A DNA stretch of 64,000 nucleotides from Lentisphaerota bacterium (GTDB lineage Bacteria > Verrucomicrobiota > Lentisphaeria > Victivallales > Victivallaceae). Under the pieces are notes generated by a model. It was not told where the DNA came from. It saw only the letters and a program-made list of their open reading frames with translations, and made no database searches. The position numbers and the translations under genes were made by a program. The DNA lies in the NCBI GenBank assembly GCA_015061745.1, contig SUWB01000012.1:1-64000 (forward strand), in the 5' to 3' direction. Below, in pieces: positions 1 to 64,000 of the stretch; position 1 is the stretch's first letter, and each line of letters opens with the position of its first letter.

Positions 1-65
1 GACTTTTGATGACAATTCTGCTCAAAAACAAAAATCTGACAAAATCACTTTTTCAAAACTCAACC

Positions 66-102
66 TTCTCCCGCTCAAATTTGGCGGGAATGCCTGTTTT
101 TT
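66..102 (+). terminator. Possible terminator of a gene before the window
   Basis: CCCGC and GCGGG arms (71-88 region) with flanking TTC/GAA pairs form a short stem with a nine-base loop. A run of six T lies several bases downstream. The gap between stem and T-run makes this only a weak candidate. Confidence 0.3.
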
Positions 103-178
103 GAAAAATTATGGGATATCTGTGTAATAAAGAGAATAAATTTCCGCAAATAAGTCAGACATTGTCCGGATTGCAGGA

Positions 179-206
179 TTGAAAATTGTTTTTTCTGTGC
201 TATATT
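179..206 (+). promoter_or_regulatory. Candidate promoter of hom
   Basis: TTGAAA (179-184), 16-base spacer, TATATT (201-206) followed by AT. The TATATTAT form of the -10 recurs at most good promoters in this window, which supports the call. It leaves a leader of roughly 110 bases before the GTG start at 322. Confidence 0.45.
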
Positions 207-321
207 ATGAAATGGATTTTTATCGTAAGTTGCCGGATATCTTGTCGAAGCTCTTTTACTGCCAACACAAAAAGAGTTTTCCGGCAGCGGTGAAGTCAAA
301 ATTTTTTAAAGGAACAACGTT

Positions 322-1608
322 GTGAAAGAATTAAAAGTCGGAGTTGTCGGATTCGGCACAGTCGGCGCCGGAGTGGTGGAAAACCTGTTGCAAAATTGCG
401 AAGTCATCGCCAAACGCACAGGTATTATGCTCACTTTGACCTGTGTGGCGGACCTTGACACTACTACTGATCGCGGCGTTAAAGTTCCTGCCGGTGTCCT
501 GTGCAGCGATGCCGCAGAAGCCATCAAACGCTGCGATATCATCGTCGAACTTGTGGGCGGCACCACCTTTGCCAAAAAGTTGATCCTCGACGCCCTCAAT
601 GCCGGAAAAAGTGTCGTTACCGCCAACAAAGCTCTGCTGGCTCTCCACGGCGAGGAACTTTTTGCCGCCGCTGAAAAAAACAATGCCGATCTCTATTATG
701 AGGCCAGTGTCGCAGGCGGTATTCCTATTATCAAAGCCCTCAGAGAAGGTCTTGCCGGCAACCGCATCAACCGTATTTTCGGCATTATGAACGGTACCTG
801 CAACTATATTCTCACCCGTATGGAGCGTGAAGGCGTCAACTTTAACGATGTTCTCGCCGATGCCCAGCGTCTGGGATATGCCGAAGCCAATCCCTCTCTG
901 GATATCGACGGTTTTGACACCGCCCACAAAACGGCCATTCTTGCCTCCCTTGCTTACGGCAAATGGTTCGGCATTGATAATATGACTGTGGAAGGTATCA
1001 GAGACCTTGAACTTGAAGATCTCAATTATGCTCTGGAGCTGGGTTACCGGATCAAACTGCTGGGCGTCATCAAAAACGTGAACGGTGCTGTGGAAATGAG
1101 CGTCCGTCCCACCTTGATCCCCCAGGAAACACTCCTTGCCGGAATCTCAGACGTTTTCAACGGTGTTATGGTAGAAGGCGATTTTGTGGGCCAGACACTC
1201 TTTTACGGCCGCGGAGCCGGAAGAAAGGCGACTGCCAGTGCCGTTGTTGCTGACATCATTGATGTCGCTCTCAATTACAATTCCGGATCCACCCGGCGTA
1301 TCCCTGCCTTCCGTCAGGGAGAACAGTTTACAAGCGTCACTCCTCAATCTGAGTGCACGTCCCGTTACTATTTGCGGCTCATCGTGGAGGATTGTCCCGG
1401 TGTGATCGCTTCTATTACCAAGATACTTGCCGACAGAGAAATCAGCATTTCCAGTTTGATCCAGCACGAAAATCAGAAAGAAAATGTTTCTCTGGTAATT
1501 CTGACTCATCCGGCAATGGAAAAGGAAATCCGCAGTGCGATGGAAGAGTTGAGCAAACTCTCTGTCAGCCGTGCCGCCGTCAAGATGCTCCGTATTGAAG
1601 AGTTCTGA
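322..1608 (+). CDS. hom: Homoserine dehydrogenase with C-terminal ACT domain
   Basis: Converts aspartate semialdehyde to homoserine with NAD(P)H, the branch step to threonine and methionine. The 428-residue protein opens with a Rossmann nucleotide loop (GFGTVGAGV, about residues 10-18), has the family block IFGIMNGTCNYILTRM near 153-168 and the LEDLNYALELGYR segment, and ends in an ACT domain (about 345-425, VEDCPGVIASITKILADR) that in this family senses threonine. The start is GTG at 322, eight bases after AAAGGA. It lies 54 bases before an aspartokinase gene, so the two probably form one operon for the first and third steps of the aspartate pathway. Confidence 0.95.
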   Translation: MKELKVGVVGFGTVGAGVVENLLQNCEVIAKRTGIMLTLTCVADLDTTTDRGVKVPAGVLCSDAAEAIKRCDIIVELVGGTTFAKKLILDALNAGKSVVTANKALLALHGEELFAAAEKNNADLYYEASVAGGIPIIKALREGLAGNRINRIFGIMNGTCNYILTRMEREGVNFNDVLADAQRLGYAEANPSLDIDGFDTAHKTAILASLAYGKWFGIDNMTVEGIRDLELEDLNYALELGYRIKLLGVIKNVNGAVEMSVRPTLIPQETLLAGISDVFNGVMVEGDFVGQTLFYGRGAGRKATASAVVADIIDVALNYNSGSTRRIPAFRQGEQFTSVTPQSECTSRYYLRLIVEDCPGVIASITKILADREISISSLIQHENQKENVSLVILTHPAMEKEIRSAMEELSKLSVSRAAVKMLRIEEF

Positions 1609-1662
1609 TCTTGATATATCACTTATTTTTTTCTTAAAAGAAAACATTTGGGAGTCTGGACT

Positions 1663-3081
1663 ATGGGAAATCATACCGTGGAAAAGATCGGCGGCACAAG
1701 TATGAGCCGCTTCGGGGAAATCATTAAAAATATCATCATCGGCAACCGGAAAGGCGCAGAGCTTTACAATCGTGTTTTTGTTGTTTCCGCCTACGGCGGC
1801 ATCACCAATCTGCTGCTGGAAAACAAAAAAACTGCCGAACCCGGTATCTACGGCAGTTTCGCCGCCGGCGACAACGACGCCTGGCAGGAAAAACTGGAAC
1901 AAACCCGTCTTGAAATGATCCGTATCAATCACTGCTTTGAATCTATCGGTCTGGACACCAAAACGGCCGATGATTTCGTCAATGAGCGTATGGAAGGTAT
2001 CAACGACTGTCTGCTTCATTTGATGAAACTGGGCAGCTTCGGTCATTTCAACAGCAGTGCCTATCTGCCTGCCACCCGTGAACTTCTGAGTTCAGTGGGT
2101 GAAGCGCACAGTGCTTTCAACTCCGTATTGATCCTGCAGAAAATGGGGGTCAACGCTGTATTTGTGGATCTTTCAGGCTGGCGTGACCAGGAGTTTTTCT
2201 CTATGGAAGAAAACATCATCAGCCATATGAAAGATCTTGACCTTGCCAGTTGTATGCCCATCGTCACCGGTTATGCAAAATGTGCCGAAGGCGTTATGGC
2301 AAAATTCGACCGGGGATACAGCGAAATCACCTTCAGCAAACTGGCTGTGGCAACTCAGGCCCGTGAAGGTATCATCCATAAAGAATTCCACCTTTGTACC
2401 GGCGACCCCAAGATGATCGGCATTGACAAAGTGCGTACCATCGGCCACACCAGCTTTGATATCGCCGATCAGCTGGCTGATATGGCTATGGAAGCGATCC
2501 ACCCCCAGGCCTCCAAAGAAATGGCTTTGCACAATATCCCTATCCGGGTCGACAATGCCTTTGATCCCGGCCACGCGGGAACTCTTATCAGCAACAACTA
2601 CGTTTCTCCCACCCCCCGGGTGGATATGATTTGCGGCCGCAAAGATATCATCGGCATCGAAATCTATGACTCTGAAATGGTGGGAGCCGCCGGTTACGAC
2701 TACCGGGTGCTCAAAGCATTTGACGCTCACAAAGTAAGTTATATTGCCAAAAACACCAATGCCAACACCATTACCCACTATGTTTCCGAAAGAAGCAAGA
2801 ATCTTGCAGGTTGTATCGAACAGATCCGCAGCGAGTTTCCCCGGGCAGAAATTTCCTGCCGTGAAGTGGCCATTATCGGTGTCATCGGCAGCAATATGAA
2901 ATTGCCCGGCTTCCTCTACCGGGCCGCCAAGGCTCTGGCCGAAGCGGAAATCAATGTTCTTGCCCTCGACCAGTGTATGCGTCAGGTCAATATGCAGTTC
3001 ATCATTGACCGCAAGGACTTTGAAAAAGCCCATACGGCACTTCACCACGAACTGGTGGAAAAAGAAGAGCCTTTCTGCTGA
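1663..3081 (+). CDS. lysC: Aspartokinase, Ask_Ect-like, with ACT region
   Basis: Phosphorylates aspartate, the first step of lysine, threonine and methionine synthesis. The 472-residue protein begins NHTVEKIGGTSMSRFGEI, containing the KxGGTS phosphate-binding motif of aspartokinases, and ends in an ACT-type region (about 395-465, with GSNMKLPGFLYRAAKALAEA). The ATG at 1663 follows GGAG at 1651 by eight bases and is preferred over an in-frame TTG at 1648. The N-terminal sequence and the FVVSAYGGITNLLL block remind me of the divergent aspartokinase that accompanies ectoine genes (Ask_Ect); no ectABC genes are in this window. That subclass assignment is from memory; the enzyme family itself is secure. 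Confidence 0.9.
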   Translation: MGNHTVEKIGGTSMSRFGEIIKNIIIGNRKGAELYNRVFVVSAYGGITNLLLENKKTAEPGIYGSFAAGDNDAWQEKLEQTRLEMIRINHCFESIGLDTKTADDFVNERMEGINDCLLHLMKLGSFGHFNSSAYLPATRELLSSVGEAHSAFNSVLILQKMGVNAVFVDLSGWRDQEFFSMEENIISHMKDLDLASCMPIVTGYAKCAEGVMAKFDRGYSEITFSKLAVATQAREGIIHKEFHLCTGDPKMIGIDKVRTIGHTSFDIADQLADMAMEAIHPQASKEMALHNIPIRVDNAFDPGHAGTLISNNYVSPTPRVDMICGRKDIIGIEIYDSEMVGAAGYDYRVLKAFDAHKVSYIAKNTNANTITHYVSERSKNLAGCIEQIRSEFPRAEISCREVAIIGVIGSNMKLPGFLYRAAKALAEAEINVLALDQCMRQVNMQFIIDRKDFEKAHTALHHELVEKEEPFC

Positions 3082-3151
3082 GCAAGCGGGTATGATATTG
3101 ACAAAAAAGTAAATTTATTTTAAGAAAAAAAGCCTTTTTTCATTATCATAC

Positions 3152-3180
3152 TTGACAAAACAGCAAAGAGGATGTATATT
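3152..3180 (+). promoter_or_regulatory. Promoter of rpsT
   Basis: Perfect TTGACA (3152-3157), 17-base spacer, TATATT (3175-3180). It gives a leader of about 45 bases before the rpsT start at 3235 and fits a strongly expressed ribosomal protein gene. Confidence 0.8.
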
Positions 3181-3234
3181 AATTGAATGTAAAGGATTAT
3201 TCACTAATTTCAACATATATTTGGAGATTAAAAA

Positions 3235-3492
3235 ATGCCCCACTCAAAACAGGCTGCCAAGCGTCTGCGGACCAGCAATGAAGCTTACCTCCGCAACCGT
3301 TCCAGAATGAGCGAACTCAAGACTCTGGAAAAGAAACTGCGTGCTGCTGTCGAAGCCGGTGATGCTCAACTTGATGAGCTCCGCCGCAATTTCGTCAGCC
3401 GTCTGGACAAGGCTGCCAAGGCCGGTGTTATCCCTGCCAACCGCGCTGCCCGCAAAAAATCTCAGGCTGACAAGCTCGCTATTGCCAAGTAA
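3235..3492 (+). CDS. rpsT: 30S ribosomal protein S20
   Basis: Binds 16S rRNA in the small subunit. The 85-residue, lysine/arginine/alanine-rich protein has the S20 pattern: N-terminal HSKQAAKRLRTS (family form is NxxSAKKRxRxS), a long amphipathic helical middle, and a C-terminal VIPANRAARKKSQADKL block equivalent to the usual GxIHKNxAARxKSRL. Length is typical of the family. GGAG lies about eight bases before ATG. It has its own consensus promoter and a strong terminator, so it is monocistronic, as commonly found. Confidence 0.95.
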   Translation: MPHSKQAAKRLRTSNEAYLRNRSRMSELKTLEKKLRAAVEAGDAQLDELRRNFVSRLDKAAKAGVIPANRAARKKSQADKLAIAK

Positions 3493-3510
3493 TTTCTGCT
3501 TGAGCACTAA

Positions 3511-3543
3511 AAAAAGCAACTCCGTAACGGGGTTGCTTTTTTG
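3511..3543 (+). terminator. Rho-independent terminator of rpsT
   Basis: AGCAACTCCG and CGGGGTTGCT arms around a TAA loop (3515-3537) with one T-G wobble, A-rich before and a T-run after. The A/T symmetry means it could also serve the convergent gene ending at 3571. Confidence 0.9.
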
Positions 3544-3570
3544 TTGCCTTAAAAATTATCGTGAAAGATT

Positions 3571-4653
3571 TTACAGCTCAAATACGACAGGAAGGTGCCC
3601 GCATTTTTCGGCAAGTTCGGGAAGAAACTGCAATCCCTGACGCCAATTTTTCCCGGGACACAAGGTAAACAGCCCCAAAGCGGAACCGTCTTTCAATACA
3701 GCATAAACCGTGATCCTCAAGCCCTGCCCGGTTTTACGGGGAGTTGTAACGCTCAGATATTCGACTTCAGAAAAAAGAACTTCTTTGGGCTGAGCCATTC
3801 TTTTCCGGCTCCAACTCCGGCAGAAATAAATTTTCCTTTCCCGGCCGTCAATTACTGCACAAGGCGGCGGTCCGGCAATCAGATACAGGCCAAAACTGAT
3901 TCCCCAGAGAGCTCCGATCAAAGTTGCAGCTTTCCAGGCACCGATCCAGAGAAGGAAAAAGCTTATCCCCGGATAAAGAATTGCCCACACTGCATCAGCA
4001 AAGGAAAAACGTGAAACATTCAAATAAAAAAGATCATCCGTTTTTTCCAAAGACAAAACTGAATTCCTGACCTTGCAGATCTTTTCAAATTTCCTTTCTT
4101 TAAGAGAAAGGAGTTCTTCTTTTGTAAAGGTATTGAGATAGAGTTTCAAATTCTCAGGGATCTGTGCATCACCTTTCCGGCGGTGCAATTCACTCCAAAT
4201 TCCTCCCAGACTGAACAGCGCAAATCCCCAAAACACCCAGGTCGGCAACCAATAATAAATCCAATACCATTTTTCCCTGACCACAATGCGCAGGGCACTG
4301 TTTCTGCCTCCCGGAGAATCCGGGTCAAAAATAACAGGATAAACGCCTCCTTTTTTCAAATCAGGAGAAGTGGAATCAAAAGCGATCCGGTTCCCGCGAT
4401 AAAGACGTTTATTCCAGGTAAAAACGTATTCATAGCGGAATCCTTCTTTACCTGCTTTCTTTTTTTCAACAACAGTTCCCTTGACTGTTTTCCACGTTTC
4501 AAAGCGTTTTTCCCACGTTCTGACGTGACAGCAATTCCACACGCCCAAAGCCGCAAACAACAAAGCCGCAGCGACCAGAAATACAACTCCGGCAACAGGA
4601 AGTCTGAAATATGTTTTGAATTCTTTTTCAAGACAGGCGGCGTTATCCTTCAT
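3571..4653 (-). CDS. Membrane protein with DUF3592-like domain
   Basis: Function unknown. The 360-residue protein has a hydrophobic segment near residues 18-40, then a soluble block resembling DUF3592 (WKTVKGTVVEKK, YEYVFTWNKRLYRGNRI, YPVIFDPDSP), a second membrane segment near 130-155, a charged linker with EELLSLKERK, and two more hydrophobic segments around 215-265. The C-terminal third contains GREKKIYFCRSW-like strands. Its ATG overlaps the last four bases of the upstream transporter gene (4650-4653), so the two are translationally coupled. The domain call rests on pattern memory. Confidence 0.6.
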   Translation of the reverse strand: MKDNAACLEKEFKTYFRLPVAGVVFLVAAALLFAALGVWNCCHVRTWEKRFETWKTVKGTVVEKKKAGKEGFRYEYVFTWNKRLYRGNRIAFDSTSPDLKKGGVYPVIFDPDSPGGRNSALRIVVREKWYWIYYWLPTWVFWGFALFSLGGIWSELHRRKGDAQIPENLKLYLNTFTKEELLSLKERKFEKICKVRNSVLSLEKTDDLFYLNVSRFSFADAVWAILYPGISFFLLWIGAWKAATLIGALWGISFGLYLIAGPPPCAVIDGRERKIYFCRSWSRKRMAQPKEVLFSEVEYLSVTTPRKTGQGLRITVYAVLKDGSALGLFTLCPGKNWRQGLQFLPELAEKCGHLPVVFEL

Positions 4654-5555
4654 CTTTTGTTTTCCTTTATCCTTTTACGACGGTCCACAAGGAAAAGCTG
4701 TATGGCATTATAACTGTTGTGCCACAGCACATAACTGATGACTCCCATAGCAGCCAGCGGCCCGCCGTAAACCAGAGCCAGATAAATGGTCAATGTGGTA
4801 TTTTTCTGTCCCAGACTTTGGCTGGCCTCCCGGCGGAGACGTTTTCTTTCAAGGAGACCTCCGATCCCGAAACTTGCAATACAAATAATCAGAGCGATAA
4901 AGGCAGTTTCTGCAATGATCCAAGGAGAAACACCGGGATTATTACGGAAAAATTCTGCCGCCGAAGCAGCAATGATAAAAAGACACACCGACCACAATCC
5001 AAAGGTGGCCGTAGCAAGTTTTTTGGGCCACTCCCGGGCTGCCGGGTACAGTTTTCGCAACGTAAAAGCCACCAGAGCCGGAATCACCAGCAAAAAGAAC
5101 AGACTTTCAGCAACGTGGAGCATAAACGCCCAGGAACTGTTCCCGCACACCCAGCTCAGCAAAAAGGGCATAAAGAGAGTCATCCCCGCATTGGTGATAA
5201 TAAAAGCGGTGATCACATACCCCACATTCCCTCTCAAAAACCCCATAACCACCGAAGCTGCCGTTGCGGTGGGGGTAATTCCTGTGAAAAAGGCCGCCTG
5301 AGCAAGCGTTTCATTGCCGCTGATCCAGCGGGTAAGCATATAAGCTGACACGCCGATCGCCAGATTGACTGCAAGGAGCACCCAATGAGAGTTGCGGACA
5401 CGGAGCTCTTTAAGACTCAATTTGAGAAAGACCATAAAAAGCATCGTCATCAAAAGATAGCGGATCAAAAATTTCCACTCCCCTGCCCCGGGAAAAAACA
5501 ATCCCAGACCAAGGGGAATAAAGATCATAGCCGGCCGCAACAAGGTTTTCCACAT
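4650..5555 (-). CDS. Bile acid:sodium symporter (BASS) family-like membrane transporter
   Basis: Predicted inner-membrane carrier of 301 residues with about nine or ten hydrophobic helices. Family-like features are the helix-break segment GITPTATAASVVMGFLRGN (about residues 93-111) and the late SQSLGQKNTTLTIYLAL segment (about 244-260), which matches the conserved GQKN-type helix of BASS carriers. Substrate cannot be told; organic anions or keto acids are typical for the family. It overlaps the following DUF3592-like gene by four bases. The upstream 200 bases separate it from the divergent GntR-type regulator, which could control it. Confidence 0.7.
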   Translation of the reverse strand: MWKTLLRPAMIFIPLGLGLFFPGAGEWKFLIRYLLMTMLFMVFLKLSLKELRVRNSHWVLLAVNLAIGVSAYMLTRWISGNETLAQAAFFTGITPTATAASVVMGFLRGNVGYVITAFIITNAGMTLFMPFLLSWVCGNSSWAFMLHVAESLFFLLVIPALVAFTLRKLYPAAREWPKKLATATFGLWSVCLFIIAASAAEFFRNNPGVSPWIIAETAFIALIICIASFGIGGLLERKRLRREASQSLGQKNTTLTIYLALVYGGPLAAMGVISYVLWHNSYNAIQLFLVDRRKRIKENKR

Positions 5556-5679
5556 ATTTTTCAGCTTTCAAAGATATTTTATGACTGCATTTCCACTTCC
5601 GGCACACTATGGTGCCGGGTTAATATATACGCAAAAAAAATATTTTCAAGAAAAAATCCCATATTTTACTCTTGCCCCC

Positions 5680-5708
5680 TTGACAAAATCAAAAAAGCAT
5701 AGTATAAT
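5680..5708 (+). promoter_or_regulatory. Promoter of the GntR-type regulator operon
   Basis: TTGACA (5680-5685), 17-base spacer, TATAAT (5703-5708): a full consensus promoter. Its position excludes the longer reading frame starting at 5581 and fixes the regulator start at ATG 5770. The leader (5715-5769) contains AACTGTAACAG and ATAACAG repeats that could be an autoregulatory site, but no clear palindrome is seen. Confidence 0.85.
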
Positions 5709-5769
5709 AACAACTGTAACAGAAATAACAGAACGATTAACTGCAGGATATAATTCAGGAAAAACATCA

Positions 5770-6873
5770 ATGGCCGAAGTACAGCGTTTCAGAGATGTCA
5801 ATATCTCATTGCAAATAAAGAACATATTACAAGAAAGAATTCTTTCCGGTTTTTATCCTGCCGGGCAAAAACTCCCGGCAGTCAGGAATCTGGCACAGGA
5901 ATTTTCCATCAGTCCTGTTACAGTCATCAAAGCTTTTGATCTGTTGGAGCCTGAAGGTTTTATCTGCCGAACAGAACGGCATGGGGTCTTCCCTGCGTTT
6001 CCGGAAAATACCTCTGCGCATCCTTTTCGTATCGCCTTTTGCTTTCCGCCCCAAAAGTTCCTGCCGGATATTATCGGTGTTGAAGAGTGGAATCTTGCTT
6101 CTGAGTTTCACAGGGGACTTCTTGCCGGAGCCGTTGAACACAATGCTGAAGTAAGTTTCCTTCAATTCCATCCTCTTGAAAAAGAAGATCTTTCTCAGGT
6201 CAAAGTGAAACTCAGCGGTTTTGATCTCTGTATTTTTGTCAGCGGAGAACTTTCTTCCCTGGCCAAAAAATTGAGTCCCGATCGTAATATTTGGCTTCTC
6301 CGGCATACCCGCAAGGCAGAATATGGCCTGCCGCTCATCGATTATGACCGCAAGACTGCCGTCGCTATGCTTGTGAATGAAATGGTAAAGAGAAATATAA
6401 AAAGTGCCGGATTCATCACCAATGATGAAGGACATCTTGAAAATCTTTCCCGAGTCAATTATTTCACCGAATGCTGTGCAAAAGCAGGGATCACCATTGC
6501 GCCCCAACATTGCTGGCTGCTGGATCTCTCTCCGCAAAAGGCAGACTCTCAACTGGCGTTGAAATTCAGCACACTCACCTCAGTTCCTGAAATCTTTTTC
6601 TGCGACCACTCGTCATGTATGGACTCCATCTGCCTGACAGGGGCGCGGTATGGTTTTATCTGCGGTAAAGACTTCAATCTGACTGCCATCTGTACGGGAA
6701 TGACTATGAACAATCTGCCCGGAGATTACTGGTATGTAAGGATCCCACGTTTTGAAATGGGCAGAGGAGCAGTCAAATTGGCTGTCGCGGCCAGAAAAGC
6801 ACCGGGAGATCTTCCGGCCGTGCTTCCTTTATATCTCCCTGAAATCATTGAAAACAAACGTATTTCGTTATAA
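5770..6873 (+). CDS. GntR-type HTH regulator with LacI-like sugar-binding domain
   Basis: Predicted sugar-responsive repressor, 367 residues from ATG 5770 (AGGA ahead of it). Residues about 8-75 form the winged helix of the GntR family, with ILQERILSGFYPAGQKLPAV and the recognition region NLAQEFSISPVTVIKAFDLL. Residues about 85-350 look like the periplasmic-binding-protein fold used by LacI/AraR regulators (SGFDLCIFVSGEL, SAGFITNDEGHLENLSR, EIFFCDHSSCMDSI, late DYWYVRIPRFEMGRGAVKLA). It heads an apparent operon with a pseudopilin and two DUF4838 genes, so those are its likely targets. Confidence 0.85.
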   Translation: MAEVQRFRDVNISLQIKNILQERILSGFYPAGQKLPAVRNLAQEFSISPVTVIKAFDLLEPEGFICRTERHGVFPAFPENTSAHPFRIAFCFPPQKFLPDIIGVEEWNLASEFHRGLLAGAVEHNAEVSFLQFHPLEKEDLSQVKVKLSGFDLCIFVSGELSSLAKKLSPDRNIWLLRHTRKAEYGLPLIDYDRKTAVAMLVNEMVKRNIKSAGFITNDEGHLENLSRVNYFTECCAKAGITIAPQHCWLLDLSPQKADSQLALKFSTLTSVPEIFFCDHSSCMDSICLTGARYGFICGKDFNLTAICTGMTMNNLPGDYWYVRIPRFEMGRGAVKLAVAARKAPGDLPAVLPLYLPEIIENKRISL

Positions 6874-6913
6874 TCACCCCTTTTATTCATTACTTTTCTA
6901 AGGAAAAAAGAAA

Positions 6914-7987
6914 ATGAAAAATCACCCTATCCTCTCCTCTCCCCCCCTTTTCCATTCACCCGCCCAGGCAAAGAATGCCCGGCGTCAGGAAAGGAAGAGA
7001 AACAGATTTACCCTCATTGAATTGCTGGTGAGTACTACTTGTCAAATAGGTGTTTATATCTTGCGAAAAATTGCCTCTTGCCTTAATACTTGCCGTTGCA
7101 ATTCTTCAAAATGCGGGATTGTCGGTTTTGCGGATGCAAAAACGGCAATCCACCAAAAGTTTTTGGCAAGGATGGATGGGGCCCGGGGAAGGAAGGGAGA
7201 ACCTTTTTTCAAAAAGGGTTCCCTTCCTTCCCCGGCTCCTTTCACCTTGATCGAACTTCTGGTTGTCATTGCGATCATTGCAATCCTCGCCGCTATGCTT
7301 CTGCCCGCACTGCAGCAAGCCCGGGAAAGAGGGAAAGCCATCAGCTGTACCAACACGGTCAAACAATGGGGCATGAATATCATCTCCTATGCTGATGATC
7401 AGGCAGACTATCTTGTTCCGGTTACCGTCAGCAGAGCCAATGGAACGACCAGCAGTTACTACTGGACAAAACCTCAGGACTCTCATTTCGCCTCCTATAT
7501 GGGAACAAATCAGAAAAAAGGTGTCATTGGAGGGATGTTCATCGAATCGGGAGTCCGTTATTACGATCCTGCCAATATGTGCCCTTCACATACCCGGAAT
7601 CAGTTTGCCGATTCTTTCGGAAAAAATGACAAATATCTTTCCTACGGCCTCAACACCTTTGTTTCCAACCGTTCCGGAAAAGCCAAAAGTGTCAAACGGG
7701 CCTCCATCAACTATCCCTCCCGTTTGAGTATCCTCATTGAGACCTACTATATCTATTACGGCTACAAAACCATTGTTAAAGATTCCGGGACCCGCAACCT
7801 CGGAAATCTGGCTTTCAGACACAACGACGGTGCCAATGTCCTCTTTGGTGACGGTCATGTGAATCTTATGCATTTCCGGCGGATCCCTTCACACGACCTC
7901 AGCAACTGGGCCTGGAAGAGTAAATTCTTCAACCCTATGCAGCGTGAAGACTCAGGTACAGATCCCAAATGGCCGGACTGGCAGTAA
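6914..7987 (+). CDS. Pseudopilin-like secreted protein (H-X9-DG type) with duplicated prepilin motif
   Basis: A 357-residue protein of the large pseudopilin-like family of Lentisphaerae and Planctomycetes. The functional-looking N-terminal helix is at residue 110 ([16 protein letters not shown]), followed by a globular region with SYGLNTF and a C-terminal H-X9-DG motif ([12 protein letters not shown], about residues 302-313). Odd feature: an earlier FTLIELLV at residue 32 is not followed by a hydrophobic helix but by 70 residues encoded by a hairpin-rich insert (7031-7240), so the leader would be over 100 residues instead of the usual under 30. Whether it is still processed is unknown. It lies between the regulator (40-base gap) and two DUF4838 genes. 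Confidence 0.85.
7031..7264 (+). repeat. Hairpin cassette copy 1 (210-bp insert plus second FTLIELLV codons)
   Basis: In-frame insert right after the first FTLIELLV codons (7007-7030), ending with a second set (7241-7264). Bases 7038-7266 match 48243-48471 with about four differences by eye. Three hairpins fill it: 7065-7074 with 7098-7107 (GAAAAATTGC/GCAATTCTTC); 7116-7131 with 7136-7151 (GGATTGTCGGTTTTGC arm, one wobble and one mismatch); and a long one, 7183-7235, with CCGGGGAAGGAAGGGA paired to its complement, a 2-base bulge and an inner A5/T5 stem. The similarity stops inside the motif codons. Confidence 0.85.
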
Positions 7988-8014
7988 ATTCCACTCGAAC
8001 CGGAGTTTAAAAGA

Positions 8015-10570
8015 ATGAGAACCTTCTCTTTATTGCTGTTGGGCACATTATGCTTTGTCCTTGGAGCCCGCGATGTCAAAATCGTTCAGAAAGGTCATTC
8101 AAACTGGCAGATCGTTCTGCCCGACAAAAGTGACCATCCACTTACAGAGCGTTACCTCGAAGAAGCCGCACTTGCTTTGCAGGAAGGTTTTTTTGAGGGT
8201 TCCGGTGTAAAACTTCCCGTAGTCAGAGAATCCAAACAGCTGCCGGGAAGACCGGCCATCCACATCGGAGGTACCCGGGAGGCTGCAAAACAAGGGATCA
8301 ATTGTTCAAAATTCCGTGATTTCAATGCTCAAATCACCATCACGCCCGACAGAATATTTCTTGCCGGCCGTGACCGGATCGCCTCCATCAGCACCAACAA
8401 ATATGCCACTTCAGCTCTTTTTGATCATCATCTTTGTCAGCTGGGATCAGCCAAAGCTGTTGCGGAATTTATGAAGCGTCATCTCAAAACCCGCTTCCTT
8501 ATGCCGGGCAAAACCGGAACCACGACTCCTGCTTTCCGGGATCTGATCCTGCCTGCAGGTACACGCACCATCACTCCGACGCTCCGTTTCAGTGCCGGAC
8601 GGGTCACCTCCCTTCTCTACGACTATGCCAACGGTTACTACGGCTACGGTGAATTTTTCAGTTACGGAGGACACTCCTACTATCAGGCAGTCAGTGCGGC
8701 CAAATACGGCAAGAGCAATCCGGAATATTTCCGTATGGACAAAGACGGGAAACGGGTTTCCGCCGGGGGGCATCTGTGCTTTTCCAACCCCAAAGTCCAG
8801 GAACTTTTTGTACAGGAACTTGTGCGGAGGTTCCGCAGCGGTGCCGCTGTCTGCCAGCTTGCTCAAACTGACGGCATGATCCCCTGTCTCTGTCCCGGAT
8901 GTGTCAACCTGGGAGGCCCCAACGCCACGATCGGGGAAAAACTCTGGATCGTCCACCGGAAAGTCGCTGAAAAAGTTTACAAAATTATGCCCGAAAAGAC
9001 GGTTCATATCCTCTCCTATGCTGAAACGGCTCTCCCTCCTGAAAGTTTCAAGGAGTTCCCTCCCAATGTTATGATCGAGCTGTGCTCCTATGCTCCTGAA
9101 GATTTCCAACGCTGGCAGAAGATCAAAGTTCCCCGGGGTTTTACGGTTTATATCTATAATTGGGGATTTTACAATCAGACAGGTTTTGCTCCGAAAAGGA
9201 CACCTGAGTTTGTCGTCAAACAGGCCCGGGAATTCCTCAAGAACAGGATCGCAGGCGTCTATCGCTGCGGCTTTGGAGAAAACTTCGGTCTTGAAGGCCC
9301 TTCCTACTATGCTTACGGGCAGCTCCTTGATGGCAGAAAAGATTCTCATCAGGAACTTTTTGACGAATATTGCCGCTTCAACTATCAGGAAGCCGCAAGT
9401 GCCATGCGGGCGTTCCATCGTCTCATCAACCAGCAGAGTGCTCTTTATTGCCTGCTTGGAGCCAATGAAATAGGTTCCAAAAATAATCACCTGCCCCGTG
9501 ATCCCAGAGCCTTGATGACTTCCCTTTATCCGGTTCCGCTCCTCAAAACTCTTGAAAGCAAACTTGCGGCGGCAGAAAAGGTCAAAGTTTCCCCAAAAGT
9601 AAAGAAACGCCTTGAGGCAGTCCGGGCGGAGTTCAACTACCTGAAACAGCTTATGCGCACCTTGCACACCTATTCCTATTACCAGCTCGCTCCCACACCT
9701 GAAAATTTTGACAAACTTGCTGTTGAGGTCAAAGCTTTCCGCAAGCTGGTCAACTCCTACTTTCATAAAGGGAAACACAAACCCTTCCCCGGCTGGAAAG
9801 AGTTCAAACTCTTTGCTCATTCCTCCCGCAACTATCTTCTTTCCAACGGCCGTCTCAGCGCGGGTATCGGTTCTCCCTTGTGCTGGAACACCGATGCCTT
9901 GAAAAAGGCCAATTACCTTCCCGGAGCCAAAGTTTCCAGTCTGGATGTTTTGCGCACACCTTCAAAGCCCGAGTTCAACTGTTTTGAAAAAGGAGTCTGG
10001 AGCAAAGCCGCCTGGAATCACCTCCGGGGCATTCAGTTGGGTGAGATCAAGGAAAAGAGCCGTTTCAAAGTTCTTTACGATGACAAAAATATCTACTTTG
10101 CCTTCATCAGCGAACTTGCTCCTGAAAAGAAACATATTTCTGCCGGGAAAGACGGTTATGCCTGGGCCACAGACTGTCTTGAGATCCTCATCGACCCTGA
10201 AGGGATGAGAGAAAAGTTTTTCCACTTCATCTGGAATCCCGTTCCGGATTCCACATGGGACGGAGCTTTCGGCCTCATTGCAGATCCGCTCCACCCCAAA
10301 TATGATGCCGATGACATTTCCTGGAACGGCGAATGGAGTTATCAGACCCGGCGTGAAGGCAAACTGTGGTACAGCCTTGTAACACTGCCTTATACCACGC
10401 TGCGTACCACAACCCCTGCGCCCGGAACCGTCTGGTGCCTCAATACCGCCCGCGAAGCCTACAAACCCGGCGGAAGAATGTATAACGAACTTTCCCTCTG
10501 GGCTCCCAACTTTGAGGATATGAAGATCAACAAAAACCGTGAATCACTGGGAGAAATGCATTTCAAATGA
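8015..10570 (+). CDS. Secreted DUF4838 family protein with CBM9-like C-terminus
   Basis: Predicted exported carbohydrate-active protein of 851 residues; the exact reaction is unknown. A signal peptide covers residues 1-18 (LLLLGTLCFVLGA). An N-terminal alpha/beta domain (HPLTERYLEEAALALQEG, PAIHIGGTREA) resembles the accessory domain of alpha-glucuronidases and DUF4838 proteins. The DUF4838 core follows, with SNPEYFRMDKDGKR (about 236-249), LAQTDG (about 282) and a CLCPGC cysteine pair, then GEKLWIVHRKVAEKV. Residues about 655-850 (VLYDDKNIYFAF, ATDCLEILIDPEG, NTAREAY) look like a family-9-type carbohydrate-binding domain. It overlaps the next paralogue by four bases. Confidence 0.8.
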   Translation: MRTFSLLLLGTLCFVLGARDVKIVQKGHSNWQIVLPDKSDHPLTERYLEEAALALQEGFFEGSGVKLPVVRESKQLPGRPAIHIGGTREAAKQGINCSKFRDFNAQITITPDRIFLAGRDRIASISTNKYATSALFDHHLCQLGSAKAVAEFMKRHLKTRFLMPGKTGTTTPAFRDLILPAGTRTITPTLRFSAGRVTSLLYDYANGYYGYGEFFSYGGHSYYQAVSAAKYGKSNPEYFRMDKDGKRVSAGGHLCFSNPKVQELFVQELVRRFRSGAAVCQLAQTDGMIPCLCPGCVNLGGPNATIGEKLWIVHRKVAEKVYKIMPEKTVHILSYAETALPPESFKEFPPNVMIELCSYAPEDFQRWQKIKVPRGFTVYIYNWGFYNQTGFAPKRTPEFVVKQAREFLKNRIAGVYRCGFGENFGLEGPSYYAYGQLLDGRKDSHQELFDEYCRFNYQEAASAMRAFHRLINQQSALYCLLGANEIGSKNNHLPRDPRALMTSLYPVPLLKTLESKLAAAEKVKVSPKVKKRLEAVRAEFNYLKQLMRTLHTYSYYQLAPTPENFDKLAVEVKAFRKLVNSYFHKGKHKPFPGWKEFKLFAHSSRNYLLSNGRLSAGIGSPLCWNTDALKKANYLPGAKVSSLDVLRTPSKPEFNCFEKGVWSKAAWNHLRGIQLGEIKEKSRFKVLYDDKNIYFAFISELAPEKKHISAGKDGYAWATDCLEILIDPEGMREKFFHFIWNPVPDSTWDGAFGLIADPLHPKYDADDISWNGEWSYQTRREGKLWYSLVTLPYTTLRTTTPAPGTVWCLNTAREAYKPGGRMYNELSLWAPNFEDMKINKNRESLGEMHFK

Positions 10571-12954
10571 AAAAATCTCTTTTACTGCTGTGTTTTGCAC
10601 TGACAGCTTTACAGCTGTGTGCCGCCCGGGGTTTTCTGGTACATAACGGCAAAACCAATTGCCGTATAGTCATCTCTCAGAAAAAGGCGGAATTCATTCC
10701 CCTGTACCGTGATTGCGCTCAACTGCTCCAAAAGGCATTTCAAAGTTCTGCGGGCGTGATGCTCCCCATTGACACACCCGACAGGGGCGGTTATACGCTC
10801 TACATCGGCACCCCGTCTCCCGGTGCGGCCGCCTTGCAAGAGGGCGAGTACCGGGTGGAGGCACGGGGCAAAAACCTCTACATCTACGGAGACGACAGAA
10901 AGTGGAAAAAAAAGAGTTCTCCCGCAGATCACCGCGATTACCGGGTGGCAACTGCTCAGGCAGCAGCCTATCTGGCAGAGGTATGCACGGAAGCCTGTTG
11001 GCTTTACCCGGGACAAAGTACCCCCGCAACGGAAGCAAAAAAGGATATTCCTTTCCCTGAAGGCATAAATTACAGCTGCGTTCCTGACTTTCTCTACAAC
11101 TTCAGCTATACCCGTTCCGGAGGAAAATTTTATGACTGGGCCAACGGCAGAATGCCCTTCGCTCACTACGGAACCTATGGCGGCCATTCCCATGTTTTTG
11201 CGGTACGGCGCAACAAGTATTTGAAGAGCAATCCGGAATTTTTTGCTCTTCACAAGAATAAACGTCTTCATCCGGCCTTGTACAGCACCCAGTACTGCCT
11301 TTCCAATCCCACGGTGCAGGAATTGATCTTCAAGGAGGTCGTCCGCAAGATGGATGAAGGTTATCCCATAGTGCAGCTGGCCCAATCTGATGGATTCTTC
11401 TGGTGCGAATGCAAAAAATGCGCCGTTCTTTTCAATCAGAAAGATTCCGGTGAAAAGTTGTGGATTCTTCACAGAAATATTGCCGAAAAGGTCAGCAAGG
11501 TACGCCCCGGGAAAAAGGTGTGTATCCTTGCCTATGGCCCCACAGAAATGCCCCCAAAAAGCTTCAAGCGGTTCCCGGATAATGTGGTCATTGAACTTGC
11601 TCCTCCGGATAAAAGGCTTCTTGATATGTGGAAATCTTATCACGTTCCCGGTGGTTTTGTTGCTTACCTCTACGACTTCGGCCACTACCACCGCAGCGGC
11701 CTGACCCCCCACCGGAGTTTCAGCGAAATGGCGCAGGAACTTTCCGCTATGCGCCGTGCCGGAGTCAGGGGATTGTACAATTGCGGTTACGCTGAGTTTC
11801 CCGGTTTGGGAGGCCCCGGCTATTTTATCTGGAACCAATTGGCAAAAGGCAGTACCAGATCCCCCGGAGAACTCCTGAAGTTTTTCTGCAAAAAAGCCTT
11901 CCGCAGTGCCGCTGCCGAAGCGGAACAGTTTTACACGCTTCTGGACAGCCGGATCGAAAAGGTCAAAGATAGCGTTGAAGATGTTACCAATCCCGGCAAG
12001 GTGGGCAATTTAAATTCCCGTGAGCTGCTTTTACGCCGTTTCACGCCAGAGGTTATGCAAGAGCTTGACCGACTCTTCCTTGCCATTGAGAAAAAGGAAA
12101 AATCGCTCACCGGAAGCAAACTCCTTGCCGCAGAATTCACACTCCTCAAACTGACGATGGAAGCTCTGTACCTGTATGACAGATTTTTCAAAGAACGCAC
12201 CCAAAAGAACTTTGATGCCATCCTTGCGGCACTGGAAAAGCGGGAGAGTTTCCTCAACACCCTTCCCTGGAAAGGCAATTACTGCGCCGCCATTGACGGT
12301 GTACCGCTTTTTTACGGGATACCTTTCAAAGATATCCGGGTGAACGGAAGACTTAACGCCCCTGTTAATGTGCCTCTTTCCTGGGATCATCGCTGGATGA
12401 AAAAATACAAAGTCCGGACAGCAGGCAGGATTATGAAGTGCAATACTCCGCCTCAAACTCTCATTCAGCAGAATCTCTACCGTTTTTATCCCTGGAACAT
12501 AAGCCGCCGGACAGAGGTCTCATGCCGTATGGACAGCAACAATTTCTACGTCAAGTTTGCTGCGCCCAATGAAAAAAGTTTGAACAATAATGGTTTTCAT
12601 GTCTATCTCATGCGTAAAAACAAGGGGAACTTCCGGGTGATTTGCGGATTGACACCGAAAGGCAATTGGAGTTATCTCTCCAAAGGGACTTTTGATCCCA
12701 AGGCCCAACGGATCATCTTCAAAAGAGTCCCCTCCCCGGCATTCAAAGCCAACCTGCTCCCCGGGCCCCGTCCGGCAGTAGAGGTGGTCATTCCCTGGAA
12801 ACTGGTGGGAGGCCCCCCCGTTCCCGGAGAAAAATGCGGTTTCAATGCTTTGAGAAATGACAAAAATGCCAATATGACATTGGTATGGGAACAGACTCAA
12901 AGCCAGCCTACCTATGCTCACAGACTCAACGAACACGGAACTGTTGAATTCTGA
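10567..12954 (+). CDS. Secreted DUF4838 family protein, second paralogue
   Basis: A 795-residue paralogue of the preceding protein, beginning four bases inside it (ATGA overlap), so the pair is translationally coupled. Signal peptide residues 1-20 (LLLLCFALTALQLCAA). The same core blocks are seen: SNPEFFALHKNKR, VQLAQSDG (about 270), CECKKC, GEKLWILHRNIAEKVSKVRPG and PGLGGPGYFIWNQL. The C-terminal domain (about 640-795) is shorter but has the same strand pattern (NNFYVKFAAPNE, VEVVIPWKLVG) as a CBM9-like fold. Probably acts with its neighbour on the same glycan outside the cytoplasm; substrate unknown. Confidence 0.78.
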   Translation: MKKSLLLLCFALTALQLCAARGFLVHNGKTNCRIVISQKKAEFIPLYRDCAQLLQKAFQSSAGVMLPIDTPDRGGYTLYIGTPSPGAAALQEGEYRVEARGKNLYIYGDDRKWKKKSSPADHRDYRVATAQAAAYLAEVCTEACWLYPGQSTPATEAKKDIPFPEGINYSCVPDFLYNFSYTRSGGKFYDWANGRMPFAHYGTYGGHSHVFAVRRNKYLKSNPEFFALHKNKRLHPALYSTQYCLSNPTVQELIFKEVVRKMDEGYPIVQLAQSDGFFWCECKKCAVLFNQKDSGEKLWILHRNIAEKVSKVRPGKKVCILAYGPTEMPPKSFKRFPDNVVIELAPPDKRLLDMWKSYHVPGGFVAYLYDFGHYHRSGLTPHRSFSEMAQELSAMRRAGVRGLYNCGYAEFPGLGGPGYFIWNQLAKGSTRSPGELLKFFCKKAFRSAAAEAEQFYTLLDSRIEKVKDSVEDVTNPGKVGNLNSRELLLRRFTPEVMQELDRLFLAIEKKEKSLTGSKLLAAEFTLLKLTMEALYLYDRFFKERTQKNFDAILAALEKRESFLNTLPWKGNYCAAIDGVPLFYGIPFKDIRVNGRLNAPVNVPLSWDHRWMKKYKVRTAGRIMKCNTPPQTLIQQNLYRFYPWNISRRTEVSCRMDSNNFYVKFAAPNEKSLNNNGFHVYLMRKNKGNFRVICGLTPKGNWSYLSKGTFDPKAQRIIFKRVPSPAFKANLLPGPRPAVEVVIPWKLVGGPPVPGEKCGFNALRNDKNANMTLVWEQTQSQPTYAHRLNEHGTVEF

Positions 12955-12973
12955 CATCCTCATAACATCCCAT

Positions 12974-13008
12974 AACTGCGGGAGAGAAAAATTCCGCAGT
13001 TTTTTTGT
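12974..13008 (+). terminator. Terminator of the regulator-pseudopilin-DUF4838 operon
   Basis: AACTGCGG (12974-12981) pairs with CCGCAGTT (12994-13001), followed by a T-run to about 13007. It lies directly after the second DUF4838 stop codon and before the next promoter. Confidence 0.85.
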
Positions 13009-13016
13009 TTTCAGTC

Positions 13017-13045
13017 TTGAAAACACTGCCAGTCCGGTGTATCTT
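13017..13045 (+). promoter_or_regulatory. Promoter of the second pseudopilin gene
   Basis: TTGAAA (13017-13022), 17-base spacer, TATCTT (13040-13045). The ten bases CGGTGTATCT around the -10 also occur at the promoter of the pseudopilin gene at 62612 (62550-62559 region), suggesting a shared control signal. Confidence 0.6.
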
Positions 13046-13095
13046 ATCAGAGAGTACTTTTCCGTTTATAACACACTTTTTTTGCAAGGAGTTTT

Positions 13096-13926
13096 ATGAA
13101 ATTCTTATCACATACGCCTTCCGCAACAAAACTGTCTGCATCGACCACAGAAAAAAGAGAGTTTTCACCTGCCTCAAGGCAGGTGAAGCTGTCCAGCTTC
13201 ACACTGATCGAACTGCTGGTCGTCATTGCCATCATCGCCATTCTGGCGTCTATGCTCCTCCCGGCCTTGCAGCAGGCCCGTGACAGAGCCATTGAGACCC
13301 AGTGCCTGAACAATATGCGGGAAGTCAACAACGCCGTTCTGCGCTATGTGGACGAAAACCAAGGATACGCCCCCTGCGGCGGGTACACCTCCAATTACCT
13401 TTACCACCACAACAACTCTTTCGGAAAGGGAACCTTGACCGGCTACCTGCCTTACAAGATAGAGGCCGGCACAGCAGAACTTCCGCCTGTTGCCGTTTGT
13501 CCGAAGGGAAGACGTGACTGGAACGTTCCTCCGAACTCCCCCAAATGCGCCGACGGGAACCCAAACTTCAGTTACGGCTTGAACTATTACACCAGTTATA
13601 TGGCCATCAAAGCTGCCAATATGGTCTATTTTCAAAAATTCAGTTCCGGCAGACATATGAGCACCCGTATGAGCCTTGCGGAGATCGGAGCTCCCTGGAT
13701 TCCCTGGTACTCAGCCCCCGGCAGTTATGTGGGCGGAGCCGGTGTCAGCGGTCTCAACCACCTTGCCTACCGCCACCCCTATCTCAAGTCCACCAACGTC
13801 GTTTATGCTGACGGTCACGCTTCAGCCCTCAAGGCCTATGCGCTGCCCCGGAATGTCAGCGGTTGGGACGGCAAGGGAGACACCACCTATTTCTGGCGGG
13901 ACAACTATGCAGCAACAACCAACTGA
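13096..13926 (+). CDS. Pseudopilin-like secreted protein with hairpin-encoded leader
   Basis: A 276-residue pseudopilin-like protein. [16 protein letters not shown] starts at residue 35, followed by [20 protein letters not shown], the usual N-terminal helix. The C-terminal region has [16 protein letters not shown], a variant of the H-X9-DG motif with eleven residues between H and DG. The start ATG follows AAGGAG closely. The leader MKF then 31 extra residues ends in [11 protein letters not shown], encoded by a double hairpin (13164-13202) that is also found in the gene at 48092. It has its own promoter and terminator, so it is a single-gene unit. Confidence 0.85.
13164..13202 (+). repeat. Double-hairpin module in a pseudopilin leader
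   Basis: TTCACCTGCC (13164-13173), loop TCAA, GGCAGGTGAA (13178-13187), overlapping GTGAAGCTG (13183-13191), TC, CAGCTTCAC (13194-13202). The last TTCAC is itself the F-T codons of FTLIELLV. The same module with different loops (CACA, TA) is at 48178-48217, and the reading frame gives SPAxRQVKLxSFT in both. Confidence 0.8.
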
Positions 13927-13972
13927 AAAAGAACTTTCCTGCTCTTGAAAATCAAAGAAATTTTTTAAAGTA

Positions 13973-14005
13973 AAAAGGCTTCTTTCCTTGACAAAGAAGC
14001 CTTTT
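13973..14005 (+). terminator. Terminator of the second pseudopilin gene
   Basis: AAAAGGCTTCTTT (13973-13985), seven-base loop, AAAGAAGCCTTTT (13993-14005): a perfect 13-pair stem. The loop and right arm contain the -35 element of the carB promoter, so terminator and promoter share the same DNA. Confidence 0.85.
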
Positions 14006-14016
14006 GATGTTATATT
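13988..14016 (+). promoter_or_regulatory. Promoter of carB, overlapping the upstream terminator
   Basis: TTGACA (13988-13993) lies in the loop of the terminator hairpin, then a 17-base spacer and TATATT (14011-14016, followed by AT). Transcription would begin near 14023, about 38 bases before carB. Confidence 0.8.
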
Positions 14017-14060
14017 ATCCGGTGAGAATTTGTACCATTCCACAATTATAGAGAGAAAAA

Positions 14061-17000
14061 ATGGCTAAGCGCAACGATATTAAAAAGGTGTTGATCATCG
14101 GTTCAGGACCGATTATCATCGGACAGGCATGTGAATTTGACTACTCAGGAACTCAGGCTTGCAAGGCACTCCGTGCTGAGGGTTATGAGGTCGTGTTGGT
14201 GAACTCCAACCCTGCGACCATTATGACCGACCCCGGTATGGCGGATCATACCTACATCGAGCCTTTGACCGTTGACAGTCTCACCAAGATCATTGACCGT
14301 GAGCGTCCTGATGCTCTTCTGCCCACTCTGGGCGGCCAGACTGCTCTCAATCTTTCTATTTCACTCCACGATGCCGGCATTCTGGAAAAATTCAACGTTG
14401 AAGTCATCGGCGTTGATCTCGAAGGTATCAAACGGGGCGAAGACCGTATTGAATTTAAAAACACAATGAACCGTCTGGGGGTTCCGATGGCCAAGTCGGA
14501 GCCCTCTTATTCTGTTGAAGAAGCAGAAAAGATCGCCAATGAACTGGGCTATCCTGTTGTTCTGCGTCCCGCTTACACTATGGGCGGAACCGGCGGCGGT
14601 ATCGTTTACAATGTGGAAGAACTCCGCAAAGTCGTCACCCGTGGACTGGCTGCCAGTCTGATTCATCAGGTGCTCGTTGAAGAGTGCGTTTTCGGCTGGG
14701 AAGAACTTGAACTTGAAGTCGTCCGCGACCAGAAAGGCAACAAGATCACCGTCTGCTTCATCGAAAACGTTGATCCTATGGGTGTCCATACCGGTGACAG
14801 TTTCTGCGTGGCTCCTATGCTGACCGTTCCTCAGGAAGTCCAGGACCGTCTGCAGGATTACAGCTACCGGATCATTGATGCCATCGGTTTGAACGGCGGA
14901 TGCAATGTCCAGTTCGCCCACAACCGTGAGGATGACCGGATCATCGTCATTGAGATCAACCCCCGTACCAGCCGTTCCAGTGCTCTTGCTTCCAAGGCGA
15001 CCGGTTTCCCCATTGCACAGGTTTCCACAAAACTTGCCTCCGGTGTCACCCTTGACGAACTTCCCTACTGGAAAGAGGGAACTCTCGACAAGTACAAACC
15101 CTCCGGCGACTATGTCGTGGCAAAATTTGCCCGCTGGGCCTTTGAGAAATTCCCTCAGGCCGAGGATCATCTGGGCACCCAGATGAAGGCTGTGGGCGAA
15201 GTGATGAGCATCGGCAAAGACTTCAAAGAAGCCTTCCAGAAAGCCATCCGTTCTCTTGAAATCGGCCGTTCCGGCCCCGGTCTGGTCAAAAAGATCGAAC
15301 CCCTCACTCTTGAAGAACTCAAACCTCTCTGCGCCAAACCTGCCAGCGAAAGATTCTTCTACCTCTACGAAGCCTTCAAAAAAGGTCTGACCGTTGAGGA
15401 AGCTGAAAAACTCACCCGGATCACCCGCTTCTTCCTCGAGGAGATCCGCGAGATCGCCCAGTATGAAAATGAACTTGCCAAGAGCAACTTCCTCAACCTT
15501 GACAGTGAAAAACTGGTCAAGGCCAAAAAGTTCGGTTTCTCCGACAAGTATCTTGCCAAACTTTTCAACGTTTCCGAAAAATCCATCCGTCAGCGTCGTG
15601 AAGAAATTGATTGCAATGCAACCTTCTGCAAAGTCCCTGTTTCCGGCGTGAAAGATGCGGAATACTACTATTCAACCTACTCCGGTGCTCCTGATGAAGT
15701 GCCCGTTTCCGCCAATCGCAAGATTATGGTTCTGGGCGGCGGCCCCAACCGTATCGGACAGGGTATTGAGTTTGACTACACCTGTGTCCACGCCGCTTTC
15801 ACGCTCCGTGAAAAAGGTTATGAGTCGGTTCTTATCAACTGCAACCCTGAAACGGTTTCAACCGACTACGATACCAGTGACAAGCTCTACTTTGAGCCCC
15901 TCACTGTTGAGGACGTTCTTGCCATCTACCGCAAGGAAAACCCCGAAGGTGCCATTGTCCAGTTCGGCGGTCAGACTCCTTTGAATATCGCTCAGGAACT
16001 GAAAGATGCCGGTGTCCGGATCATCGGAACCCAGCCCGAAGGTATCCGTCTGGCTGAAGACCGTGAATATTTCCGTGAACGTATGATCGCTCTCGGAATC
16101 AAGCAGCCCCAGAGCGGCACTGCCAGATCCCTCGAAGAAGCGGTCAAAGTTGGCCGTGAAGTGGGTTATCCCGTTATGGTGCGTCCTTCATTCGTCCTGG
16201 GCGGCCGCGGTATGGCGGTGATCTATGATGAAGAAACTTTGAAACGTTATGCCGTTGAGTCCATTCAGGTCAGCCCTGAATATCCGATGCTTATTGACAG
16301 ATTCCTCGATCACGCTGTCGAGTGCGAAGTTGACACTGTTTCAGACGGCGAAAACATCTTTGTCGCCTCTGTAATGGAACATATTGAGCTTGCCGGTATC
16401 CACTCCGGTGACTCTGCCTGCTCCATTCCTCCGCCGACTCTGCCTGAACGTCACCTCAAAACCATTGCAGAACAGTCCGCTCTTATTGCCCGTGACTTCA
16501 ATGTGGTGGGTATTCTCAACGTTCAGTTCGCCGTCTGCGAGGATCAGGTCTGGATCATCGAAGCCAACCCCCGTGCCTCCCGTACCGTGCCCATCGTGGC
16601 AAAAGTCACTGGTGTGCCCCTTGCAAAAGTTGCAACCTTGCTGATGCTGGGTGCAAAACTTGATGACTGCAAAGAATATCTGCGTCCCCAGCCTGCCACC
16701 TACTTCGGCGTCAAAGAAGCGGTATTCCCCTTCAATATGTTCCCCGAAGTCGACCCGGTGCTGGGCCCTGAAATGCGTGCCACCGGTGAAGTTATGGGTA
16801 TGGCCAACACCTTTGGTATGGCCTACTTCAAATCCCAGCAGGCAGCCGGTATGCCCCTGCCCCTGGGCGGCAAAGTGCTGGTTTCCGTGGCCAAGAGAGA
16901 GCGTGAAGAACTGCTTCCCATCGTCTCTGAACTCTGCAATTTGGGCTTTGAACTGGTCGCCACGGAAGGCACCGGCAAATTCCTTGCTGACAATAACATT

Positions 17001-17267
17001 CCCCACAAAGTGGTCTGCAAGCTCAATGAAGGACGTCCCAACGTTTCTGACTTGATTAAAAACCGCGAAGTCTCCCTGATCATCAACACCCCCCTGGGCA
17101 AGTTGAGCAAGATCGACGACAGCAATATCCGTATGCAGGCTATCCAGTACAAGATTCCCTATATGACCACCATTGCGGCTGCCAAGGCCACAGTTGCGGG
17201 TATCCGGGAAGCCAAAAACGGCGATGCTGAGCTGAAATCCCTTCAGGAATATCAGGCGGGGAAATAA
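14061..17267 (+). CDS. carB: Carbamoyl-phosphate synthase, large subunit
   Basis: Makes carbamoyl phosphate from bicarbonate, glutamine-derived ammonia and two ATP for pyrimidine and arginine synthesis. At 1068 residues it is full length (E. coli about 1073). It shows the internal duplication: KKVLIIGSGPIIIGQACEFD near residue 8 and KIMVLGGGPNRIGQGIEFD near 554, each with ATP-grasp signatures (RPAYTMGGTGGG; RPSFVLGGRGMA), and a C-terminal MGS-like regulatory domain (about 935-1068, VSVAKREREELLPIVSEL). The small subunit gene carA is not in the window. The following phosphatase gene starts only 12 bases after the stop. Confidence 0.97.
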   Translation: MAKRNDIKKVLIIGSGPIIIGQACEFDYSGTQACKALRAEGYEVVLVNSNPATIMTDPGMADHTYIEPLTVDSLTKIIDRERPDALLPTLGGQTALNLSISLHDAGILEKFNVEVIGVDLEGIKRGEDRIEFKNTMNRLGVPMAKSEPSYSVEEAEKIANELGYPVVLRPAYTMGGTGGGIVYNVEELRKVVTRGLAASLIHQVLVEECVFGWEELELEVVRDQKGNKITVCFIENVDPMGVHTGDSFCVAPMLTVPQEVQDRLQDYSYRIIDAIGLNGGCNVQFAHNREDDRIIVIEINPRTSRSSALASKATGFPIAQVSTKLASGVTLDELPYWKEGTLDKYKPSGDYVVAKFARWAFEKFPQAEDHLGTQMKAVGEVMSIGKDFKEAFQKAIRSLEIGRSGPGLVKKIEPLTLEELKPLCAKPASERFFYLYEAFKKGLTVEEAEKLTRITRFFLEEIREIAQYENELAKSNFLNLDSEKLVKAKKFGFSDKYLAKLFNVSEKSIRQRREEIDCNATFCKVPVSGVKDAEYYYSTYSGAPDEVPVSANRKIMVLGGGPNRIGQGIEFDYTCVHAAFTLREKGYESVLINCNPETVSTDYDTSDKLYFEPLTVEDVLAIYRKENPEGAIVQFGGQTPLNIAQELKDAGVRIIGTQPEGIRLAEDREYFRERMIALGIKQPQSGTARSLEEAVKVGREVGYPVMVRPSFVLGGRGMAVIYDEETLKRYAVESIQVSPEYPMLIDRFLDHAVECEVDTVSDGENIFVASVMEHIELAGIHSGDSACSIPPPTLPERHLKTIAEQSALIARDFNVVGILNVQFAVCEDQVWIIEANPRASRTVPIVAKVTGVPLAKVATLLMLGAKLDDCKEYLRPQPATYFGVKEAVFPFNMFPEVDPVLGPEMRATGEVMGMANTFGMAYFKSQQAAGMPLPLGGKVLVSVAKREREELLPIVSELCNLGFELVATEGTGKFLADNNIPHKVVCKLNEGRPNVSDLIKNREVSLIINTPLGKLSKIDDSNIRMQAIQYKIPYMTTIAAAKATVAGIREAKNGDAELKSLQEYQAGK

Positions 17268-17279
17268 GCCGGAGAATCT

Positions 17280-18695
17280 ATGGAAGGACTTGCCTTAGGT
17301 GCGATCATTCTGCTGGTGACTGCAGTAGTGGTGTTGGCTGCATTGCTCCATCACCAGTCTGTCCACGCATTCAACTTGCAGAACGCACTTGAGGAATCCG
17401 ACTCCAGACGCCGGGAAATCTCAAACTTTCTGAACCGCTTTTCAGCGGGAATCAAAGGAGATGAGGGTTTTTTCGGTGCTATGAACGCCGCTGCCATCCA
17501 TATCGGCGAACAGACCGACAGTGAATCTGTTGCCATTTACATTATGGAAGGCAGCGAGCTGCGTTGTGTCAGCGTCTACGGTACTTACCCGCTGGTACGG
17601 ACTGCCAATAAACTGGTATTCACCCGCCGCCGCCATCTGCTTGAAACGCTCCGGGGCGAAAAAATCGCTCCCGGGGACGGCTTTTTGGGCGGCATTATTA
17701 TTTCCCGCCTGGCAGAGCAGGTTCCCTGCGGAGCTGATGATGAGAGGTTCCGTTCTTACCCGGAATGCAGAAATCTGGCCGGTATTATGGCAGTCCCGAT
17801 GCTCCGTGACGGAGCGATCATCGGCGTCATCTGTGCTGTCGGCAACCGGAATCGTCCCAGCAAACCTTTCAGCGAGAATCAGTTTGAACGTTTGAAACTG
17901 CTGGCTCCTCAGGTTTTGATGGTTCACAATCTGGTGATGGCTTACGGTGAAATCAGCCGCCGTGACCGGATCGATCAGGAACTTGAACTGGCCCGTCTGC
18001 TTCAACAGTCCCTTTTGCCCAAAAGCAATCCTGACTGGGGTGAATTTTCTATCCGTGCCTATTCCCGTTCCGCAAAAGAGGTGAATGGTGACTTCTATGA
18101 CTTCATCCGCATTGATGAAGACCGTATGCTGGTCGTGATTGCCGATGCCTGCGGCAAAGGGATTCCGGCGTGTATGCTTACGGCTATGACCCGAAGTGTG
18201 GGCCGTTCTCTCATTGACAACTTCACAACCCTTCACGACTTTTTGTGCAAATTGAGCGACAAGCTCAACAGGGACACTGATGCCGACCGTTTCATCACTT
18301 TGGGCTGCTGTCTGCTGAATAAAAAAGATATGCTTCTTGAATTTGCCAGAGCCGGACATACCGATCTTGTCACCTTTGTCCACAATCACATCCGCATTAT
18401 GTCTCCCCGGGGAGCGGCATTAGGCATATTGCCTGCCCGGTTGGTCAAGTTTGACACGATCTGCATTGCCATAGAACCGGGAACGACCGTGATGATGTAT
18501 TCAGACGGCTTTACCGAAGCGATCAACGCAGAAGGTAAAGAGTTCGGTCAGGATCAACTGGTCGAAACATTTGAAAATGCCTGTTCCGGGAAAAACTCTC
18601 TTGAAGAAGTTGTGGATATTATGGCAAGGCGGATCATCGACTACGAAGAATCCCAGTCTGACGATCAAACCCTGGTTCTGATCCGCCGTAATTAA
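17280..18695 (+). CDS. Membrane-anchored GAF-SpoIIE (PP2C) serine phosphatase
   Basis: A 471-residue signalling protein of the RsbU/SpoIIE type. One N-terminal membrane helix (about residues 6-24), a short coiled region, a GAF domain (about 45-215, with GIMAVPMLRDGAIIGVICAV), a linker ELELARLLQQSLLPKSNPDW typical of the helix before RsbU catalytic domains, then the PP2C-like domain (about 250-470) with metal-binding motifs VNGDFYDF, IADACGKGIPACML, RAGHTDLV and MYSDGFTEA. Such enzymes usually dephosphorylate an anti-sigma-antagonist; no STAS or HATPase partner is in view. GGAG precedes ATG by six bases. Its position 12 bases after carB suggests read-through co-expression, an odd pairing. Confidence 0.9.
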   Translation: MEGLALGAIILLVTAVVVLAALLHHQSVHAFNLQNALEESDSRRREISNFLNRFSAGIKGDEGFFGAMNAAAIHIGEQTDSESVAIYIMEGSELRCVSVYGTYPLVRTANKLVFTRRRHLLETLRGEKIAPGDGFLGGIIISRLAEQVPCGADDERFRSYPECRNLAGIMAVPMLRDGAIIGVICAVGNRNRPSKPFSENQFERLKLLAPQVLMVHNLVMAYGEISRRDRIDQELELARLLQQSLLPKSNPDWGEFSIRAYSRSAKEVNGDFYDFIRIDEDRMLVVIADACGKGIPACMLTAMTRSVGRSLIDNFTTLHDFLCKLSDKLNRDTDADRFITLGCCLLNKKDMLLEFARAGHTDLVTFVHNHIRIMSPRGAALGILPARLVKFDTICIAIEPGTTVMMYSDGFTEAINAEGKEFGQDQLVETFENACSGKNSLEEVVDIMARRIIDYEESQSDDQTLVLIRRN

Positions 18696-18699
18696 AGCA

Positions 18700-20034
18700 A
18701 TGAGCAAAAAACACGCCCTTCTCTGCCTCACAGCAATTATGGGAACAGCCTTTTTGCTCCGGTTGTTCCCCGCTTTGAATGTGCTGGATTTTCCGGAACG
18801 TTTCATCCGTCCCGACACAGAAACCTATCTCGGCCCTGCCCGGGCACTTCTTGAAGGAAAATTTTTCGGCACGGGGCGGGCTCCCGGATATATTCTTCTT
18901 GCAGCAGCAGCTCAATATATTTCAGCAGATTCTTATCACTTTCTGCTTGCATTGACAGGCGTCATCCTGAGCACTCTGACTTTGCCCTTCATCTACGGCG
19001 GTGCCGAAGAACTTTTCGGGCGCAAAGCCGGTCTTATTGCCGCCAGTCTTTTTGCCTTGAACCTTACGGCGATCGCCAATGCGCCGATGTTTCTTTCGGA
19101 CACCTTTTTTGCTTTTTTTGCGGGAGGACAGTTTTTCTTTTTCGTCCGCTTTTACCGCAGAAAGAAAAGCAGCGATTTTCTCTTTTGCATTCTCTTTGCC
19201 GCGATCGGAACCCTGATCCGCCCCATCAATCTGCCCTGGATCGCTCCGGCACTGGTGCTGCTGTGGCTGTTTCCCAAAGTTTCTTTGCAGACAAAAACAC
19301 TCAATACACTTGGGGCACTTTTTATTACTGCGGCGTTGCTTCTGCCCTGGATGGCAAGAAACGCCGCCGCCGGGGCTCCCTGGTGTATCGACACCAATAC
19401 TGGTGCAATGGTTCACCAGAATGGTGCTATGATCCTTGCTGAAGCCCGGGGGAGTTCCTATGAAGATGAAAAAAACAAGATCCGGCAGGAATACGACACT
19501 CTTTTTCTTGACAAAGAAAAATTCCCCGATGAAAAGGCCCGGGAAAAATGGAAAATGACCCGTCTCCGTCAAATCATCGCCGATCATCCGTGGATTGCTC
19601 TGAAACAACACTTCAACTGGCATAATATCCTGCTCCCTGATGCTCCGACATTATTTGAAATCTGCGGATTGACCAAATCCGACAGAGGAACAATGAATGT
19701 CCTTGTCACCAAAGGACTTTTTGCCGCTGTCGATCACTACTTTGAAGGAAAACTCCATTTGCCGTTGCTGCTTTTGCCTTTGCTCTGCGTTACAGGAGCA
19801 ACTTACCTCGGCACTCTGCTGCTGCTTTTGTACGCCCTCTTTCGCTTTCGCCGCCGCTGGTATTTGTGGCTGCTTTTTCTTGCCTTTGCGGAATTTTATC
19901 TTTTTCTGCCCGGTCCCATCTGTGCTCCCCGTTACCAGCTGCCGGCACTGCCTTTGATGTGTGCTTTTGCATCCCCTGTGTGTTTCTATTTTTTCAGAAA
20001 AATATGTTTTTTTGTACACAAATTAAGGAAATAA
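18700..20034 (+). CDS. Glycosyltransferase family 39-like membrane protein
   Basis: Predicted polyprenyl-phosphate-sugar-dependent transferase (PMT/ArnT type), 444 residues, with about ten hydrophobic helices. Near the N-terminus after the first helix is RPDTETYL, with D39 and E41 matching the acidic catalytic pair of GT-C enzymes, then GRAPGYILLAAAAQY. The C-terminal part has a soluble loop (about 245-320, DEKNKIRQEYDTLF) before the last helices. The acceptor is unknown; lipid A, protein or a cell-surface glycan are possible. It begins four bases after the phosphatase gene and ends two bases before the third DUF4838 gene, so it sits in the same run of genes. Confidence 0.75.
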   Translation: MSKKHALLCLTAIMGTAFLLRLFPALNVLDFPERFIRPDTETYLGPARALLEGKFFGTGRAPGYILLAAAAQYISADSYHFLLALTGVILSTLTLPFIYGGAEELFGRKAGLIAASLFALNLTAIANAPMFLSDTFFAFFAGGQFFFFVRFYRRKKSSDFLFCILFAAIGTLIRPINLPWIAPALVLLWLFPKVSLQTKTLNTLGALFITAALLLPWMARNAAAGAPWCIDTNTGAMVHQNGAMILAEARGSSYEDEKNKIRQEYDTLFLDKEKFPDEKAREKWKMTRLRQIIADHPWIALKQHFNWHNILLPDAPTLFEICGLTKSDRGTMNVLVTKGLFAAVDHYFEGKLHLPLLLLPLLCVTGATYLGTLLLLLYALFRFRRRWYLWLLFLAFAEFYLFLPGPICAPRYQLPALPLMCAFASPVCFYFFRKICFFVHKLRK

Positions 20035-20036
20035 AA

Positions 20037-22508
20037 ATGAAAAAACTTTTATCCTCTCTTTTGTTCCTGACTACTGTCGCCGCTTTTGCTGTTTTTCCGC
20101 CTCTCAGCGGTTCTCAGATCCTCGTTGAAAACAAGAAAAGTTCCTTTGTCATCGTTCACACGGGATACAGAAGCAAATACGCAGCCGATTTGCTCAAAAA
20201 GATGCTGAGTGCTGTCACAGAAGCTCAGCTGCCTGTCATTCACGAAAAAGAGTATAAAAAGGGCACTCCCGCCATTTTTATCGGCAATACTCAAGCGGCA
20301 CGCAGTAAAAAGTTGATTCCTGTTTCCTATGCCCAATGGGAACACCGGATCGACATTGAAAAAAATGCGGTTTACCTTACCGGTTCCGACACTTTCGGAG
20401 ACACGCTTCAAAGGAACAGCTTCGAGTCAGGTATGCTCAAAGCGGTCATCACCTTTCTGGAACGCTTCGGCAACTGCTGTTTCTTCGGCCCTGCCCCCCT
20501 GAAAGATTATGCGGCAAAGCAATCAAAGATTGTGCTCCCCGACAAATTTTCCTACCATAAAAAGCCGGCAATCGTCTACTGTGTCAGCCGTTCAAAACAA
20601 CTGGAATACGATATTGCCACCAATGCTTTTTACTCAGGAAACTTTTACAAACCCCAGGGGGGACACAATTATCCCAAAGCAGTCCCTATGGCGAAATATC
20701 TGAAATCCAATCCCGAATTTTTCGCCCTCAGAAATGGAAAACGCAACCCCACACGTTACAATCATCTGTGTATTTCCAACCCTCAAGTGCAGGAATTGCT
20801 GTATAAAAATCTCCTTGAGCAGGCAGATGCCGGAAGCCGGATGGTGCAAATCGGGCAGACCGATTCTTACCAGTGCTGCCACTGTGCCCCGTGCCGCCGC
20901 CTTTTCGGCCTCATTCCCAAGGGCAAACCGGGCACCGGAGCTTACAATGCGGATCCTGCCTGGAAAGAAAAATTGTGGATACTTCACCGCAATATGGCTG
21001 AACGCTTTATGAAAGACCGTCCCGGGAAACTGGTCTCTATTATGGCTTACGGCCCCACTCAAACGCCGCCGGAAACATTCAAAAAATTTCCCTCCAATAC
21101 CTGGATCGAACTTGCCCCCTTTGATAACGACACCATAAAACAGTGGAAAAATTATCAGGTCAAAGCCTTTTCAGCCTACCTTTACATCTGGGGAACTTAT
21201 AACGCTGAAGGCTTCACCCCCAATCAATCTTTCAAAGCTCTGCAAGCTGAAGTTGCCGGTTATTACAAACACAACATCAAAGGTCTTTACCGCTGCGGTT
21301 TCGGCGAACTTCCGGGCTTGAGCGGTCCTGCCTATTACATCTGGGGTAAACTTCTCGGCGATCCCAAAGGGGATATGAATCTCTGGCTGAAACAATACTG
21401 CCGCTATGCCTTTCCCAAGGCGGCCGTTGAAATGGAACAGTTCTACAAATATCTGGACAGCCGTCTGGAACTCCATTTGAAAAACACAAAAAAAGAGAAT
21501 TGGAACAGTTCTCTGCTTCTTTCCGGACAAAGCAGAAGTTGGAAACCTTTTCACCTTTATAAACTCCGTTATCCGGAAGCGGTCCTCACAAAACTGGAAA
21601 ATCTGCTGAAAAAAGCAGAAGCCAAAGAAAAGAATCTCCATATCAAACAGGTTCGCACCGAGTTTGATTATCTCTGCCGCACCGCCCGTGCCGCCCAATC
21701 AATGATGGCATTCCGGCTGAACCATTCAGATGAAAACTGGAAAAAAGCTCTTGATGATCTGGAAAAACGGGAACAATTCATCAACTCCCTTTCTGTCAAC
21801 TACAAAGGTTTTCTCGTTGCCAATAACCGCATTCTTTTCGGACAGGTTACTCGCCCCCAGGTGATGATGGGAGGCAGATTGTCAGCCACGCTGAATGCTC
21901 CTTTCAACTGGGGGGCTGTCAAGCTCCGCAAATATAATATCAAACCCTGTGCAAGAGTAATGAAAACCGATGATCCTCAGTGGCAATACCTTGTTCCTCA
22001 AAACCGTAACAGCGATATTGCTCCTGAGCTGCGTCCGACTGTGGTAAAATTCCGCAGCCGGAAAGCTCCCGACGGAGTCAAGTTCACCTTTGTTCTTTCA
22101 AATGTCAAAGAAAAGCTGCGCAAAGGGTATTACGTCCACATCTTCCTGGGACCGGAAAGGAAAAAACTCAGATGGTTCCCCGGAAAATTTGCCAACAGTG
22201 CCCCCGCCTGGTACAAACTGGGACTCACCAATGAGGAAAATAAGAATCAGGGCGATAAATATATTCACTGCCGCGGCCGGGCGGGAAAAGCACTTTGCCC
22301 CGCCCCCGGGGTGAAACTTGCTCCCGGAGAAATTTCTGTTGAAATCTTCCTGCCCTTTACATTCTTTGACAAAGTTCCCGGCAAGGGCGACAAATGGCTC
22401 CTCAATATTGCCGCCGGAGTCAAAGGCTGTGAATTGATCTGGGAGTACAATATGGAACAGCTCCACTACCGCAACGCAACAGCGGCAAACGGAACATTGA
22501 TCTTTTAA
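20037..22508 (+). CDS. Secreted DUF4838 family protein, third paralogue
   Basis: An 823-residue paralogue of the two DUF4838 proteins at 8-13 kb. The ATG at 20037 follows AAGGAA; a longer open frame upstream overlaps the glycosyltransferase and is not used. Signal peptide residues 1-19 (LLSSLLFLTTVAAFAVF). Family blocks seen: PAIFIGNTQAARS, SNPEFFALRNGKR, VQIGQTDS (about 270), CHCAPC, EKLWILHRNMAERFMKDRPG, YRCGFGELPGLSGPAYYIWG. The C-terminal 160 residues look like the same CBM9-type beta domain. DG of LAQ(T/S)DG is DS here. Predicted periplasmic or outer-membrane glycan degradation; substrate unknown. Confidence 0.78.
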   Translation: MKKLLSSLLFLTTVAAFAVFPPLSGSQILVENKKSSFVIVHTGYRSKYAADLLKKMLSAVTEAQLPVIHEKEYKKGTPAIFIGNTQAARSKKLIPVSYAQWEHRIDIEKNAVYLTGSDTFGDTLQRNSFESGMLKAVITFLERFGNCCFFGPAPLKDYAAKQSKIVLPDKFSYHKKPAIVYCVSRSKQLEYDIATNAFYSGNFYKPQGGHNYPKAVPMAKYLKSNPEFFALRNGKRNPTRYNHLCISNPQVQELLYKNLLEQADAGSRMVQIGQTDSYQCCHCAPCRRLFGLIPKGKPGTGAYNADPAWKEKLWILHRNMAERFMKDRPGKLVSIMAYGPTQTPPETFKKFPSNTWIELAPFDNDTIKQWKNYQVKAFSAYLYIWGTYNAEGFTPNQSFKALQAEVAGYYKHNIKGLYRCGFGELPGLSGPAYYIWGKLLGDPKGDMNLWLKQYCRYAFPKAAVEMEQFYKYLDSRLELHLKNTKKENWNSSLLLSGQSRSWKPFHLYKLRYPEAVLTKLENLLKKAEAKEKNLHIKQVRTEFDYLCRTARAAQSMMAFRLNHSDENWKKALDDLEKREQFINSLSVNYKGFLVANNRILFGQVTRPQVMMGGRLSATLNAPFNWGAVKLRKYNIKPCARVMKTDDPQWQYLVPQNRNSDIAPELRPTVVKFRSRKAPDGVKFTFVLSNVKEKLRKGYYVHIFLGPERKKLRWFPGKFANSAPAWYKLGLTNEENKNQGDKYIHCRGRAGKALCPAPGVKLAPGEISVEIFLPFTFFDKVPGKGDKWLLNIAAGVKGCELIWEYNMEQLHYRNATAANGTLIF

Positions 22509-22534
22509 TTCTCTTTCAAAAAGGATAATAAATT

Positions 22535-24196
22535 ATGTTGAAAACACTCTCCTGTCTGTTGGCTGTACTTCTTGGTGCCGCTCTTGTCAACGGTGCTGAA
22601 GTACCGAAAAAAAAGGTTCTCGTCGTTATGATCGACGGTATGCGGGCCGATGCCTTTGCCGCCTTCAAGCCCACCACCCTTACAAAACTGATGAAAGGGG
22701 AATGGAAACCCGGTTACAAAGGTGCCTGGACTCTCTGTGCCAGAACGATTCCCGATGCTCCCGCCCACAGTGCCCCCAATCACGCCGCCATTGCCACCGG
22801 TGTCACCGCAGCCAAACACAAAGTCACCCGTAACGGCACCACAAAACAGGGAAATTGGAAAGAATGGCCCTCCTGGCTCCACCGTTTGAAAAAGGCTCAA
22901 CCGGAAAAAAAGGCTCTTTACATCCACGCCTGGAGCGAAAGCGGTTATATCGACCCCACCCCCCTCGTCACCCGGATCGGAAAAAGTGACTGGGCCAACA
23001 CCACTGTCTACCCCAAACTCATTACTGAAAAAGATTGTCCCGACGCCATTATGTATTACATCAACGCTCCGGACGGCGGCGGACACGGCACCGGATTTTA
23101 TCCCTACGGAGACAACTATTCCCAGACGATCCAGCTGGCGGACCGTTATCTTACCTTGATGCTCGATCTTATTTCCAAACGTCCCTCTTTTTCCGCAGAA
23201 GATTGGCTGATCCTTGTAACTGCCGACCACGGCGGTTATGCCAGAGGACACGGTCAGCCCGGCGGTCAGTCTGACACAGTTCCCCTCATTATGGCGGGAA
23301 AAAACATCGTCAGCGGCAAACTTGCCGGAACGCCCAGTGTCACAGATCTGCCGGTGACAGCGTTGGAATTTATGGGCGTCAGCACTGCCGGAATGAACCT
23401 TGACGGCAAAGTTATCGGCAATAAACTTTCCTCTGAAAAGCCGGGTAAATCCCTTGCAGAAGGTCTGGAAGCCTATATGATTTTTTCCCGCCGTCCCATT
23501 CCTGCCAACCGGGCAAAACTTGCCATACGCAGTGCTCAGGTCGGTTTGGGAGTATCTTCCGCCAGCCGCCGTTATATGCTTTTCGGCAATACCCTGAGCT
23601 GCGAAGATGTCAAACTGAAAAATGCAAAATTCATTCCTCACGGAATGGTTTTCCACGGTCTTGAAAAACTCAAGATGAGCAATAATCACTGCTTCACACT
23701 GACATTCTGGGTCCGTCTGCCTGCAAAACAGCCGGGTGATTCCGTCATTATCGGCAACAAGCTCCAGAGTGAAGATTCCAAGACCGGCTTTTATATTTCC
23801 GCCGCCCGGAAAACCTTTAACGGAGCCAAAGGTCCCGGAGTGGTGCTGAACTTCAAAGATTCAAAAGGCCAAAAGAGCTTTGCTATGGGAACTTATGATA
23901 TTGAACCCAACCGCTGGAACTTTTATGCGGTCACGGTCACTCCTGACAATGCTTTGTATTTCTTCCAGGGCCGCCGGGACGGATATCTCCACTGGTTTGT
24001 GGAAAAATGTTCCGGCTCCCTCAACAGCGGCAATCCCTGGTATATTTCCCAGCCTGAAAAGGGCAGCAACAAAGCCAATTTATCTGCCGAGCTCGACGAT
24101 ATGGCTGTCTGGAACAGAAATCTCACTGTTGACGAGATCCGCAAGATTTTTGAAGCAGGCCGCAATGGTTTTGCTCTGGAAGATATCATCAAGTAA
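22535..24196 (+). CDS. Type I phosphodiesterase/nucleotide pyrophosphatase-like enzyme with LamG C-terminus
   Basis: Secreted alkaline-phosphatase-superfamily hydrolase, 553 residues. Signal peptide 1-20, then the metal site VVMIDGMRADAF (D33 region), a nucleophile region HSAPNHAAIATG in which serine stands where threonine is commonest in this family, and TADHGGYARGHG (about 229-240) for the second metal. Residues about 365-545 form a laminin-G/concanavalin-like domain (FTLTFWVRLP, NRWNFYAVTV, DDMAVWNRNLTVDEI). The fusion suggests a glycan- or polymer-attached phosphodiester or sulfate ester substrate. It follows the third DUF4838 gene by 26 bases with AAGGA before ATG. Confidence 0.82.
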   Translation: MLKTLSCLLAVLLGAALVNGAEVPKKKVLVVMIDGMRADAFAAFKPTTLTKLMKGEWKPGYKGAWTLCARTIPDAPAHSAPNHAAIATGVTAAKHKVTRNGTTKQGNWKEWPSWLHRLKKAQPEKKALYIHAWSESGYIDPTPLVTRIGKSDWANTTVYPKLITEKDCPDAIMYYINAPDGGGHGTGFYPYGDNYSQTIQLADRYLTLMLDLISKRPSFSAEDWLILVTADHGGYARGHGQPGGQSDTVPLIMAGKNIVSGKLAGTPSVTDLPVTALEFMGVSTAGMNLDGKVIGNKLSSEKPGKSLAEGLEAYMIFSRRPIPANRAKLAIRSAQVGLGVSSASRRYMLFGNTLSCEDVKLKNAKFIPHGMVFHGLEKLKMSNNHCFTLTFWVRLPAKQPGDSVIIGNKLQSEDSKTGFYISAARKTFNGAKGPGVVLNFKDSKGQKSFAMGTYDIEPNRWNFYAVTVTPDNALYFFQGRRDGYLHWFVEKCSGSLNSGNPWYISQPEKGSNKANLSAELDDMAVWNRNLTVDEIRKIFEAGRNGFALEDIIK

Positions 24197-24209
24197 AAAT
24201 ATGACACTT

Positions 24210-24232
24210 GTTCCGGGAAAAACTCCCGGAAC
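24210..24232 (+). other. Intergenic hairpin between phosphodiesterase and Dabb genes
   Basis: GTTCCGGG (24210-24217) and CCCGGAAC (24225-24232) form a perfect eight-pair stem with a seven-base loop but no T-run follows. It may stabilise the upstream mRNA end or attenuate, not fully terminate. Confidence 0.5.
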
Positions 24233-24255
24233 GTTCTGCTTAAAGGAAAAATATT

Positions 24256-24558
24256 ATGGTCAAACACGTTATTTTATGGAAACTTAAAGAAGAATTCACC
24301 GCCGCTGAAAAAGAGAATATCAAAGCCGGAATCAAAGCCGGTCTTGAAGGTCTCAAAGGCATTATCCCCGGTTTGGAACACATTGAGGTCAAGATCTCAG
24401 GACTGCCCTCATCCAATGCCGATGTGATGCTGGATTCCTCTTTCACCGATGCCGCTGCCCTTAAAAATTACGCTGTCCACCCCGCCCACGTTGAAGTGGC
24501 AGACACCAAAGTGCGTCCCTTCACAGCCCAGCGGCTCTGCCTGGACTTTGAAGAATAA
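24256..24558 (+). CDS. Dabb (stress-responsive A/B barrel) family protein
   Basis: Small 100-residue dimeric alpha/beta-barrel type protein; in this family no single function is fixed. Recognisable parts are the N-terminal VKHVILWKLKEE, the middle GLEHIEVKISG and the C-terminal YAVHPAHVEVADTKVRPFTAQRLCLDFEE, which is the conserved HPxHxxv...r.vvDfe pattern of Dabb proteins. AAAGGA lies eight bases before ATG. It is followed after six bases by an aldo/keto reductase, a pairing seen in sugar and aromatic catabolic clusters, so it probably belongs to the same pathway. Confidence 0.88.
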   Translation: MVKHVILWKLKEEFTAAEKENIKAGIKAGLEGLKGIIPGLEHIEVKISGLPSSNADVMLDSSFTDAAALKNYAVHPAHVEVADTKVRPFTAQRLCLDFEE

Positions 24559-24564
24559 AAATTT

Positions 24565-25404
24565 ATGCGTTTTCTCACAACTTCAGCAGGTTTTCCCCTC
24601 CCCGTACTGGGTATGGGTACCTGGTGTTTCGGCGGCAGAACAGAACACGATCCTGACAATGACGATGCAGTTCAGATTTCCGCTTTGCAGCAGGGAATAG
24701 AAATGGGCTTCACCCTGATCGACACGGCAGAATATTACGCCGCAGGCTTTGCCGAAACCCTTATCGGCAAAGCGATCAGAGGTTTTGACCGTCAGAAACT
24801 TTTTATCACTTCAAAGGTATGGAAAAGCAATGCCCGCCGGGATGACCTTTTGAGGGCCGCCGAAAATACCCTCAAACGGCTGGGGTGTGACTATCTGGAT
24901 TGTTATTTGTACCACCACTTCAACAATGAAGTTCCTCTGGAAGAAACAATGGCAGCCCTCAACGAACTTGTAGCGCAGAAAATGACCCGTTCCATTGGAG
25001 TAAGCAACTTTTCTGCCCGGCTTCTGCTCCGGGCGGCAGCTCTTTCTTCTGCGCCGGTGGTCATCAATCAGGTCCACTGCAGTCTGGCGGTCCGAGAAGC
25101 TCTGGACGATCTTTCTGAAGTCTGCAAGCAGCACCAGGTCATCTTACAGGCCTGGCGGCCGGTACGGGATCTGGAAGCAACGCCCGAATGTCTGGAAATA
25201 TGTAAAAAATACGACATTTCTTTTCCTCAACTGGCATTAGCCTATCTTCTCAATAAAAAAGATATCTCCGTCCTGACGGCGATGAAAAATCCCCGGCATC
25301 TGGCAGAAAATATGGCAGCATTGGAAATTCACCTGACTCCTGGGGAAATGACTCTGCTTGAATCTTATCCCCTGCGCCGCCCCTGCAGTGTGCCTCTGGC
25401 ATAA
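24565..25404 (+). CDS. Aldo/keto reductase
   Basis: Cytoplasmic NAD(P)H-dependent carbonyl reductase, 279 residues. It has the catalytic tetrad in context: D and Y in LIDTAEYYAAG (about residues 52-57), K in LFITSKVW (about 84) and H in DCYLYHHF (about 115). The SIGVSNFSARLL block and the LAYLLNKKDISVLTAM segment are typical of the family. Length is near the usual 280. No clear ribosome site precedes the ATG, which is six bases after the Dabb stop, so translation is probably coupled. The substrate cannot be deduced. Confidence 0.92.
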   Translation: MRFLTTSAGFPLPVLGMGTWCFGGRTEHDPDNDDAVQISALQQGIEMGFTLIDTAEYYAAGFAETLIGKAIRGFDRQKLFITSKVWKSNARRDDLLRAAENTLKRLGCDYLDCYLYHHFNNEVPLEETMAALNELVAQKMTRSIGVSNFSARLLLRAAALSSAPVVINQVHCSLAVREALDDLSEVCKQHQVILQAWRPVRDLEATPECLEICKKYDISFPQLALAYLLNKKDISVLTAMKNPRHLAENMAALEIHLTPGEMTLLESYPLRRPCSVPLA

Positions 25405-25421
25405 GGTGAGTACTGTTCCTT

Positions 25422-25853
25422 TTACCCTCTCCAATAACCGGATTTGAAAATCAGCCACAGAGTCAGCACTGCATTCAGCAGCACACACAATATAAATTTG
25501 ATCCGGTACGACACTTTAGCCGTCTTATGACGGAAGATCTGCTGTCCCAGAAGCCCTCCCGGCCATCCCCCCAGCAGATCCCATATCAGCAATCTCCATT
25601 CCGGAATACGTCTGTATCCCTGTTCTGCCAGTTCTTTGTCACATCCATAGAAACAAAAAGAAAAACTGCCGGCAGCAAGGATCACAGCTCCCAAAGCATA
25701 ACTCAATTGTGAAGTTGTCATATATATGATGCCCCCCGCAATAGGCAGCACGCCATAAAAGCGGGCGGCCGTCCGGAGTATTTTCCAGAAAAATGGAGCC
25801 TTATCTGCCGGAGCTTTATACTGTTTTGTCATCCTTGATGCGGTTCCTTTCAT
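25422..25853 (-). CDS. DUF1294 family membrane protein
   Basis: A 143-residue integral membrane protein of unknown function. ATG at 25853 follows GGGGAG and is chosen over the longer frame to 25916. After a short cytoplasmic start come two helices (about 25-65), then the DUF1294 signature CFYGCDKELAEQGYRRIPEWRLLIWDLLGGWPGGLLGQQIFRHKTAKVSYRIKF in pieces: YGCDKxLA, RIPExxL, GGWPGG and RHKTxKxxYR, and a final helix. Family members sometimes carry an N-terminal cold-shock domain, absent here. It converges on the aldo/keto reductase with only 17 bases between stops. Confidence 0.85.
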   Translation of the reverse strand: MKGTASRMTKQYKAPADKAPFFWKILRTAARFYGVLPIAGGIIYMTTSQLSYALGAVILAAGSFSFCFYGCDKELAEQGYRRIPEWRLLIWDLLGGWPGGLLGQQIFRHKTAKVSYRIKFILCVLLNAVLTLWLIFKSGYWRG

Positions 25854-25996
25854 CTTGCTCTCCCCTTTTGAACAAAAGGGCAGGAATAATATACTCTCTT
25901 CCGGTTCAAAAATCAAATTTCCCCCCTGAAATCCCCCTTTTTTTTTGAATTTTATAAAAAAGCAGATAAAATCTTGATTTGAGCTCAGGAGTGAAC

Positions 25997-26025
25997 TTGA
26001 CTTTTTCCCCGGAGCAGGTTATATT
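25997..26025 (+). promoter_or_regulatory. Promoter of the DUF6259/MFS unit
   Basis: TTGACT (25997-26002), 17-base spacer, TATATT (26020-26025). The start codon is at 26053, giving a leader of about 20 bases, with AGGA at 26043-26046. Confidence 0.75.
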
Positions 26026-26052
26026 TTCCGCCGTGCAACTATAGGATCTCTT

Positions 26053-28119
26053 ATGTCGAAAGTAATTGAAAACAAATTTATACGTCTTGAATTCGGGAAT
26101 GACGGAACTTTACTGTCCTTCCGTAACCTTGTAACCGGAACTGAACTGGTGGCCCCTCACGGGCTCTGGCGGCTTGTCTGCAACTGCGGAGACAGCCAGG
26201 AAATCGAACTGTCTGCCGAACGCTCCACATCCAGAATTGCAGTAGCACCCCGGAAATTCAAGATCGAATACCGGGACCCCGTGGGTTCCAATGAAGAGAA
26301 ACTGGATGTCAAAGTGGCCATTCTGGGGCAACTTGTCAATGACGATCTTCATTTGATGATCACCATTTTCAATGGTATGATCAAGGACAATATCATCAAA
26401 GAATGTCATTTTCCGTTGTTGAGTCTGAGTAAAGAAGCTTCTGAAATGACACTCCATACCCCGGAACGGGGCGGCACAGTGTGGCCAAACCTGGCCGCTT
26501 CACGGGAGCGTTTCAGAAATCAGGGAGCCCCCTATCAGGGCAAACACCACATCTATGAACGTCACGTGACCCGTTATCCAAGTGCAAGTGCATCGCTGAA
26601 CTGTTTTGAACTCAATTCCGGTACAGAAGGTATTTATTTCGGAAACCACGATGAAAGTTTCCAGTTCACCTGTCACCTGATCGAACACGAAAAACCGGGT
26701 AAAATCAATCTGGGTATGATCAAACTGCCTTTCCTCGCTGCCGGTAATCAGGTAACTTATGAAAGTTTCATCATTTCAGCCCACACAGGTTCGTGGCACA
26801 AGGGGGCTGACAAATATCGTGCCTGGGCAGAAAAATGGTTCAAATTCCGTGAACATCAGGAGTCTGTCCGCCAGATGCTTGGCTGGCAGCGGATCATTAT
26901 GCGTTCCCAGTACGGCGAAAACTTCTATAACTTCAGCGATATGGAAAAACTTTGTGCCGAAGGAATGGACGCCGGGATCGATACATTGCTGATGTTCGGC
27001 TGGCACGCAGGCGGCCACGACAACGATTATCCCAACTATGTGATCTCCCCCTCTCTGGGCGGTAAGGAAGAATTGATCAAAGGAATCGAAGCCTATCATA
27101 CCAGGGGCGGCAAAGTGATCCTTTATTCAAACGGTCAGCTCATCGACCACAATAGTGACTTCTACCGTTACGGCAATGGCAAAAGCATTGCGACCAAAGA
27201 CCTGCGGGGCAATGAGCACATTCAACGCTGGTCATTTTCCGGAGCCGGTATCACCACTGCACTTTTCGGCGGCAGGACCTTTTCCCGGGCCTGTCCCTCT
27301 TCCAGAGAATTTTTCGGCATCCTGAAAAAATTTATCGATCTGGCCGCGGAAGTCGGTGCTGACGGTGTCTTTTTTGATCAGCTGGGCGGCGGCGATGATC
27401 TTTGCTGTGACTCCGGTCACGGTCACGCGGTGCCTTTTTCCACCATTATGGAAAGCCGCAGTGCTATGCTTGCCAAGTTGAGAAGTTACGCAGAAAACAA
27501 AGGACTTTCTTTCGGGATCGAATTGATTTCTGATGTGACAGCCCAGCACGCAGACTATATCCACTCCAACCCCGGCGGTGCCAATGTTGTCAACCCCGCC
27601 TGGGAAGAAAAAGGCGAAAAACCCTGTGTCCGTCAGGATTTCAGTTTTTTCCGTTATACCTTCCCCGAAGTAAAACTTTCGAACCGGGATATCAGGGACG
27701 AAAAAGATATGGTGCGCCGTTGCAACTATATGCTGGTGCAAAACCTGTTTGCTGATGTTGAAGTTTATCGCTGCCAGCGTTCTATCGGCACGATCCCGGC
27801 CTATCAGGAATATCTGGGCAAGATCAACGATTTCCGCAAGAAACACGCTTCTCTGCTCAAGGACGCTCATTTCCGCTCAGATGCCGACTACACCGCAAGC
27901 AGTGCGGAATTCTATACCGCAGGCCACCGGACTCCAGAAGGCGATCTTGTCATTATGGCGACCCTTTCACATCTGGATAAATGCAAATGTTCCTTTGAAG
28001 TACCGGGATATGACTTTGACTCCGCTGATATTCTCGGAGAAGGAAAAGTTGACAAAAACGGTACTCTTGAATTGAAGCGTTTTGGAGTTGCTCTCCTGAA
28101 ATTCACTCCCAAAGCATAA
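26053..28119 (+). CDS. DUF6259-like putative glycoside hydrolase
   Basis: A 688-residue protein with no signal peptide, so it probably acts in the cytoplasm on sugar brought in by the adjacent transporter. The N-terminal 240 residues are beta-rich (KFIRLEFGNDGTLLSFRNLVTG), like the supersandwich domain of many glycosidases. The middle (about 270-560) looks like a TIM barrel with LLMFGWHAGGHDNDYPNY, GGKVILYSNGQLID, ADGVFFDQLGGGDDLC and LSFGIELISD, where aspartates and glutamates at strand ends would be catalytic. A short C-terminal beta domain follows. The DUF6259 name is from memory; the reaction is not known. An MFS gene follows by 29 bases. Confidence 0.65.
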   Translation: MSKVIENKFIRLEFGNDGTLLSFRNLVTGTELVAPHGLWRLVCNCGDSQEIELSAERSTSRIAVAPRKFKIEYRDPVGSNEEKLDVKVAILGQLVNDDLHLMITIFNGMIKDNIIKECHFPLLSLSKEASEMTLHTPERGGTVWPNLAASRERFRNQGAPYQGKHHIYERHVTRYPSASASLNCFELNSGTEGIYFGNHDESFQFTCHLIEHEKPGKINLGMIKLPFLAAGNQVTYESFIISAHTGSWHKGADKYRAWAEKWFKFREHQESVRQMLGWQRIIMRSQYGENFYNFSDMEKLCAEGMDAGIDTLLMFGWHAGGHDNDYPNYVISPSLGGKEELIKGIEAYHTRGGKVILYSNGQLIDHNSDFYRYGNGKSIATKDLRGNEHIQRWSFSGAGITTALFGGRTFSRACPSSREFFGILKKFIDLAAEVGADGVFFDQLGGGDDLCCDSGHGHAVPFSTIMESRSAMLAKLRSYAENKGLSFGIELISDVTAQHADYIHSNPGGANVVNPAWEEKGEKPCVRQDFSFFRYTFPEVKLSNRDIRDEKDMVRRCNYMLVQNLFADVEVYRCQRSIGTIPAYQEYLGKINDFRKKHASLLKDAHFRSDADYTASSAEFYTAGHRTPEGDLVIMATLSHLDKCKCSFEVPGYDFDSADILGEGKVDKNGTLELKRFGVALLKFTPKA

Positions 28120-28148
28120 AATTCATCAAAAAAAGCGTTGACTGAGAA

Positions 28149-29444
28149 ATGAAACAGCCGGTAGCAGCGACTCCTGAGTTGAGGGAAAAAGCCGAATGGG
28201 ACACCATATTGTCCGCCTGTACAGGAGCATTGGGCGATGTTACTTTGACAGACAGTGCGGTCATCATTCTCTTTGCCGCAATGATGGGGGCGGGAGATAT
28301 GTTTTCTATGCTGACCACCGCCATTATGCCCTTTATGAATGGTGTTTTTCTCATTCCTATGGCCATTGTGGCAACGAAAGTGGGAGTCCACCGTTTGATC
28401 GTCTGGGCCTGTTCCATTTCAGCACTGGGATATTTTCTCATTGTAGCAACGCCCTTTTTCGGCAGCTGGGGTGTGACCATTATGATTACGACCCTGACAC
28501 TGTTTGCCATACTCCACACCGGTTATGTGGCGTGCTGGTTCCCGATCCTTGACTCCATTCTCACGCCGGAACGCAGGGGAGCCTATTTGAGCAAGATGCG
28601 TTTTTTGTGGCAGTTGTCCTCTGTGACGTTTCTTTTTGCGGTGGGAAAAATGCTCCCCAAAGAACCTGCTTTGTGGCAGCTTCAGCTGGCACTTTTGGCA
28701 GCGGCGATCATTTTTTCAGGCAGAGCCTTCTTTCTTTCCCGTGTTCCTGTTTTCATTCAGGAAAAGAAAGAAGCTTTCGGATTCCACGACGGCCTGGTCA
28801 CAGCTCTGGGGAACAAGGCACTCACGGCCTATTCCTCATACCTTTTCCTCCTGAATCTGGCGGCATTCGGCACGATTCCCCTGTCGGTGCTGTTCCTGAA
28901 AAATCACCTGAAAGCCCCTGACAATATCATTGTGATGATTTCAGCTGTTACTTTCGGCGGTATGCTTCTGGGGTCGCTTCTGGCGGGCAGGATCATTAAA
29001 AAACTGGGAATAAAAATGACCCTTATTGCGATCCACGCAACATTCTGGCTGACCAACAGCTGTTTATTTTTCATCGGCAAGGGCAATAATGTCACCTACG
29101 CTCTTATCACCTTTCTGATGCTGCTGTACTGCTTTACCTATGCCGCTGCCAATGTGGCCACCACAAGTGAAATGATGGCAATGGCGACTCCCGGAAACAA
29201 AACGATGGCAATGGCGGTATGCGGTTCATTTTCCTCCATCGGAGGCGGTCTTTCCCGGGTCATCACTTCCGTCATTCTGGGGGCGGGTATCCTTGCTCCT
29301 GAATGGCATATCAAAGGAATTAAGTTCTGCCATTATCAGACCTTGTTTCTGATCTATGCGGTCTGTATTCTCTTTGCGGCAATGCTGCTGGTCATCGTCC
29401 CGGCCGTAGTCCCCAAAGGGAAATACGCTTACGGTCGGGAATAA
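28149..29444 (+). CDS. MFS transporter, paired with DUF6259-like protein
   Basis: Twelve-helix major facilitator of 431 residues. Helices are visible from about residue 35 onward (VIILFAAMMGAGDMFSMLT, FLIPMAIVATKVGVHRLI). The loop after helix 2 contains ATKVGVHRL in place of a strict GxLaDrxGRR motif. C-terminal half has GMLLGSLLAGRIIKKLGIKM, the second copy of the loop motif. It begins 29 bases after the DUF6259-like gene and probably imports its substrate, likely an oligosaccharide or glycoside. The gene ends four bases before the stop of a convergent lipoprotein gene. Confidence 0.85.
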   Translation: MKQPVAATPELREKAEWDTILSACTGALGDVTLTDSAVIILFAAMMGAGDMFSMLTTAIMPFMNGVFLIPMAIVATKVGVHRLIVWACSISALGYFLIVATPFFGSWGVTIMITTLTLFAILHTGYVACWFPILDSILTPERRGAYLSKMRFLWQLSSVTFLFAVGKMLPKEPALWQLQLALLAAAIIFSGRAFFLSRVPVFIQEKKEAFGFHDGLVTALGNKALTAYSSYLFLLNLAAFGTIPLSVLFLKNHLKAPDNIIVMISAVTFGGMLLGSLLAGRIIKKLGIKMTLIAIHATFWLTNSCLFFIGKGNNVTYALITFLMLLYCFTYAAANVATTSEMMAMATPGNKTMAMAVCGSFSSIGGGLSRVITSVILGAGILAPEWHIKGIKFCHYQTLFLIYAVCILFAAMLLVIVPAVVPKGKYAYGRE

Positions 29445-29447
29445 GCC

Positions 29448-31931
29448 TTACTTTGAGCCGAAGGGGATAAAGCAAATGTGCCCTGACAACTTTCCCTTTT
29501 CGTTACGGAAGTGCAGGAACCGGTAAAGGAAAGACCACTCTGAACTTCTTTCATCAGAATTCACCGTTACAAAGGGAAAACAGAGCACAGAAGTACGTTT
29601 CCCCTCCCGCCGGTAACGGTAAAGAAATTCCAGCACGCTGAAGTGGGATTTTTCAGGAGCTTTTGCACTGCGCAGCAGCAGACAGAGGAAGCTCCATTTG
29701 TGAAAAACCTCCCCTCTGTCGCTGCTGAAAAACAACGATCTCACCTTTGAAACTTCAGAAGCAGTAATATGTTTTGCAAACAGCTCTTTTTTCGCTTTTC
29801 CGGTATTGTCCCGGTATGCGATATCCAAAGAAGCCAAATCTGAAGTCAATTTTTTTTGCAGTTTGTCAATTGCGGCTTTGGCTCTCAATTGACTGCGTCC
29901 CAATCGTCCCAATTCTTGAAGCAAGGGTTCTCTGCTTGCTTCAAGGGCTTTCAGATCTTCAAGATCAGGCAGTGGCATATTGCACTCAAGAGCAGCTTGT
30001 TTGAAAAGCCTTTTCCGTTCGCTTTGAAGTTTGGCATTTCTTTGAAAAACGCTCTTTTTCCATTCAAGATCATTTAACGACCGCAATACATTTCTCAACT
30101 TCACCCCATAATTCTTTTGACGCGGAACATAAAATTTTCCTTTTTCCCGTACAGCAAGAAATACCCCCCAGTTTTGTTTTGAATATTCAAAAGCATTCTT
30201 AAATCTGCTCCGGTACAAATCTTCTTTTTCCGCAACTTCAATGGTGGGATATTGGCGGTAAGTGCTCTGATAAAGTGGGTACAGGATCCCTGAACCGGCC
30301 TTTTTGCCATTATCACTTTCATATTCCCAGGACAAGAGGGGCAGACAATAACGAAAAAACCCGTCCTTATCCCGTCCCCAGCCGCTCAAGAGGCAGTTGA
30401 GCAGAAAGGAATACCCCTTTTTCCCATAATCATAGTGCCACAAGGGGAAAAAGCCTGAGCCGGAATGTTCCAATTTCCGGGGAATTTTTCCTGAATATTT
30501 AAGAAAATCCAGATAAAAGGCGACCTGTTCCGGCGTTTTAACTTCTCTGGGCAGAACGACACCGTATTTTTTCAAATTTTCATTGCACCACAACCGGAAA
30601 TAGGTTCCGGCAAACAAACTTTTGCGGTGCCCGTATATGGCAGGCATCAATTCATCGGTGACACTTGTTTCATAGCGTTTGTATGCGCCATACATTAAAG
30701 GCAGGGAGATAAATTCTTCACTATGGAGCTGTTTTTCGTAAAAAGTCAAAAATAAAGGCAATGAAACGCTGAAACTGCTTTTTCTCATCCAACGGGGAAC
30801 GATCAAGGTGTTGTTGACCGTTTTTTGCCGGTAAAGGATTTTCAGGATGTCAAATTCTTTTTTCTCCTGAGAAATACTTTTGTGGAAGAAAGGGAAAAAA
30901 CCGTAATATTCTTTTGAAACTTTTTGAGCAAGTTCCTTTTTCAATGCGGCAAAAGCGGCATAGTCTTTGACAGGTTTCAAGCCGTATTCCCGGCAAAAGA
31001 GATCCACAATAAAACGGTTGTCTGAAAAATTTTTTCCATTGACCCCACTCAGCAGATCATAGAGTTTGAAATGCTTTTCTTTCCCCGTGTAAAAGAGTCC
31101 CCCTGCCAAGGTATATTCCTGCTTCGGGGAAAAACTGTGCCAGTACAAAGGCCCCAGAACAGAACGGAGCGTTTCATTGCGGCTCTCTTTATAAGAGTAA
31201 GGTATGGAATAAAAGGCGTTTTTATCCTTGAAATAAAGAGGCAGCAAAAAATGTTCCCGGGGACTGTGCCAGGCCCACACAGGAAACACGCCCCAGACAG
31301 ATTCAGATTTGCCGTTATGCCACCAGACAGGCCCTGTAAAATTGATAAAATCCCGGGAAAAGAGGAAACAGGGAAAAATATAGGTCATATCCCATTGGCC
31401 TCGTGCGAATGTGATTGTAGGAAATACATATTTGCTATTCTGCCCCCAATAAACAAGAGGAAATATTCCCCAGGCTTTTTTATTGGCCCAGACCGGCCCC
31501 CAGTAAGAAAATTTTTCGCCCCGGTGAAAGAAAGGGACACTGCCGCAAGAATCCTTTTTCCAGTAGGTATTCAACACCCAGCCGGATTCATTGTTCCACG
31601 CAGACAAAGGAAAAAGAACACTTTTTTCCCGTCCTTCCTGCACATAAAAGGGACGGACAGCAAAACCGTAGGCATCACAGTCGATCAAGGGCCACAGGGC
31701 ATTCCAGTAATCCCGGTGGCGGAAGAAAAAGGGCCAGAGATTGATTTCACCGCCCAACTGCCGTGAACGGAGTTTTTGAGGAAGCCGGGGCAGATTTTTC
31801 ATTCCTTTGAGCCGGTCGGCTTTCGGAGGAGTATAAGAAGAAACATTCCCTGTAATACGCATCATACGTTCACTTGACGCACAGGAACACAGCAGCAAAA
31901 GGCCCAAAGTCCCCACAGAGATAAAACGCAT
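29448..31931 (-). CDS. Large aromatic-repeat lipoprotein of unknown function
   Basis: A 827-residue predicted lipoprotein. ATG at 31931 (AAAGG eight bases before) gives MRFISVGTLGLLLLCSC with a lipobox ending at C17. From about residue 50 to 600 it is built of imperfect repeats rich in W, F, Y and P: WPFFFRHRDYW, FPLSAWNN, VPFFHRGEKF, WGPVWANKKAWGIFPLVYW, FPTITFARGQW, VFPVWAWHS, LPLYFKD. This suggests alternating beta-strands, as in a beta-propeller or beta-barrel-like fold. Residues about 640-740 are charged and helical (ELGRLGRSQLRAKAAIDKL). I recognise no named domain. It sits alone on the minus strand between two hydrolase/MFS modules. Confidence 0.7.
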   Translation of the reverse strand: MRFISVGTLGLLLLCSCASSERMMRITGNVSSYTPPKADRLKGMKNLPRLPQKLRSRQLGGEINLWPFFFRHRDYWNALWPLIDCDAYGFAVRPFYVQEGREKSVLFPLSAWNNESGWVLNTYWKKDSCGSVPFFHRGEKFSYWGPVWANKKAWGIFPLVYWGQNSKYVFPTITFARGQWDMTYIFPCFLFSRDFINFTGPVWWHNGKSESVWGVFPVWAWHSPREHFLLPLYFKDKNAFYSIPYSYKESRNETLRSVLGPLYWHSFSPKQEYTLAGGLFYTGKEKHFKLYDLLSGVNGKNFSDNRFIVDLFCREYGLKPVKDYAAFAALKKELAQKVSKEYYGFFPFFHKSISQEKKEFDILKILYRQKTVNNTLIVPRWMRKSSFSVSLPLFLTFYEKQLHSEEFISLPLMYGAYKRYETSVTDELMPAIYGHRKSLFAGTYFRLWCNENLKKYGVVLPREVKTPEQVAFYLDFLKYSGKIPRKLEHSGSGFFPLWHYDYGKKGYSFLLNCLLSGWGRDKDGFFRYCLPLLSWEYESDNGKKAGSGILYPLYQSTYRQYPTIEVAEKEDLYRSRFKNAFEYSKQNWGVFLAVREKGKFYVPRQKNYGVKLRNVLRSLNDLEWKKSVFQRNAKLQSERKRLFKQAALECNMPLPDLEDLKALEASREPLLQELGRLGRSQLRAKAAIDKLQKKLTSDLASLDIAYRDNTGKAKKELFAKHITASEVSKVRSLFFSSDRGEVFHKWSFLCLLLRSAKAPEKSHFSVLEFLYRYRREGKRTSVLCFPFVTVNSDERSSEWSFLYRFLHFRNEKGKLSGHICFIPFGSK

Positions 31932-32146
31932 TCTTTTCACCTTTCCCGAATAATTGATGAGAAATTGCAGCTCAAAAACTCAAGTACAGAAGTTCCACGC
32001 GGAAATCCTGAGTTTCAAAGATAATTTACCACATCTCAAAAATTTTTTCAACTCTTTATTCTGAAATACTTTTCACTTTCTTCTTTTTTCCGCTTTCAGT
32101 ACCGCCTTGACTGATTTGCCGGTTATTCAATAAAATTTTTCCTTTA

Positions 32147-32179
32147 CAACTGGAAAAAAATAACTTTCAGTTGTATAGT
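32147..32179 (+). promoter_or_regulatory. Inverted repeat and -10 element before the GH123-like gene
   Basis: CAACTGGAAA (32147-32156) and TTTCAGTTG (32165-32173) form an inverted repeat with a one-base bulge, abutting TATAGT (32174-32179). No good -35 is seen; TGGAAA at 32151 is the best at 17 bases. An operator covering the -35 region is plausible. Confidence 0.4.
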
Positions 32180-32226
32180 ATATCCGTTCAATTTATTTTC
32201 AACAACAAATTGGAGAAATTCAATAT

Positions 32227-34653
32227 ATGAAACTCACAACCGTGTTTTTTGGGGTACTTTTGGCAGCTTCCGTTACACTCCGGGGCGTCGAAAGTATACC
32301 GGGAGTCAGAGGCAAAGCTGTAAATCTTAATGGAGATCTTGCCTATCTCTATGCCCCTTCTCTCAAACCCTTTGATTTCAAAAAGGGAATGAGTGTTTCT
32401 TTCTGGATAAAGGGCAATATCTGGACTGCCGAAGGCGGGATCATTTCAAACATCGGAGATACCATTATCAGCAAACGTTTTGACTCTCCTGACAGCGGCT
32501 TTTACTTCAATTCCCGCTTCGGCCGCAAACCCGGAGCCGTGCTTTGGGCCCCCAAATGTTTTAAGGCCCCCCTCAATAAATGGGTGAATATTGCCTTTAC
32601 TTACGATACTCAAACCCGTCGTGCCACAAGTTATTGTGACGGAAAACCCTGTACCGTTTGGGATGTGGGTAAAACATATCCCGGCCGGGCAAATTACCAA
32701 CTCAGCGGTAAAATTTACAAAAATCTTCCTTTCCGCCTCGGAACCGGGACAAAAGGAAGTTTTGACGGGGCACTTGATGAGATTTTTATTTATAACCGCC
32801 CCCTGACTCCTCAGGAAATGGCTCAGGTCCATACGGGGAAACTTCTGCCCGGATTGCAGGCGGCCTATCTCTTTGATGATCCTGCCAATATAGGCAAAGA
32901 CAGCAGCCCTGCCAAGCGTCATCTTGTAAAGGCAACCGGCTTACTGGCACAAAAGCTGCCCCGTATCGGTTCAAAAATAAAGACAAAGGTCATTGCTTCA
33001 GATAAAAAAATGGCTGTATGGAGCAGAAGTGCTGTCGAAAAGAGCTTCAAATACGATCAAATCATCAATACAGGCAAAACAACTGAAGTTGCCGCAGAAC
33101 TGGCAAAAAATGAATACGAATCCTTCCAGCTGGTTCTTTCGCCTTCACAAGTCCTGAAAAATGTAAAAGTGACCTTGAGTGATTTCACGCTCAACGGAGA
33201 TAAACTTGCAACACAGCTGCACAAGGTCGACTATGTAAAGATATTCAAAAACAGCTCTCTTTCTGTTACAACTCCCGGAACTGTTTTCGGAGAGGCTGCC
33301 ACGATGTTTGAACAGATCATCAATCGCGGTCCCGGCGAATATCCTGATCCGCTGCCCCCTGCCAAAGTTCTTGCAACCGCCTCCCCCGACCGGAGTTACG
33401 CTTACTGGATCACAGTCAAAAGCAGTGCGGCGACCCCTGCCGGCATCTACACGGCCCGGGCGGTGGTGACTGCCGACGGCAATTATAAAATGACCGTTCC
33501 CCTGAAAGTCAAGGTTCGTAATTTTACTCTGCCTGAAGTTTTCAACAGTTACAACAGTGCTGTTATGGGATACCGTATTTCAAAAGGAAACAGAGAAAAT
33601 TTCCACCGGGTCGCTTCTGAACATCACGTTACCTTGTGTGTTCTTGCCCAAGACCCCGTCATCACCTTTGACGCCAAAGGCAATATGAAAGTCGATACCA
33701 CAGCATTTGACAAAGAGGCCGGGTACGCCGTCAAAAAATACCGTGCCAATACCATTTATTTTCCCGGCTGGGGATTTTATCAGCTGCCCCGGGATTACAA
33801 TCTGTCTCAAACCTGGTGCGGCATCCCCGTCAGCAAAGCCCCCGGCAAGCTGACTGAGGAGTTCAAAGAGAAATTCGGCCGCTATCTGGAATATATGACC
33901 AGGCATTTGAAAAAGAAAAATCTTCTTCAATATACCCGTATCAGTATGGTGGATGAACCTCATACTGCCGCTGATTACGCTTTGTGTCAGGAATTTGCCG
34001 CCCTTGTACACCGTCACGCTCCCGGAGTCAAAACACTGGTCACCAAGTGGCCTATGAAACCTCTGCTGGGAGCTCCGGACATCTGGTGTCTCGGAATGAT
34101 CATTCCTGCTGATATCAAAGCTGCCATAGCCCGGGGAGAAACTTTTGAATGGTATCCCAACTGGCACTTTGTTATTGACCGTCCCCTTATGGACAGCCGT
34201 ATGCTGGGATTTATGATGTACAAATTTCATATCAGAGGTATCCTTTATTTCAATATGTGTCACGGCTGGGATAATCCCAAACTGGTGCGGATGAGTCCAG
34301 CTTACACCTACCCCAACGGCAGAGTCATTCACGGGCTGGGACAGATGCTCTATCCGCCTGAAGAAAAAAACGGCAAGCCTTTGAGTTCATTGCGTTTTGT
34401 TATGTGCCGAGATGCTTATGAAGATTATGAATATTTCCTGCTTGCAGAAAAGCTCATTAAAAAGATCAAGGATCCCGTAAAAGCTGCCGCCGCGGCAAAA
34501 CTGCTTAAAAACGCGTGTGATGCCATTGTCCCTGCATACGAAGCCGATGCAATGGGCAAGGCGTGGAAAAAGACCCAGTGGGAAACGGACGGAAGCAAAC
34601 TTCTCATCTGGCGTAAAAAAATCGCAGATCTTATTGAATCTCTGCAAAAATGA
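32227..34653 (+). CDS. Secreted LamG - GH123-like (DUF4091) glycoside hydrolase
   Basis: An 808-residue exported protein. Signal peptide 1-20. Residues about 30-210 form a laminin-G-like domain (KGMSVSFWIKGN, NKWVNIAFTYD, GALDEIFIYNRPLTPQEM). Residues about 280-440 are a beta-sandwich (EVAAELAKNEYESFQLVLSP), as found before the barrel in GH123/DUF4091 proteins. The barrel (about 440-720) contains RISMVDEPHTAADY; D576 and E577 match the catalytic D-E pair of GH123 N-acetyl-galactosaminidases. The DUF4091 C-terminus has RFVMCRDAYEDYEYFLLAEKL. An MFS gene follows after 66 bases. Substrate is probably an N-acetylhexosamine glycan, by family analogy only. Confidence 0.8.
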   Translation: MKLTTVFFGVLLAASVTLRGVESIPGVRGKAVNLNGDLAYLYAPSLKPFDFKKGMSVSFWIKGNIWTAEGGIISNIGDTIISKRFDSPDSGFYFNSRFGRKPGAVLWAPKCFKAPLNKWVNIAFTYDTQTRRATSYCDGKPCTVWDVGKTYPGRANYQLSGKIYKNLPFRLGTGTKGSFDGALDEIFIYNRPLTPQEMAQVHTGKLLPGLQAAYLFDDPANIGKDSSPAKRHLVKATGLLAQKLPRIGSKIKTKVIASDKKMAVWSRSAVEKSFKYDQIINTGKTTEVAAELAKNEYESFQLVLSPSQVLKNVKVTLSDFTLNGDKLATQLHKVDYVKIFKNSSLSVTTPGTVFGEAATMFEQIINRGPGEYPDPLPPAKVLATASPDRSYAYWITVKSSAATPAGIYTARAVVTADGNYKMTVPLKVKVRNFTLPEVFNSYNSAVMGYRISKGNRENFHRVASEHHVTLCVLAQDPVITFDAKGNMKVDTTAFDKEAGYAVKKYRANTIYFPGWGFYQLPRDYNLSQTWCGIPVSKAPGKLTEEFKEKFGRYLEYMTRHLKKKNLLQYTRISMVDEPHTAADYALCQEFAALVHRHAPGVKTLVTKWPMKPLLGAPDIWCLGMIIPADIKAAIARGETFEWYPNWHFVIDRPLMDSRMLGFMMYKFHIRGILYFNMCHGWDNPKLVRMSPAYTYPNGRVIHGLGQMLYPPEEKNGKPLSSLRFVMCRDAYEDYEYFLLAEKLIKKIKDPVKAAAAAKLLKNACDAIVPAYEADAMGKAWKKTQWETDGSKLLIWRKKIADLIESLQK

Positions 34654-34719
34654 TCTTTGAGAACTTGTAAACAGTACTCCATTGATCCTTTGTGAATTGA
34701 TTTTACAGGATTTTTTATA

Positions 34720-35958
34720 ATGACAAATACTCTTTTTTCAGAAGAAACGCTCCGTAAAAAGAAAATGGCGATTCTCTTTTGCGGAGTTGTTATGTACTTT
34801 TTTACCAATATGTCAAAAGTCCTGATCCCGGGTACAGTTTTCAATGAACTTCAGTCCGCCGGGCTGGATGTCAAAAGTATTTCCGCTCTGGGAGCATTTT
34901 ATATGTATGCCTATGCAGGCAGTCAATTGCTGGCGGGAATCTTTTCTGACCGTTACGGCGGCGTGCGTATATTGCTCATAGGGGGCTCAATGTTCACTGC
35001 CGGAACGATCGGCTTTCCTTTTATGGAAAACATTTACCTGATGTACTTTTTCCGTCTTCTCACAGGTTTCGGAGCGGGAACAGTTTTTCTCGGTGTGGCA
35101 AAACTGCTGGCAGACCTTTTTTCAGCAAGATTTGCCATTGCTATGGGGACGATCCTGGTCTTTGGCTACATCGGTCCCACGGCGGGGACTCTGATTGTCT
35201 TTCTCATCAAAGCTGTCGGCTGGCAATGGGCAATGGCACTCCCGGGAATGATCGCTGTTACAGTCCTCCTTGCCATTGTCTGTCTGATGAAAGGAACTGT
35301 GAAACCTGTCACAAAGGGCCAAAGCCTTGAACCGCTTTTTACCATTGTCAAACAGGGACGTATGTGGCTGCTGTGGCTCACAAGTTCGGTGGTATTCGGA
35401 GCTTATTATGTGCTGCTGGCTCAGATCGGTCAGAAAAGTATTACGGATTTCGGCAACCTTTCCGCCCCTAAAGCGGCCCTTTGCATTACCGTTATGACCA
35501 TTATGGTGGCCCTCAATAATATGGGAGTCAATCTGATGCTGAAAGTGTGCGGAAACCGCCGCAAGACAGTAGCTTCAGGAGGCATTATCTGCACAATGGT
35601 TGGAGGAGCCGCAGGTTATCTTGCGTTCTCAGGCAGCTGGGGGCTGCCGGGAGTGTTCACCGCCTTTTTCCTCATCGCTCTGCCTGCAGGATTTTTCCCT
35701 CTTTACAGTCTCATTGCCAAAGAACTCGCCCCGCCCGAACATACCGGACTTTCAGTGGCTCTCATCAACTTTATGGCATTTGTTTTCATCGCCCTTTTTC
35801 AGAATATTTCGGGCAGGATCCTGCAAAACTACACCCCAGTTCAGGGAGTATTCCCCCCTGAAGCCTACGGAGCTATCTTTATTTTCATCGGTCTTGCCGC
35901 CCTGGTCGGCGTGATCTCCTCCTTCTTTGTTCCTGAAACACGCCCTGAAAATCAATAA
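34720..35958 (+). CDS. MFS transporter, paired with GH123-like hydrolase
   Basis: Twelve-helix major facilitator of 412 residues. The loop after helix 2 reads GIFSDRYGGVRILLIGGS, close to the MFS signature GxxaDRxGrR; helix 4-5 has RLLTGFGAGTVFLGVAKLLADLF. The C-terminal half is shorter in loops, with LAPPEHTGLSVALINFMAFV. CAGGA lies ten bases before ATG. Situated directly after the secreted hydrolase, it likely takes up the sugar released. Similar in arrangement to the DUF6259/MFS pair 6 kb upstream but not a close paralogue by eye. Confidence 0.85.
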   Translation: MTNTLFSEETLRKKKMAILFCGVVMYFFTNMSKVLIPGTVFNELQSAGLDVKSISALGAFYMYAYAGSQLLAGIFSDRYGGVRILLIGGSMFTAGTIGFPFMENIYLMYFFRLLTGFGAGTVFLGVAKLLADLFSARFAIAMGTILVFGYIGPTAGTLIVFLIKAVGWQWAMALPGMIAVTVLLAIVCLMKGTVKPVTKGQSLEPLFTIVKQGRMWLLWLTSSVVFGAYYVLLAQIGQKSITDFGNLSAPKAALCITVMTIMVALNNMGVNLMLKVCGNRRKTVASGGIICTMVGGAAGYLAFSGSWGLPGVFTAFFLIALPAGFFPLYSLIAKELAPPEHTGLSVALINFMAFVFIALFQNISGRILQNYTPVQGVFPPEAYGAIFIFIGLAALVGVISSFFVPETRPENQ

Positions 35959-35970
35959 ATAACGTGCTGA

Positions 35971-36008
35971 AAAAGCCCCCGTTCCTGAAAACAGGAGCGG
36001 GGGCTTTT
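35971..36008. terminator. Bidirectional terminator between MFS and ahcY
   Basis: AAAAGCCCCCGTTCCTG (35971-35987), AAAA loop, CAGGAGCGGGGGCTTTT (35992-36008), with one mismatch. A- and T-runs at both ends let it stop transcription from either side. Confidence 0.92.
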
Positions 36009-36024
36009 GAATTGTAAGAAACAA

Positions 36025-37428
36025 TCAGTAACGGTAATGTTCGTTCTTATAGGGACCGTCAACAGTCACGCCGATGTAGGCGGCCTGTTCTTCAGTCAGG
36101 GTGGTAAGTTTAGCTCCCAGCTTGTCAAGGTGGAGCCGGGCAACTTCTTCATCAAGTTTCTTATCAAGCAGATAGACACCCACTTCACGGTTGGCATTGC
36201 GGGCAATGTCGATCTGAGCAAGAGTCTGATTGGTGAAGCTGTTTGACATCACAAAGGAAGGATGTCCTGTGGCACATCCCAGGTTCACCAGACGGCCCTC
36301 AGCCAAAAGATAGATAGAGTGACCGTCAGCAAAGGTATAAGAACTTACAGGACAGCTGTTGTCCTTGATGACAGTTTTCTTTGCTTCAGGACAGGCTTCC
36401 AGTTCAGCCACTTCGATTTCGTTGTCAAAGTGTCCGATATTACAGACGATCGCCTGATCCTTCATCTTTTTCATATGTTCCAGACGGATGATACGGCAGT
36501 TTCCTGTGGTGGTCACATAGCAGTCGGCAATGGGCAGAGCATCTTCCACAGTGCAAACAGTGAAACCTGCCATACAGGCCTGCAAAGCACAGATGGGGTC
36601 AACTTCACTGACCAGCACCCGGGCGCGTTCGTTACGCATCGCTTCGGCACAACCTTTACCTACGTCACCGTAACCGCACACCATTACGGTCTTGCCTGAA
36701 AGCATCACATCAAGAGCACGTTTGATACCGTCGGTCAAACTGTGACGGCAGCCGTAGACATTGTCAAATTTGCTTTTGGTCACAGAGTCATTCACATTGA
36801 TGGCAGGGAAAAGGAGTTCGCCCTTCTTTGCCATCTGTTCCAGACGGTGTACCCCTGTGGTGGTTTCTTCGGAAACGCCTCTGACTTTGGCAGCGACTTT
36901 GTGCCAGTGCTGAGGATCTTCGGCAAGGACCTTTTTCAAAAGGGCATTGATGATCTGAAGTTCAGCCACATCAGTGGGTTCGTCAAGAATGGAAGGATCG
37001 TTTTCAGCTGCCACGCCCCGGTGGATCAGCAAAGTGGCATCACCGCCGTCGTCAACGATCTGGTCAGGACCGCTGCCGTCGGGCCAGGTCAAAGCACGGT
37101 AGGTGCATTCCCAATATTCTTCCAGAGTTTCGCCCTTCCAGGCATAGACAGAAACACCAGCCTGAGCGATAGCGGCGGCGGCGTGATCCTGCGTGGAAAA
37201 GATATTGCAGCTTGCCCAGCGCACATCGGCACCGAGAGCTTTGAGTGTTTCGATCAGAACGGCGGTCTGAATGGTCATATGCAGACTGCCCATAATTTTC
37301 ACGCCTTTAAGGGGCTGCTGGGGACCGTATTTTTCACGGGTGGCCATAAGGCCGGGCATCTCTTTTTCAGCGATGTTGATTTCCTTGCGTCCGAAATCAG
37401 CAAGGGCGATATCTTTGACTTTGTACAT
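36025..37428 (-). CDS. ahcY: Adenosylhomocysteinase
   Basis: Hydrolyses S-adenosylhomocysteine to homocysteine and adenosine. 467 residues from ATG 37428, whose AAGGA ribosome site overlaps the stop codon of the upstream kinase gene; an upstream in-frame start is inside that gene and rejected. Conserved blocks: [34 protein letters not shown], the NAD-binding [24 protein letters not shown] and the C-terminal [11 protein letters not shown], which matches the K-x-x-HYRY end of bacterial enzymes. It is the last gene of metK-kinase-ahcY. Confidence 0.97.
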
Positions 37429-37429
37429 A

Positions 37430-38416
37430 TTACAATCCTTTGATCTCTTGAAAAACTTTGTCCCAGGCCTCAGCATCAAGGCGGGAGCCCATAACTTTAA
37501 CAACTTCCCCGGAAATGCGGGAACCGATGGTACCGCATTTGCTCAAGGGAGCTTCTGCGGCAAGGCCTCTGATGAATCCTGCGGCATAAAGGTCACCGGC
37601 AGCAGTGGTATCCACAGGATGTTCCACCACAAAAGCCGGAATAAAGGCTTTTTCACTGCCTCTTACAGCGACAGAACCCCGGACACCGGATTTCACAACG
37701 GCGACTTCACAAATCGTACTCAATTTGTCAGCCATTTCTTCAACCGTCATTTCCCCCAGCAGAGCGGCACCTTCTTCTTCATTGGCAAAAAGCAAGTCCA
37801 CATAGTTGGGCAGCACATCCTTGAGAAGTTTCTCTTTGAAAATACCGACCACTTCAAAACTTGCCAAATCGAAACCGATCCGGCATCCGGCGGCTTTGGC
37901 CCCTTTGATCAGAGTGTCAAAAACAGGAGAAAAGAGCATATAGCCCTCGATGTAAACCAGATCAAAGGGTGAAAAATCCACCTTTTCGATCTCCTCCTGC
38001 TGCAAAAGCAGAGAAGCCCCCAGAGCTGAACGCATCGTTCTTTCGGCATCGGGAGTTACGATTGAAAGACATTTTCCGGTGGGAGCTGCGGAAGTGACAA
38101 TAAAATAATCATCTCTCCCGCCATTCTTTTTGAACTCATCCCGGTAAAAATCCCCGGCACTGTCTTCACAGAGTTTTCCCAGCATTGCACATTCGATTCC
38201 CATCTTTGCGAGAGCAAAAATGGTATTCCCGGCAGAACCTCCGGGAGCCTGTTCCGGCTGCACACCGGAGTGTCCGACTAAAGTCTGAATGACCTCAGGC
38301 TCCACCATTTCCATACCGCCCTTGGCACCGGAAACGTACTCTTTTAAAAAGGCGTCATTCACATTGATGAGCAGATCCACCAGGGGTGAACCGACGCCGA
38401 GGATTTTCCACGCCAT
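37430..38416 (-). CDS. PfkB-family kinase, probably adenosine kinase
   Basis: A ribokinase-fold sugar/nucleoside kinase of 328 residues. Signature 1 is [17 protein letters not shown] (about 58-74) and signature 2 is [16 protein letters not shown] (about 269-284), with the catalytic aspartate of the GAGD-like AAGD. It lies between metK and ahcY, two bases from ahcY and five from metK. AhcY releases adenosine, which must be removed to pull the reaction; an adenosine kinase is therefore the expected enzyme, and its overall length and [13 protein letters not shown] start fit. Substrate is inferred from context. Confidence 0.85.
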
Positions 38417-38421
38417 AATAC

Positions 38422-39606
38422 TCAGTTGACTCCGACGGCTTTACGCAGATCGTCGATGCGGTCGGTCTTTTCCCAGGGGAAGATATCCCGGCCGAAGTGA
38501 CCGTAGGCAGCAGTCTGCTGGTAGCTCCAGCCGCAGGGACGTTTGAGCTGGAGTTTTTCAACGATGGCAGCGGGACGGAAGTCAAAGACTTCAGCCACGA
38601 TGGCAGCAAGTTTTGCATCATCCATAACGCCGGTGCCGTAGGTGTCAACGTTGACGCTCAGAGGTTTTGCAACGCCGATGGCGTAAGCGACTTGGATCTC
38701 GCATTTTTTAGCAAGTCCGGCAGCAACGATGTTCTTGGCGGCATAGCGGCAGAAATAAGCTGCAGAACGGTCAACCTTGGAGGGATCTTTGCCAGAGAAA
38801 GCACCGCCGCCGTGAGAACCAACACCGCCGTAGGTATCAACGATGATCTTGCGTCCGGTAAGACCGGTATCGCCGTGGGGGCCGCCGATCTCGAAACGTC
38901 CGGTGGGATTCACATAATAGGTGATATCTTCTTTCATCAGCTCGGCAGGGATCACTTTGGCAGCGACTTCACGGGTAAGAGCTTCCAGCCATTCGATCTC
39001 CATATCGGGGGTGTGCTGATGTGAAAGCACGATGCTTTCCACAGCCACAGGTTTTCCGTCCCGGTAACGGATGGAAACCTGACTCTTGGAGTCAGGACGC
39101 AAATATTTGTATTTCACAGGATCGCTCTTGCGCAGACGGGCAAATTCAGCCACCAGCTGGTGAGCGTAGTAGATGGGAGCGGGCATAAGAGCCGGAGTTT
39201 CATCACTGGCATAGCCGAACATCATTCCCTGGTCGCCGGCACCCTGTTCAAGGAATTTGCCCTGACCTTCGGTAACGCCCATAGAGATATCGGGAGACTG
39301 TTTGTGGATCGCCACCATTACTTTGGCATCATCGGCACAAAACCCCACACCGTGTTCATTGTAACCGATATCACGGATGGCAGCAAGAGCAGTTTCCTGC
39401 CAGTTGACTTTTGCCTTGGTGGTGATCTCGCCGGAAATGACCACAAGGTCGGTCGTGGTCAAACTTTCGCAGGCAACACGACTGTCAGGGTCCTGAGCCA
39501 GACAGGCGTCGAGGATAGCATCTGAAATCCGGTCACAGACCTTGTCGGGATGTCCTTCTGAAACAGATTCAGAAGTAAAAACGTGTTCAGCTTTGATCTT
39601 ACTCAT
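38422..39606 (-). CDS. metK: S-adenosylmethionine synthetase
   Basis: Makes SAM from methionine and ATP. 394 residues, near the family length. Motifs: [21 protein letters not shown] at the N-terminus (ATP/methionine site, broken here as SVSEGHPDK and [10 protein letters not shown]), [12 protein letters not shown] (about 116-127) and [19 protein letters not shown] (P-loop-like, about 265-283). GGAG precedes the ATG. It is the first gene of metK-kinase-ahcY. No SAM or SAH riboswitch that I recognise lies in the 99 bases upstream. Confidence 0.97.
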
Positions 39607-39677
39607 TATGATAATCTCCTTTTAGACTTTATTTACACACGAGGGCACCGGAAAGTAAATCCCGATGCCTGAAACGT

Positions 39678-39708
39678 ATAATATATTCTGCTTTTAAGCT
39701 GAAATTCA
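39678..39708 (-). promoter_or_regulatory. Candidate promoter of metK
   Basis: On the minus strand TATATTAT (39685-39678) matches the -10 form common in this window. The -35 is weak (TGAATT at 39708-39703, 17 bases away). It overlaps the end of pal. Confidence 0.4.
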
Positions 39709-40329
39709 GCGAGGCAGCAGCATAGGCACGGGAACCGCACGACGGTTTTTACGCCAGGACGCGGCATCATTGCCGGCCAAAGCGGGCTTGTCTTCGCCGA
39801 AACTCTGGGTTTTCATCTTGTCAGCAGCAACGCCGTTGGCTTCAAGAGCGGCACGAACAGCATTGGCACGGCGTTCACCCAAAGCACGGTTGTATTCTTC
39901 GGTACCGCGCTGGTCGCAATGCCCTTCGATAACAAGAGCCAGCTGAGGATTTTCATTCATATACTGTGCAATGCTGCGAACTTTGTTCATTTCAGAAGCC
40001 ACCAGGACATCAGAATCATAAGCAAAGTAGATCACAGGCATATTCAGACGTTTTCCGCTGGGATCAGCAAGGACCCAGCCGTCTTTGTCGGCACCTGAAA
40101 TAGCAGGATCATTGGGGTTCTCGGTCCAATTGGAACCGCCGGGAGTCTGGGGAATTGCAGTAGGACCTTCGACAGGTCCGCCATTGGGATCTTCCACTGC
40201 AACAGGGAAAGCCCTTGTATTTTTATCATTGTCTGCTTCCCAGTCCAGAGACTTGGATTTGCAACCGCTGACAAGGAGCAGAACACTGGCAGAAAGAACC
40301 AATCCGACAACACTGATACGACTAAACAT
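39706..40329 (-). CDS. pal: Peptidoglycan-associated lipoprotein, OmpA family
   Basis: Outer-membrane lipoprotein that ties the envelope to peptidoglycan. 207 residues from ATG 40329 (AGGAG seven bases before; a TTG two codons earlier is less likely). Signal and lipobox LLLVSGC near residue 22, an acidic, proline-rich linker (about 25-90), then the OmpA-like domain (about 95-200): VIYFAYDSDVLVASEMNKV, VIEGHCDQRGTEEYNRALGERRANAV and FGEDKPA. The E-G-H-C-D-x-R-G-T-x-E-Y-N motif is the diagnostic Pal signature. tolAB and ybgF neighbours are not seen, so it stands apart from the usual tol-pal cluster. Confidence 0.93.
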   Translation of the reverse strand: MFSRISVVGLVLSASVLLLVSGCKSKSLDWEADNDKNTRAFPVAVEDPNGGPVEGPTAIPQTPGGSNWTENPNDPAISGADKDGWVLADPSGKRLNMPVIYFAYDSDVLVASEMNKVRSIAQYMNENPQLALVIEGHCDQRGTEEYNRALGERRANAVRAALEANGVAADKMKTQSFGEDKPALAGNDAASWRKNRRAVPVPMLLPR

Positions 40330-40378
40330 TTTCAAACTCCTGATTTTTATTTTTATTGGGATATATTAAAAACAACAC

Positions 40379-41668
40379 TCACTTTTCACCCAGAAATCTG
40401 ACGCTCCCCGCCATTCCGTGGGCATCAAGTTTTTCCATTGCTCCGAAACGTTCAATAATTTCAACCTCCCGTTTGAGAGCATTTCTGGTATATTTTACAA
40501 TGCTGGTCCGGCGGAAGAAAGCTGCGCTTTCCAAACCATTGAACCGCAGAGCACTTGATGCCGTCGGCAGCACGTGAGAAGGTCCGGCACAGAAATCACC
40601 GGCAGGTTCCGGCGTCCAGGGCCCCAGGAAAATGGCACCCGCAGCTTTGAGTTTGGGCAGCATTTTTTCGGGAGCTTCGCACTGAACTTCCAGATGCTCA
40701 GGAGCGTAAAGGTTGGCCACTTCAGCCGCCCGGTCAAGGTCGGGAACGCTGATAAAAAAGACACCTTTTTCCCAAACTCTGTCAATGATTTCCTCACGGG
40801 AAAGCTGAGACTTCTGGCGCAAGCAAGCCTTTTCCACAGCCTCAAAAAGCTTTTCATCCGTAGAAACCAGCACAGCCTGTTCCAAACCGCTGCCGTGTTC
40901 AGCCTGACTGAGCAAGTCAGCTGCGACAAACTCAGGATTGGCATCCTTGTCGGCAATAATAAGAATTTCAGAAGGTCCTGCCACCAGATCAATGGCAACT
41001 TCTCCGTAAAGAAGTTTTTTGGCTGCGGTCACATAAGCATTGCCCGGGCCCACCAGCTTTTGGACTTTGGGAATTCCGGGAACGCCGACTGTAATGGCGG
41101 CCACACCGTAAATGCCCCCCAAACGGTAAACTTCAGTCACACCGGCACACTTCATTGCAAACAAAGTTTCAGGATGCACGCCCCCCGCAGGAGTCACTGC
41201 GACGATCTCTTTCACACCGCAAGCCTTGGCAATGGCGGCAGTATGCAAAACCGTGGAAACAAGAGGAGCTGTTCCGCCGGGGATATAGACACCCACACGG
41301 TCGAGGGGATTGAACTGCTCTCCCACAACGACTCCGTCGCGGATTTTCTTTTTCCAGTTTTTGGGCAAAGTCTCTCTGGCAAAGGCCTGCACCTGACGGC
41401 AGGCAGTACGGATAGCCTTTTTATCTTTGGCAGAGACCTGTTTTTCAGCGGCTTCGATTTCTTCTGCAGAAATACGCATAGAATCAAAGTCCAGCTTGAC
41501 GTGATCAAATTTTTCGGCGTATTCACAAATAGCTTCCACGCCCCTGGTCCGTACATCCGCAATAATTTCCGCTGCAGCCTTTTCGGCGGCGGGGGGATAT
41601 GCCGGACGGTTGCAGAGGAGTTCAAGCTGTGAACGCCACTCATCCCGGCAGCAATCTATCTTTATCAT
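40379..41668 (-). CDS. hisD: Histidinol dehydrogenase
   Basis: Last two steps of histidine synthesis, histidinol to histidine with NAD and zinc. 429 residues. Motifs: VYIPGGTAPLVSTVLHTAAIAKACGV, VQKLVGPGNAYVTAAKKLLYG and DLVAGPSEILIIADKDANPE, and the late zinc/catalytic region LLSQAEHGSGLEQAVL with YAPEHLEV (catalytic glutamate and histidines). Its ATG overlaps the panC stop by four bases. Other his genes are not in the window. Confidence 0.97.
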   Translation of the reverse strand: MIKIDCCRDEWRSQLELLCNRPAYPPAAEKAAAEIIADVRTRGVEAICEYAEKFDHVKLDFDSMRISAEEIEAAEKQVSAKDKKAIRTACRQVQAFARETLPKNWKKKIRDGVVVGEQFNPLDRVGVYIPGGTAPLVSTVLHTAAIAKACGVKEIVAVTPAGGVHPETLFAMKCAGVTEVYRLGGIYGVAAITVGVPGIPKVQKLVGPGNAYVTAAKKLLYGEVAIDLVAGPSEILIIADKDANPEFVAADLLSQAEHGSGLEQAVLVSTDEKLFEAVEKACLRQKSQLSREEIIDRVWEKGVFFISVPDLDRAAEVANLYAPEHLEVQCEAPEKMLPKLKAAGAIFLGPWTPEPAGDFCAGPSHVLPTASSALRFNGLESAAFFRRTSIVKYTRNALKREVEIIERFGAMEKLDAHGMAGSVRFLGEK

Positions 41669-42516
41669 TCATTCACCCTGACAAGTTCGTTATCAATAAG
41701 GCGGGTCGTTCCGAAAAACACGGCAGCAGCAAGAAGGATCTCTTTGGTTTGAGCCGTGGGAGCCTTCATTGTCGCCCGGTCGAGACCTTCCACATAGTCC
41801 ACTCTGCCGCCTGCGGCAGTAATGGATTCAACGGCACTGCGGCAAATATCATCGAGAGCAGTAAAACCTTTTTCCTCAAGTTCTTTTCTGCCGGCGACCA
41901 GTGCCCGGTGGATCGAAAGAGCCCGGGAACGTTCATCGGCTGAAAGATACCGGTTGCGGGAACTCAAAGCCAATCCGTCTTCGTCTCTCACCAGAGGACA
42001 GGGAATGATCTCAACTTGAAAATCCAAATCCCGCACCATACGTTCAATAACAAAGCACTGCTGAGCATCCTTGAGCCCGAAACAGGCAAAATCCGGCTGA
42101 GCCAGATGAAACAGTTTCCCGACGACCGTGGTCACGCCGCGATAGAAGGCTGGACGGCTGGCTCCGCACAAGGGCTTTGCCAAATCACTTTCTTCGATCC
42201 AGGTGGAACAGTCAGCGGCATACATTTCAGCGGTATCAGGAGCAAAAAGCACATCGACCTTGTGCTCCTCACACATTTTTTTATCCCGTTCAAAATCCCG
42301 GGGATACCGATCAAGGTCTTCGGTGGGACCGAACTGAGTGGGATTGACAAACAAAGTAACGATCACCACATCAGCTTTGGCTCTTGCCACATCCACCAGA
42401 GACATATGTCCTGCGTGCAGATACCCCATTGTGGGCACAAGACCGATGACCTTGCCCTGACGGCGTGTTTCAGACGCAAAACGCGCAAGTTCTGCTTTGG
42501 TACGGAAAATAATCAT
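41665..42516 (-). CDS. panC: Pantoate--beta-alanine ligase
   Basis: Joins pantoate and beta-alanine with ATP to make pantothenate, the coenzyme A precursor. 283 residues, typical. The HxGH nucleotide motif appears in LVPTMGYLHAGHMSLV (about residues 27-42), followed by VTLFVNPTQFGPTEDLDRYPR and the KMSKS-like VRDEDGLALSSRNRYLS. It overlaps ilvE by four bases upstream and hisD by four bases downstream, so three biosynthetic genes are translationally coupled. panB and panD are not in view. Confidence 0.97.
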   Translation of the reverse strand: MIIFRTKAELARFASETRRQGKVIGLVPTMGYLHAGHMSLVDVARAKADVVIVTLFVNPTQFGPTEDLDRYPRDFERDKKMCEEHKVDVLFAPDTAEMYAADCSTWIEESDLAKPLCGASRPAFYRGVTTVVGKLFHLAQPDFACFGLKDAQQCFVIERMVRDLDFQVEIIPCPLVRDEDGLALSSRNRYLSADERSRALSIHRALVAGRKELEEKGFTALDDICRSAVESITAAGGRVDYVEGLDRATMKAPTAQTKEILLAAAVFFGTTRLIDNELVRVNE

Positions 42517-43532
42517 TTTTCAGGGACTTCCACCATCCAGTTGTGCGTATCTTCCACTTCGCCGTACTGGATACCGGTCAGACGGTCATACAGTTTCTTG
42601 AGCTGGGGACCGATTTCAGTCAGACCGAAGTCAAAGAATTTTCCGTTGTCCAGCAGACGGCCGACAGGAGTCAGTACCACAGCAGTACCGCAAGCGGCGA
42701 TCTCAGCAAAGTCGTACACTTCTTCAAGTTTGATCTTGCGGCGTTCGGCGGGCATACCCAAATCCTGAGCCACCTGCATCAGGGACTTGTTGGTCACGGA
42801 AGGCAGAATGGAATCTGAAAGGCTGGTAACATATTTGCCTTCTTTGGTCACTGCCAGAAAGTTACTGGTGTTGAATTCATCCACATAGGTATGGGTGGCA
42901 GGATCAAGAAAGAGAGAGATAGGACAATGATATTCGTGCTTTGCCCGGTGATAGGGCAGCAGACTTGCGGCATAGTTTCCGGCAGCTTTGATAGTACCGG
43001 TACCGTGAGGTGCAGCACGGTCATACTGACGTTCGACCATAGCATCCACAGGCTTGATACCGCCCTTGTAATATGCGCCCACAGGCATAACCATAATGAT
43101 CAGTTCATATTCAAAACTGGCATTGACTCCGATCTGAGGAGAAGTACCGAACATCACAGGACGGATGTAAAGAGAACCACCGGTGCCATAGGGAGGAATA
43201 TAATCAGCATTATCAGCCACCACAGCCTTGACAGCTTCCACAAACTTGTCCACAGGGAATTCAGGCATCATCAGGCGTTTGGCGGAATCACACATACGCT
43301 TGCCGTTTTCATCGGGACGGAAAACACGGATCTTGCCGTCTTTGCAGCGAAAAGCCTTCAATCCTTCAAAGATCGCCTGACCGTAGTGCAGCACATTGGC
43401 GGCAACGGAGATACTGACATTGTAATCATTGCAAAGTTTCCCGGCATCCCAGGCCCCGTCGGCGTAATGGAAGCGGATGTTGCTGCGGGTAGGCATAAAT
43501 TCAAAACCGAGTTTTTCCCATTCAATATTCAT
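42513..43532 (-). CDS. ilvE: Branched-chain amino acid aminotransferase
   Basis: Transfers the amino group for leucine, isoleucine and valine. 339 residues from ATG 43532 (AAAGGA nine bases before). It is a fold-type IV PLP enzyme of the longer ilvE subgroup: FEGLKAFRCKDGKIRVFRPDENGKRM in parts, RPVMFGTSPQIGV, the PLP-lysine region GTGTIKAAGNYAASL (about 187-201) and VDEFNTSNFLAVTKEG. First gene of ilvE-panC-hisD; the link is sensible since pantoate derives from the valine precursor ketoisovalerate. Confidence 0.95.
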   Translation of the reverse strand: MNIEWEKLGFEFMPTRSNIRFHYADGAWDAGKLCNDYNVSISVAANVLHYGQAIFEGLKAFRCKDGKIRVFRPDENGKRMCDSAKRLMMPEFPVDKFVEAVKAVVADNADYIPPYGTGGSLYIRPVMFGTSPQIGVNASFEYELIIMVMPVGAYYKGGIKPVDAMVERQYDRAAPHGTGTIKAAGNYAASLLPYHRAKHEYHCPISLFLDPATHTYVDEFNTSNFLAVTKEGKYVTSLSDSILPSVTNKSLMQVAQDLGMPAERRKIKLEEVYDFAEIAACGTAVVLTPVGRLLDNGKFFDFGLTEIGPQLKKLYDRLTGIQYGEVEDTHNWMVEVPEK

Positions 43533-43577
43533 AGTAAAAGTTCCTTTATGTTGATGTTGACATTGTTTCACTGAAAT

Positions 43578-43610
43578 AATATAGCTCCCCCCTTGTCATT
43601 TATCAAGGGG
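43578..43610 (-). promoter_or_regulatory. Promoter of ilvE-panC-hisD with overlapping inverted repeat
   Basis: On the minus strand TTGATA (43606-43601), 17-base spacer, TATATTAT (43583-43576). A 7-8-7 inverted repeat, CCCCTTG and CAAGGGG (43589-43595, 43604-43610), covers the -35 and most of the spacer, so it may be an operator. It could also be a weak terminator of another message, but no T-run follows. Confidence 0.65.
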
Positions 43611-43626
43611 TTATTGTAAATTTTTT

Positions 43627-44913
43627 TCATTCCTTGCTGCTGCAGGAAATTTTCTCAAGCTCGGCGATGGACTTGTCCGTTGCCCCCCGGTTTTCAGCAA
43701 TCAGTTCAAAAGCCCGTTTTCCCAACGCGATGCGTTTTTCTTCAGACCGAAACAGCTCTGCAAGGATGGAAACAAGTTCCCGCTCATCTGCAACGGTTTT
43801 CAAACCGTTACCGTCACGCAGCAAAGCAAGAAGCACTTTGAAGTTGCGCAGCACCTGCCCCGTCACAATGGGTTTGCGCAGCAAAGCAGGCTCTATCAGA
43901 TTGTGTCCTTCATCGTGACCTGCCAGAGACTTACCCATAATGACCACATCGGCTCTGCTCATCAGTTTCAGCATTTCACCAGTGGTATCAGCCAGAAGCA
44001 CGTCCACTTCCTGAGGGGGGAATCCGGCCGTGCGTCTGTGACAGGAAAGAGCGGCTTTTTCCACAACGGCGGCCACATCGTCAGCTCTTTCTGCGTGACG
44101 GGGGACCAGCACCAGTTTCAAATCCGAAAATTCTTTTTTCAGTTCTGCAAAGGCTTCAGCGATCAGAGCTTCTTCGCCGGAATGGGTACTTGCTCCCAGC
44201 AGGATCTTCTTTCCGGAGCCGAAATACTTTTCATACTCCGGATCCCCCAGTTCTTCGGGGAGCTGCTGATCGAATTTGAGATTTCCGGTCACCATCGTCT
44301 TGGCTTCAGGAGAAACATTCAGCACCCGTTTTTCATCCTCGGCACTCTGCATCATCATAATAGAAAAGTTTTCCAGCAGCGGCCGAAAAAAACAACGCAT
44401 TTTATAATATCCTTTGCAGGAATGATCCGAAATACGTCCATTGACCAGAGCAACAGGGATATTTCTTTTGCGGCACATCCAAAGCAGATTGGGCCACAAT
44501 TCAGTTTCAAAAATAGCCAATTGCACAGGCTGGATCAGATCCAGCGTGGTTTTGACAATCCAGGGGAAATCAATGGGAGCAAAGATCACAGTGCAGTTTT
44601 CGGGACAATTTTTTCTGGCCAGTTCCTGTCCGGTAGTCGTGGTGGTGGAAATGACAAACTTCCGTTCAGGGTGCTGCTTCAAATAGCTGCGGATCATAGA
44701 AATGGCAACGACCGTTTCCCCCACACTGACAGCGTGGACCCAGACCGCTCCCCGGAACTCCTGAAGTTCCCGCCGCCGTTCCGGAGAAAAACGACCGAAC
44801 CGTTCGGAATAGGTGGATTTCCAACCGCCGCGGTTGCGGTACTTGATAATCAGCCCGGGCAGAAAGAACAGGAATCCCACGGGCAGAAAGATATTATATA
44901 AAAGCTTTCTCAT
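43627..44913 (-). CDS. waaA: 3-deoxy-D-manno-octulosonic acid (Kdo) transferase
   Basis: Adds Kdo from CMP-Kdo to lipid A precursor at the inner membrane. 428 residues, usual for the family. N-terminal membrane anchor (about 5-22), then the GT-B fold: RGAVWVHAVSVGETVVAISMI, the STTTTTGQELARK block, IFAPIDFPWIV, LAIFETELWPNLLW, the CMP-binding VPRHAERADDV region, and MGKSLAGHDEGHNLIEPALLRKPIVTG near the C-terminus. It shows that the organism makes Gram-negative LPS. It is the third gene after ptsH-ptsI (34-base gap). Confidence 0.96.
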   Translation of the reverse strand: MRKLLYNIFLPVGFLFFLPGLIIKYRNRGGWKSTYSERFGRFSPERRRELQEFRGAVWVHAVSVGETVVAISMIRSYLKQHPERKFVISTTTTTGQELARKNCPENCTVIFAPIDFPWIVKTTLDLIQPVQLAIFETELWPNLLWMCRKRNIPVALVNGRISDHSCKGYYKMRCFFRPLLENFSIMMMQSAEDEKRVLNVSPEAKTMVTGNLKFDQQLPEELGDPEYEKYFGSGKKILLGASTHSGEEALIAEAFAELKKEFSDLKLVLVPRHAERADDVAAVVEKAALSCHRRTAGFPPQEVDVLLADTTGEMLKLMSRADVVIMGKSLAGHDEGHNLIEPALLRKPIVTGQVLRNFKVLLALLRDGNGLKTVADERELVSILAELFRSEEKRIALGKRAFELIAENRGATDKSIAELEKISCSSKE

Positions 44914-44947
44914 ATCGCAGTTGTACCTTTGTCACTAAAAGTTTAAT

Positions 44948-46723
44948 TCAAATCTCAGCCAACTCAGGAAAACGTTCCCGAAGCACACCGGCAACGATTT
45001 CCTCAACTTCAGCAGCCCTGCCGCAGGCAAGAGCCTTTTCTGCCGCCTGAACGGCATCGTACATAGAAACAGAACGTATCGCCCGCCGTACAATGGGCAA
45101 GGCACTGTCAACCATACTCAATTCGTGCACACCCAATCCCACCAGCAGTACTGCCAGAGCCGGATCAGCGGCCATCTGACCGCATACAGAAACGGGGATT
45201 CCCCCTTCCCGGGCACCTTCCACAGTCTGTTTGATAAGTTTGAGCACAGAGGGGTGAGCCGGACGATAAAGGTAGGCAACGTGTTCATTGCCCCGGTCAA
45301 TGGCTCTGGTATACTGTACAAGGTCATTGGTACCGATACTGAAAAAGTCGCAAATACGGCTCAATTCTCCGGCGATCAATGCGGCCCCCGGAGTTTCTAT
45401 CATAACGCCCAGAGGAAGTTCTCTGACGTGTTCGATGCCTTTTTCCGCCATTTCACTGCAAAGTTTGTCAATAATACTTCTGGTTTCCCACACTTCGCTT
45501 ATGCTGCTGATCATCGGCAGCATAATGTGCAGATTTCCATAAACACCGGCCCGCAAAAGAGCTCTGAGCTGAGTTTTGAAAAGATCGACCCGTTCTCTGA
45601 GTGCCAGGCGGATTCCCCGCAGTCCCAGGAAAGGATTTTCCTCTGCGACGGTGGAGATCCCGGCAGCGATTTTGTCCCCGCCGATATCCATAGTTCTGAT
45701 AACGACGGGCAGATCCCCCGCCTCAATGAGCAGTTTTTTATAAACCTCAAACTGTTCTTCCTCAGTGGGCAGGTGGTGCGGATTGAGAAACATAAACTCA
45801 GTACGAACCAAACCGATTCCGGAAGCTCCGGTACTTTTGACGCTTGACAAATCACAACAGGCCGAATCAAGATTCACGGCAAGGGGAATGGAAAATCCGT
45901 CCACAGTTTCAGAAGGCAATGCGTTATCAGCCTGCATCCGGGCGTGAAATTCATCTGCCGCCCGTGCTTTGAGACGGTAGGCTTCCTCTGTACGGCTGTC
46001 GGGATTGACAATGACTCTGCCGGAAAATCCGTCGATAATGAGCTTATCTGCGCCGCTCAGGTTGGCGAGATCAGCACCGGGAATACCGACGACAGCAGGC
46101 AAATTCAAGGAACGGGCAAGAATAGCTGTATGACTGGTCACACTTCCATTTTCAAGCACGAAGCCCAAGACCCGTGACGTATCAAGCCGTGCGGTTTCAG
46201 TAGGCGTCAGGGATGCAGCCACAATGACCCGGTGGTCATCCAAGCCTTGCATAACAGCATTGACATCTGTAAGATTTTCCATAAGGCGTGCGCCCACATC
46301 CCGCAAATCCAGCGAGCGTTCTCTCAAATATTCATCAGGGATCGTGGAAAAAACCTTTTGAAAATGCTCCAATGCCTCATAAAGAGCATATTCGCAATTG
46401 CATTTGCCTGAACGGATATTGTTTTCAATAGCTGTGATCAAAGTCCGGTCACGCACCAGCATAATATGAAATTCAAAAATATCAGCGTCAAGATTGTTGA
46501 GTTTGCGGCGCAATTCACTCTGCAAAGAAGAAAGCTGCTCAGCAGTAGCAGCAATCGCAGTATGAAGCCTCTCGATTTCGGCGTTGATACTGCTTTCAGG
46601 AATTTCCAACCGCTCGGGAGCCGCATTGCCCGGTCCGGCAATTTTCATCACTCTGCCGATACCGATGCCGGGAGAAACGGCAATTCCCTGAAAACTGTTG
46701 GTGAGATTTTCAGTCAATTCCAT
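44948..46723 (-). CDS. ptsI: Phosphoenolpyruvate-protein phosphotransferase (PTS enzyme I)
   Basis: Takes phosphate from PEP and passes it to HPr. 591 residues, the usual EI length without an added GAF (so not the PtsP type). N-terminal FQGIAVSPGIGIGRV, the phospho-histidine segment NGSVTSHTAILARSLNLPAVVG (His about residue 197), the barrel with LVRTEFMFLNPHHLPTEEEQ and VIRTMDIGGDKIA, and ISVCGQMAADPALAVLLVGLG with the catalytic cysteine near the C-terminus. It follows ptsH by three bases. No sugar-specific EII genes are in the window. Confidence 0.95.
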   Translation of the reverse strand: MELTENLTNSFQGIAVSPGIGIGRVMKIAGPGNAAPERLEIPESSINAEIERLHTAIAATAEQLSSLQSELRRKLNNLDADIFEFHIMLVRDRTLITAIENNIRSGKCNCEYALYEALEHFQKVFSTIPDEYLRERSLDLRDVGARLMENLTDVNAVMQGLDDHRVIVAASLTPTETARLDTSRVLGFVLENGSVTSHTAILARSLNLPAVVGIPGADLANLSGADKLIIDGFSGRVIVNPDSRTEEAYRLKARAADEFHARMQADNALPSETVDGFSIPLAVNLDSACCDLSSVKSTGASGIGLVRTEFMFLNPHHLPTEEEQFEVYKKLLIEAGDLPVVIRTMDIGGDKIAAGISTVAEENPFLGLRGIRLALRERVDLFKTQLRALLRAGVYGNLHIMLPMISSISEVWETRSIIDKLCSEMAEKGIEHVRELPLGVMIETPGAALIAGELSRICDFFSIGTNDLVQYTRAIDRGNEHVAYLYRPAHPSVLKLIKQTVEGAREGGIPVSVCGQMAADPALAVLLVGLGVHELSMVDSALPIVRRAIRSVSMYDAVQAAEKALACGRAAEVEEIVAGVLRERFPELAEI

Positions 46724-46726
46724 ATA

Positions 46727-47023
46727 TCAATATTCTTCATCAAATTTGTTGTTGAAATAGCGTTCCACTTCTTCCAAAGCGACCTTTGCCTCAGGTCCCT
46801 CTGCGTGCAGGTCCAACTCGGTATCGAATCCGGCAGCCATTACAAGCATATCGAGCACACTGGAACAGTCCGCTCTTGCTGAAGGGTCATTTTTTTTGAC
46901 CAAAGTCAGCTTGGCTTCCCGTTTGGAAAGCATTGCGGCAATCTGACTTGCAGGACGGGCGTGCAACCCCTCCTTTGTCAAAACCCGCACCTGGGTGCTC
47001 AAAACATCTCTGACATCATTCAC
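46727..47023 (-). CDS. ptsH: HPr family phosphocarrier protein
   Basis: Small phosphate carrier between enzyme I and PTS EIIA or regulators. The active-site segment is VRVLTKEGLHARPASQIA with the phospho-histidine in GLHARPA. The start is taken as GTG at 47023, ten bases after AGGAG, giving 98 residues; the longer open frame begins upstream of the probable transcription start. The usual Ser46 site region reads ADCSSVLDMLVMAAG, so a serine for HPr-kinase control may be present but not in the canonical sequence. Slight N-terminal extension over the normal 85-90 residues. Confidence 0.88.
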   Translation of the reverse strand: MNDVRDVLSTQVRVLTKEGLHARPASQIAAMLSKREAKLTLVKKNDPSARADCSSVLDMLVMAAGFDTELDLHAEGPEAKVALEEVERYFNNKFDEEY

Positions 47024-47322
47024 TTTGTCAAGACTCCTGTGACTTCTCCGGTAAAATTTGAAATACGTTTTAATAATATACACCCAAAAGCCCAATAAAG
47101 CAATTCAATTTCATTAAAAATCCCAAATTGATTCCGAAAAATCCTTTGCAGCCCTGAAAAATGCCGGAATACCGGCCTCACCGTAATCTGCCCCGGAGCT
47201 GCTGCCGGAAGAATTTATGATATAGAAGTTTTCCGGGATTTATCAGAGACAATTTCAAATTTTTCAATTTTTTTTGATTTTTTTGAAATTTTTACTTGCA
47301 TTTTGCAAAATTGGAGTTATTT
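47024..47322. other. Divergent intergenic region between ptsH and rubrerythrin
   Basis: No gene is seen. It holds the ptsH promoter on the minus strand, a small GCCGG/CCGGC hairpin near 47163-47176, CCGGAGCTGCTGCCGG close by, and an AT-rich tract (47240-47300) leading to the rubrerythrin promoter. Confidence 0.5.
47075..47103 (-). promoter_or_regulatory. Promoter of ptsH-ptsI-waaA
   Basis: On the minus strand TTGCTT (47103-47098), 17-base spacer, TATATTAT (47080-47073). It places transcription start near 47066, upstream of the GTG start of ptsH at 47023. Confidence 0.65.
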
Positions 47323-47342
47323 TATAATTGTAGTCACTACAA
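47323..47342 (+). promoter_or_regulatory. Rubrerythrin -10 element and 7-1-7 palindromic operator
   Basis: TATAAT (47323-47328) is not accompanied by a good -35. Directly after it lies TTGTAGTCACTACAA (47328-47342), a perfect 7-1-7 palindrome at the expected transcription start. Fur/PerR-family sites have this 7-1-7 layout and PerR often controls rubrerythrins, so a peroxide-responsive repressor is the natural guess. Confidence 0.55.
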
Positions 47343-47386
47343 ACTACACAAAAAATCAAACCTTAAAAAAGGAAAGGAATAAAAAA

Positions 47387-47935
47387 ATGGCTAAATTCGT
47401 TTGCGGTGTTTGCGGTTATGTTCACGAAGGTTCTGAAGCTCCTGCCAACTGCCCCCAGTGCAAGGCTCCTGCTGCCAAGTTCGTGAAGCAGGAATCCACT
47501 GAAACAAAGTGGGCCATCGAACATAAGATCGGTTCTGTCGAAGGTATGGACGCTGAAGTCGTTGCCGGTCTCCGTGCCAACTTCAACGGCGAATGCTGCG
47601 AAGTGGGTATGTACCTTGCAATGAGCCGTCAGGCTGAACGGCAGGGCTATCCTGAAATCGCCGAAGCCTACAAGCGTTACGCCTTTGAAGAAGCTGAACA
47701 CGCTGCCAAATTTGCCGAATTGCTGGGCGAAGTGGTCACTCCCTGCACCAAAAAGAATCTGGAACTCCGTTCTGAAGCTGAAGGCGGTGCCTGCTGCGGC
47801 AAGCTGGATCTGGCCAAACGTGCCCGTGCTCTGGGCTATGATGATATCGCTGATACCGTCTTTGAAATGGCCAAAGATGAAGCCCGCCACGGTGCCGGTT
47901 TCACCGGACTGCTGAAACGCTTTTTCGGCAAATAA
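47387..47935 (+). CDS. Rubrerythrin with N-terminal rubredoxin domain (reverse rubrerythrin)
   Basis: Non-haem di-iron peroxide-reducing enzyme of anaerobes, cytoplasmic. 182 residues from ATG 47387, preceded by AAAGGA. Rubredoxin-like iron site first ([12 protein letters not shown] and [11 protein letters not shown], residues about 3-33), then a four-helix ferritin-like domain with the iron ligands in [35 protein letters not shown] and [12 protein letters not shown] (E and H residues of the ExxH type). The domain order is the reverse of classic rubrerythrin. It has its own promoter and terminator. Confidence 0.93.
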
Positions 47936-47958
47936 CTTCTTAACACTAACCCCGTAAG

Positions 47959-47992
47959 ACTCTCCCGGAAAAATTCCGGGGGAGTTTTTTTT
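47959..47992 (+). terminator. Terminator of the rubrerythrin gene
   Basis: ACTCTCCCGGAA (47959-47970) pairs with TTCCGGGGGAGT (47974-47985) with one wobble, then a run of seven or more T. Confidence 0.9.
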
Positions 47993-48003
47993 ATTCCATA
48001 ATC

Positions 48004-48032
48004 TTGACAAAGGAAAAAAAAACTGCTATATT
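48004..48032 (+). promoter_or_regulatory. Promoter of the triple-motif pseudopilin operon
   Basis: TTGACA (48004-48009), 17-base spacer, TATATT (48027-48032, followed by AT). Full consensus in this genome. It drives the pseudopilin at 48092 and probably the 1064-residue gene after it. Confidence 0.8.
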
Positions 48033-48091
48033 ATTACAAATTTCAGATATTTATCCAAATCGGGATATGTAAAAATCAAAAAGGATTGCCA

Positions 48092-49048
48092 ATGAAAAGA
48101 AAATTTACGCTGATCGAGCTCCTTGTGAAAAGATCACATCTCTGCTGTGATCGTGTTTATGGCAAAGAAGGAGGTTTTTCACCTGCCCACAGGCAGGTGA
48201 AGCTGTACAGCTTCACCTTAATAGAGCTTCTTGTAAGCAAAGCTTGTCAAATATGTGTTTATATCTTGCGAAAAATTGCCTCTTGCCTTGATACTTGCCG
48301 TTGCAATTCTTCAAAATGCGGGATTGTCGGTTTTGCGGATGCAAAAACGGCAATCCACCAAAAGTTTTTGGCAAGGATGGATGGGGTCCGGGGAAGGAAG
48401 GGAGAACCTTTTTTCAAAAAGGGTTCCCTTCCTTCCCCGGCTCCTTTCACCCTGATCGAACTTCTGGTTGTGATCGCTATTATCGCCATCCTGGCGGCAA
48501 TGCTGCTTCCGGCACTTCAAAACGCCCGTGAAATGGGCAAAAAAGCCTCCTGTATCAACAGTCTGACAAGTATGAGCAAAGGAGCCTTTATTTATATGCA
48601 GGAAAACCGGGATATCACCTGTCCCCTATACGGAGTCACCAACAATGATGCCACTGACGGCGGCCCTATGTGGTTCACACGTCCGTCACTGATCGCTGCA
48701 ATGGGCTATCGTGGTGCCACGTACATTGCTGTGGCATACTCGCAGGACGGCAAAACGGTCGTCAATTATCCGCCCTATTGTCCTTCGATAATCCCTGTGC
48801 GCAAGCGGGCGACATTGACCTATTCTTACGGCTACAATATGTACGCCGGAGCCAGAACATTTGCACAGACACCGTCATTGAACAAGCGCCTTTTCTTTGC
48901 TGATGCCGCCCAGATGCGGATATACCAGAAAGACACCTATGCGCCGGCTTCACGCCATCGTGGGACATTCAATGCCTCTTTCGGTGACGGCAGTATCAGG
49001 AGTTTCAAACATCGTGAGCAGCTTACAGGATATCTTGAAGTCAGATAA
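48092..49048 (+). CDS. Pseudopilin-like secreted protein with three prepilin motifs
   Basis: A 318-residue pseudopilin of the H-X9-DG type. ATG at 48092 (AAGGA six bases before). FTLIELLV occurs at residues 5, 41 and 119. The first is exactly where a normal prepilin motif lies (MKRK then F), but its hydrophobic helix is displaced to the third copy, [16 protein letters not shown]. Between copies 1 and 2 is an 84-base insert of three hairpins, between 2 and 3 a 210-base insert shared with the gene at 6914. The C-terminus has [14 protein letters not shown], a true H-X9-DG. It precedes the 1064-residue secreted protein by 12 bases. Confidence 0.85.
48128..48235 (+). repeat. Hairpin cassette 2: 84-bp insert plus second FTLIELLV codons
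   Basis: Begins directly after the first FTLIELLV codons (48104-48127). It contains GATCACA/TGTGATC (48132-48138, 48146-48152), TTCACCTGCC/GGCAGGTGAA (48178-48187, 48192-48201) and GGTGAAGCTG/CAGCTTCACC (48196-48205, 48208-48217), the last two overlapping in GGTGAA. It ends with motif codons 48212-48235. The last two hairpins match the module at 13164-13202. Confidence 0.8.
48236..48469 (+). repeat. Hairpin cassette copy 3 (210-bp insert plus third FTLIELLV codons)
   Basis: From 48243 it matches 7038-7266 with about four differences, including both hairpin arms: 48270-48312, 48321-48356 and 48388-48440. It begins right after the second motif (48212-48235) and ends with the third (48446-48469). 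Downstream the two host genes use different synonymous codons, so the match breaks off within two bases of the motif end. Confidence 0.85.
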
Positions 49049-49060
49049 GGAATTTGTACA

Positions 49061-52000
49061 ATGAAAAATTATCTTTTGCCGGTCTTTCTTTTTCCCGCAC
49101 TTCTGCTTCAGGGCGCACCCCACTGGTCTCTGGTCAATATGGCGACAGCACCCTCTTATGATAATGCAGTTGTGCCCATAGCGACTGAAACTTTCGGGAA
49201 AAACTCAAAGTGGTCATTGTTCAGACGTGTCCACGGAGCGCATCCGGAAACAAAGAAAATCCTTTCCCTGTGCAAATTGGAACGCTCCGGAGATGTGTGC
49301 CGCATCTCCATTCCCCTTGAAGTCCGTCAATTCAAATCCCGCACCGGGGCACCTCAAATGGTGACAGCCGGTGTTTCAAGGAGCATCGCCCTTGCGCCCG
49401 ATGCCGCCGGAAAACTTTTCAAAGCAACCATTTCCGGAGTTGTCAAAGGGGGCAGTGAGGCTTTTTTGTTCTTTTTCAAAGGCAATAAACGCCTGGCATA
49501 CCGCCGGGGACTGGCAGGAGTCATCCCCGCCGGAGCTGACAAAGCCACCATTCTCTACCGCCTCAACGGAGCCGGGGAAATGGCTTTGAACAAAGTGGTC
49601 ATCTCTCTTGAAGAAAAATCCTTTCCGGAAGATGTGATCGCCTATGCCGTGGGCTATATGGATCAGCAGTTCCACCTGCCGGAAAAAGGTTTTATTCCCC
49701 TTTACTTTATGGGGAAAAGGCCTGATAAAACATCACAGAAAGATGTCCTGCTGAAAGTCACTCTTCCCGCCGGAGTCAAGGCGATTGCAGCAGAAAAAAC
49801 TGTTTTCAAAGTCAAAGAAGGGCTTTTCAATATCTCAGGAAGCTGGAATACGCTTTTCCCCGGGGGCTATTGCTGCTGGCGTCCTATCCAGATTATGCTT
49901 TCCAGCGACCGGAAACTCAACGGCGAAGAAATGACCTATCAGCTGATTTTCAAAGGCTCTCCCCGCCCGGCCAAAAAACTCAAACTCTATACAATGCCTG
50001 TGGTCAGTGCCCCTGCCCCGGTGGAATTTCAGACCGGACTGATGATGCAGTGGGGCGGCATAATGCCTCAGGAAGCCGCTCAGCATTACAAAGATCTTTA
50101 TTTGCAGGCAGGTTTCAATGCAATGCGTATGAACCGTTCCCCGGAACTGGATGATGCATTCAAAGGCAGAAAAATGGCCTTTGCCTCCAATGTCTGGGGC
50201 ATCCGGGACGGCTACCCCAGAGCCGATGCGAAATTCAACAAACAGCCCTTTCTGGGGATCGACGGTAAAGTTTTCAACTCTCAGATCTGTCCTCAGGCAG
50301 TCTATGGCCAAAAGATGCCGATGCTCCGTGAAAGTTTCAAAAAGGTCTTGAGCACCAATCGCTTTTTTATGAACAACTGGGAAGCCTATTCCAGTGACTA
50401 CAAAGGATGTTTCTGCAATTTCTGCAAAGCGGAATTCATCAAACACTCCGGACTTTCTGCCGCAGCGGTGAACAAGGTGTGGCCCAAACAGGTCATTGCC
50501 CGCTACCACGACAAGTGGGTCAAATTCCGTTCCTGGCAGCACGGCGAGATCTGCAAAACTCTGGTAAAATATGCGGCCGAAGCAGGGGGCGAATTTGTCC
50601 CGATGCTGACCATCGCTTCTTTCAACTCTCAAGGCACTTTCTGCCGTCAATACCACCCCGACGATTATCTGAAACACTTGAAGTGGATCAATGTCTGGGG
50701 GCCCTATCTCCACACCACCGGATTGAACCGTCCCTATTCCTACCAGCCCGCCCAGTATTTGAAACACTATTACGGAGTCAAAAATGTGGTAAATTACATC
50801 CGCAGTCACGGCGGCAAAGATCTGAATATCACAGGTCTTCCCTACGGAAGCCACGGCACAAATCTGAATCTGCCCGAAGCAGTGGCTATGGAAACGATCA
50901 ACAATTTTGTTCTCGGCTACAAAGGTTCTTTTGTCTACTGGTTCCACTTTGACTACCGTTACTGGACACTTATGACCCGGGCCAATGCCAAGATCGCCGC
51001 CTGTGAGCCAATGGTTTACAAATGGCAGAAAAATCAGGATTTCACCGTAAAACCGGTCACGCCCTGCATTGCTCCCCGTCACTGGCGGTCCCGGATCAAT
51101 GCCTACGGAGTATTTCCCGAATTGGAAAAAGCGGAATCAGCCCTTATCACTCAAGGGTGGAGTCATCAGGGAAAAACCCTTGTTGCCGCCGGAAACTTCT
51201 GGGAACGGTCAAGTGTCTTTTTCAAACTGCAGCTCCCCGGCAAAAAGGGAACTTTTGTGGTACGCACGCCCTATACCCCCTACCGTTACTGCAAAGTGAC
51301 GGGCAAGGAACTTGCTTCAGGAGTTCTGCTGGAACTTTCTCCGCTCATTTGGGAATTTTTCCTCATTGAACCCTGGCAGAAGGGCAAAAACTATGGAGTC
51401 CCCTTTGACGCTGCCCGCCGCCTGGCTGAGCAGAAAAAAGTGATTGCCAAACGTTTTCAGGAAGAAGAACAAATACTTGCCGACTTTGAAAAAATGTTCA
51501 AAGCAGCCGATTTCGGTTTCGGGGAAACTCCTGAATTCACCGCAGGCGGTGTCACTTTGAGTGAAAAACGGGAAAAAGGTGTCCAGAATCTTGCAATCAA
51601 AACCCCTGTTTATCAAGCAGTGCTTGTGCCCTCCAACGGTGCCAATATCAAATCTCTCATCATTAACGGCAAAGAAGCAGTGCTTCAGGCAAACGGGACT
51701 TTCGGCAAAGTGGGTTTCTGGCGGCCCAAAAGCATTCTTATAGAAGACCCTATGCGTATCGACACGATCAAAGCCCTGACGGACCACGTTGAAGTGACCC
51801 TTTCACGCCCTGCAACAGCAAATTTCAATCTCAAAGTGGTGTGGAAATTTTATAAAGACCGTCTTCAGGAAAGTTTCACTGTGCAAAATGCGGCACGGCA
51901 CAAATTTTTCACTGTGACAAGATTTCACCACCGCCCTATGCACCTTGCCAATCTGAGCAATTCTTTCTTTACTATCGGTGCTGAAAAGTTCCCCATTGTG

Positions 52001-52255
52001 ATGAAAGACCGTTTCCTCATTCAGAAAGCAGGCGTCCTGGGTAAAACAGTCAACATCAAAGGCGGAAATACTGTGTTCACCGCACCTCAGATGAAAAGCA
52101 CCCTGATCCATAAAGGCCTCGCCCCCATTCAGGGATACTATATCTGGAACTCCCCCGGAGCCGTCACCGGTTCCTTTGAACCGATCTTTGAAGGCAAAGA
52201 ACTTGCTCCCGGCGAAAGTCTGACGATCCGTCAGGAGTGGCAGATCAAAAAATAA
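49061..52255 (+). CDS. Large secreted protein, putative glycoside hydrolase, family not recognised
   Basis: A 1064-residue exported protein; signal peptide 1-19 (YLLPVFLFPALLLQGA). The first 320 residues are beta-rich. Residues about 325-680 look like a TIM barrel: FQTGLMMQWGG, QAGFNAMRMNRSPELD, FFMNNWEAYSSDYKGCFCNFCKAEF in parts (E441 after NNW resembles an acid/base glutamate; C-F-C-N-F-C could bind metal), EFVPMLTIASFNSQG, and YKGSFVYWFHFDYRYW. The C-terminal 350 residues are further beta domains with a galactose-mutarotase-like flavour (PVYQAVLVPSNGANIKSLIING). Co-transcribed with the triple-motif pseudopilin. No catalytic family assigned. Confidence 0.6.
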   Translation: MKNYLLPVFLFPALLLQGAPHWSLVNMATAPSYDNAVVPIATETFGKNSKWSLFRRVHGAHPETKKILSLCKLERSGDVCRISIPLEVRQFKSRTGAPQMVTAGVSRSIALAPDAAGKLFKATISGVVKGGSEAFLFFFKGNKRLAYRRGLAGVIPAGADKATILYRLNGAGEMALNKVVISLEEKSFPEDVIAYAVGYMDQQFHLPEKGFIPLYFMGKRPDKTSQKDVLLKVTLPAGVKAIAAEKTVFKVKEGLFNISGSWNTLFPGGYCCWRPIQIMLSSDRKLNGEEMTYQLIFKGSPRPAKKLKLYTMPVVSAPAPVEFQTGLMMQWGGIMPQEAAQHYKDLYLQAGFNAMRMNRSPELDDAFKGRKMAFASNVWGIRDGYPRADAKFNKQPFLGIDGKVFNSQICPQAVYGQKMPMLRESFKKVLSTNRFFMNNWEAYSSDYKGCFCNFCKAEFIKHSGLSAAAVNKVWPKQVIARYHDKWVKFRSWQHGEICKTLVKYAAEAGGEFVPMLTIASFNSQGTFCRQYHPDDYLKHLKWINVWGPYLHTTGLNRPYSYQPAQYLKHYYGVKNVVNYIRSHGGKDLNITGLPYGSHGTNLNLPEAVAMETINNFVLGYKGSFVYWFHFDYRYWTLMTRANAKIAACEPMVYKWQKNQDFTVKPVTPCIAPRHWRSRINAYGVFPELEKAESALITQGWSHQGKTLVAAGNFWERSSVFFKLQLPGKKGTFVVRTPYTPYRYCKVTGKELASGVLLELSPLIWEFFLIEPWQKGKNYGVPFDAARRLAEQKKVIAKRFQEEEQILADFEKMFKAADFGFGETPEFTAGGVTLSEKREKGVQNLAIKTPVYQAVLVPSNGANIKSLIINGKEAVLQANGTFGKVGFWRPKSILIEDPMRIDTIKALTDHVEVTLSRPATANFNLKVVWKFYKDRLQESFTVQNAARHKFFTVTRFHHRPMHLANLSNSFFTIGAEKFPIVMKDRFLIQKAGVLGKTVNIKGGNTVFTAPQMKSTLIHKGLAPIQGYYIWNSPGAVTGSFEPIFEGKELAPGESLTIRQEWQIKK

Positions 52256-52343
52256 GATTCGTCGGTAAAAAGAGGAGAAGGTGCCGGGGCGGAAAAAGCT
52301 TTCAGTATGCTGGAAAAATAAATAAAAATATTTAAAAATTTCA

Positions 52344-52387
52344 GGACTGCTGCAAAAAACTGTTTGAGTTTTTGCAGCAGCCCTTTT
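52344..52387. terminator. Convergent terminator after the 1064-residue gene and polyol dehydrogenase operon
   Basis: GGACTGCTGCAAAAA (52344-52358) and TTTTTGCAGCAGCCC (52369-52383) pair with one mismatch around a ten-base loop, followed by TTTT. The A/T tracts lie inside the stem; it can act on both strands and ends both operons. Confidence 0.85.
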
Positions 52388-52404
52388 GGTTTGTTATGTT
52401 GTGC

Positions 52405-53526
52405 TTAAAGACCGATGATCTTGCAGAGTTTTTCGTGTTCATCGCCCCAGGGCTGAGGCCAGAGAGCGGCAAGTTTGGCCTTGGGATCGCCGCCTTCGGC
52501 AAATTCCACAGCAGCAAGTTTTGCTCCTTTGCCGAAATTCACAGGTTCGACACCCTGACTCAGAATGGTCCGCATCGTTCCGATGACCCGGTCATCCCAG
52601 CTGAGCTTGCGTTCAAGATCGCGGGTAATGCGGTCAATGGCATCTTTAAGGAAGGGATTGGTCATACGCACCAGCAAGTCTTCAGCATAGGCGGTGAAGC
52701 CTGCTTCAGTAAAGAGTTCATCGTTGAGGTGAGCATACTTTTTCACCAGAGCTTTACCGGATTCCTCCACAAAGGCGGCACGGGCAATGGCAAGAAGCTC
52801 TTTCTGGTCAGCCAGTTCATCCATTGTGGTAAATCCTTTGGCTTTGCCCAGAGTTCCCAAAAGAAAATGGGTGGCGTTGTGACCGTAAAGTTTGGCTTCT
52901 TCAAAGGGATAAAGATCGTCCTTGACATAGAGAGAAGCGGTTTTGCGTTCTTCAATGCCGGGGCATTTGGAAATATAGATCGTGTTGAAAGCCTCGACCA
53001 GATGGCCCACAGGAGCACCGGGAGCCAGCATAGGCAGGGGGGATTCTTTCAAAACGCCGCTCATCTTGCCGATCACGGTATTGAGATAGTAAGTATTGGG
53101 GAAAGCAACGCCCACAGCCTTTTCAAGTTCTTCAGCAGCGTGATTGTTGTTTTCAGCAGTGTAGATGAAACGGCGGCGTTCAGGAGAACGCTTGAAACCT
53201 TCCAACAACCAGGGGGCACAGGAGGAGAAAAATTTGACACTGGGCAGAGCGGTGGCAAATTCTTCCGCTTCAGCGGCGGCTTCAATGAGCTTGGGCAATT
53301 CAGCAGGATCAAGAGGATTGTAAACCTCAACATTGCCGTAAACTTCAGTGGTGATGCTGTCCCGGTTGGCAATATTGACAGTGACACTTCCGGCGGCGTT
53401 GACAGCAGCCTTGAGATCGGGATTCACTTCAGCAATGACGATGCGGTCAAATCCGCCCTTGAAAGCTCCGGCAAGAAAAATACCGGTTTGAATGGGCCCG
53501 AGTCCGATTCCGACAAAGGTACTCAT
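52405..53526 (-). CDS. Mannitol dehydrogenase family (long-chain polyol dehydrogenase)
   Basis: NAD-dependent polyol or polyol-phosphate oxidoreductase, cytoplasmic, 373 residues from ATG 53526 (GGAG eleven bases before). Rossmann start FVGIGLGPIQTGIFLAGAF, ENNNHAAEELEKAV in the middle, the catalytic-lysine/HN region AKLYGHNATHFLLGTLG (about 203-219), and the C-terminal MTNPFLKDAIDRITRDLERKL typical of mannitol-1-phosphate 5-dehydrogenases. The GxGPIQTG nucleotide loop is unusual for the family. Substrate not determined. Last gene of the pyrF operon. Confidence 0.8.
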   Translation of the reverse strand: MSTFVGIGLGPIQTGIFLAGAFKGGFDRIVIAEVNPDLKAAVNAAGSVTVNIANRDSITTEVYGNVEVYNPLDPAELPKLIEAAAEAEEFATALPSVKFFSSCAPWLLEGFKRSPERRRFIYTAENNNHAAEELEKAVGVAFPNTYYLNTVIGKMSGVLKESPLPMLAPGAPVGHLVEAFNTIYISKCPGIEERKTASLYVKDDLYPFEEAKLYGHNATHFLLGTLGKAKGFTTMDELADQKELLAIARAAFVEESGKALVKKYAHLNDELFTEAGFTAYAEDLLVRMTNPFLKDAIDRITRDLERKLSWDDRVIGTMRTILSQGVEPVNFGKGAKLAAVEFAEGGDPKAKLAALWPQPWGDEHEKLCKIIGL

Positions 53527-53542
53527 AATCTTTTTTTCTCCA

Positions 53543-54631
53543 TTAACAAGTGAAAGCATCAGCACCGGCAGCCAGCTGGCTGTAATGTTTTGCCAATGCG
53601 GGAACAGTGAAATCATCAGCCAACAGCTGACCGGGAGCATTCATCTCAGTTCCGGCCAGAACAGGCAGTTTGAACTTGGCACAAGCAGCAAGGAATTTAT
53701 CCATAGCCGCCGTCAATTTGGCCGCCTTTTCCGGATCGGCAGCACGCCAGTTACGGTCAGGAATAATGGTCACGGCACCGGCACCGTTTTTCACGTGAAG
53801 TTCCAACAGAGCTTCCGGATCAGCTTCACCGGCAGAAAGTCCGTTGAGCCACGCCACTGTGGGCACAGCTCCGCAGCCTTTGACAAAGGCGTTCATTTCC
53901 TGCAAAGTGGGGAAATTTTCAGGTTTGGGAGCCACATAGCCCACGCCGCCCTGTTTCATAAGCTTGGAACGGATCTTGCCTTCAAGTTTCACTGCATCAG
54001 CAGAAAATTCGCCGATCTTGGCGGTCCAGAAACTTTCAAGTTCAGCTCCGGAAAATTTGCTTTCAGCCATTTCACGGTAAGCTGAACAGATATGACGCTC
54101 AGTCACATTCCCTGCGGGAGTGCGTTTTTTTGCCTCGGCATCAAAGTCAAGGGCGATCTCAGAAAGAACAGTGTTGACCTTTTCCACCACCTGACGGGTC
54201 CTGCCGTTGGCCTTGGCCTTGAGGTCGGCAGCAAAGGAACGCCATTCAGCAGGAACCTGAGAGGAACGGAAATTCATACCCAGATGATAAGCAACGCCGG
54301 GTTCTCCGGGGGAGTTGATTTCAGCTTCGGCAAGTTCCGGCACAAAGACCCGGGTTTCCATACCGGCAACAGCAGGAATACGCAAAGCGGCACAGGCACT
54401 CAGAAATTCATCCACACCGTCAAGCACGTCGAAGTCAACCAGTCCTGCGGCACGCCAGCCCGCTTTAGCGGCAATGGCGGCAATGTGAGTGGGGGAATAA
54501 CCGTAACCGTTGTAAGAAAAGAAGGTATGGCAGTGCATATTAAAGGGACGCAGACCCGCCATAGCATCAGTAAGACATTTGCTCCGGACAGCAAAGTCGA
54601 GAGAATCAAATTCTGCAGGGAAATTTTCCAT
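53543..54631 (-). CDS. PHP-domain metal-dependent phosphoesterase-like protein
   Basis: A 362-residue protein of the PHP (polymerase and histidinol phosphatase) superfamily. Metal-binding HxH is in FNMHCHTFFSYNGYGYSP (about 31-48), followed by AAKAGWRAAGLVDFDVLDG and AVAGMETRVFVPE with the E ligand. Late motifs include GTEMNAPGQLLADDF. The middle 150 residues are helical and charged. The reaction is unknown; phosphoester hydrolysis is usual for PHP proteins. It begins three bases after the unknown gene at 54635 and lies 16 bases before the polyol dehydrogenase, which may share its pathway. Confidence 0.82.
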   Translation of the reverse strand: MENFPAEFDSLDFAVRSKCLTDAMAGLRPFNMHCHTFFSYNGYGYSPTHIAAIAAKAGWRAAGLVDFDVLDGVDEFLSACAALRIPAVAGMETRVFVPELAEAEINSPGEPGVAYHLGMNFRSSQVPAEWRSFAADLKAKANGRTRQVVEKVNTVLSEIALDFDAEAKKRTPAGNVTERHICSAYREMAESKFSGAELESFWTAKIGEFSADAVKLEGKIRSKLMKQGGVGYVAPKPENFPTLQEMNAFVKGCGAVPTVAWLNGLSAGEADPEALLELHVKNGAGAVTIIPDRNWRAADPEKAAKLTAAMDKFLAACAKFKLPVLAGTEMNAPGQLLADDFTVPALAKHYSQLAAGADAFTC

Positions 54632-54634
54632 TTT

Positions 54635-55126
54635 TTACCTCAAAACCTTTTGCAGTTCAACCATAAATTCCTCAGCTTCCTGCTGAGTGGGCTGTTCGCC
54701 CTTCAGATTTCCGATACCGGGACGGCCGGTCTGATCCACATACCAGTCAGCCGTGGAACCGGAAGAAAAAGTCACCGTTCCTGAAGCAAGGATCCCCGGA
54801 GGATTGACCTTATTGACTGTCACAACGCATTTTCCGGGAGCATCCCCGGCCGGAACTGCGCCATTTTCGGCGGCCATAGCGGCCTCAGCCTCAGCGGCCC
54901 GTGCTTCTTCTTCTTTTTTGGCCTTTTCTTTGGCAGCGGCAATGGCTTTGGGGTCATTGGCGTTCCAGTCGACCTGGAGTTCAGAAGCAATAATGCGGAT
55001 TTCCATATAGGTCAGATGAGTCTGGAATTTTTCATTGACCATACCGTGAAGCTGCGAAAGTGAAGTTCCTTTGGCAAGTTCTTCACTCATAAACGCAGCG
55101 ATCTGCTGTTCAAGTTCTTTATCCAT
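54635..55126 (-). CDS. Conserved-looking small protein of unknown function
   Basis: A 163-residue soluble protein I do not recognise. Residues 1-55 are helical and look like a small helix-turn-helix or three-helix unit (GTSLSQLHGMVNEKF, YMEIRIIASEL). Residues about 58-95 are a charged alanine/glutamate/lysine segment (AAAKEKAKKEEEARAAEAEA), probably coiled coil. Residues about 98-160 form a small beta domain with TVNKVNPPGILASGTVTFSSG and DWYVDQTGRPGI. GGAG precedes ATG. It is cotranscribed with der upstream and the PHP gene downstream. Nothing suggests export. Confidence 0.65.
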   Translation of the reverse strand: MDKELEQQIAAFMSEELAKGTSLSQLHGMVNEKFQTHLTYMEIRIIASELQVDWNANDPKAIAAAKEKAKKEEEARAAEAEAAMAAENGAVPAGDAPGKCVVTVNKVNPPGILASGTVTFSSGSTADWYVDQTGRPGIGNLKGEQPTQQEAEEFMVELQKVLR

Positions 55127-55145
55127 TTATAAAAACTCCGTTTGG

Positions 55146-56561
55146 TTATTTGCGTTTGCTTTTATTCATATTGCGTTTAATGCTTTCCACCTTTTTGGGG
55201 CGGGGAACAATATCGAGGATCAAGGGGACACCCGTCAATTCAAAAGCCCCGCGCAGCTGACGTTTCAGGAACGAAACATAGTTGGGCGCAGCATTTTCTT
55301 TGGCATTGACAAAGAGTTTGATTTTCGGGGGACGGCTGCCTGTCATCGTAGCGTAATAAAGTTTCAAAGGAGCAGTTCCCACAACGGGAGGCGTATGGTG
55401 ATCGAAAGCATCGGCCAGAACCCGGTTGAGAACACCGGTCGGAATGTCACTGTCAAGGTTGGTCATAACCCGGGCAATATTGCTGATGAGTTCATCAAAA
55501 CGATTCTGTTTCAAAGCGGAAACCAGCACCGCAGGAGCATAATTCAATCCCGGCAGAGTCCGGTCAACGGCTTTGAGCAGTTCTTCATCGCTTTCTTTAC
55601 GCAAGTCACGTTTGTTGACTGCAATGACCACACCTTTTCCGGCACTTTCGATCATAGAACCGATTTTTCTGTCCTGAGCGGTCGCTCCGGAAGGAGAAGC
55701 CTCGATCATAAAGATTACGATATCAGCCCGGTCGATGGCACTTTTGGCACGCATCGCACTGAAGTATTCCACCACATTTTCAACTTTTCCGGTTTTACGC
55801 AAACCGGCAGTATCCACCAGAATGGCGGGATAATTTTCCTCTCCGGAACGCAAAGTAAACTCCACATCGACAGCATCCCGGGTAGTACCGGCGATGTTGG
55901 CGGTAATCATACGTTTCTCACCGATGAGAGCATTGACCAGTGAGGATTTGCCTACATTGGGCCGTCCCACAATGGCGATATTGAGAGGTTTCACCCGTGA
56001 AGCATCTTCATCGGCAGGGCCCTCATAAGCAGGAAGCAGAGAAAAGGCCTGTTCAAAAAGGGGCCCCAGTCCGGAACGGTGTTCACAGCAAATGGGATGA
56101 ACCTGAGGGAATCCCAGCACAGAAAACTCTGCGGCATCGTCAGCAATCTTGCCGTTGTCGCACTTATTGGCAGCACAGATGACCTTTTTCCCCGTTGCCC
56201 GGAGTCTGGCGGCAATATCACTGTCAAGGGGAGTGACTCCCGCCTGAGCATCACCGAGAAAGATAAGCACATCGGCATCAGCCACAGCGGCTTCCACCTG
56301 ATCGGCGATAGCGGCATCCCAGACTTCGCCGCCCTTCTTTTCACCGGCCATAAGTCCGAGACCGCCCGTGTCGATCAGCCGGAACTTGCGTCCGTCACGG
56401 ACAACAGTGGCCATAACCCGGTCACGGGTCACGCCGGCCTGTTCGTGAACGATAGCAAGACGTCTGCCCACCACGGCGTTGAAAAGAGAGGATTTGCCCA
56501 CATTGGGCCGTCCCACAATAGCAATGGCGGGAAGGGTTGTTCTTTTTTCAGTTTGAGCCAT
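55146..56561 (-). CDS. der: Ribosome biogenesis GTPase Der
   Basis: Tandem-GTPase essential for 50S assembly. 471 residues from ATG 56561 (GGAAG in the end of pyrF). First G domain: IVGRPNVGKSSLFNAVVG with RDRVMATV, DTGGLG and NKCD; second: IVGRPNVGKSSLVNALIGE with TTRDAVD, DTAGLRKTG and NKRD. The C-terminal KH-like domain has YYATMTGSRPPKIKLFVN, typical of Der, and a basic tail. It starts six bases after pyrF ends. Confidence 0.97.
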   Translation of the reverse strand: MAQTEKRTTLPAIAIVGRPNVGKSSLFNAVVGRRLAIVHEQAGVTRDRVMATVVRDGRKFRLIDTGGLGLMAGEKKGGEVWDAAIADQVEAAVADADVLIFLGDAQAGVTPLDSDIAARLRATGKKVICAANKCDNGKIADDAAEFSVLGFPQVHPICCEHRSGLGPLFEQAFSLLPAYEGPADEDASRVKPLNIAIVGRPNVGKSSLVNALIGEKRMITANIAGTTRDAVDVEFTLRSGEENYPAILVDTAGLRKTGKVENVVEYFSAMRAKSAIDRADIVIFMIEASPSGATAQDRKIGSMIESAGKGVVIAVNKRDLRKESDEELLKAVDRTLPGLNYAPAVLVSALKQNRFDELISNIARVMTNLDSDIPTGVLNRVLADAFDHHTPPVVGTAPLKLYYATMTGSRPPKIKLFVNAKENAAPNYVSFLKRQLRGAFELTGVPLILDIVPRPKKVESIKRNMNKSKRK

Positions 56562-56567
56562 AAACAA

Positions 56568-57383
56568 TTACTTCCGGAAAGTGTTGATAAGATCCCGCAG
56601 AGCCTTGGCTGCGGCACCGGATTTTTCGGCAAAGTCCTCGCCGCTGCCTGCGTGGATGATTCCCCGTGAGGAGTTGACGGCGATACCGTCTTTGGCGGCG
56701 GTGCATCCGAAGTTGACCACCTTTTCGACGTCGCCGCCCTGCGCACCCACGCCGGGAACCAGGAAAGGCAGTTCGGGACAAAGTTCACGGAGCATTTTCA
56801 GTTCTTCAGGATAGGTGGCTCCCACCACGATACCGGCATTGCCGTTGGCGTTCCAGCTGTCCCGGACAAGTTCGGCGACGTGCTGAAAGAGGGGTTTGCC
56901 GTCAGCCACCAGATTCTGCAGATCACCGGAATTGGGATTGGAGGTGCGGCAGAGGATGAAAACACCTTTATCGGCCCGGTCAAGGAAAGGTTTGAGGGTG
57001 TCATAGCCCATATAGGGATTGACGGTCACGGCATCGGCTTCATAGCGTTCAAAGACCTCTTTGGCATACATAGAGGCGGTGGAACCGATATCGCCCCGCT
57101 TCACATCGAGGATGACCGGAATACCGGGAGCATTTTCGTGAATATAAGCAATGGTCTTTTTGAGTTCATCATCCCGATCCTGTCCGGCATAGTAAGCAGC
57201 CTGAGGCTTGTAGCAGCAGACATAATCTTTAGTGGCATCAATGATCGCCTTATTGAAGTCAAAGAGAGGGGTTGCGCTTGATTTGACACACTCGGGCAGT
57301 TTGGCAAGATCAGGATCAAGCCCCACACAGACCAGAGAATCGTTACGGCGCACGGTTTCTTTCAAAGCGGCAAAGAAATTCAT
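56568..57383 (-). CDS. pyrF: Orotidine 5'-phosphate decarboxylase (type 2)
   Basis: Last step of UMP synthesis. 271 residues, the longer type-2 form. VCVGLDPDLAKLP at the N-terminus, FNKAIIDATKDYVCCYKPQAAYY, the active-site VILDVKRGDIGSTASMYAKE (D-x-K-x-x-D) near residues 92-111, and PFLVPGVGAQGGD with the phosphate-binding GINSSRGII-like VNSSRGIIHA near the C-terminus. First gene of a five-gene minus-strand operon with a strong promoter. Confidence 0.97.
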   Translation of the reverse strand: MNFFAALKETVRRNDSLVCVGLDPDLAKLPECVKSSATPLFDFNKAIIDATKDYVCCYKPQAAYYAGQDRDDELKKTIAYIHENAPGIPVILDVKRGDIGSTASMYAKEVFERYEADAVTVNPYMGYDTLKPFLDRADKGVFILCRTSNPNSGDLQNLVADGKPLFQHVAELVRDSWNANGNAGIVVGATYPEELKMLRELCPELPFLVPGVGAQGGDVEKVVNFGCTAAKDGIAVNSSRGIIHAGSGEDFAEKSGAAAKALRDLINTFRK

Positions 57384-57472
57384 TTGTTGGTATTCTCCAC
57401 ATTTTTCCGGAACTCTCTTTACACAAGAAAGTTTCCGGTCTGATTATTAAAAGATTCTTTTACAGTTTATAT

Positions 57473-57501
57473 AATATACACCTTGCACGGACAATTTTCA
57501 A
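57473..57501 (-). promoter_or_regulatory. Promoter of the pyrF operon
   Basis: On the minus strand TTGAAA (57501-57496), 17-base spacer, TATATTAT (57478-57471). It lies just after the stop of the upstream gene and about 90 bases before pyrF. Confidence 0.75.
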
Positions 57502-57520
57502 AGTTCCGCACGGGAAAAAT

Positions 57521-58609
57521 TCAGGGCAGTCTTTTTCTGAGTTTCTCGACTCCTGTCAGATACTCAAGCATAGGACTGCTGCTGCGCCCGGGAGGGAGTG
57601 CCTGCTTTTGATAACGGATCGCCTTGGACACGTCACCGGCCAGGTAAGCCGTCTGGGCCCGGGCGGCGAACCATACTCTGCGCAATTCAACTTTTGCGGG
57701 GGGAATTTTACCCAGGAGCAGATCGGCATACTCCAGAGCTTTAAGATCGTATGAAAATCTGTTGAGCAGCTCCCACGCCATCATACAGCGGGAGTCCATA
57801 TCTTTCACATTGCGGTCAAAACTTGAGAGTATCCGGACAAAATTGCTTTTGAAGGGGGTATAACGCCCCATAAAATCCACTGCTGTGAAATAAAGTCTGG
57901 CACTTCCAGGAGCAGCAGAGATCCGTTCAGAAATCAGCGTCCACGCCTGAGGGATACGGTTGGAGTTTTCAAGGGCAAAAAGCCGCATACGCAACGCCCC
58001 GGGATGAGCGGGAGAAATGGCAAAGATTTGATCTGTAAGAGCTTTCATCTTGCGTTCACTGCTTTCCCGCAGGAGTGTTTGCAGTTCATCCAGCATCGGA
58101 GAAATCTTTTCGGCCGCGGCGGCATCAAATTTTCCTGTAAAATATTCCTGAAGCATCTCTCCCATATCAACGGTCTGTCCGCACCAGATCACCTTGCCCT
58201 TGGGATCAATGACAAAAGATTTGGGATAAAGCAGAGAACCTGCCATATACTGCATCGTAATACGGCACCTGGAGTCCACTGCAAAGGAAATGCCGCTCTG
58301 TTTCAGTAAAGGCAGCAGTGCAGCGGCATCGCTTTCCGGATCAGGAGTAATAACGATCTGCTGCAATCTGTTTCCGTAAGTTTTGTTCCAGGCCTTGAGC
58401 ATCGTAATGGTTTCCTGAGCTCCTCTGCCGTAAGTATGAACAAAGGTAACAGCGCGCAGACAATTCACATTCAAAGGCACAGCCACCTGACGGCGGGCTC
58501 CGGTCAAATAGTTCAAATTGGGCAGTTCAACGGCCTTTTGACCGCACTGCAAGGCCCAGAGGGGCAGAGCGGCACAAAGAGCCAAAGCAAATAAGAAAAA
58601 GCGTTTCAT
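57521..58609 (-). CDS. Exported thioredoxin-fold protein with helical repeats
   Basis: A 362-residue exported protein. Signal peptide from ATG 58609 (FFLFALALCAALPLWA); AAAGGA lies ten bases before the start. Residues about 25-165 look like a redoxin/AhpC-TSA-like domain (LPNLNYLTGARRQVAVPLN, AVTFVHTYGRGAQETI, ISFAVDSRCRITMQYMAG, YPKSFVIDPKGKVIWCGQ); the usual CxxC is not seen, so redox activity is doubtful. Residues 180-360 are helical and TPR-like (ALRMRLFALENSNRIPQAWTLI). Periplasmic role unknown. It has its own promoter. Confidence 0.65.
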   Translation of the reverse strand: MKRFFLFALALCAALPLWALQCGQKAVELPNLNYLTGARRQVAVPLNVNCLRAVTFVHTYGRGAQETITMLKAWNKTYGNRLQQIVITPDPESDAAALLPLLKQSGISFAVDSRCRITMQYMAGSLLYPKSFVIDPKGKVIWCGQTVDMGEMLQEYFTGKFDAAAAEKISPMLDELQTLLRESSERKMKALTDQIFAISPAHPGALRMRLFALENSNRIPQAWTLISERISAAPGSARLYFTAVDFMGRYTPFKSNFVRILSSFDRNVKDMDSRCMMAWELLNRFSYDLKALEYADLLLGKIPPAKVELRRVWFAARAQTAYLAGDVSKAIRYQKQALPPGRSSSPMLEYLTGVEKLRKRLP

Positions 58610-58659
58610 CAGGATTTGTTCCTTTCTATGATTCTTGATATTCAAGACAGCATTACTAT

Positions 58660-58688
58660 AATGTAGCTCTTTCAGCAAAAAAATTCAA
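58660..58688 (-). promoter_or_regulatory. Promoter of the thioredoxin-fold protein gene
   Basis: On the minus strand TTGAAT (58688-58683), 17-base spacer, TACATT (58665-58660). About 50 bases before the start codon at 58609. Confidence 0.6.
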
Positions 58689-58816
58689 CCGCAAAAAGAA
58701 AAATATCTTCCTCACTTCAGTATTATATAAAGGTTTGTATAAAGCTCCCCACTCCCCTTCCCCGCCGGATACGGGCAAAAAAAAAGCCTTCCCGGAGACA
58801 ATATGCAAGAAAATGG

Positions 58817-59405
58817 TACCCGGAACGGGACTTGACTGAGGAGCAAAGCGACGAAGAGCCGGAGCGAAGCGAAGGCAACCCCATTCGTGAACAGTGCCGT
58901 TTTTGCAGCGCAAAAACAACAAAACAAAAAAAGACAGCCCCACACAGGAAAATTCTATTTTCACTGGGGGATGGCTGTTTTTGAGGCACTGTGGCCCTCT
59001 GCAAAAAAGAGTACCCGGAACGGGACTTGACTGAGGAGCAAAGCGACGAAGAGCCGGAGCGAAGCGAAGGCAACCCCCATTTGTGAACAGTGCCGTTTTT
59101 GCAGCGCAAAAACAACAAAACAAAAAAAGACAGCCCCACACAGGAAAATTCTATTTTCACTGGGGGGATGGCTGTTTTTGAGGCACTGTGGCCCTCTGCA
59201 AAAAAGAGTACCCGGAACGGGACTTGACTGAGGAGCAAAGCGACGAAGAGCCGGAGCGAAGCGAAGGCAACCCCCATTTGTGAACAGTGCCGTTTTTGCA
59301 GCGCAAAAACAACAAAACAAAAAAAGACAGCCCCACACAGGAAAATTCTATTTTCACTGGGGGGATGGCTGTTTTTGAGGCACTGTGGCCCTCTGCAAAA
59401 AAGAG
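58817..59405. repeat. Three tandem ~196-bp units with a tRNA-Leu 3' end each
   Basis: Units begin at 58817, 59012 and 59209 (195, 197 and 197 bp) and the next repeat start, 59406, is the tRNA-Leu gene itself. Each unit starts on the plus strand with TACCCGGAACGGGACTTGA, the complement of the last 19 bases of the tRNA (T-loop, T-stem and acceptor). The rest includes a GGAGC-GAAGC-rich segment, a TTTTTGC/GCAAAAA hairpin and a long terminator-like hairpin on the minus strand. Units 2 and 3 look identical; unit 1 has small changes and one-base losses. Confidence 0.9.
59319..59372 (-). terminator. Terminator-like hairpin downstream of tRNA-Leu (nearest repeat unit)
   Basis: On the minus strand ACAGCC then CCCC pair with GGGG and CTGT, with a nested GAAAAT/ATTTTC stem, followed by seven T. 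The same hairpin is in the two other units, giving three terminators in a row after the tRNA. Confidence 0.65.
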
Positions 59406-59488
59406 TACCCGGAACGGGACTTGAACCCGTAAGCCTTGTGGGCGACAGATTTTAAGTCTGTTGCGTCTGCCGATTCCGCCATCCGGGC
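59406..59488 (-). tRNA. tRNA-Leu (UAA anticodon)
   Basis: Reading the minus strand: acceptor GCCCGGA pairs with TCCGGGT, discriminator A, D-arm GCGGAATCGGCAGACGC, anticodon stem ACAGA/TCTGT around CTTAAAA (anticodon TAA), a long variable arm GCC-CACAA-GGC, and T-arm ACGGG/CCCGT with loop TTCAAGT. The long variable arm marks the leucine/serine class and the sequence closely resembles bacterial leucine tRNAs. CCA is not encoded. The 3' end is the copied part in the tandem units next to it. Confidence 0.96.
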
Positions 59489-59589
59489 ATAAATTGGCTC
59501 AACTTGGAAAGCGTTTATATAAAATAGTTGCAAAAGAGAGATTTTTCCACCCCATTTTCAAAAAAAAACGTTTTTTTTTCACTTGAGAC

Positions 59590-59618
59590 TTGATTTTATG
59601 CCACTTTGGTGATATGTT
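59590..59618 (+). promoter_or_regulatory. Candidate promoter of rpmA
   Basis: TTGATT (59590-59595), 17-base spacer, TATGTT (59613-59618). The match is modest; an alternative -10, TATAAG at 59618, has no -35 at the right spacing. Confidence 0.4.
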
Positions 59619-59672
59619 ATAAGACGTGATTTGTAACAAAAAACAATTAACATAAAATTTCGAGGTGTTATT

Positions 59673-59924
59673 ATGGCTCATAAAAAAGGTCAGTCCAGCA
59701 GCCGCAACGGTCGCGACAGTAATCCTAAGTTTCTCGGTATCAAGGCTTTCGGCGGCGAAACTGTCTCTGCCGGTTCCATCATCGTCCGTCAGCGCGGCAC
59801 CCGTTTCCGTCCCGGCGTCAACGTCGGCTGCGGTCGCGACTACACTCTGTTCGCCCTTTGCGACGGAACCGTTGCTTTCCGCAAAGATCAGCGCAAAGTC
59901 GACATCATCCCCTGTGCAGAGTAA
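59673..59924 (+). CDS. rpmA: 50S ribosomal protein L27
   Basis: Large-subunit protein near the peptidyl-transferase centre. 83 residues with the L27 N-terminus [28 protein letters not shown], given here in parts as [15 protein letters not shown] and LGIKAFGGE, and the conserved [23 protein letters not shown] region. The usual partner rplU (L21) is not directly upstream; tRNA-Leu is there on the other strand. GAGG precedes the ATG (59661 region). It lies 260 bases before obgE. Confidence 0.96.
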
Positions 59925-60129
59925 TCTTTCTCTCTGCATAAGAGATCGTCGATCGGTGTAAAAGTTTCCGCAGGCCTTTCTATTCGCTGAAGATCCCTTT
60001 CCGGGGAGTGCCGCAGAAACTTTTTCCACCCAGAAACCGGCCCCCGGCAAGTTAAAAACTGCCTGGGGTCGTTTTGTTTCCCGGGAAGTTTTTTCTCAGA
60101 GAACGTTCCGTTGTTATAAACAAAGAACT

Positions 60130-60155
60130 CCGGAAAGCCCCCTCCGGCTTTCCGG
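60130..60155. other. Perfect hairpin in the obgE leader
   Basis: CCGGAAAGCC (60130-60139), loop CCCTCC, GGCTTTCCGG (60146-60155): ten perfect pairs, no T-run, 13 bases before the AAAGGAG site of obgE. It may tune obgE translation or be a dispersed palindromic element. The 59925-60129 stretch before it holds a longer AAAAGTTTC/GAAACTTTT pairing but no gene. Confidence 0.6.
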
Positions 60156-60184
60156 CATATCCGAAATCAAAGGAGTTTTTCAAG

Positions 60185-61195
60185 ATGTTTGTTGATCGCG
60201 CAACCATTTCAGTAAAAGCCGGTGACGGCGGTAATGGCTGCTGCAGTTTCCGCCGGGAAAAGTTTGTTCCCAAAGGCGGTCCTGACGGCGGCGACGGCGG
60301 CGACGGCGGCGATATCATTCTTATTGCTTCCGCAAACGAACAGAACCTGACCCCCTTTGCCTACCAGACCCGTTATCAGGCAAAAAACGGTCCCAATGGC
60401 CAGGGCTCTGACTGTCACGGCAAAAATGTCCCCCCCATAATGGTCAAGGTTCCCGTTGGAACCATCATCACCGATGCCGAAACAGGCGAACTTGTTGCCG
60501 ACCTTGACGAAGAAGGCAAAACCGTTATCGCTGCCAAAGGCGGCAGAGGCGGCAGAGGCAACGCCCGATTTGCTTCCAGTGTCAACCGGGCTCCCCGCCG
60601 CTGCGATCCCGGACAGCCCGGCGAAGAACGCAAACTCCACCTGGAACTCAAAACCATTGCCGACGCCGGTCTTGTGGGATTCCCCAATGCCGGAAAATCA
60701 ACTCTCATCAGTACCGTTTCAGCCGCCCGGCCCAAAGTGGCCCCCTACCCCTTTACCACCTTACACCCGGTGGTGGGGATCGTGGAATACGAGGACTATC
60801 ACCGCATTTCTATGGCAGACATCCCCGGACTTCTTGAAGGAGCACACCGCAATGTGGGTCTGGGACACGCCTTTCTCAAGCACATTGAACGCACAAAACT
60901 GCTGATCTTTGTCCTTGATATGGCAGGAGTTGACGGCAGAGACCCTGTCAGCGACCTGAAAGTCCTGCGGGAAGAACTGGAGTGTTATATGCCGGGACTG
61001 GGTTCCAGAAGCGGTATCATCGTCGCCAACAAGATGGATCTTGAAGGAGCCGAAGAAAATCTCGCCCGTCTCAGAGAAGAACTCTCGGCAGATCCCATTG
61101 AAATCGTTCCCGTTTCCGCCGGAATGAACGATCTCGGAGAGTTCAAAGCCAAACTCCGCAAAGCTGTGGAATTGGCAAAAAACCGGTATTTCTGA
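60185..61195 (+). CDS. obgE: GTPase Obg
   Basis: Ribosome-associated GTPase for 50S assembly and stress. 336 residues from ATG 60185 (AAAGGAG nine bases before; an upstream open frame is not used). Glycine-rich Obg domain first (AGDGGNGCCSFRREKFVPKGG, GDGGDGGDIILIA, KGGRGGRGNARFASSVNRAP in parts), then the G domain: GLVGFPNAGKST, PYPFTTLHP, DIPGLLEGAH and NKMD. There is no long C-terminal tail, as in many species. Follows rpmA, the usual neighbour. Confidence 0.96.
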   Translation: MFVDRATISVKAGDGGNGCCSFRREKFVPKGGPDGGDGGDGGDIILIASANEQNLTPFAYQTRYQAKNGPNGQGSDCHGKNVPPIMVKVPVGTIITDAETGELVADLDEEGKTVIAAKGGRGGRGNARFASSVNRAPRRCDPGQPGEERKLHLELKTIADAGLVGFPNAGKSTLISTVSAARPKVAPYPFTTLHPVVGIVEYEDYHRISMADIPGLLEGAHRNVGLGHAFLKHIERTKLLIFVLDMAGVDGRDPVSDLKVLREELECYMPGLGSRSGIIVANKMDLEGAEENLARLREELSADPIEIVPVSAGMNDLGEFKAKLRKAVELAKNRYF

Positions 61196-61202
61196 AATTT
61201 TC

Positions 61203-61228
61203 TTACCCGGCAGTTTTCTGCCGGGTAA
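61203..61228. other. Hairpin between obgE and the MFS gene
   Basis: TTACCCGGCAG (61203-61213), TTTT loop, CTGCCGGGTAA (61218-61228): eleven perfect pairs, extended by flanking T and A tracts. It has no T-run on either side, so it is a palindromic element or a processed message end, not a classic terminator. Confidence 0.55.
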
Positions 61229-61252
61229 AAAATTGCCTTCTGCACAACGATT

Positions 61253-62494
61253 ATGGAAAGAGCCAATATACTCCCTGTTCCAAGTGTCAACTGGAAAAAA
61301 AATCTCTTTGTCATCTGGCTTTCACAATTTCTGGCAATGGTGGGATTCGGCTGCTGTATGCCTTTCATTCCTCTGCTGCTCAAAGAAAATCTCCATATTG
61401 ATGACGAAAATCTCCGGGGAGTATATGTTTCTATTTATTACCTCGCCGCTATGGTGAGTTTGTGTATCGCAAGCACCGTCTGGGGTATGCTTGCCGACCG
61501 TTTCGGCCGGAAACTTATGCTTCTGCGGGCAAGTTATGCGGCCGCCTTTTTTTACCCTCTGCTGGCACTTGCCCCCAACTTCTGGGTATTGGCGGGGATT
61601 CGCTTTGTCTGTTCCTTTTTTTCCGGAACAGTCAATCCCGCCCAAACACTGCTCATTGCCACAACGCCTTCTGAAAAGCACGGGTTTGTCCTGGGAGTTT
61701 TGAGCACCGCCACTTCCAGCGGCAATATGCTTGGCTATCTGCTGGGGGGCGTGATCGTTCACTATTACGGCTACACCACGGCCTTTTTCACCTGCGGCGG
61801 CATTTATCTGGCAAGCGGTTTGCTGGTTCATATTTTTGCCAAAGATGATTTTAATGTCAAACTTGCCAAAAAAGAGCGTGCCAAGAGCCAATACTCTTTC
61901 CGTGAGGCGGCGACTCCGGCGGTGATTTGGATATTGCTGCTTTTCCTTTTTATGGGGACTTCAAACCGCCTGGTGCAGCCCTATATGGCTTTGCTGGTCG
62001 AAGCAGTCCACGGCTTCAAAGGGGCTGCGTTTTACACCGGGATCGTCAGTGCGGCGTCTTCTGTGGGCGGGTTCTTTTCCGGGTTGTGCATCGGCTGGCT
62101 CTGTGACAGGATCGCTCCCCGGAAACTGCTGCTGCCCATATTGCTTTTTGGAACAGCCTTCACCGCAGCCATTGCTCTTTCGCCCAATGTTGAAATGCTT
62201 ATTCTCTCCCGTTTCCTCGCCGCCTTTGCCGTCAGCGGAATCCAGCCTGTTCTGCAGCTGATGCTGACCAAGATCACCCGCAAAGAACTCAGAGGAACCT
62301 ATTTCGGCTGGTCAGCCAGTATCAACACCGCCGGAGGCATCATTTGTTCATTTTTGGGCGGCAGTGTGGTATGGCTCACAGGAGTCCGCGGAGTTTATAT
62401 AACTGCTGCGATCATACTTGCCCTTATGACCCCTCTGATGTTCCCGACAATACGGGCCATAAAGAAAGAAGGCACAAAACTCAATCAGAAATAA
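61253..62494 (+). CDS. MFS transporter, drug-efflux-like
   Basis: Twelve-helix major facilitator of 413 residues. The conserved loop after helix 2 is WGMLADRFGRKLMLLRASY (about 80-98), a good match to the MFS signature GxLaDrxGRk. Motif-C-like TSSGNMLGYLLGG is in helix 5, as in antiporters, and the second half repeats GWLCDRIAPRKLLL. No clear ribosome site precedes ATG; an alternative start further in is possible. Function could be drug or metabolite efflux. It sits 57 bases after obgE, separated by a hairpin. Confidence 0.85.
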   Translation: MERANILPVPSVNWKKNLFVIWLSQFLAMVGFGCCMPFIPLLLKENLHIDDENLRGVYVSIYYLAAMVSLCIASTVWGMLADRFGRKLMLLRASYAAAFFYPLLALAPNFWVLAGIRFVCSFFSGTVNPAQTLLIATTPSEKHGFVLGVLSTATSSGNMLGYLLGGVIVHYYGYTTAFFTCGGIYLASGLLVHIFAKDDFNVKLAKKERAKSQYSFREAATPAVIWILLLFLFMGTSNRLVQPYMALLVEAVHGFKGAAFYTGIVSAASSVGGFFSGLCIGWLCDRIAPRKLLLPILLFGTAFTAAIALSPNVEMLILSRFLAAFAVSGIQPVLQLMLTKITRKELRGTYFGWSASINTAGGIICSFLGGSVVWLTGVRGVYITAAIILALMTPLMFPTIRAIKKEGTKLNQK

Positions 62495-62531
62495 ACACTC
62501 CTTTCTTCTTGGAAAAATATGATACAGAAAC

Positions 62532-62560
62532 TTGCAATATCTCTCATTACGGTGTATCTT
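62532..62560 (+). promoter_or_regulatory. Promoter of the pseudopilin at 62612
   Basis: TTGCAA (62532-62537), 17-base spacer, TATCTT (62555-62560). CGGTGTATCTTA is shared with the promoter at 13017-13045, which also drives a pseudopilin. Confidence 0.6.
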
Positions 62561-62611
62561 AATTAGAAGTGCACTGCACCATAAAATTTAAGAATATAGG
62601 GAATCCCAACT

Positions 62612-63589
62612 ATGAAAAAATATTTCACTTTGATCGAATTATTGGTTACCACTGCACAACAGAACTGTTTTTCAAAATTAAAAAACTACACCTCCTCACG
62701 CCCGTCAGGGCGCACTTCACGCTTGACACAGTCAAGCTCTTCACATCTTCACACGCCGGAGGCGTTCTTCACTCAATCAGCGTTCACGCTGATTGAACTG
62801 CTGGTCGTCATTGCCATTATTGCCATTCTGGCCGCAATGCTTCTGCCCGCACTGCAGCAGGCAAAAGGAAGAGCTCAAGCTATTACCTGCATAAACAATA
62901 TGGGCACTCTTGCCAAGGCGTGGACTTTTTATGTAAGTGACAACAACGGAGTCTATCCCGGGCTGTGGAATGGCGGTTATGCCAGCCAGTCTTCCAGAAA
63001 ATGGTATTATTCCCACTACAGTGCCGAACATATCCGCGGAACACACGCAGGAATCTTCCCGCCTTACCTGGGAACTTCCATTAAGACTTCCAACGAATCA
63101 GGCGGCGGTATCGGCGGATTTGCCCGTTCCTCCAAAGGTGATGTTTACAGACATCTTCTCTTTTGCCCCACCCGTGAAAATTCTATGCGTGAAATAATGG
63201 TAAAAGCAGGCAATTCCTCAGCCGGCGGCAACGGCATCACCCTGAATAACAGAGATCAGGGCCAGCGTCTTGTCCGTGTCCGTCAGGCTTCACGGAGTAT
63301 GGCGGCAGCCGAAAGTCCTTTCGGAGCAACCTATCTTGACTATAAGGCGGCAAACCCGACTACAACAGATTACTTTCTGCCTGTGTTTCCCCATTCCAAT
63401 CCGAATCCGGGAGATAATGAAAAGGGCAAACAACAGTTGATTTCGACTCCCGGTTCTGCTTCATTCCTCTTCTTTGATGCCCATGTAAAGATGCTCTCCC
63501 GCCACGAAGTCCCTATGGATGGCCGCACTGCCAATGCTGTGACTTCCACCTTCTGGAGTCCTGTCACTGCCACCCATAACAATTGGTGA
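62612..63589 (+). CDS. Pseudopilin-like secreted protein with duplicated prepilin motif
   Basis: A 325-residue pseudopilin. MKKY then FTLIELLV at residue 5, the normal place, but the hydrophobic helix follows a second copy at residue 58 ([16 protein letters not shown] and then [16 protein letters not shown]). The 45 residues between are encoded by a string of hairpins and are serine/threonine/histidine-rich ([16 protein letters not shown]), unlike a globular domain. The C-terminal part has a [11 protein letters not shown] segment but no clean H-X9-DG. AGGGA precedes the ATG. It is followed after about 50 bases by a DppA-type gene. Confidence 0.85.
62648..62806 (+). repeat. Hairpin cassette 4: 135-bp insert of TTCAC-linked palindromes plus second motif
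   Basis: It lies between motif codons 62624-62647 and 62783-62806. Hairpins: CGCCC/GGGCG (62699-62712), GCTTGAC/GTCAAGC (62721-62737), ACGCC/GGCGT (62753-62765) and TCAATCAGCG/CGCTGATTGA (62773-62782, 62787-62796). Successive ones are separated by TTCAC. In the last, the loop TTCA and the right arm are the F-T-L-I-E codons themselves, so the left arm is an inverted copy of the motif. Confidence 0.85.
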
Positions 63590-63641
63590 CAAGATTTTTT
63601 CAATGAATAATCTGTCCTGAATTAATATAAAGGCTTAAAAA

Positions 63642-64000
63642 ATGAAAGTAGTTATTATCACAGACCTTGAAGGCGTCAACGGCGTCTTGAATTTCCCCGA
63701 CTGGTGCGTTCCTGAAGGACGGCGCAACGAAGTGGGCTGCCGCTTCCTGACAGAAGAAGTCAACGCAGCTGTTGCAGGCTTTTTCGGAGCCGGTGCCACC
63801 GAAGTCATCGTTGTTGACGGTCACGGTTCCGGCGGTTCCATTCGTGCAGAGCTCCTCGACCCCCGGGCCGCTTTGCAGCGGGGAGCAAAAGTTTCCCCCA
63901 TTTTTAACGATGAGTGCGATGTGGCGGCATTTGTGGGACAGCACGCCAAGGCGGGCACTCCCAACGCACATCTGGCCCATACTCAGACCGGGGAAGCGGT
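63642..64000 (+). CDS. DppA-type D-aminopeptidase (M55 family), cut by the window end
   Basis: The first 119 codons of a zinc peptidase of the DppA family, which releases D-amino acids from peptides. VIITDLEGVNGVLNFPDW at the start carries the D-x-E metal ligands of M55 enzymes, and IVVDGHGSGGS (about 57-67) carries the conserved histidine. ATG at 63642 follows AAAGG by eight bases. It lies 52 bases after the pseudopilin. The rest of the gene and its neighbours lie outside the window; a role in peptidoglycan-peptide turnover or uptake is possible. Confidence 0.85.
   Translation, partial: MKVVIITDLEGVNGVLNFPDWCVPEGRRNEVGCRFLTEEVNAAVAGFFGAGATEVIVVDGHGSGGSIRAELLDPRAALQRGAKVSPIFNDECDVAAFVGQHAKAGTPNAHLAHTQTGEA

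Follow-up and report, generated by a model that had tools for sequence, protein, structure and literature searches.

We analysed a stretch of 64,000 nucleotides (the window) from the draft genome of a Lentisphaerota bacterium (G000; 3.10 Mb in 75 contigs, 91.6% complete). Two pseudopilin genes in this window carry nearly the same piece of DNA, which we call cassette A. The two copies are 98.25% identical over 229 aligned bp, corresponding to four differences, and both lie in frame inside pseudopilin ORFs, between two runs of codons for FTLIELLV, with the host codons diverging at once on either side. This arrangement, with about four differences, had been noted in an earlier reading of the letters without searches (the sequence-only reading), and we found it in both genes. 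We let the cassette start behind the GT of the upstream motif and end at the GT of its own motif, so that a unit of 234 bp comprises 210 bp plus its own FTLIELLV codons. Both encoded proteins bear the prepilin N-terminal motif (PF07963, TIGR02532) together with an H-X9-DG domain (TIGR04294), all above cut-off; in the 357-aa protein the PF07963 match spans residues 110–130. PF07963 and TIGR02532 match the downstream copy of the motif only, and the upstream copy is touched by a sub-threshold match to NF038304 (E = 0.025). Two large ORFs follow 3' of the first pseudopilin gene (8015–12954), the first of which matches DUF4838 (PF16126) and, weakly, CBM9.

Table 1. Pseudopilin genes of the window and the hairpin cassettes at their prepilin motifs
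Feature	Position	Strand	Evidence
Pseudopilin gene, 357 aa, cassette A in leader region	6914..7987	+	ORF; PF07963, TIGR02532, TIGR04294
Target motif, host-coded upstream FTLIELLV codons	7007..7030	+	Sequence
Cassette A copy 1, 234 bp	7030..7263	+	Sequence comparison, genome search
Inner hairpin of cassette A (GGATTGTCGGTTTTGC...GCAAAAACGGCAATCC)	7115..7151	+	DNA fold; position from sequence
Long hairpin near right end of cassette A	7183..7235	+	Self-complementary match 7183–7235; fold
Cassette-coded FTLIELLV, followed by host VIAIIAIL	7241..7264	+	Sequence
Small double-hairpin element before motif of third pseudopilin (13096–13926)	13164..13202	+	Stem analysis, fold
Pseudopilin gene with tandem cassettes, E then A	48092..49048	+	ORF, profile matches
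First FTLIELLV codons, host-coded	48104..48127	+	Sequence
Cassette E, 108 bp, hairpins near both ends, own terminal FTLIELLV	48127..48234	+	Sequence; fold z = -3.9
Cassette A copy 2, 234 bp, behind cassette E motif	48235..48468	+	Sequence comparison, genome search
Cassette D, 159 bp, string of small hairpins	62647..62805	+	Sequence; fold of 62663–62805 z = -6.7

The window holds further hairpin DNA at prepilin motifs. In the third pseudopilin gene a double hairpin of 40 bp (region 13155–13225) stands directly 5' of the motif, with no second motif upstream of it; its second stem (GTGAAGCTG/CAGCTTCAC) makes use of the motif codons, and the whole stretch folds with z = -2.6. Elements of this type at about a dozen sites follow the local codons. 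The motif codons also form the 3' arm of the last hairpin of cassette D (TCAATCAGCG-TTCA-CGCTGATTGA). Several small palindromes of cassette D are preceded by TTCAC, the same letters with which the motif starts, and the cassette looks as if smaller hairpins had been added to it successively.

The sequence-only reading had proposed a mobile element that carries the motif at its end and targets the motif codons, and it had considered the case that only the two window copies exist. In G000 we found at least 41 strong sense matches to cassette A with 89–100% identity, short hairpin self-matches being set aside; this number is a lower bound, as 40 of 103 first-look candidates were scored. Among the 41 copies the left flank was readable in 39 and the right end in 40. 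The left flank is a host-coded prepilin motif, intact or decayed, in 38 of the 39 (the exception being L030), with codons that vary from gene to gene, and the cassette begins directly behind the last GT. At the right end the cassette's own FTLIELLV is intact in 40/40 with nearly constant DNA, and from the next base on variable host DNA follows, mostly VIAII codons, or, in three copies, another cassette. Both ends are thus as the proposed targeting implies. The upstream motif is perfect in 30/39 copies and changed in nine (in L030 beyond recognition), whereas the downstream motif is perfect in 40/40 (Fisher P = 0.001), and such one-sided decay would follow if the last motif alone were still functional. 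An alternative count of perfect upstream motifs (53/71) is biased, since these units were found via intact last motifs in open frames.

When we searched G000 for the left end of cassette A, allowing up to three mismatches, 56 matches were obtained compared to eight in a reversed control. Directly behind an exact motif lay 41 of them; the remaining 15 consisted of nine preceded by a decayed motif, one lying at the edge of a contig, L030 and four others (C40:115841 with two mismatches and three with three mismatches) that were taken as chance matches. In the window copy (7030–7055) and in L010 the left end of another family (GAGTACTACTTGTCAAATAGG) precedes the body of A, and L196, a near-orthologue of L010, has the same left end and a different body, which suggests that cassette halves have been exchanged. 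One copy of G000 (L039, C33:12810–13036) has its long hairpin block inverted and an E cassette directly after it; its identity to the A consensus is 211/234 as it stands and 222/234 with the block turned back. Compensating frameshifts were rejected as a reading of L039, as the turned hairpin block explains the sequence better.

Cassette A is one of several elements at this site. The mobile-element idea of the sequence-only reading is supported, and beyond it we found several families common to the site: apart from A there are at least five cassette kinds, some sharing left or right halves, in tandems of up to three. In other genus members (L050, L051, L158 and L162 in G008, G031 and G029) we noted a further kind of 168–195 bp at the same site. 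The motif pattern YTNATHGARYTNYTNGTN gave 158 matches in G000 against three in the reversed control; at least one of the 158 (L095) is no pilin. The G000 matches form 100 clusters with 58 neighbouring pairs less than 700 bp apart, at 12 different spacings. In 57/58 pairs the spacing is divisible by three, the exception of 137 containing 10 Ns, and in other genomes all 58 of the 58 motif pairs less than 450 bp apart, found by DNA alone, are spaced in multiples of three. The 130 units examined measure 84–264 bp and have 20 different lengths; 72 of them come from the own genome and lie inside open frames, hence stop-free by construction, and the 58 others were taken without a frame condition. With lengths in multiples of three and an open frame, a ribosome that begins at the host start codon can read through the cassette.

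In the sequence-only reading the insert forms three hairpins; as single-stranded DNA cassette A folds with -52.3 kcal/mol, compared to a shuffle mean of -27.5 (z = -7.3), into two strong hairpins and a weak third one. A control stretch from the body of the same gene gave z = +0.7, and negative values were obtained for 143 bases of cassette D (z = -6.7) and for cassette E (z = -3.9). The fold of A leaves its first 34 bases unpaired and places the hairpins internally, and the two ends do not pair with each other; in this family, the one tested, there are no terminal inverted repeats. The motif itself takes part in the folding. At 117 of 213 sites the motif codons supply the 3' side of a perfectly matched stem with eight or more pairs, whereas shuffled upstream DNA gave 0 or 1 such sites and swapping of the motifs between sites gave 50–73, a high number because one stem dominates. 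For a smaller stem at 13 sites, which were chosen for matching, the 5' arm matches the site's own codons (TTCACC, TTTACC or TTCACA) in 13/13, compared to 6.9 on average and at most 11 with motifs swapped among the 13. Since the stem includes and tracks the motif codons, it must either derive from them by copying or be maintained. Identical 9-nt tails, our test for target duplication, occurred in 8/39 A copies (7.0 expected), in 14/75 of the X group (8.2 expected, P = 0.02) and in 2/16 others, so that the sequences of the X group may carry a short target duplication. A comparison with Rfam at E values up to 1 returned 34 matches, none at gathering score; we rejected them as nearly all were microRNA models attracted by the long stem. 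We also dropped the reading as an RNA intron, suggested by the GTRAG-like left end, because other families do not have this left end.

Family A shows no sign of a selected or conserved peptide. Substitutions in 37 copies are distributed over the three codon positions as 114/102/88 (P = 0.19), distinct minor alleles as 36/41/29 and the 92 distinct changes as 30/34/28, and in L039 the turned hairpin block rewrites the peptide with the frame kept. The frame is open in 39/39 copies. These copies contain no stop, against an expectation of 2.8 stop-creating changes (P about 0.05), so that this test lends the open frame weak support and the motif spacings lend it stronger support. All 130 units encode a net positive peptide without a transmembrane stretch, which fits the needs of a cytoplasmic leader, and reading this DNA in its other sense frames gives net positive peptides as well.

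Genes with and without a cassette could be compared directly, and the empty sites in relatives that a mobile element should leave were indeed found. Among 11 pairs with a mature protein at least 90% identical, five differ by a whole cassette, representing four events. L145 has an extra 192-bp cassette compared to L163; its right motif is that of the emptier gene and its left motif differs, which places the exchange point inside the motif and not at its end and implies that recombination within the motif plays some part. In the first gene of L177 and L248 a cassette with a decayed left motif stands against a plain motif, and the bases adjoining the insert differ slightly. The second gene of the same loci has or lacks a 108-bp E cassette; the right flank is identical over 36 bases (361/377 overall), the left motifs show two synonymous differences and have the GT in common, and older cassettes further upstream differ. 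Finally, L016 of the own genome and L043 of G012 carry A and L243 does not. Although not every event is polarised singly, the repeat nature of the cassettes and the motif duplication lead us to favour gain over loss. The remaining six pairs show no whole-cassette difference. In L168/L187 and in the third gene of L177/L248 the two cassettes are distinguished by their sequence or by a hairpin of 12 bp (L177 near 4371, L248 near 6597); the third-gene cassette of L248 has an in-frame stop, followed by ATG.

To follow the cassettes among relatives we ran a pattern of 22 bases from the right-end stem, without any motif letters, on a species-level genome collection. At least 99 stretches matched and, among the matches listed, all belong to Lentisphaeria or Lentisphaerae MAGs. 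Eighty loci were checked and proved to be 80 distinct places, six of them running off the contig; in all 74 readable ones the stem leads straight and in frame into the motif (FTLIELLV 73, FTLIELFV 1). The pattern occurs very unevenly, in 14 of 100 genomes including the own one: G012 (30), G013 (25), G000 (16), G027 (11), G042 (6), G096 (2) and eight others (1–4 each). G042 belongs to another genus and G096 to another family. A cassette of 168 bp in G042 shares 94.6% identity with one from the MAG RGIG5592 and 94.0% with one from G013, a member of the own genus. Cassette anatomy agrees between MAGs from different animals. The named relatives are all MAGs, and G000 is a draft assembly. Numerous contigs break off within a cassette (among them L026, L040, L094, L099, L101, L104, L106 and L110), so that copies are undercounted and some joins are possibly wrong. 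Two cassette end patterns had no exact match in viral contigs, and a search of plasmids and phages with the unit gave zero matches.

Which enzyme could move these cassettes? We searched 50–60 genomes with profiles for Y1 transposases, the C-terminal part of IS110 (PF02371), serine and tyrosine recombinases and reverse transcriptase, and no candidate from these families stood out in G000 or the cassette-rich G012, both of which are incomplete assemblies. IS110 (PF02371), serine recombinase and reverse transcriptase had no match in either genome and are present in some other relatives. For Y1, G000 has one IS200-like fragment, truncated where its contig ends, as well as a further partial match; none occurred in G012. 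The fragment (L142 1417–1608, end of contig C59) is the C-terminal part of an IS200-like transposase, followed by hairpins of its own. Tyrosine recombinases (PF00589) gave four matches in G000, two of which resemble XerC and XerD in length and gene neighbourhood, and two in G012.

Taken together, we consider it likely that these sequences are non-autonomous, hairpin-ended mobile cassettes of several families which insert site-specifically at prepilin-motif codons and restore the motif, the added leader presumably being removed. A cassette would be joined by a putative enzyme acting in trans to the end of the motif codons, behind FTLIELL-GT of a pseudopilin gene. Recognition is likely to rely on the folded right end of the cassette, and the enzyme probably reads folded ends plus motif DNA. 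The cassette's own terminal FTLIELLV would then provide a second intact prepilin signal joined to the host VIAIIAIL helix; since the motif comes with the cassette, the link between the last motif and this hydrophobic helix is preserved. The cassette peptide would become part of a longer leader, and prepilin peptidase would cut before the last FTLIELLV, removing leader and cassette peptide together. As the in-frame insertion brings a fresh copy of the signal, the mature protein is probably unchanged. Either motif could receive new cassettes, which would give rise to tandems. More tentatively, the cassettes may represent a distinct class of mobile DNA, in which several hairpin-ended families home in frame into one protein-processing signal and rebuild it, have their product removed by the host prepilin peptidase and are moved by an undescribed trans enzyme that reads folded ends and tolerates synonymous changes of the target.

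An old insert might also have been spread with no dedicated mobility, by homologous recombination or ectopic gene conversion between pseudopilin paralogues through the motif codons; conversion is the alternative named by the sequence-only reading. Such exchange would be in line with the confinement of all copies to one gene family, with left or right halves common to several families, with the common left end and different bodies of L010 and L196 and with the exchange point inside the motif in L145/L163. However, it fits poorly with flanks that, in about 40 different genes, switch to host codons at an identical nucleotide on either side, as both junctions would be needed within 23 mismatched bases each time, with a right motif of nearly constant DNA next to left-motif codons that vary freely, and with the 94–95% identity between the 168-bp cassette of another genus (G042) and those of the own genus; we therefore regard conversion as very unlikely. 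Another explanation, which appears even less probable to us, would be that the cassettes are functional leader domains under selection, for example tuning export or expression. Their in-frame position at all readable sites and the net positive charge of 130/130 units without transmembrane stretch would agree with such a role, yet the substitutions in A show no codon-position bias, L039 keeps the frame with a rewritten peptide, orthologues have different cassettes or none, and a net positive charge is also seen in the other sense frames.

The same elements could also derive from an IS200/IS605-type (Y1, HUH) transposon or from a REP-like system and be moved as single-stranded DNA. Hairpins near both ends with the ends not paired with each other, the absence of a clear target duplication, insertion behind a target of which a copy ends the element, and the fragment of an IS200-like transposase in the own genome, albeit cut by the contig end, all speak for this explanation. 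IS200/IS605 elements have short targets, though, and the target here is long and degenerate; moreover, G012 with its 30 right-end matches has no Y1 match, and the hairpins on the visible right side of the IS200-like fragment are different ones. On balance we hold this origin to be unlikely, while giving it serious thought. Integron-like cassettes with a tyrosine recombinase acting at folded sites would share the site specificity, the single orientation, the tandem arrays and the hairpin sites, but with no separate gene in the cassettes and with PF00589 matches limited to four in G000, the two that were read being Xer-like, and two in G012, this reading has hardly any probability. Hence the site-specific mobile cassettes described above remain our preferred explanation.

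Among the top-ranked results of an open-access literature search we found no description of such cassettes. The nearest described system is the Rickettsia palindromic elements (RPEs), characterized as short palindromic repeats of several families that lie in frame in protein-coding genes (PMC10969869). The same source describes RPEs in many unrelated genes and with a conserved encoded peptide (PMC10969869). Like these, the cassettes are palindromic, in frame in coding genes and of several families; unlike them, they have one target motif, restore it and, in family A, are without peptide constraint. PARCELs are coding DNA with dyad symmetry that shows patchy horizontal spread and intragenomic shuffling (PMC2996958), all of which resembles the cassettes. 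However, PARCELs are tandem 25-residue repeats encoding amphipathic domains (PMC2996958), whereas the cassettes form single inserts in the leader, at a processing signal, with unit lengths of 84–264 bp and no 25-residue tandem visible in their translations. With MITE or REP-type elements they have in common that they are small, hairpin-forming, non-coding in origin, present in many copies and without an enzyme of their own, but they differ by the lack of end-pairing inverted terminal repeats (in the fold of A) and of a clear target duplication, and by their strict site. Integron gene cassettes are site-specific, have the same orientation, form tandem arrays and possess folded sites. The elements studied here share site specificity, orientation, tandems and folding, but have no separate gene and are inserted inside codons, and no integron integrase was seen among the recombinases examined. 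Islands and phages in tRNA genes carry a copy of the target end and thereby restore their target, as the cassettes do; here, however, the target is a protein-processing signal and the element has about 0.1–0.26 kb and codes for no enzyme.

Mobile DNA within coding sequence is usually harmful unless it is spliced out, as are introns and inteins. If our reading is true, the cassettes would have found a further route to tolerance: they would sit in a part of the protein that is discarded by a protease and bring the cleavage signal with them, and would thus rely on prepilin peptidase as an intron relies on splicing. The finding points to a putative site-specific mobilising enzyme. For gut Lentisphaeria, the bacteria that carry the cassette families, it would also account for long, odd leaders and for contig breaks in their genomes.
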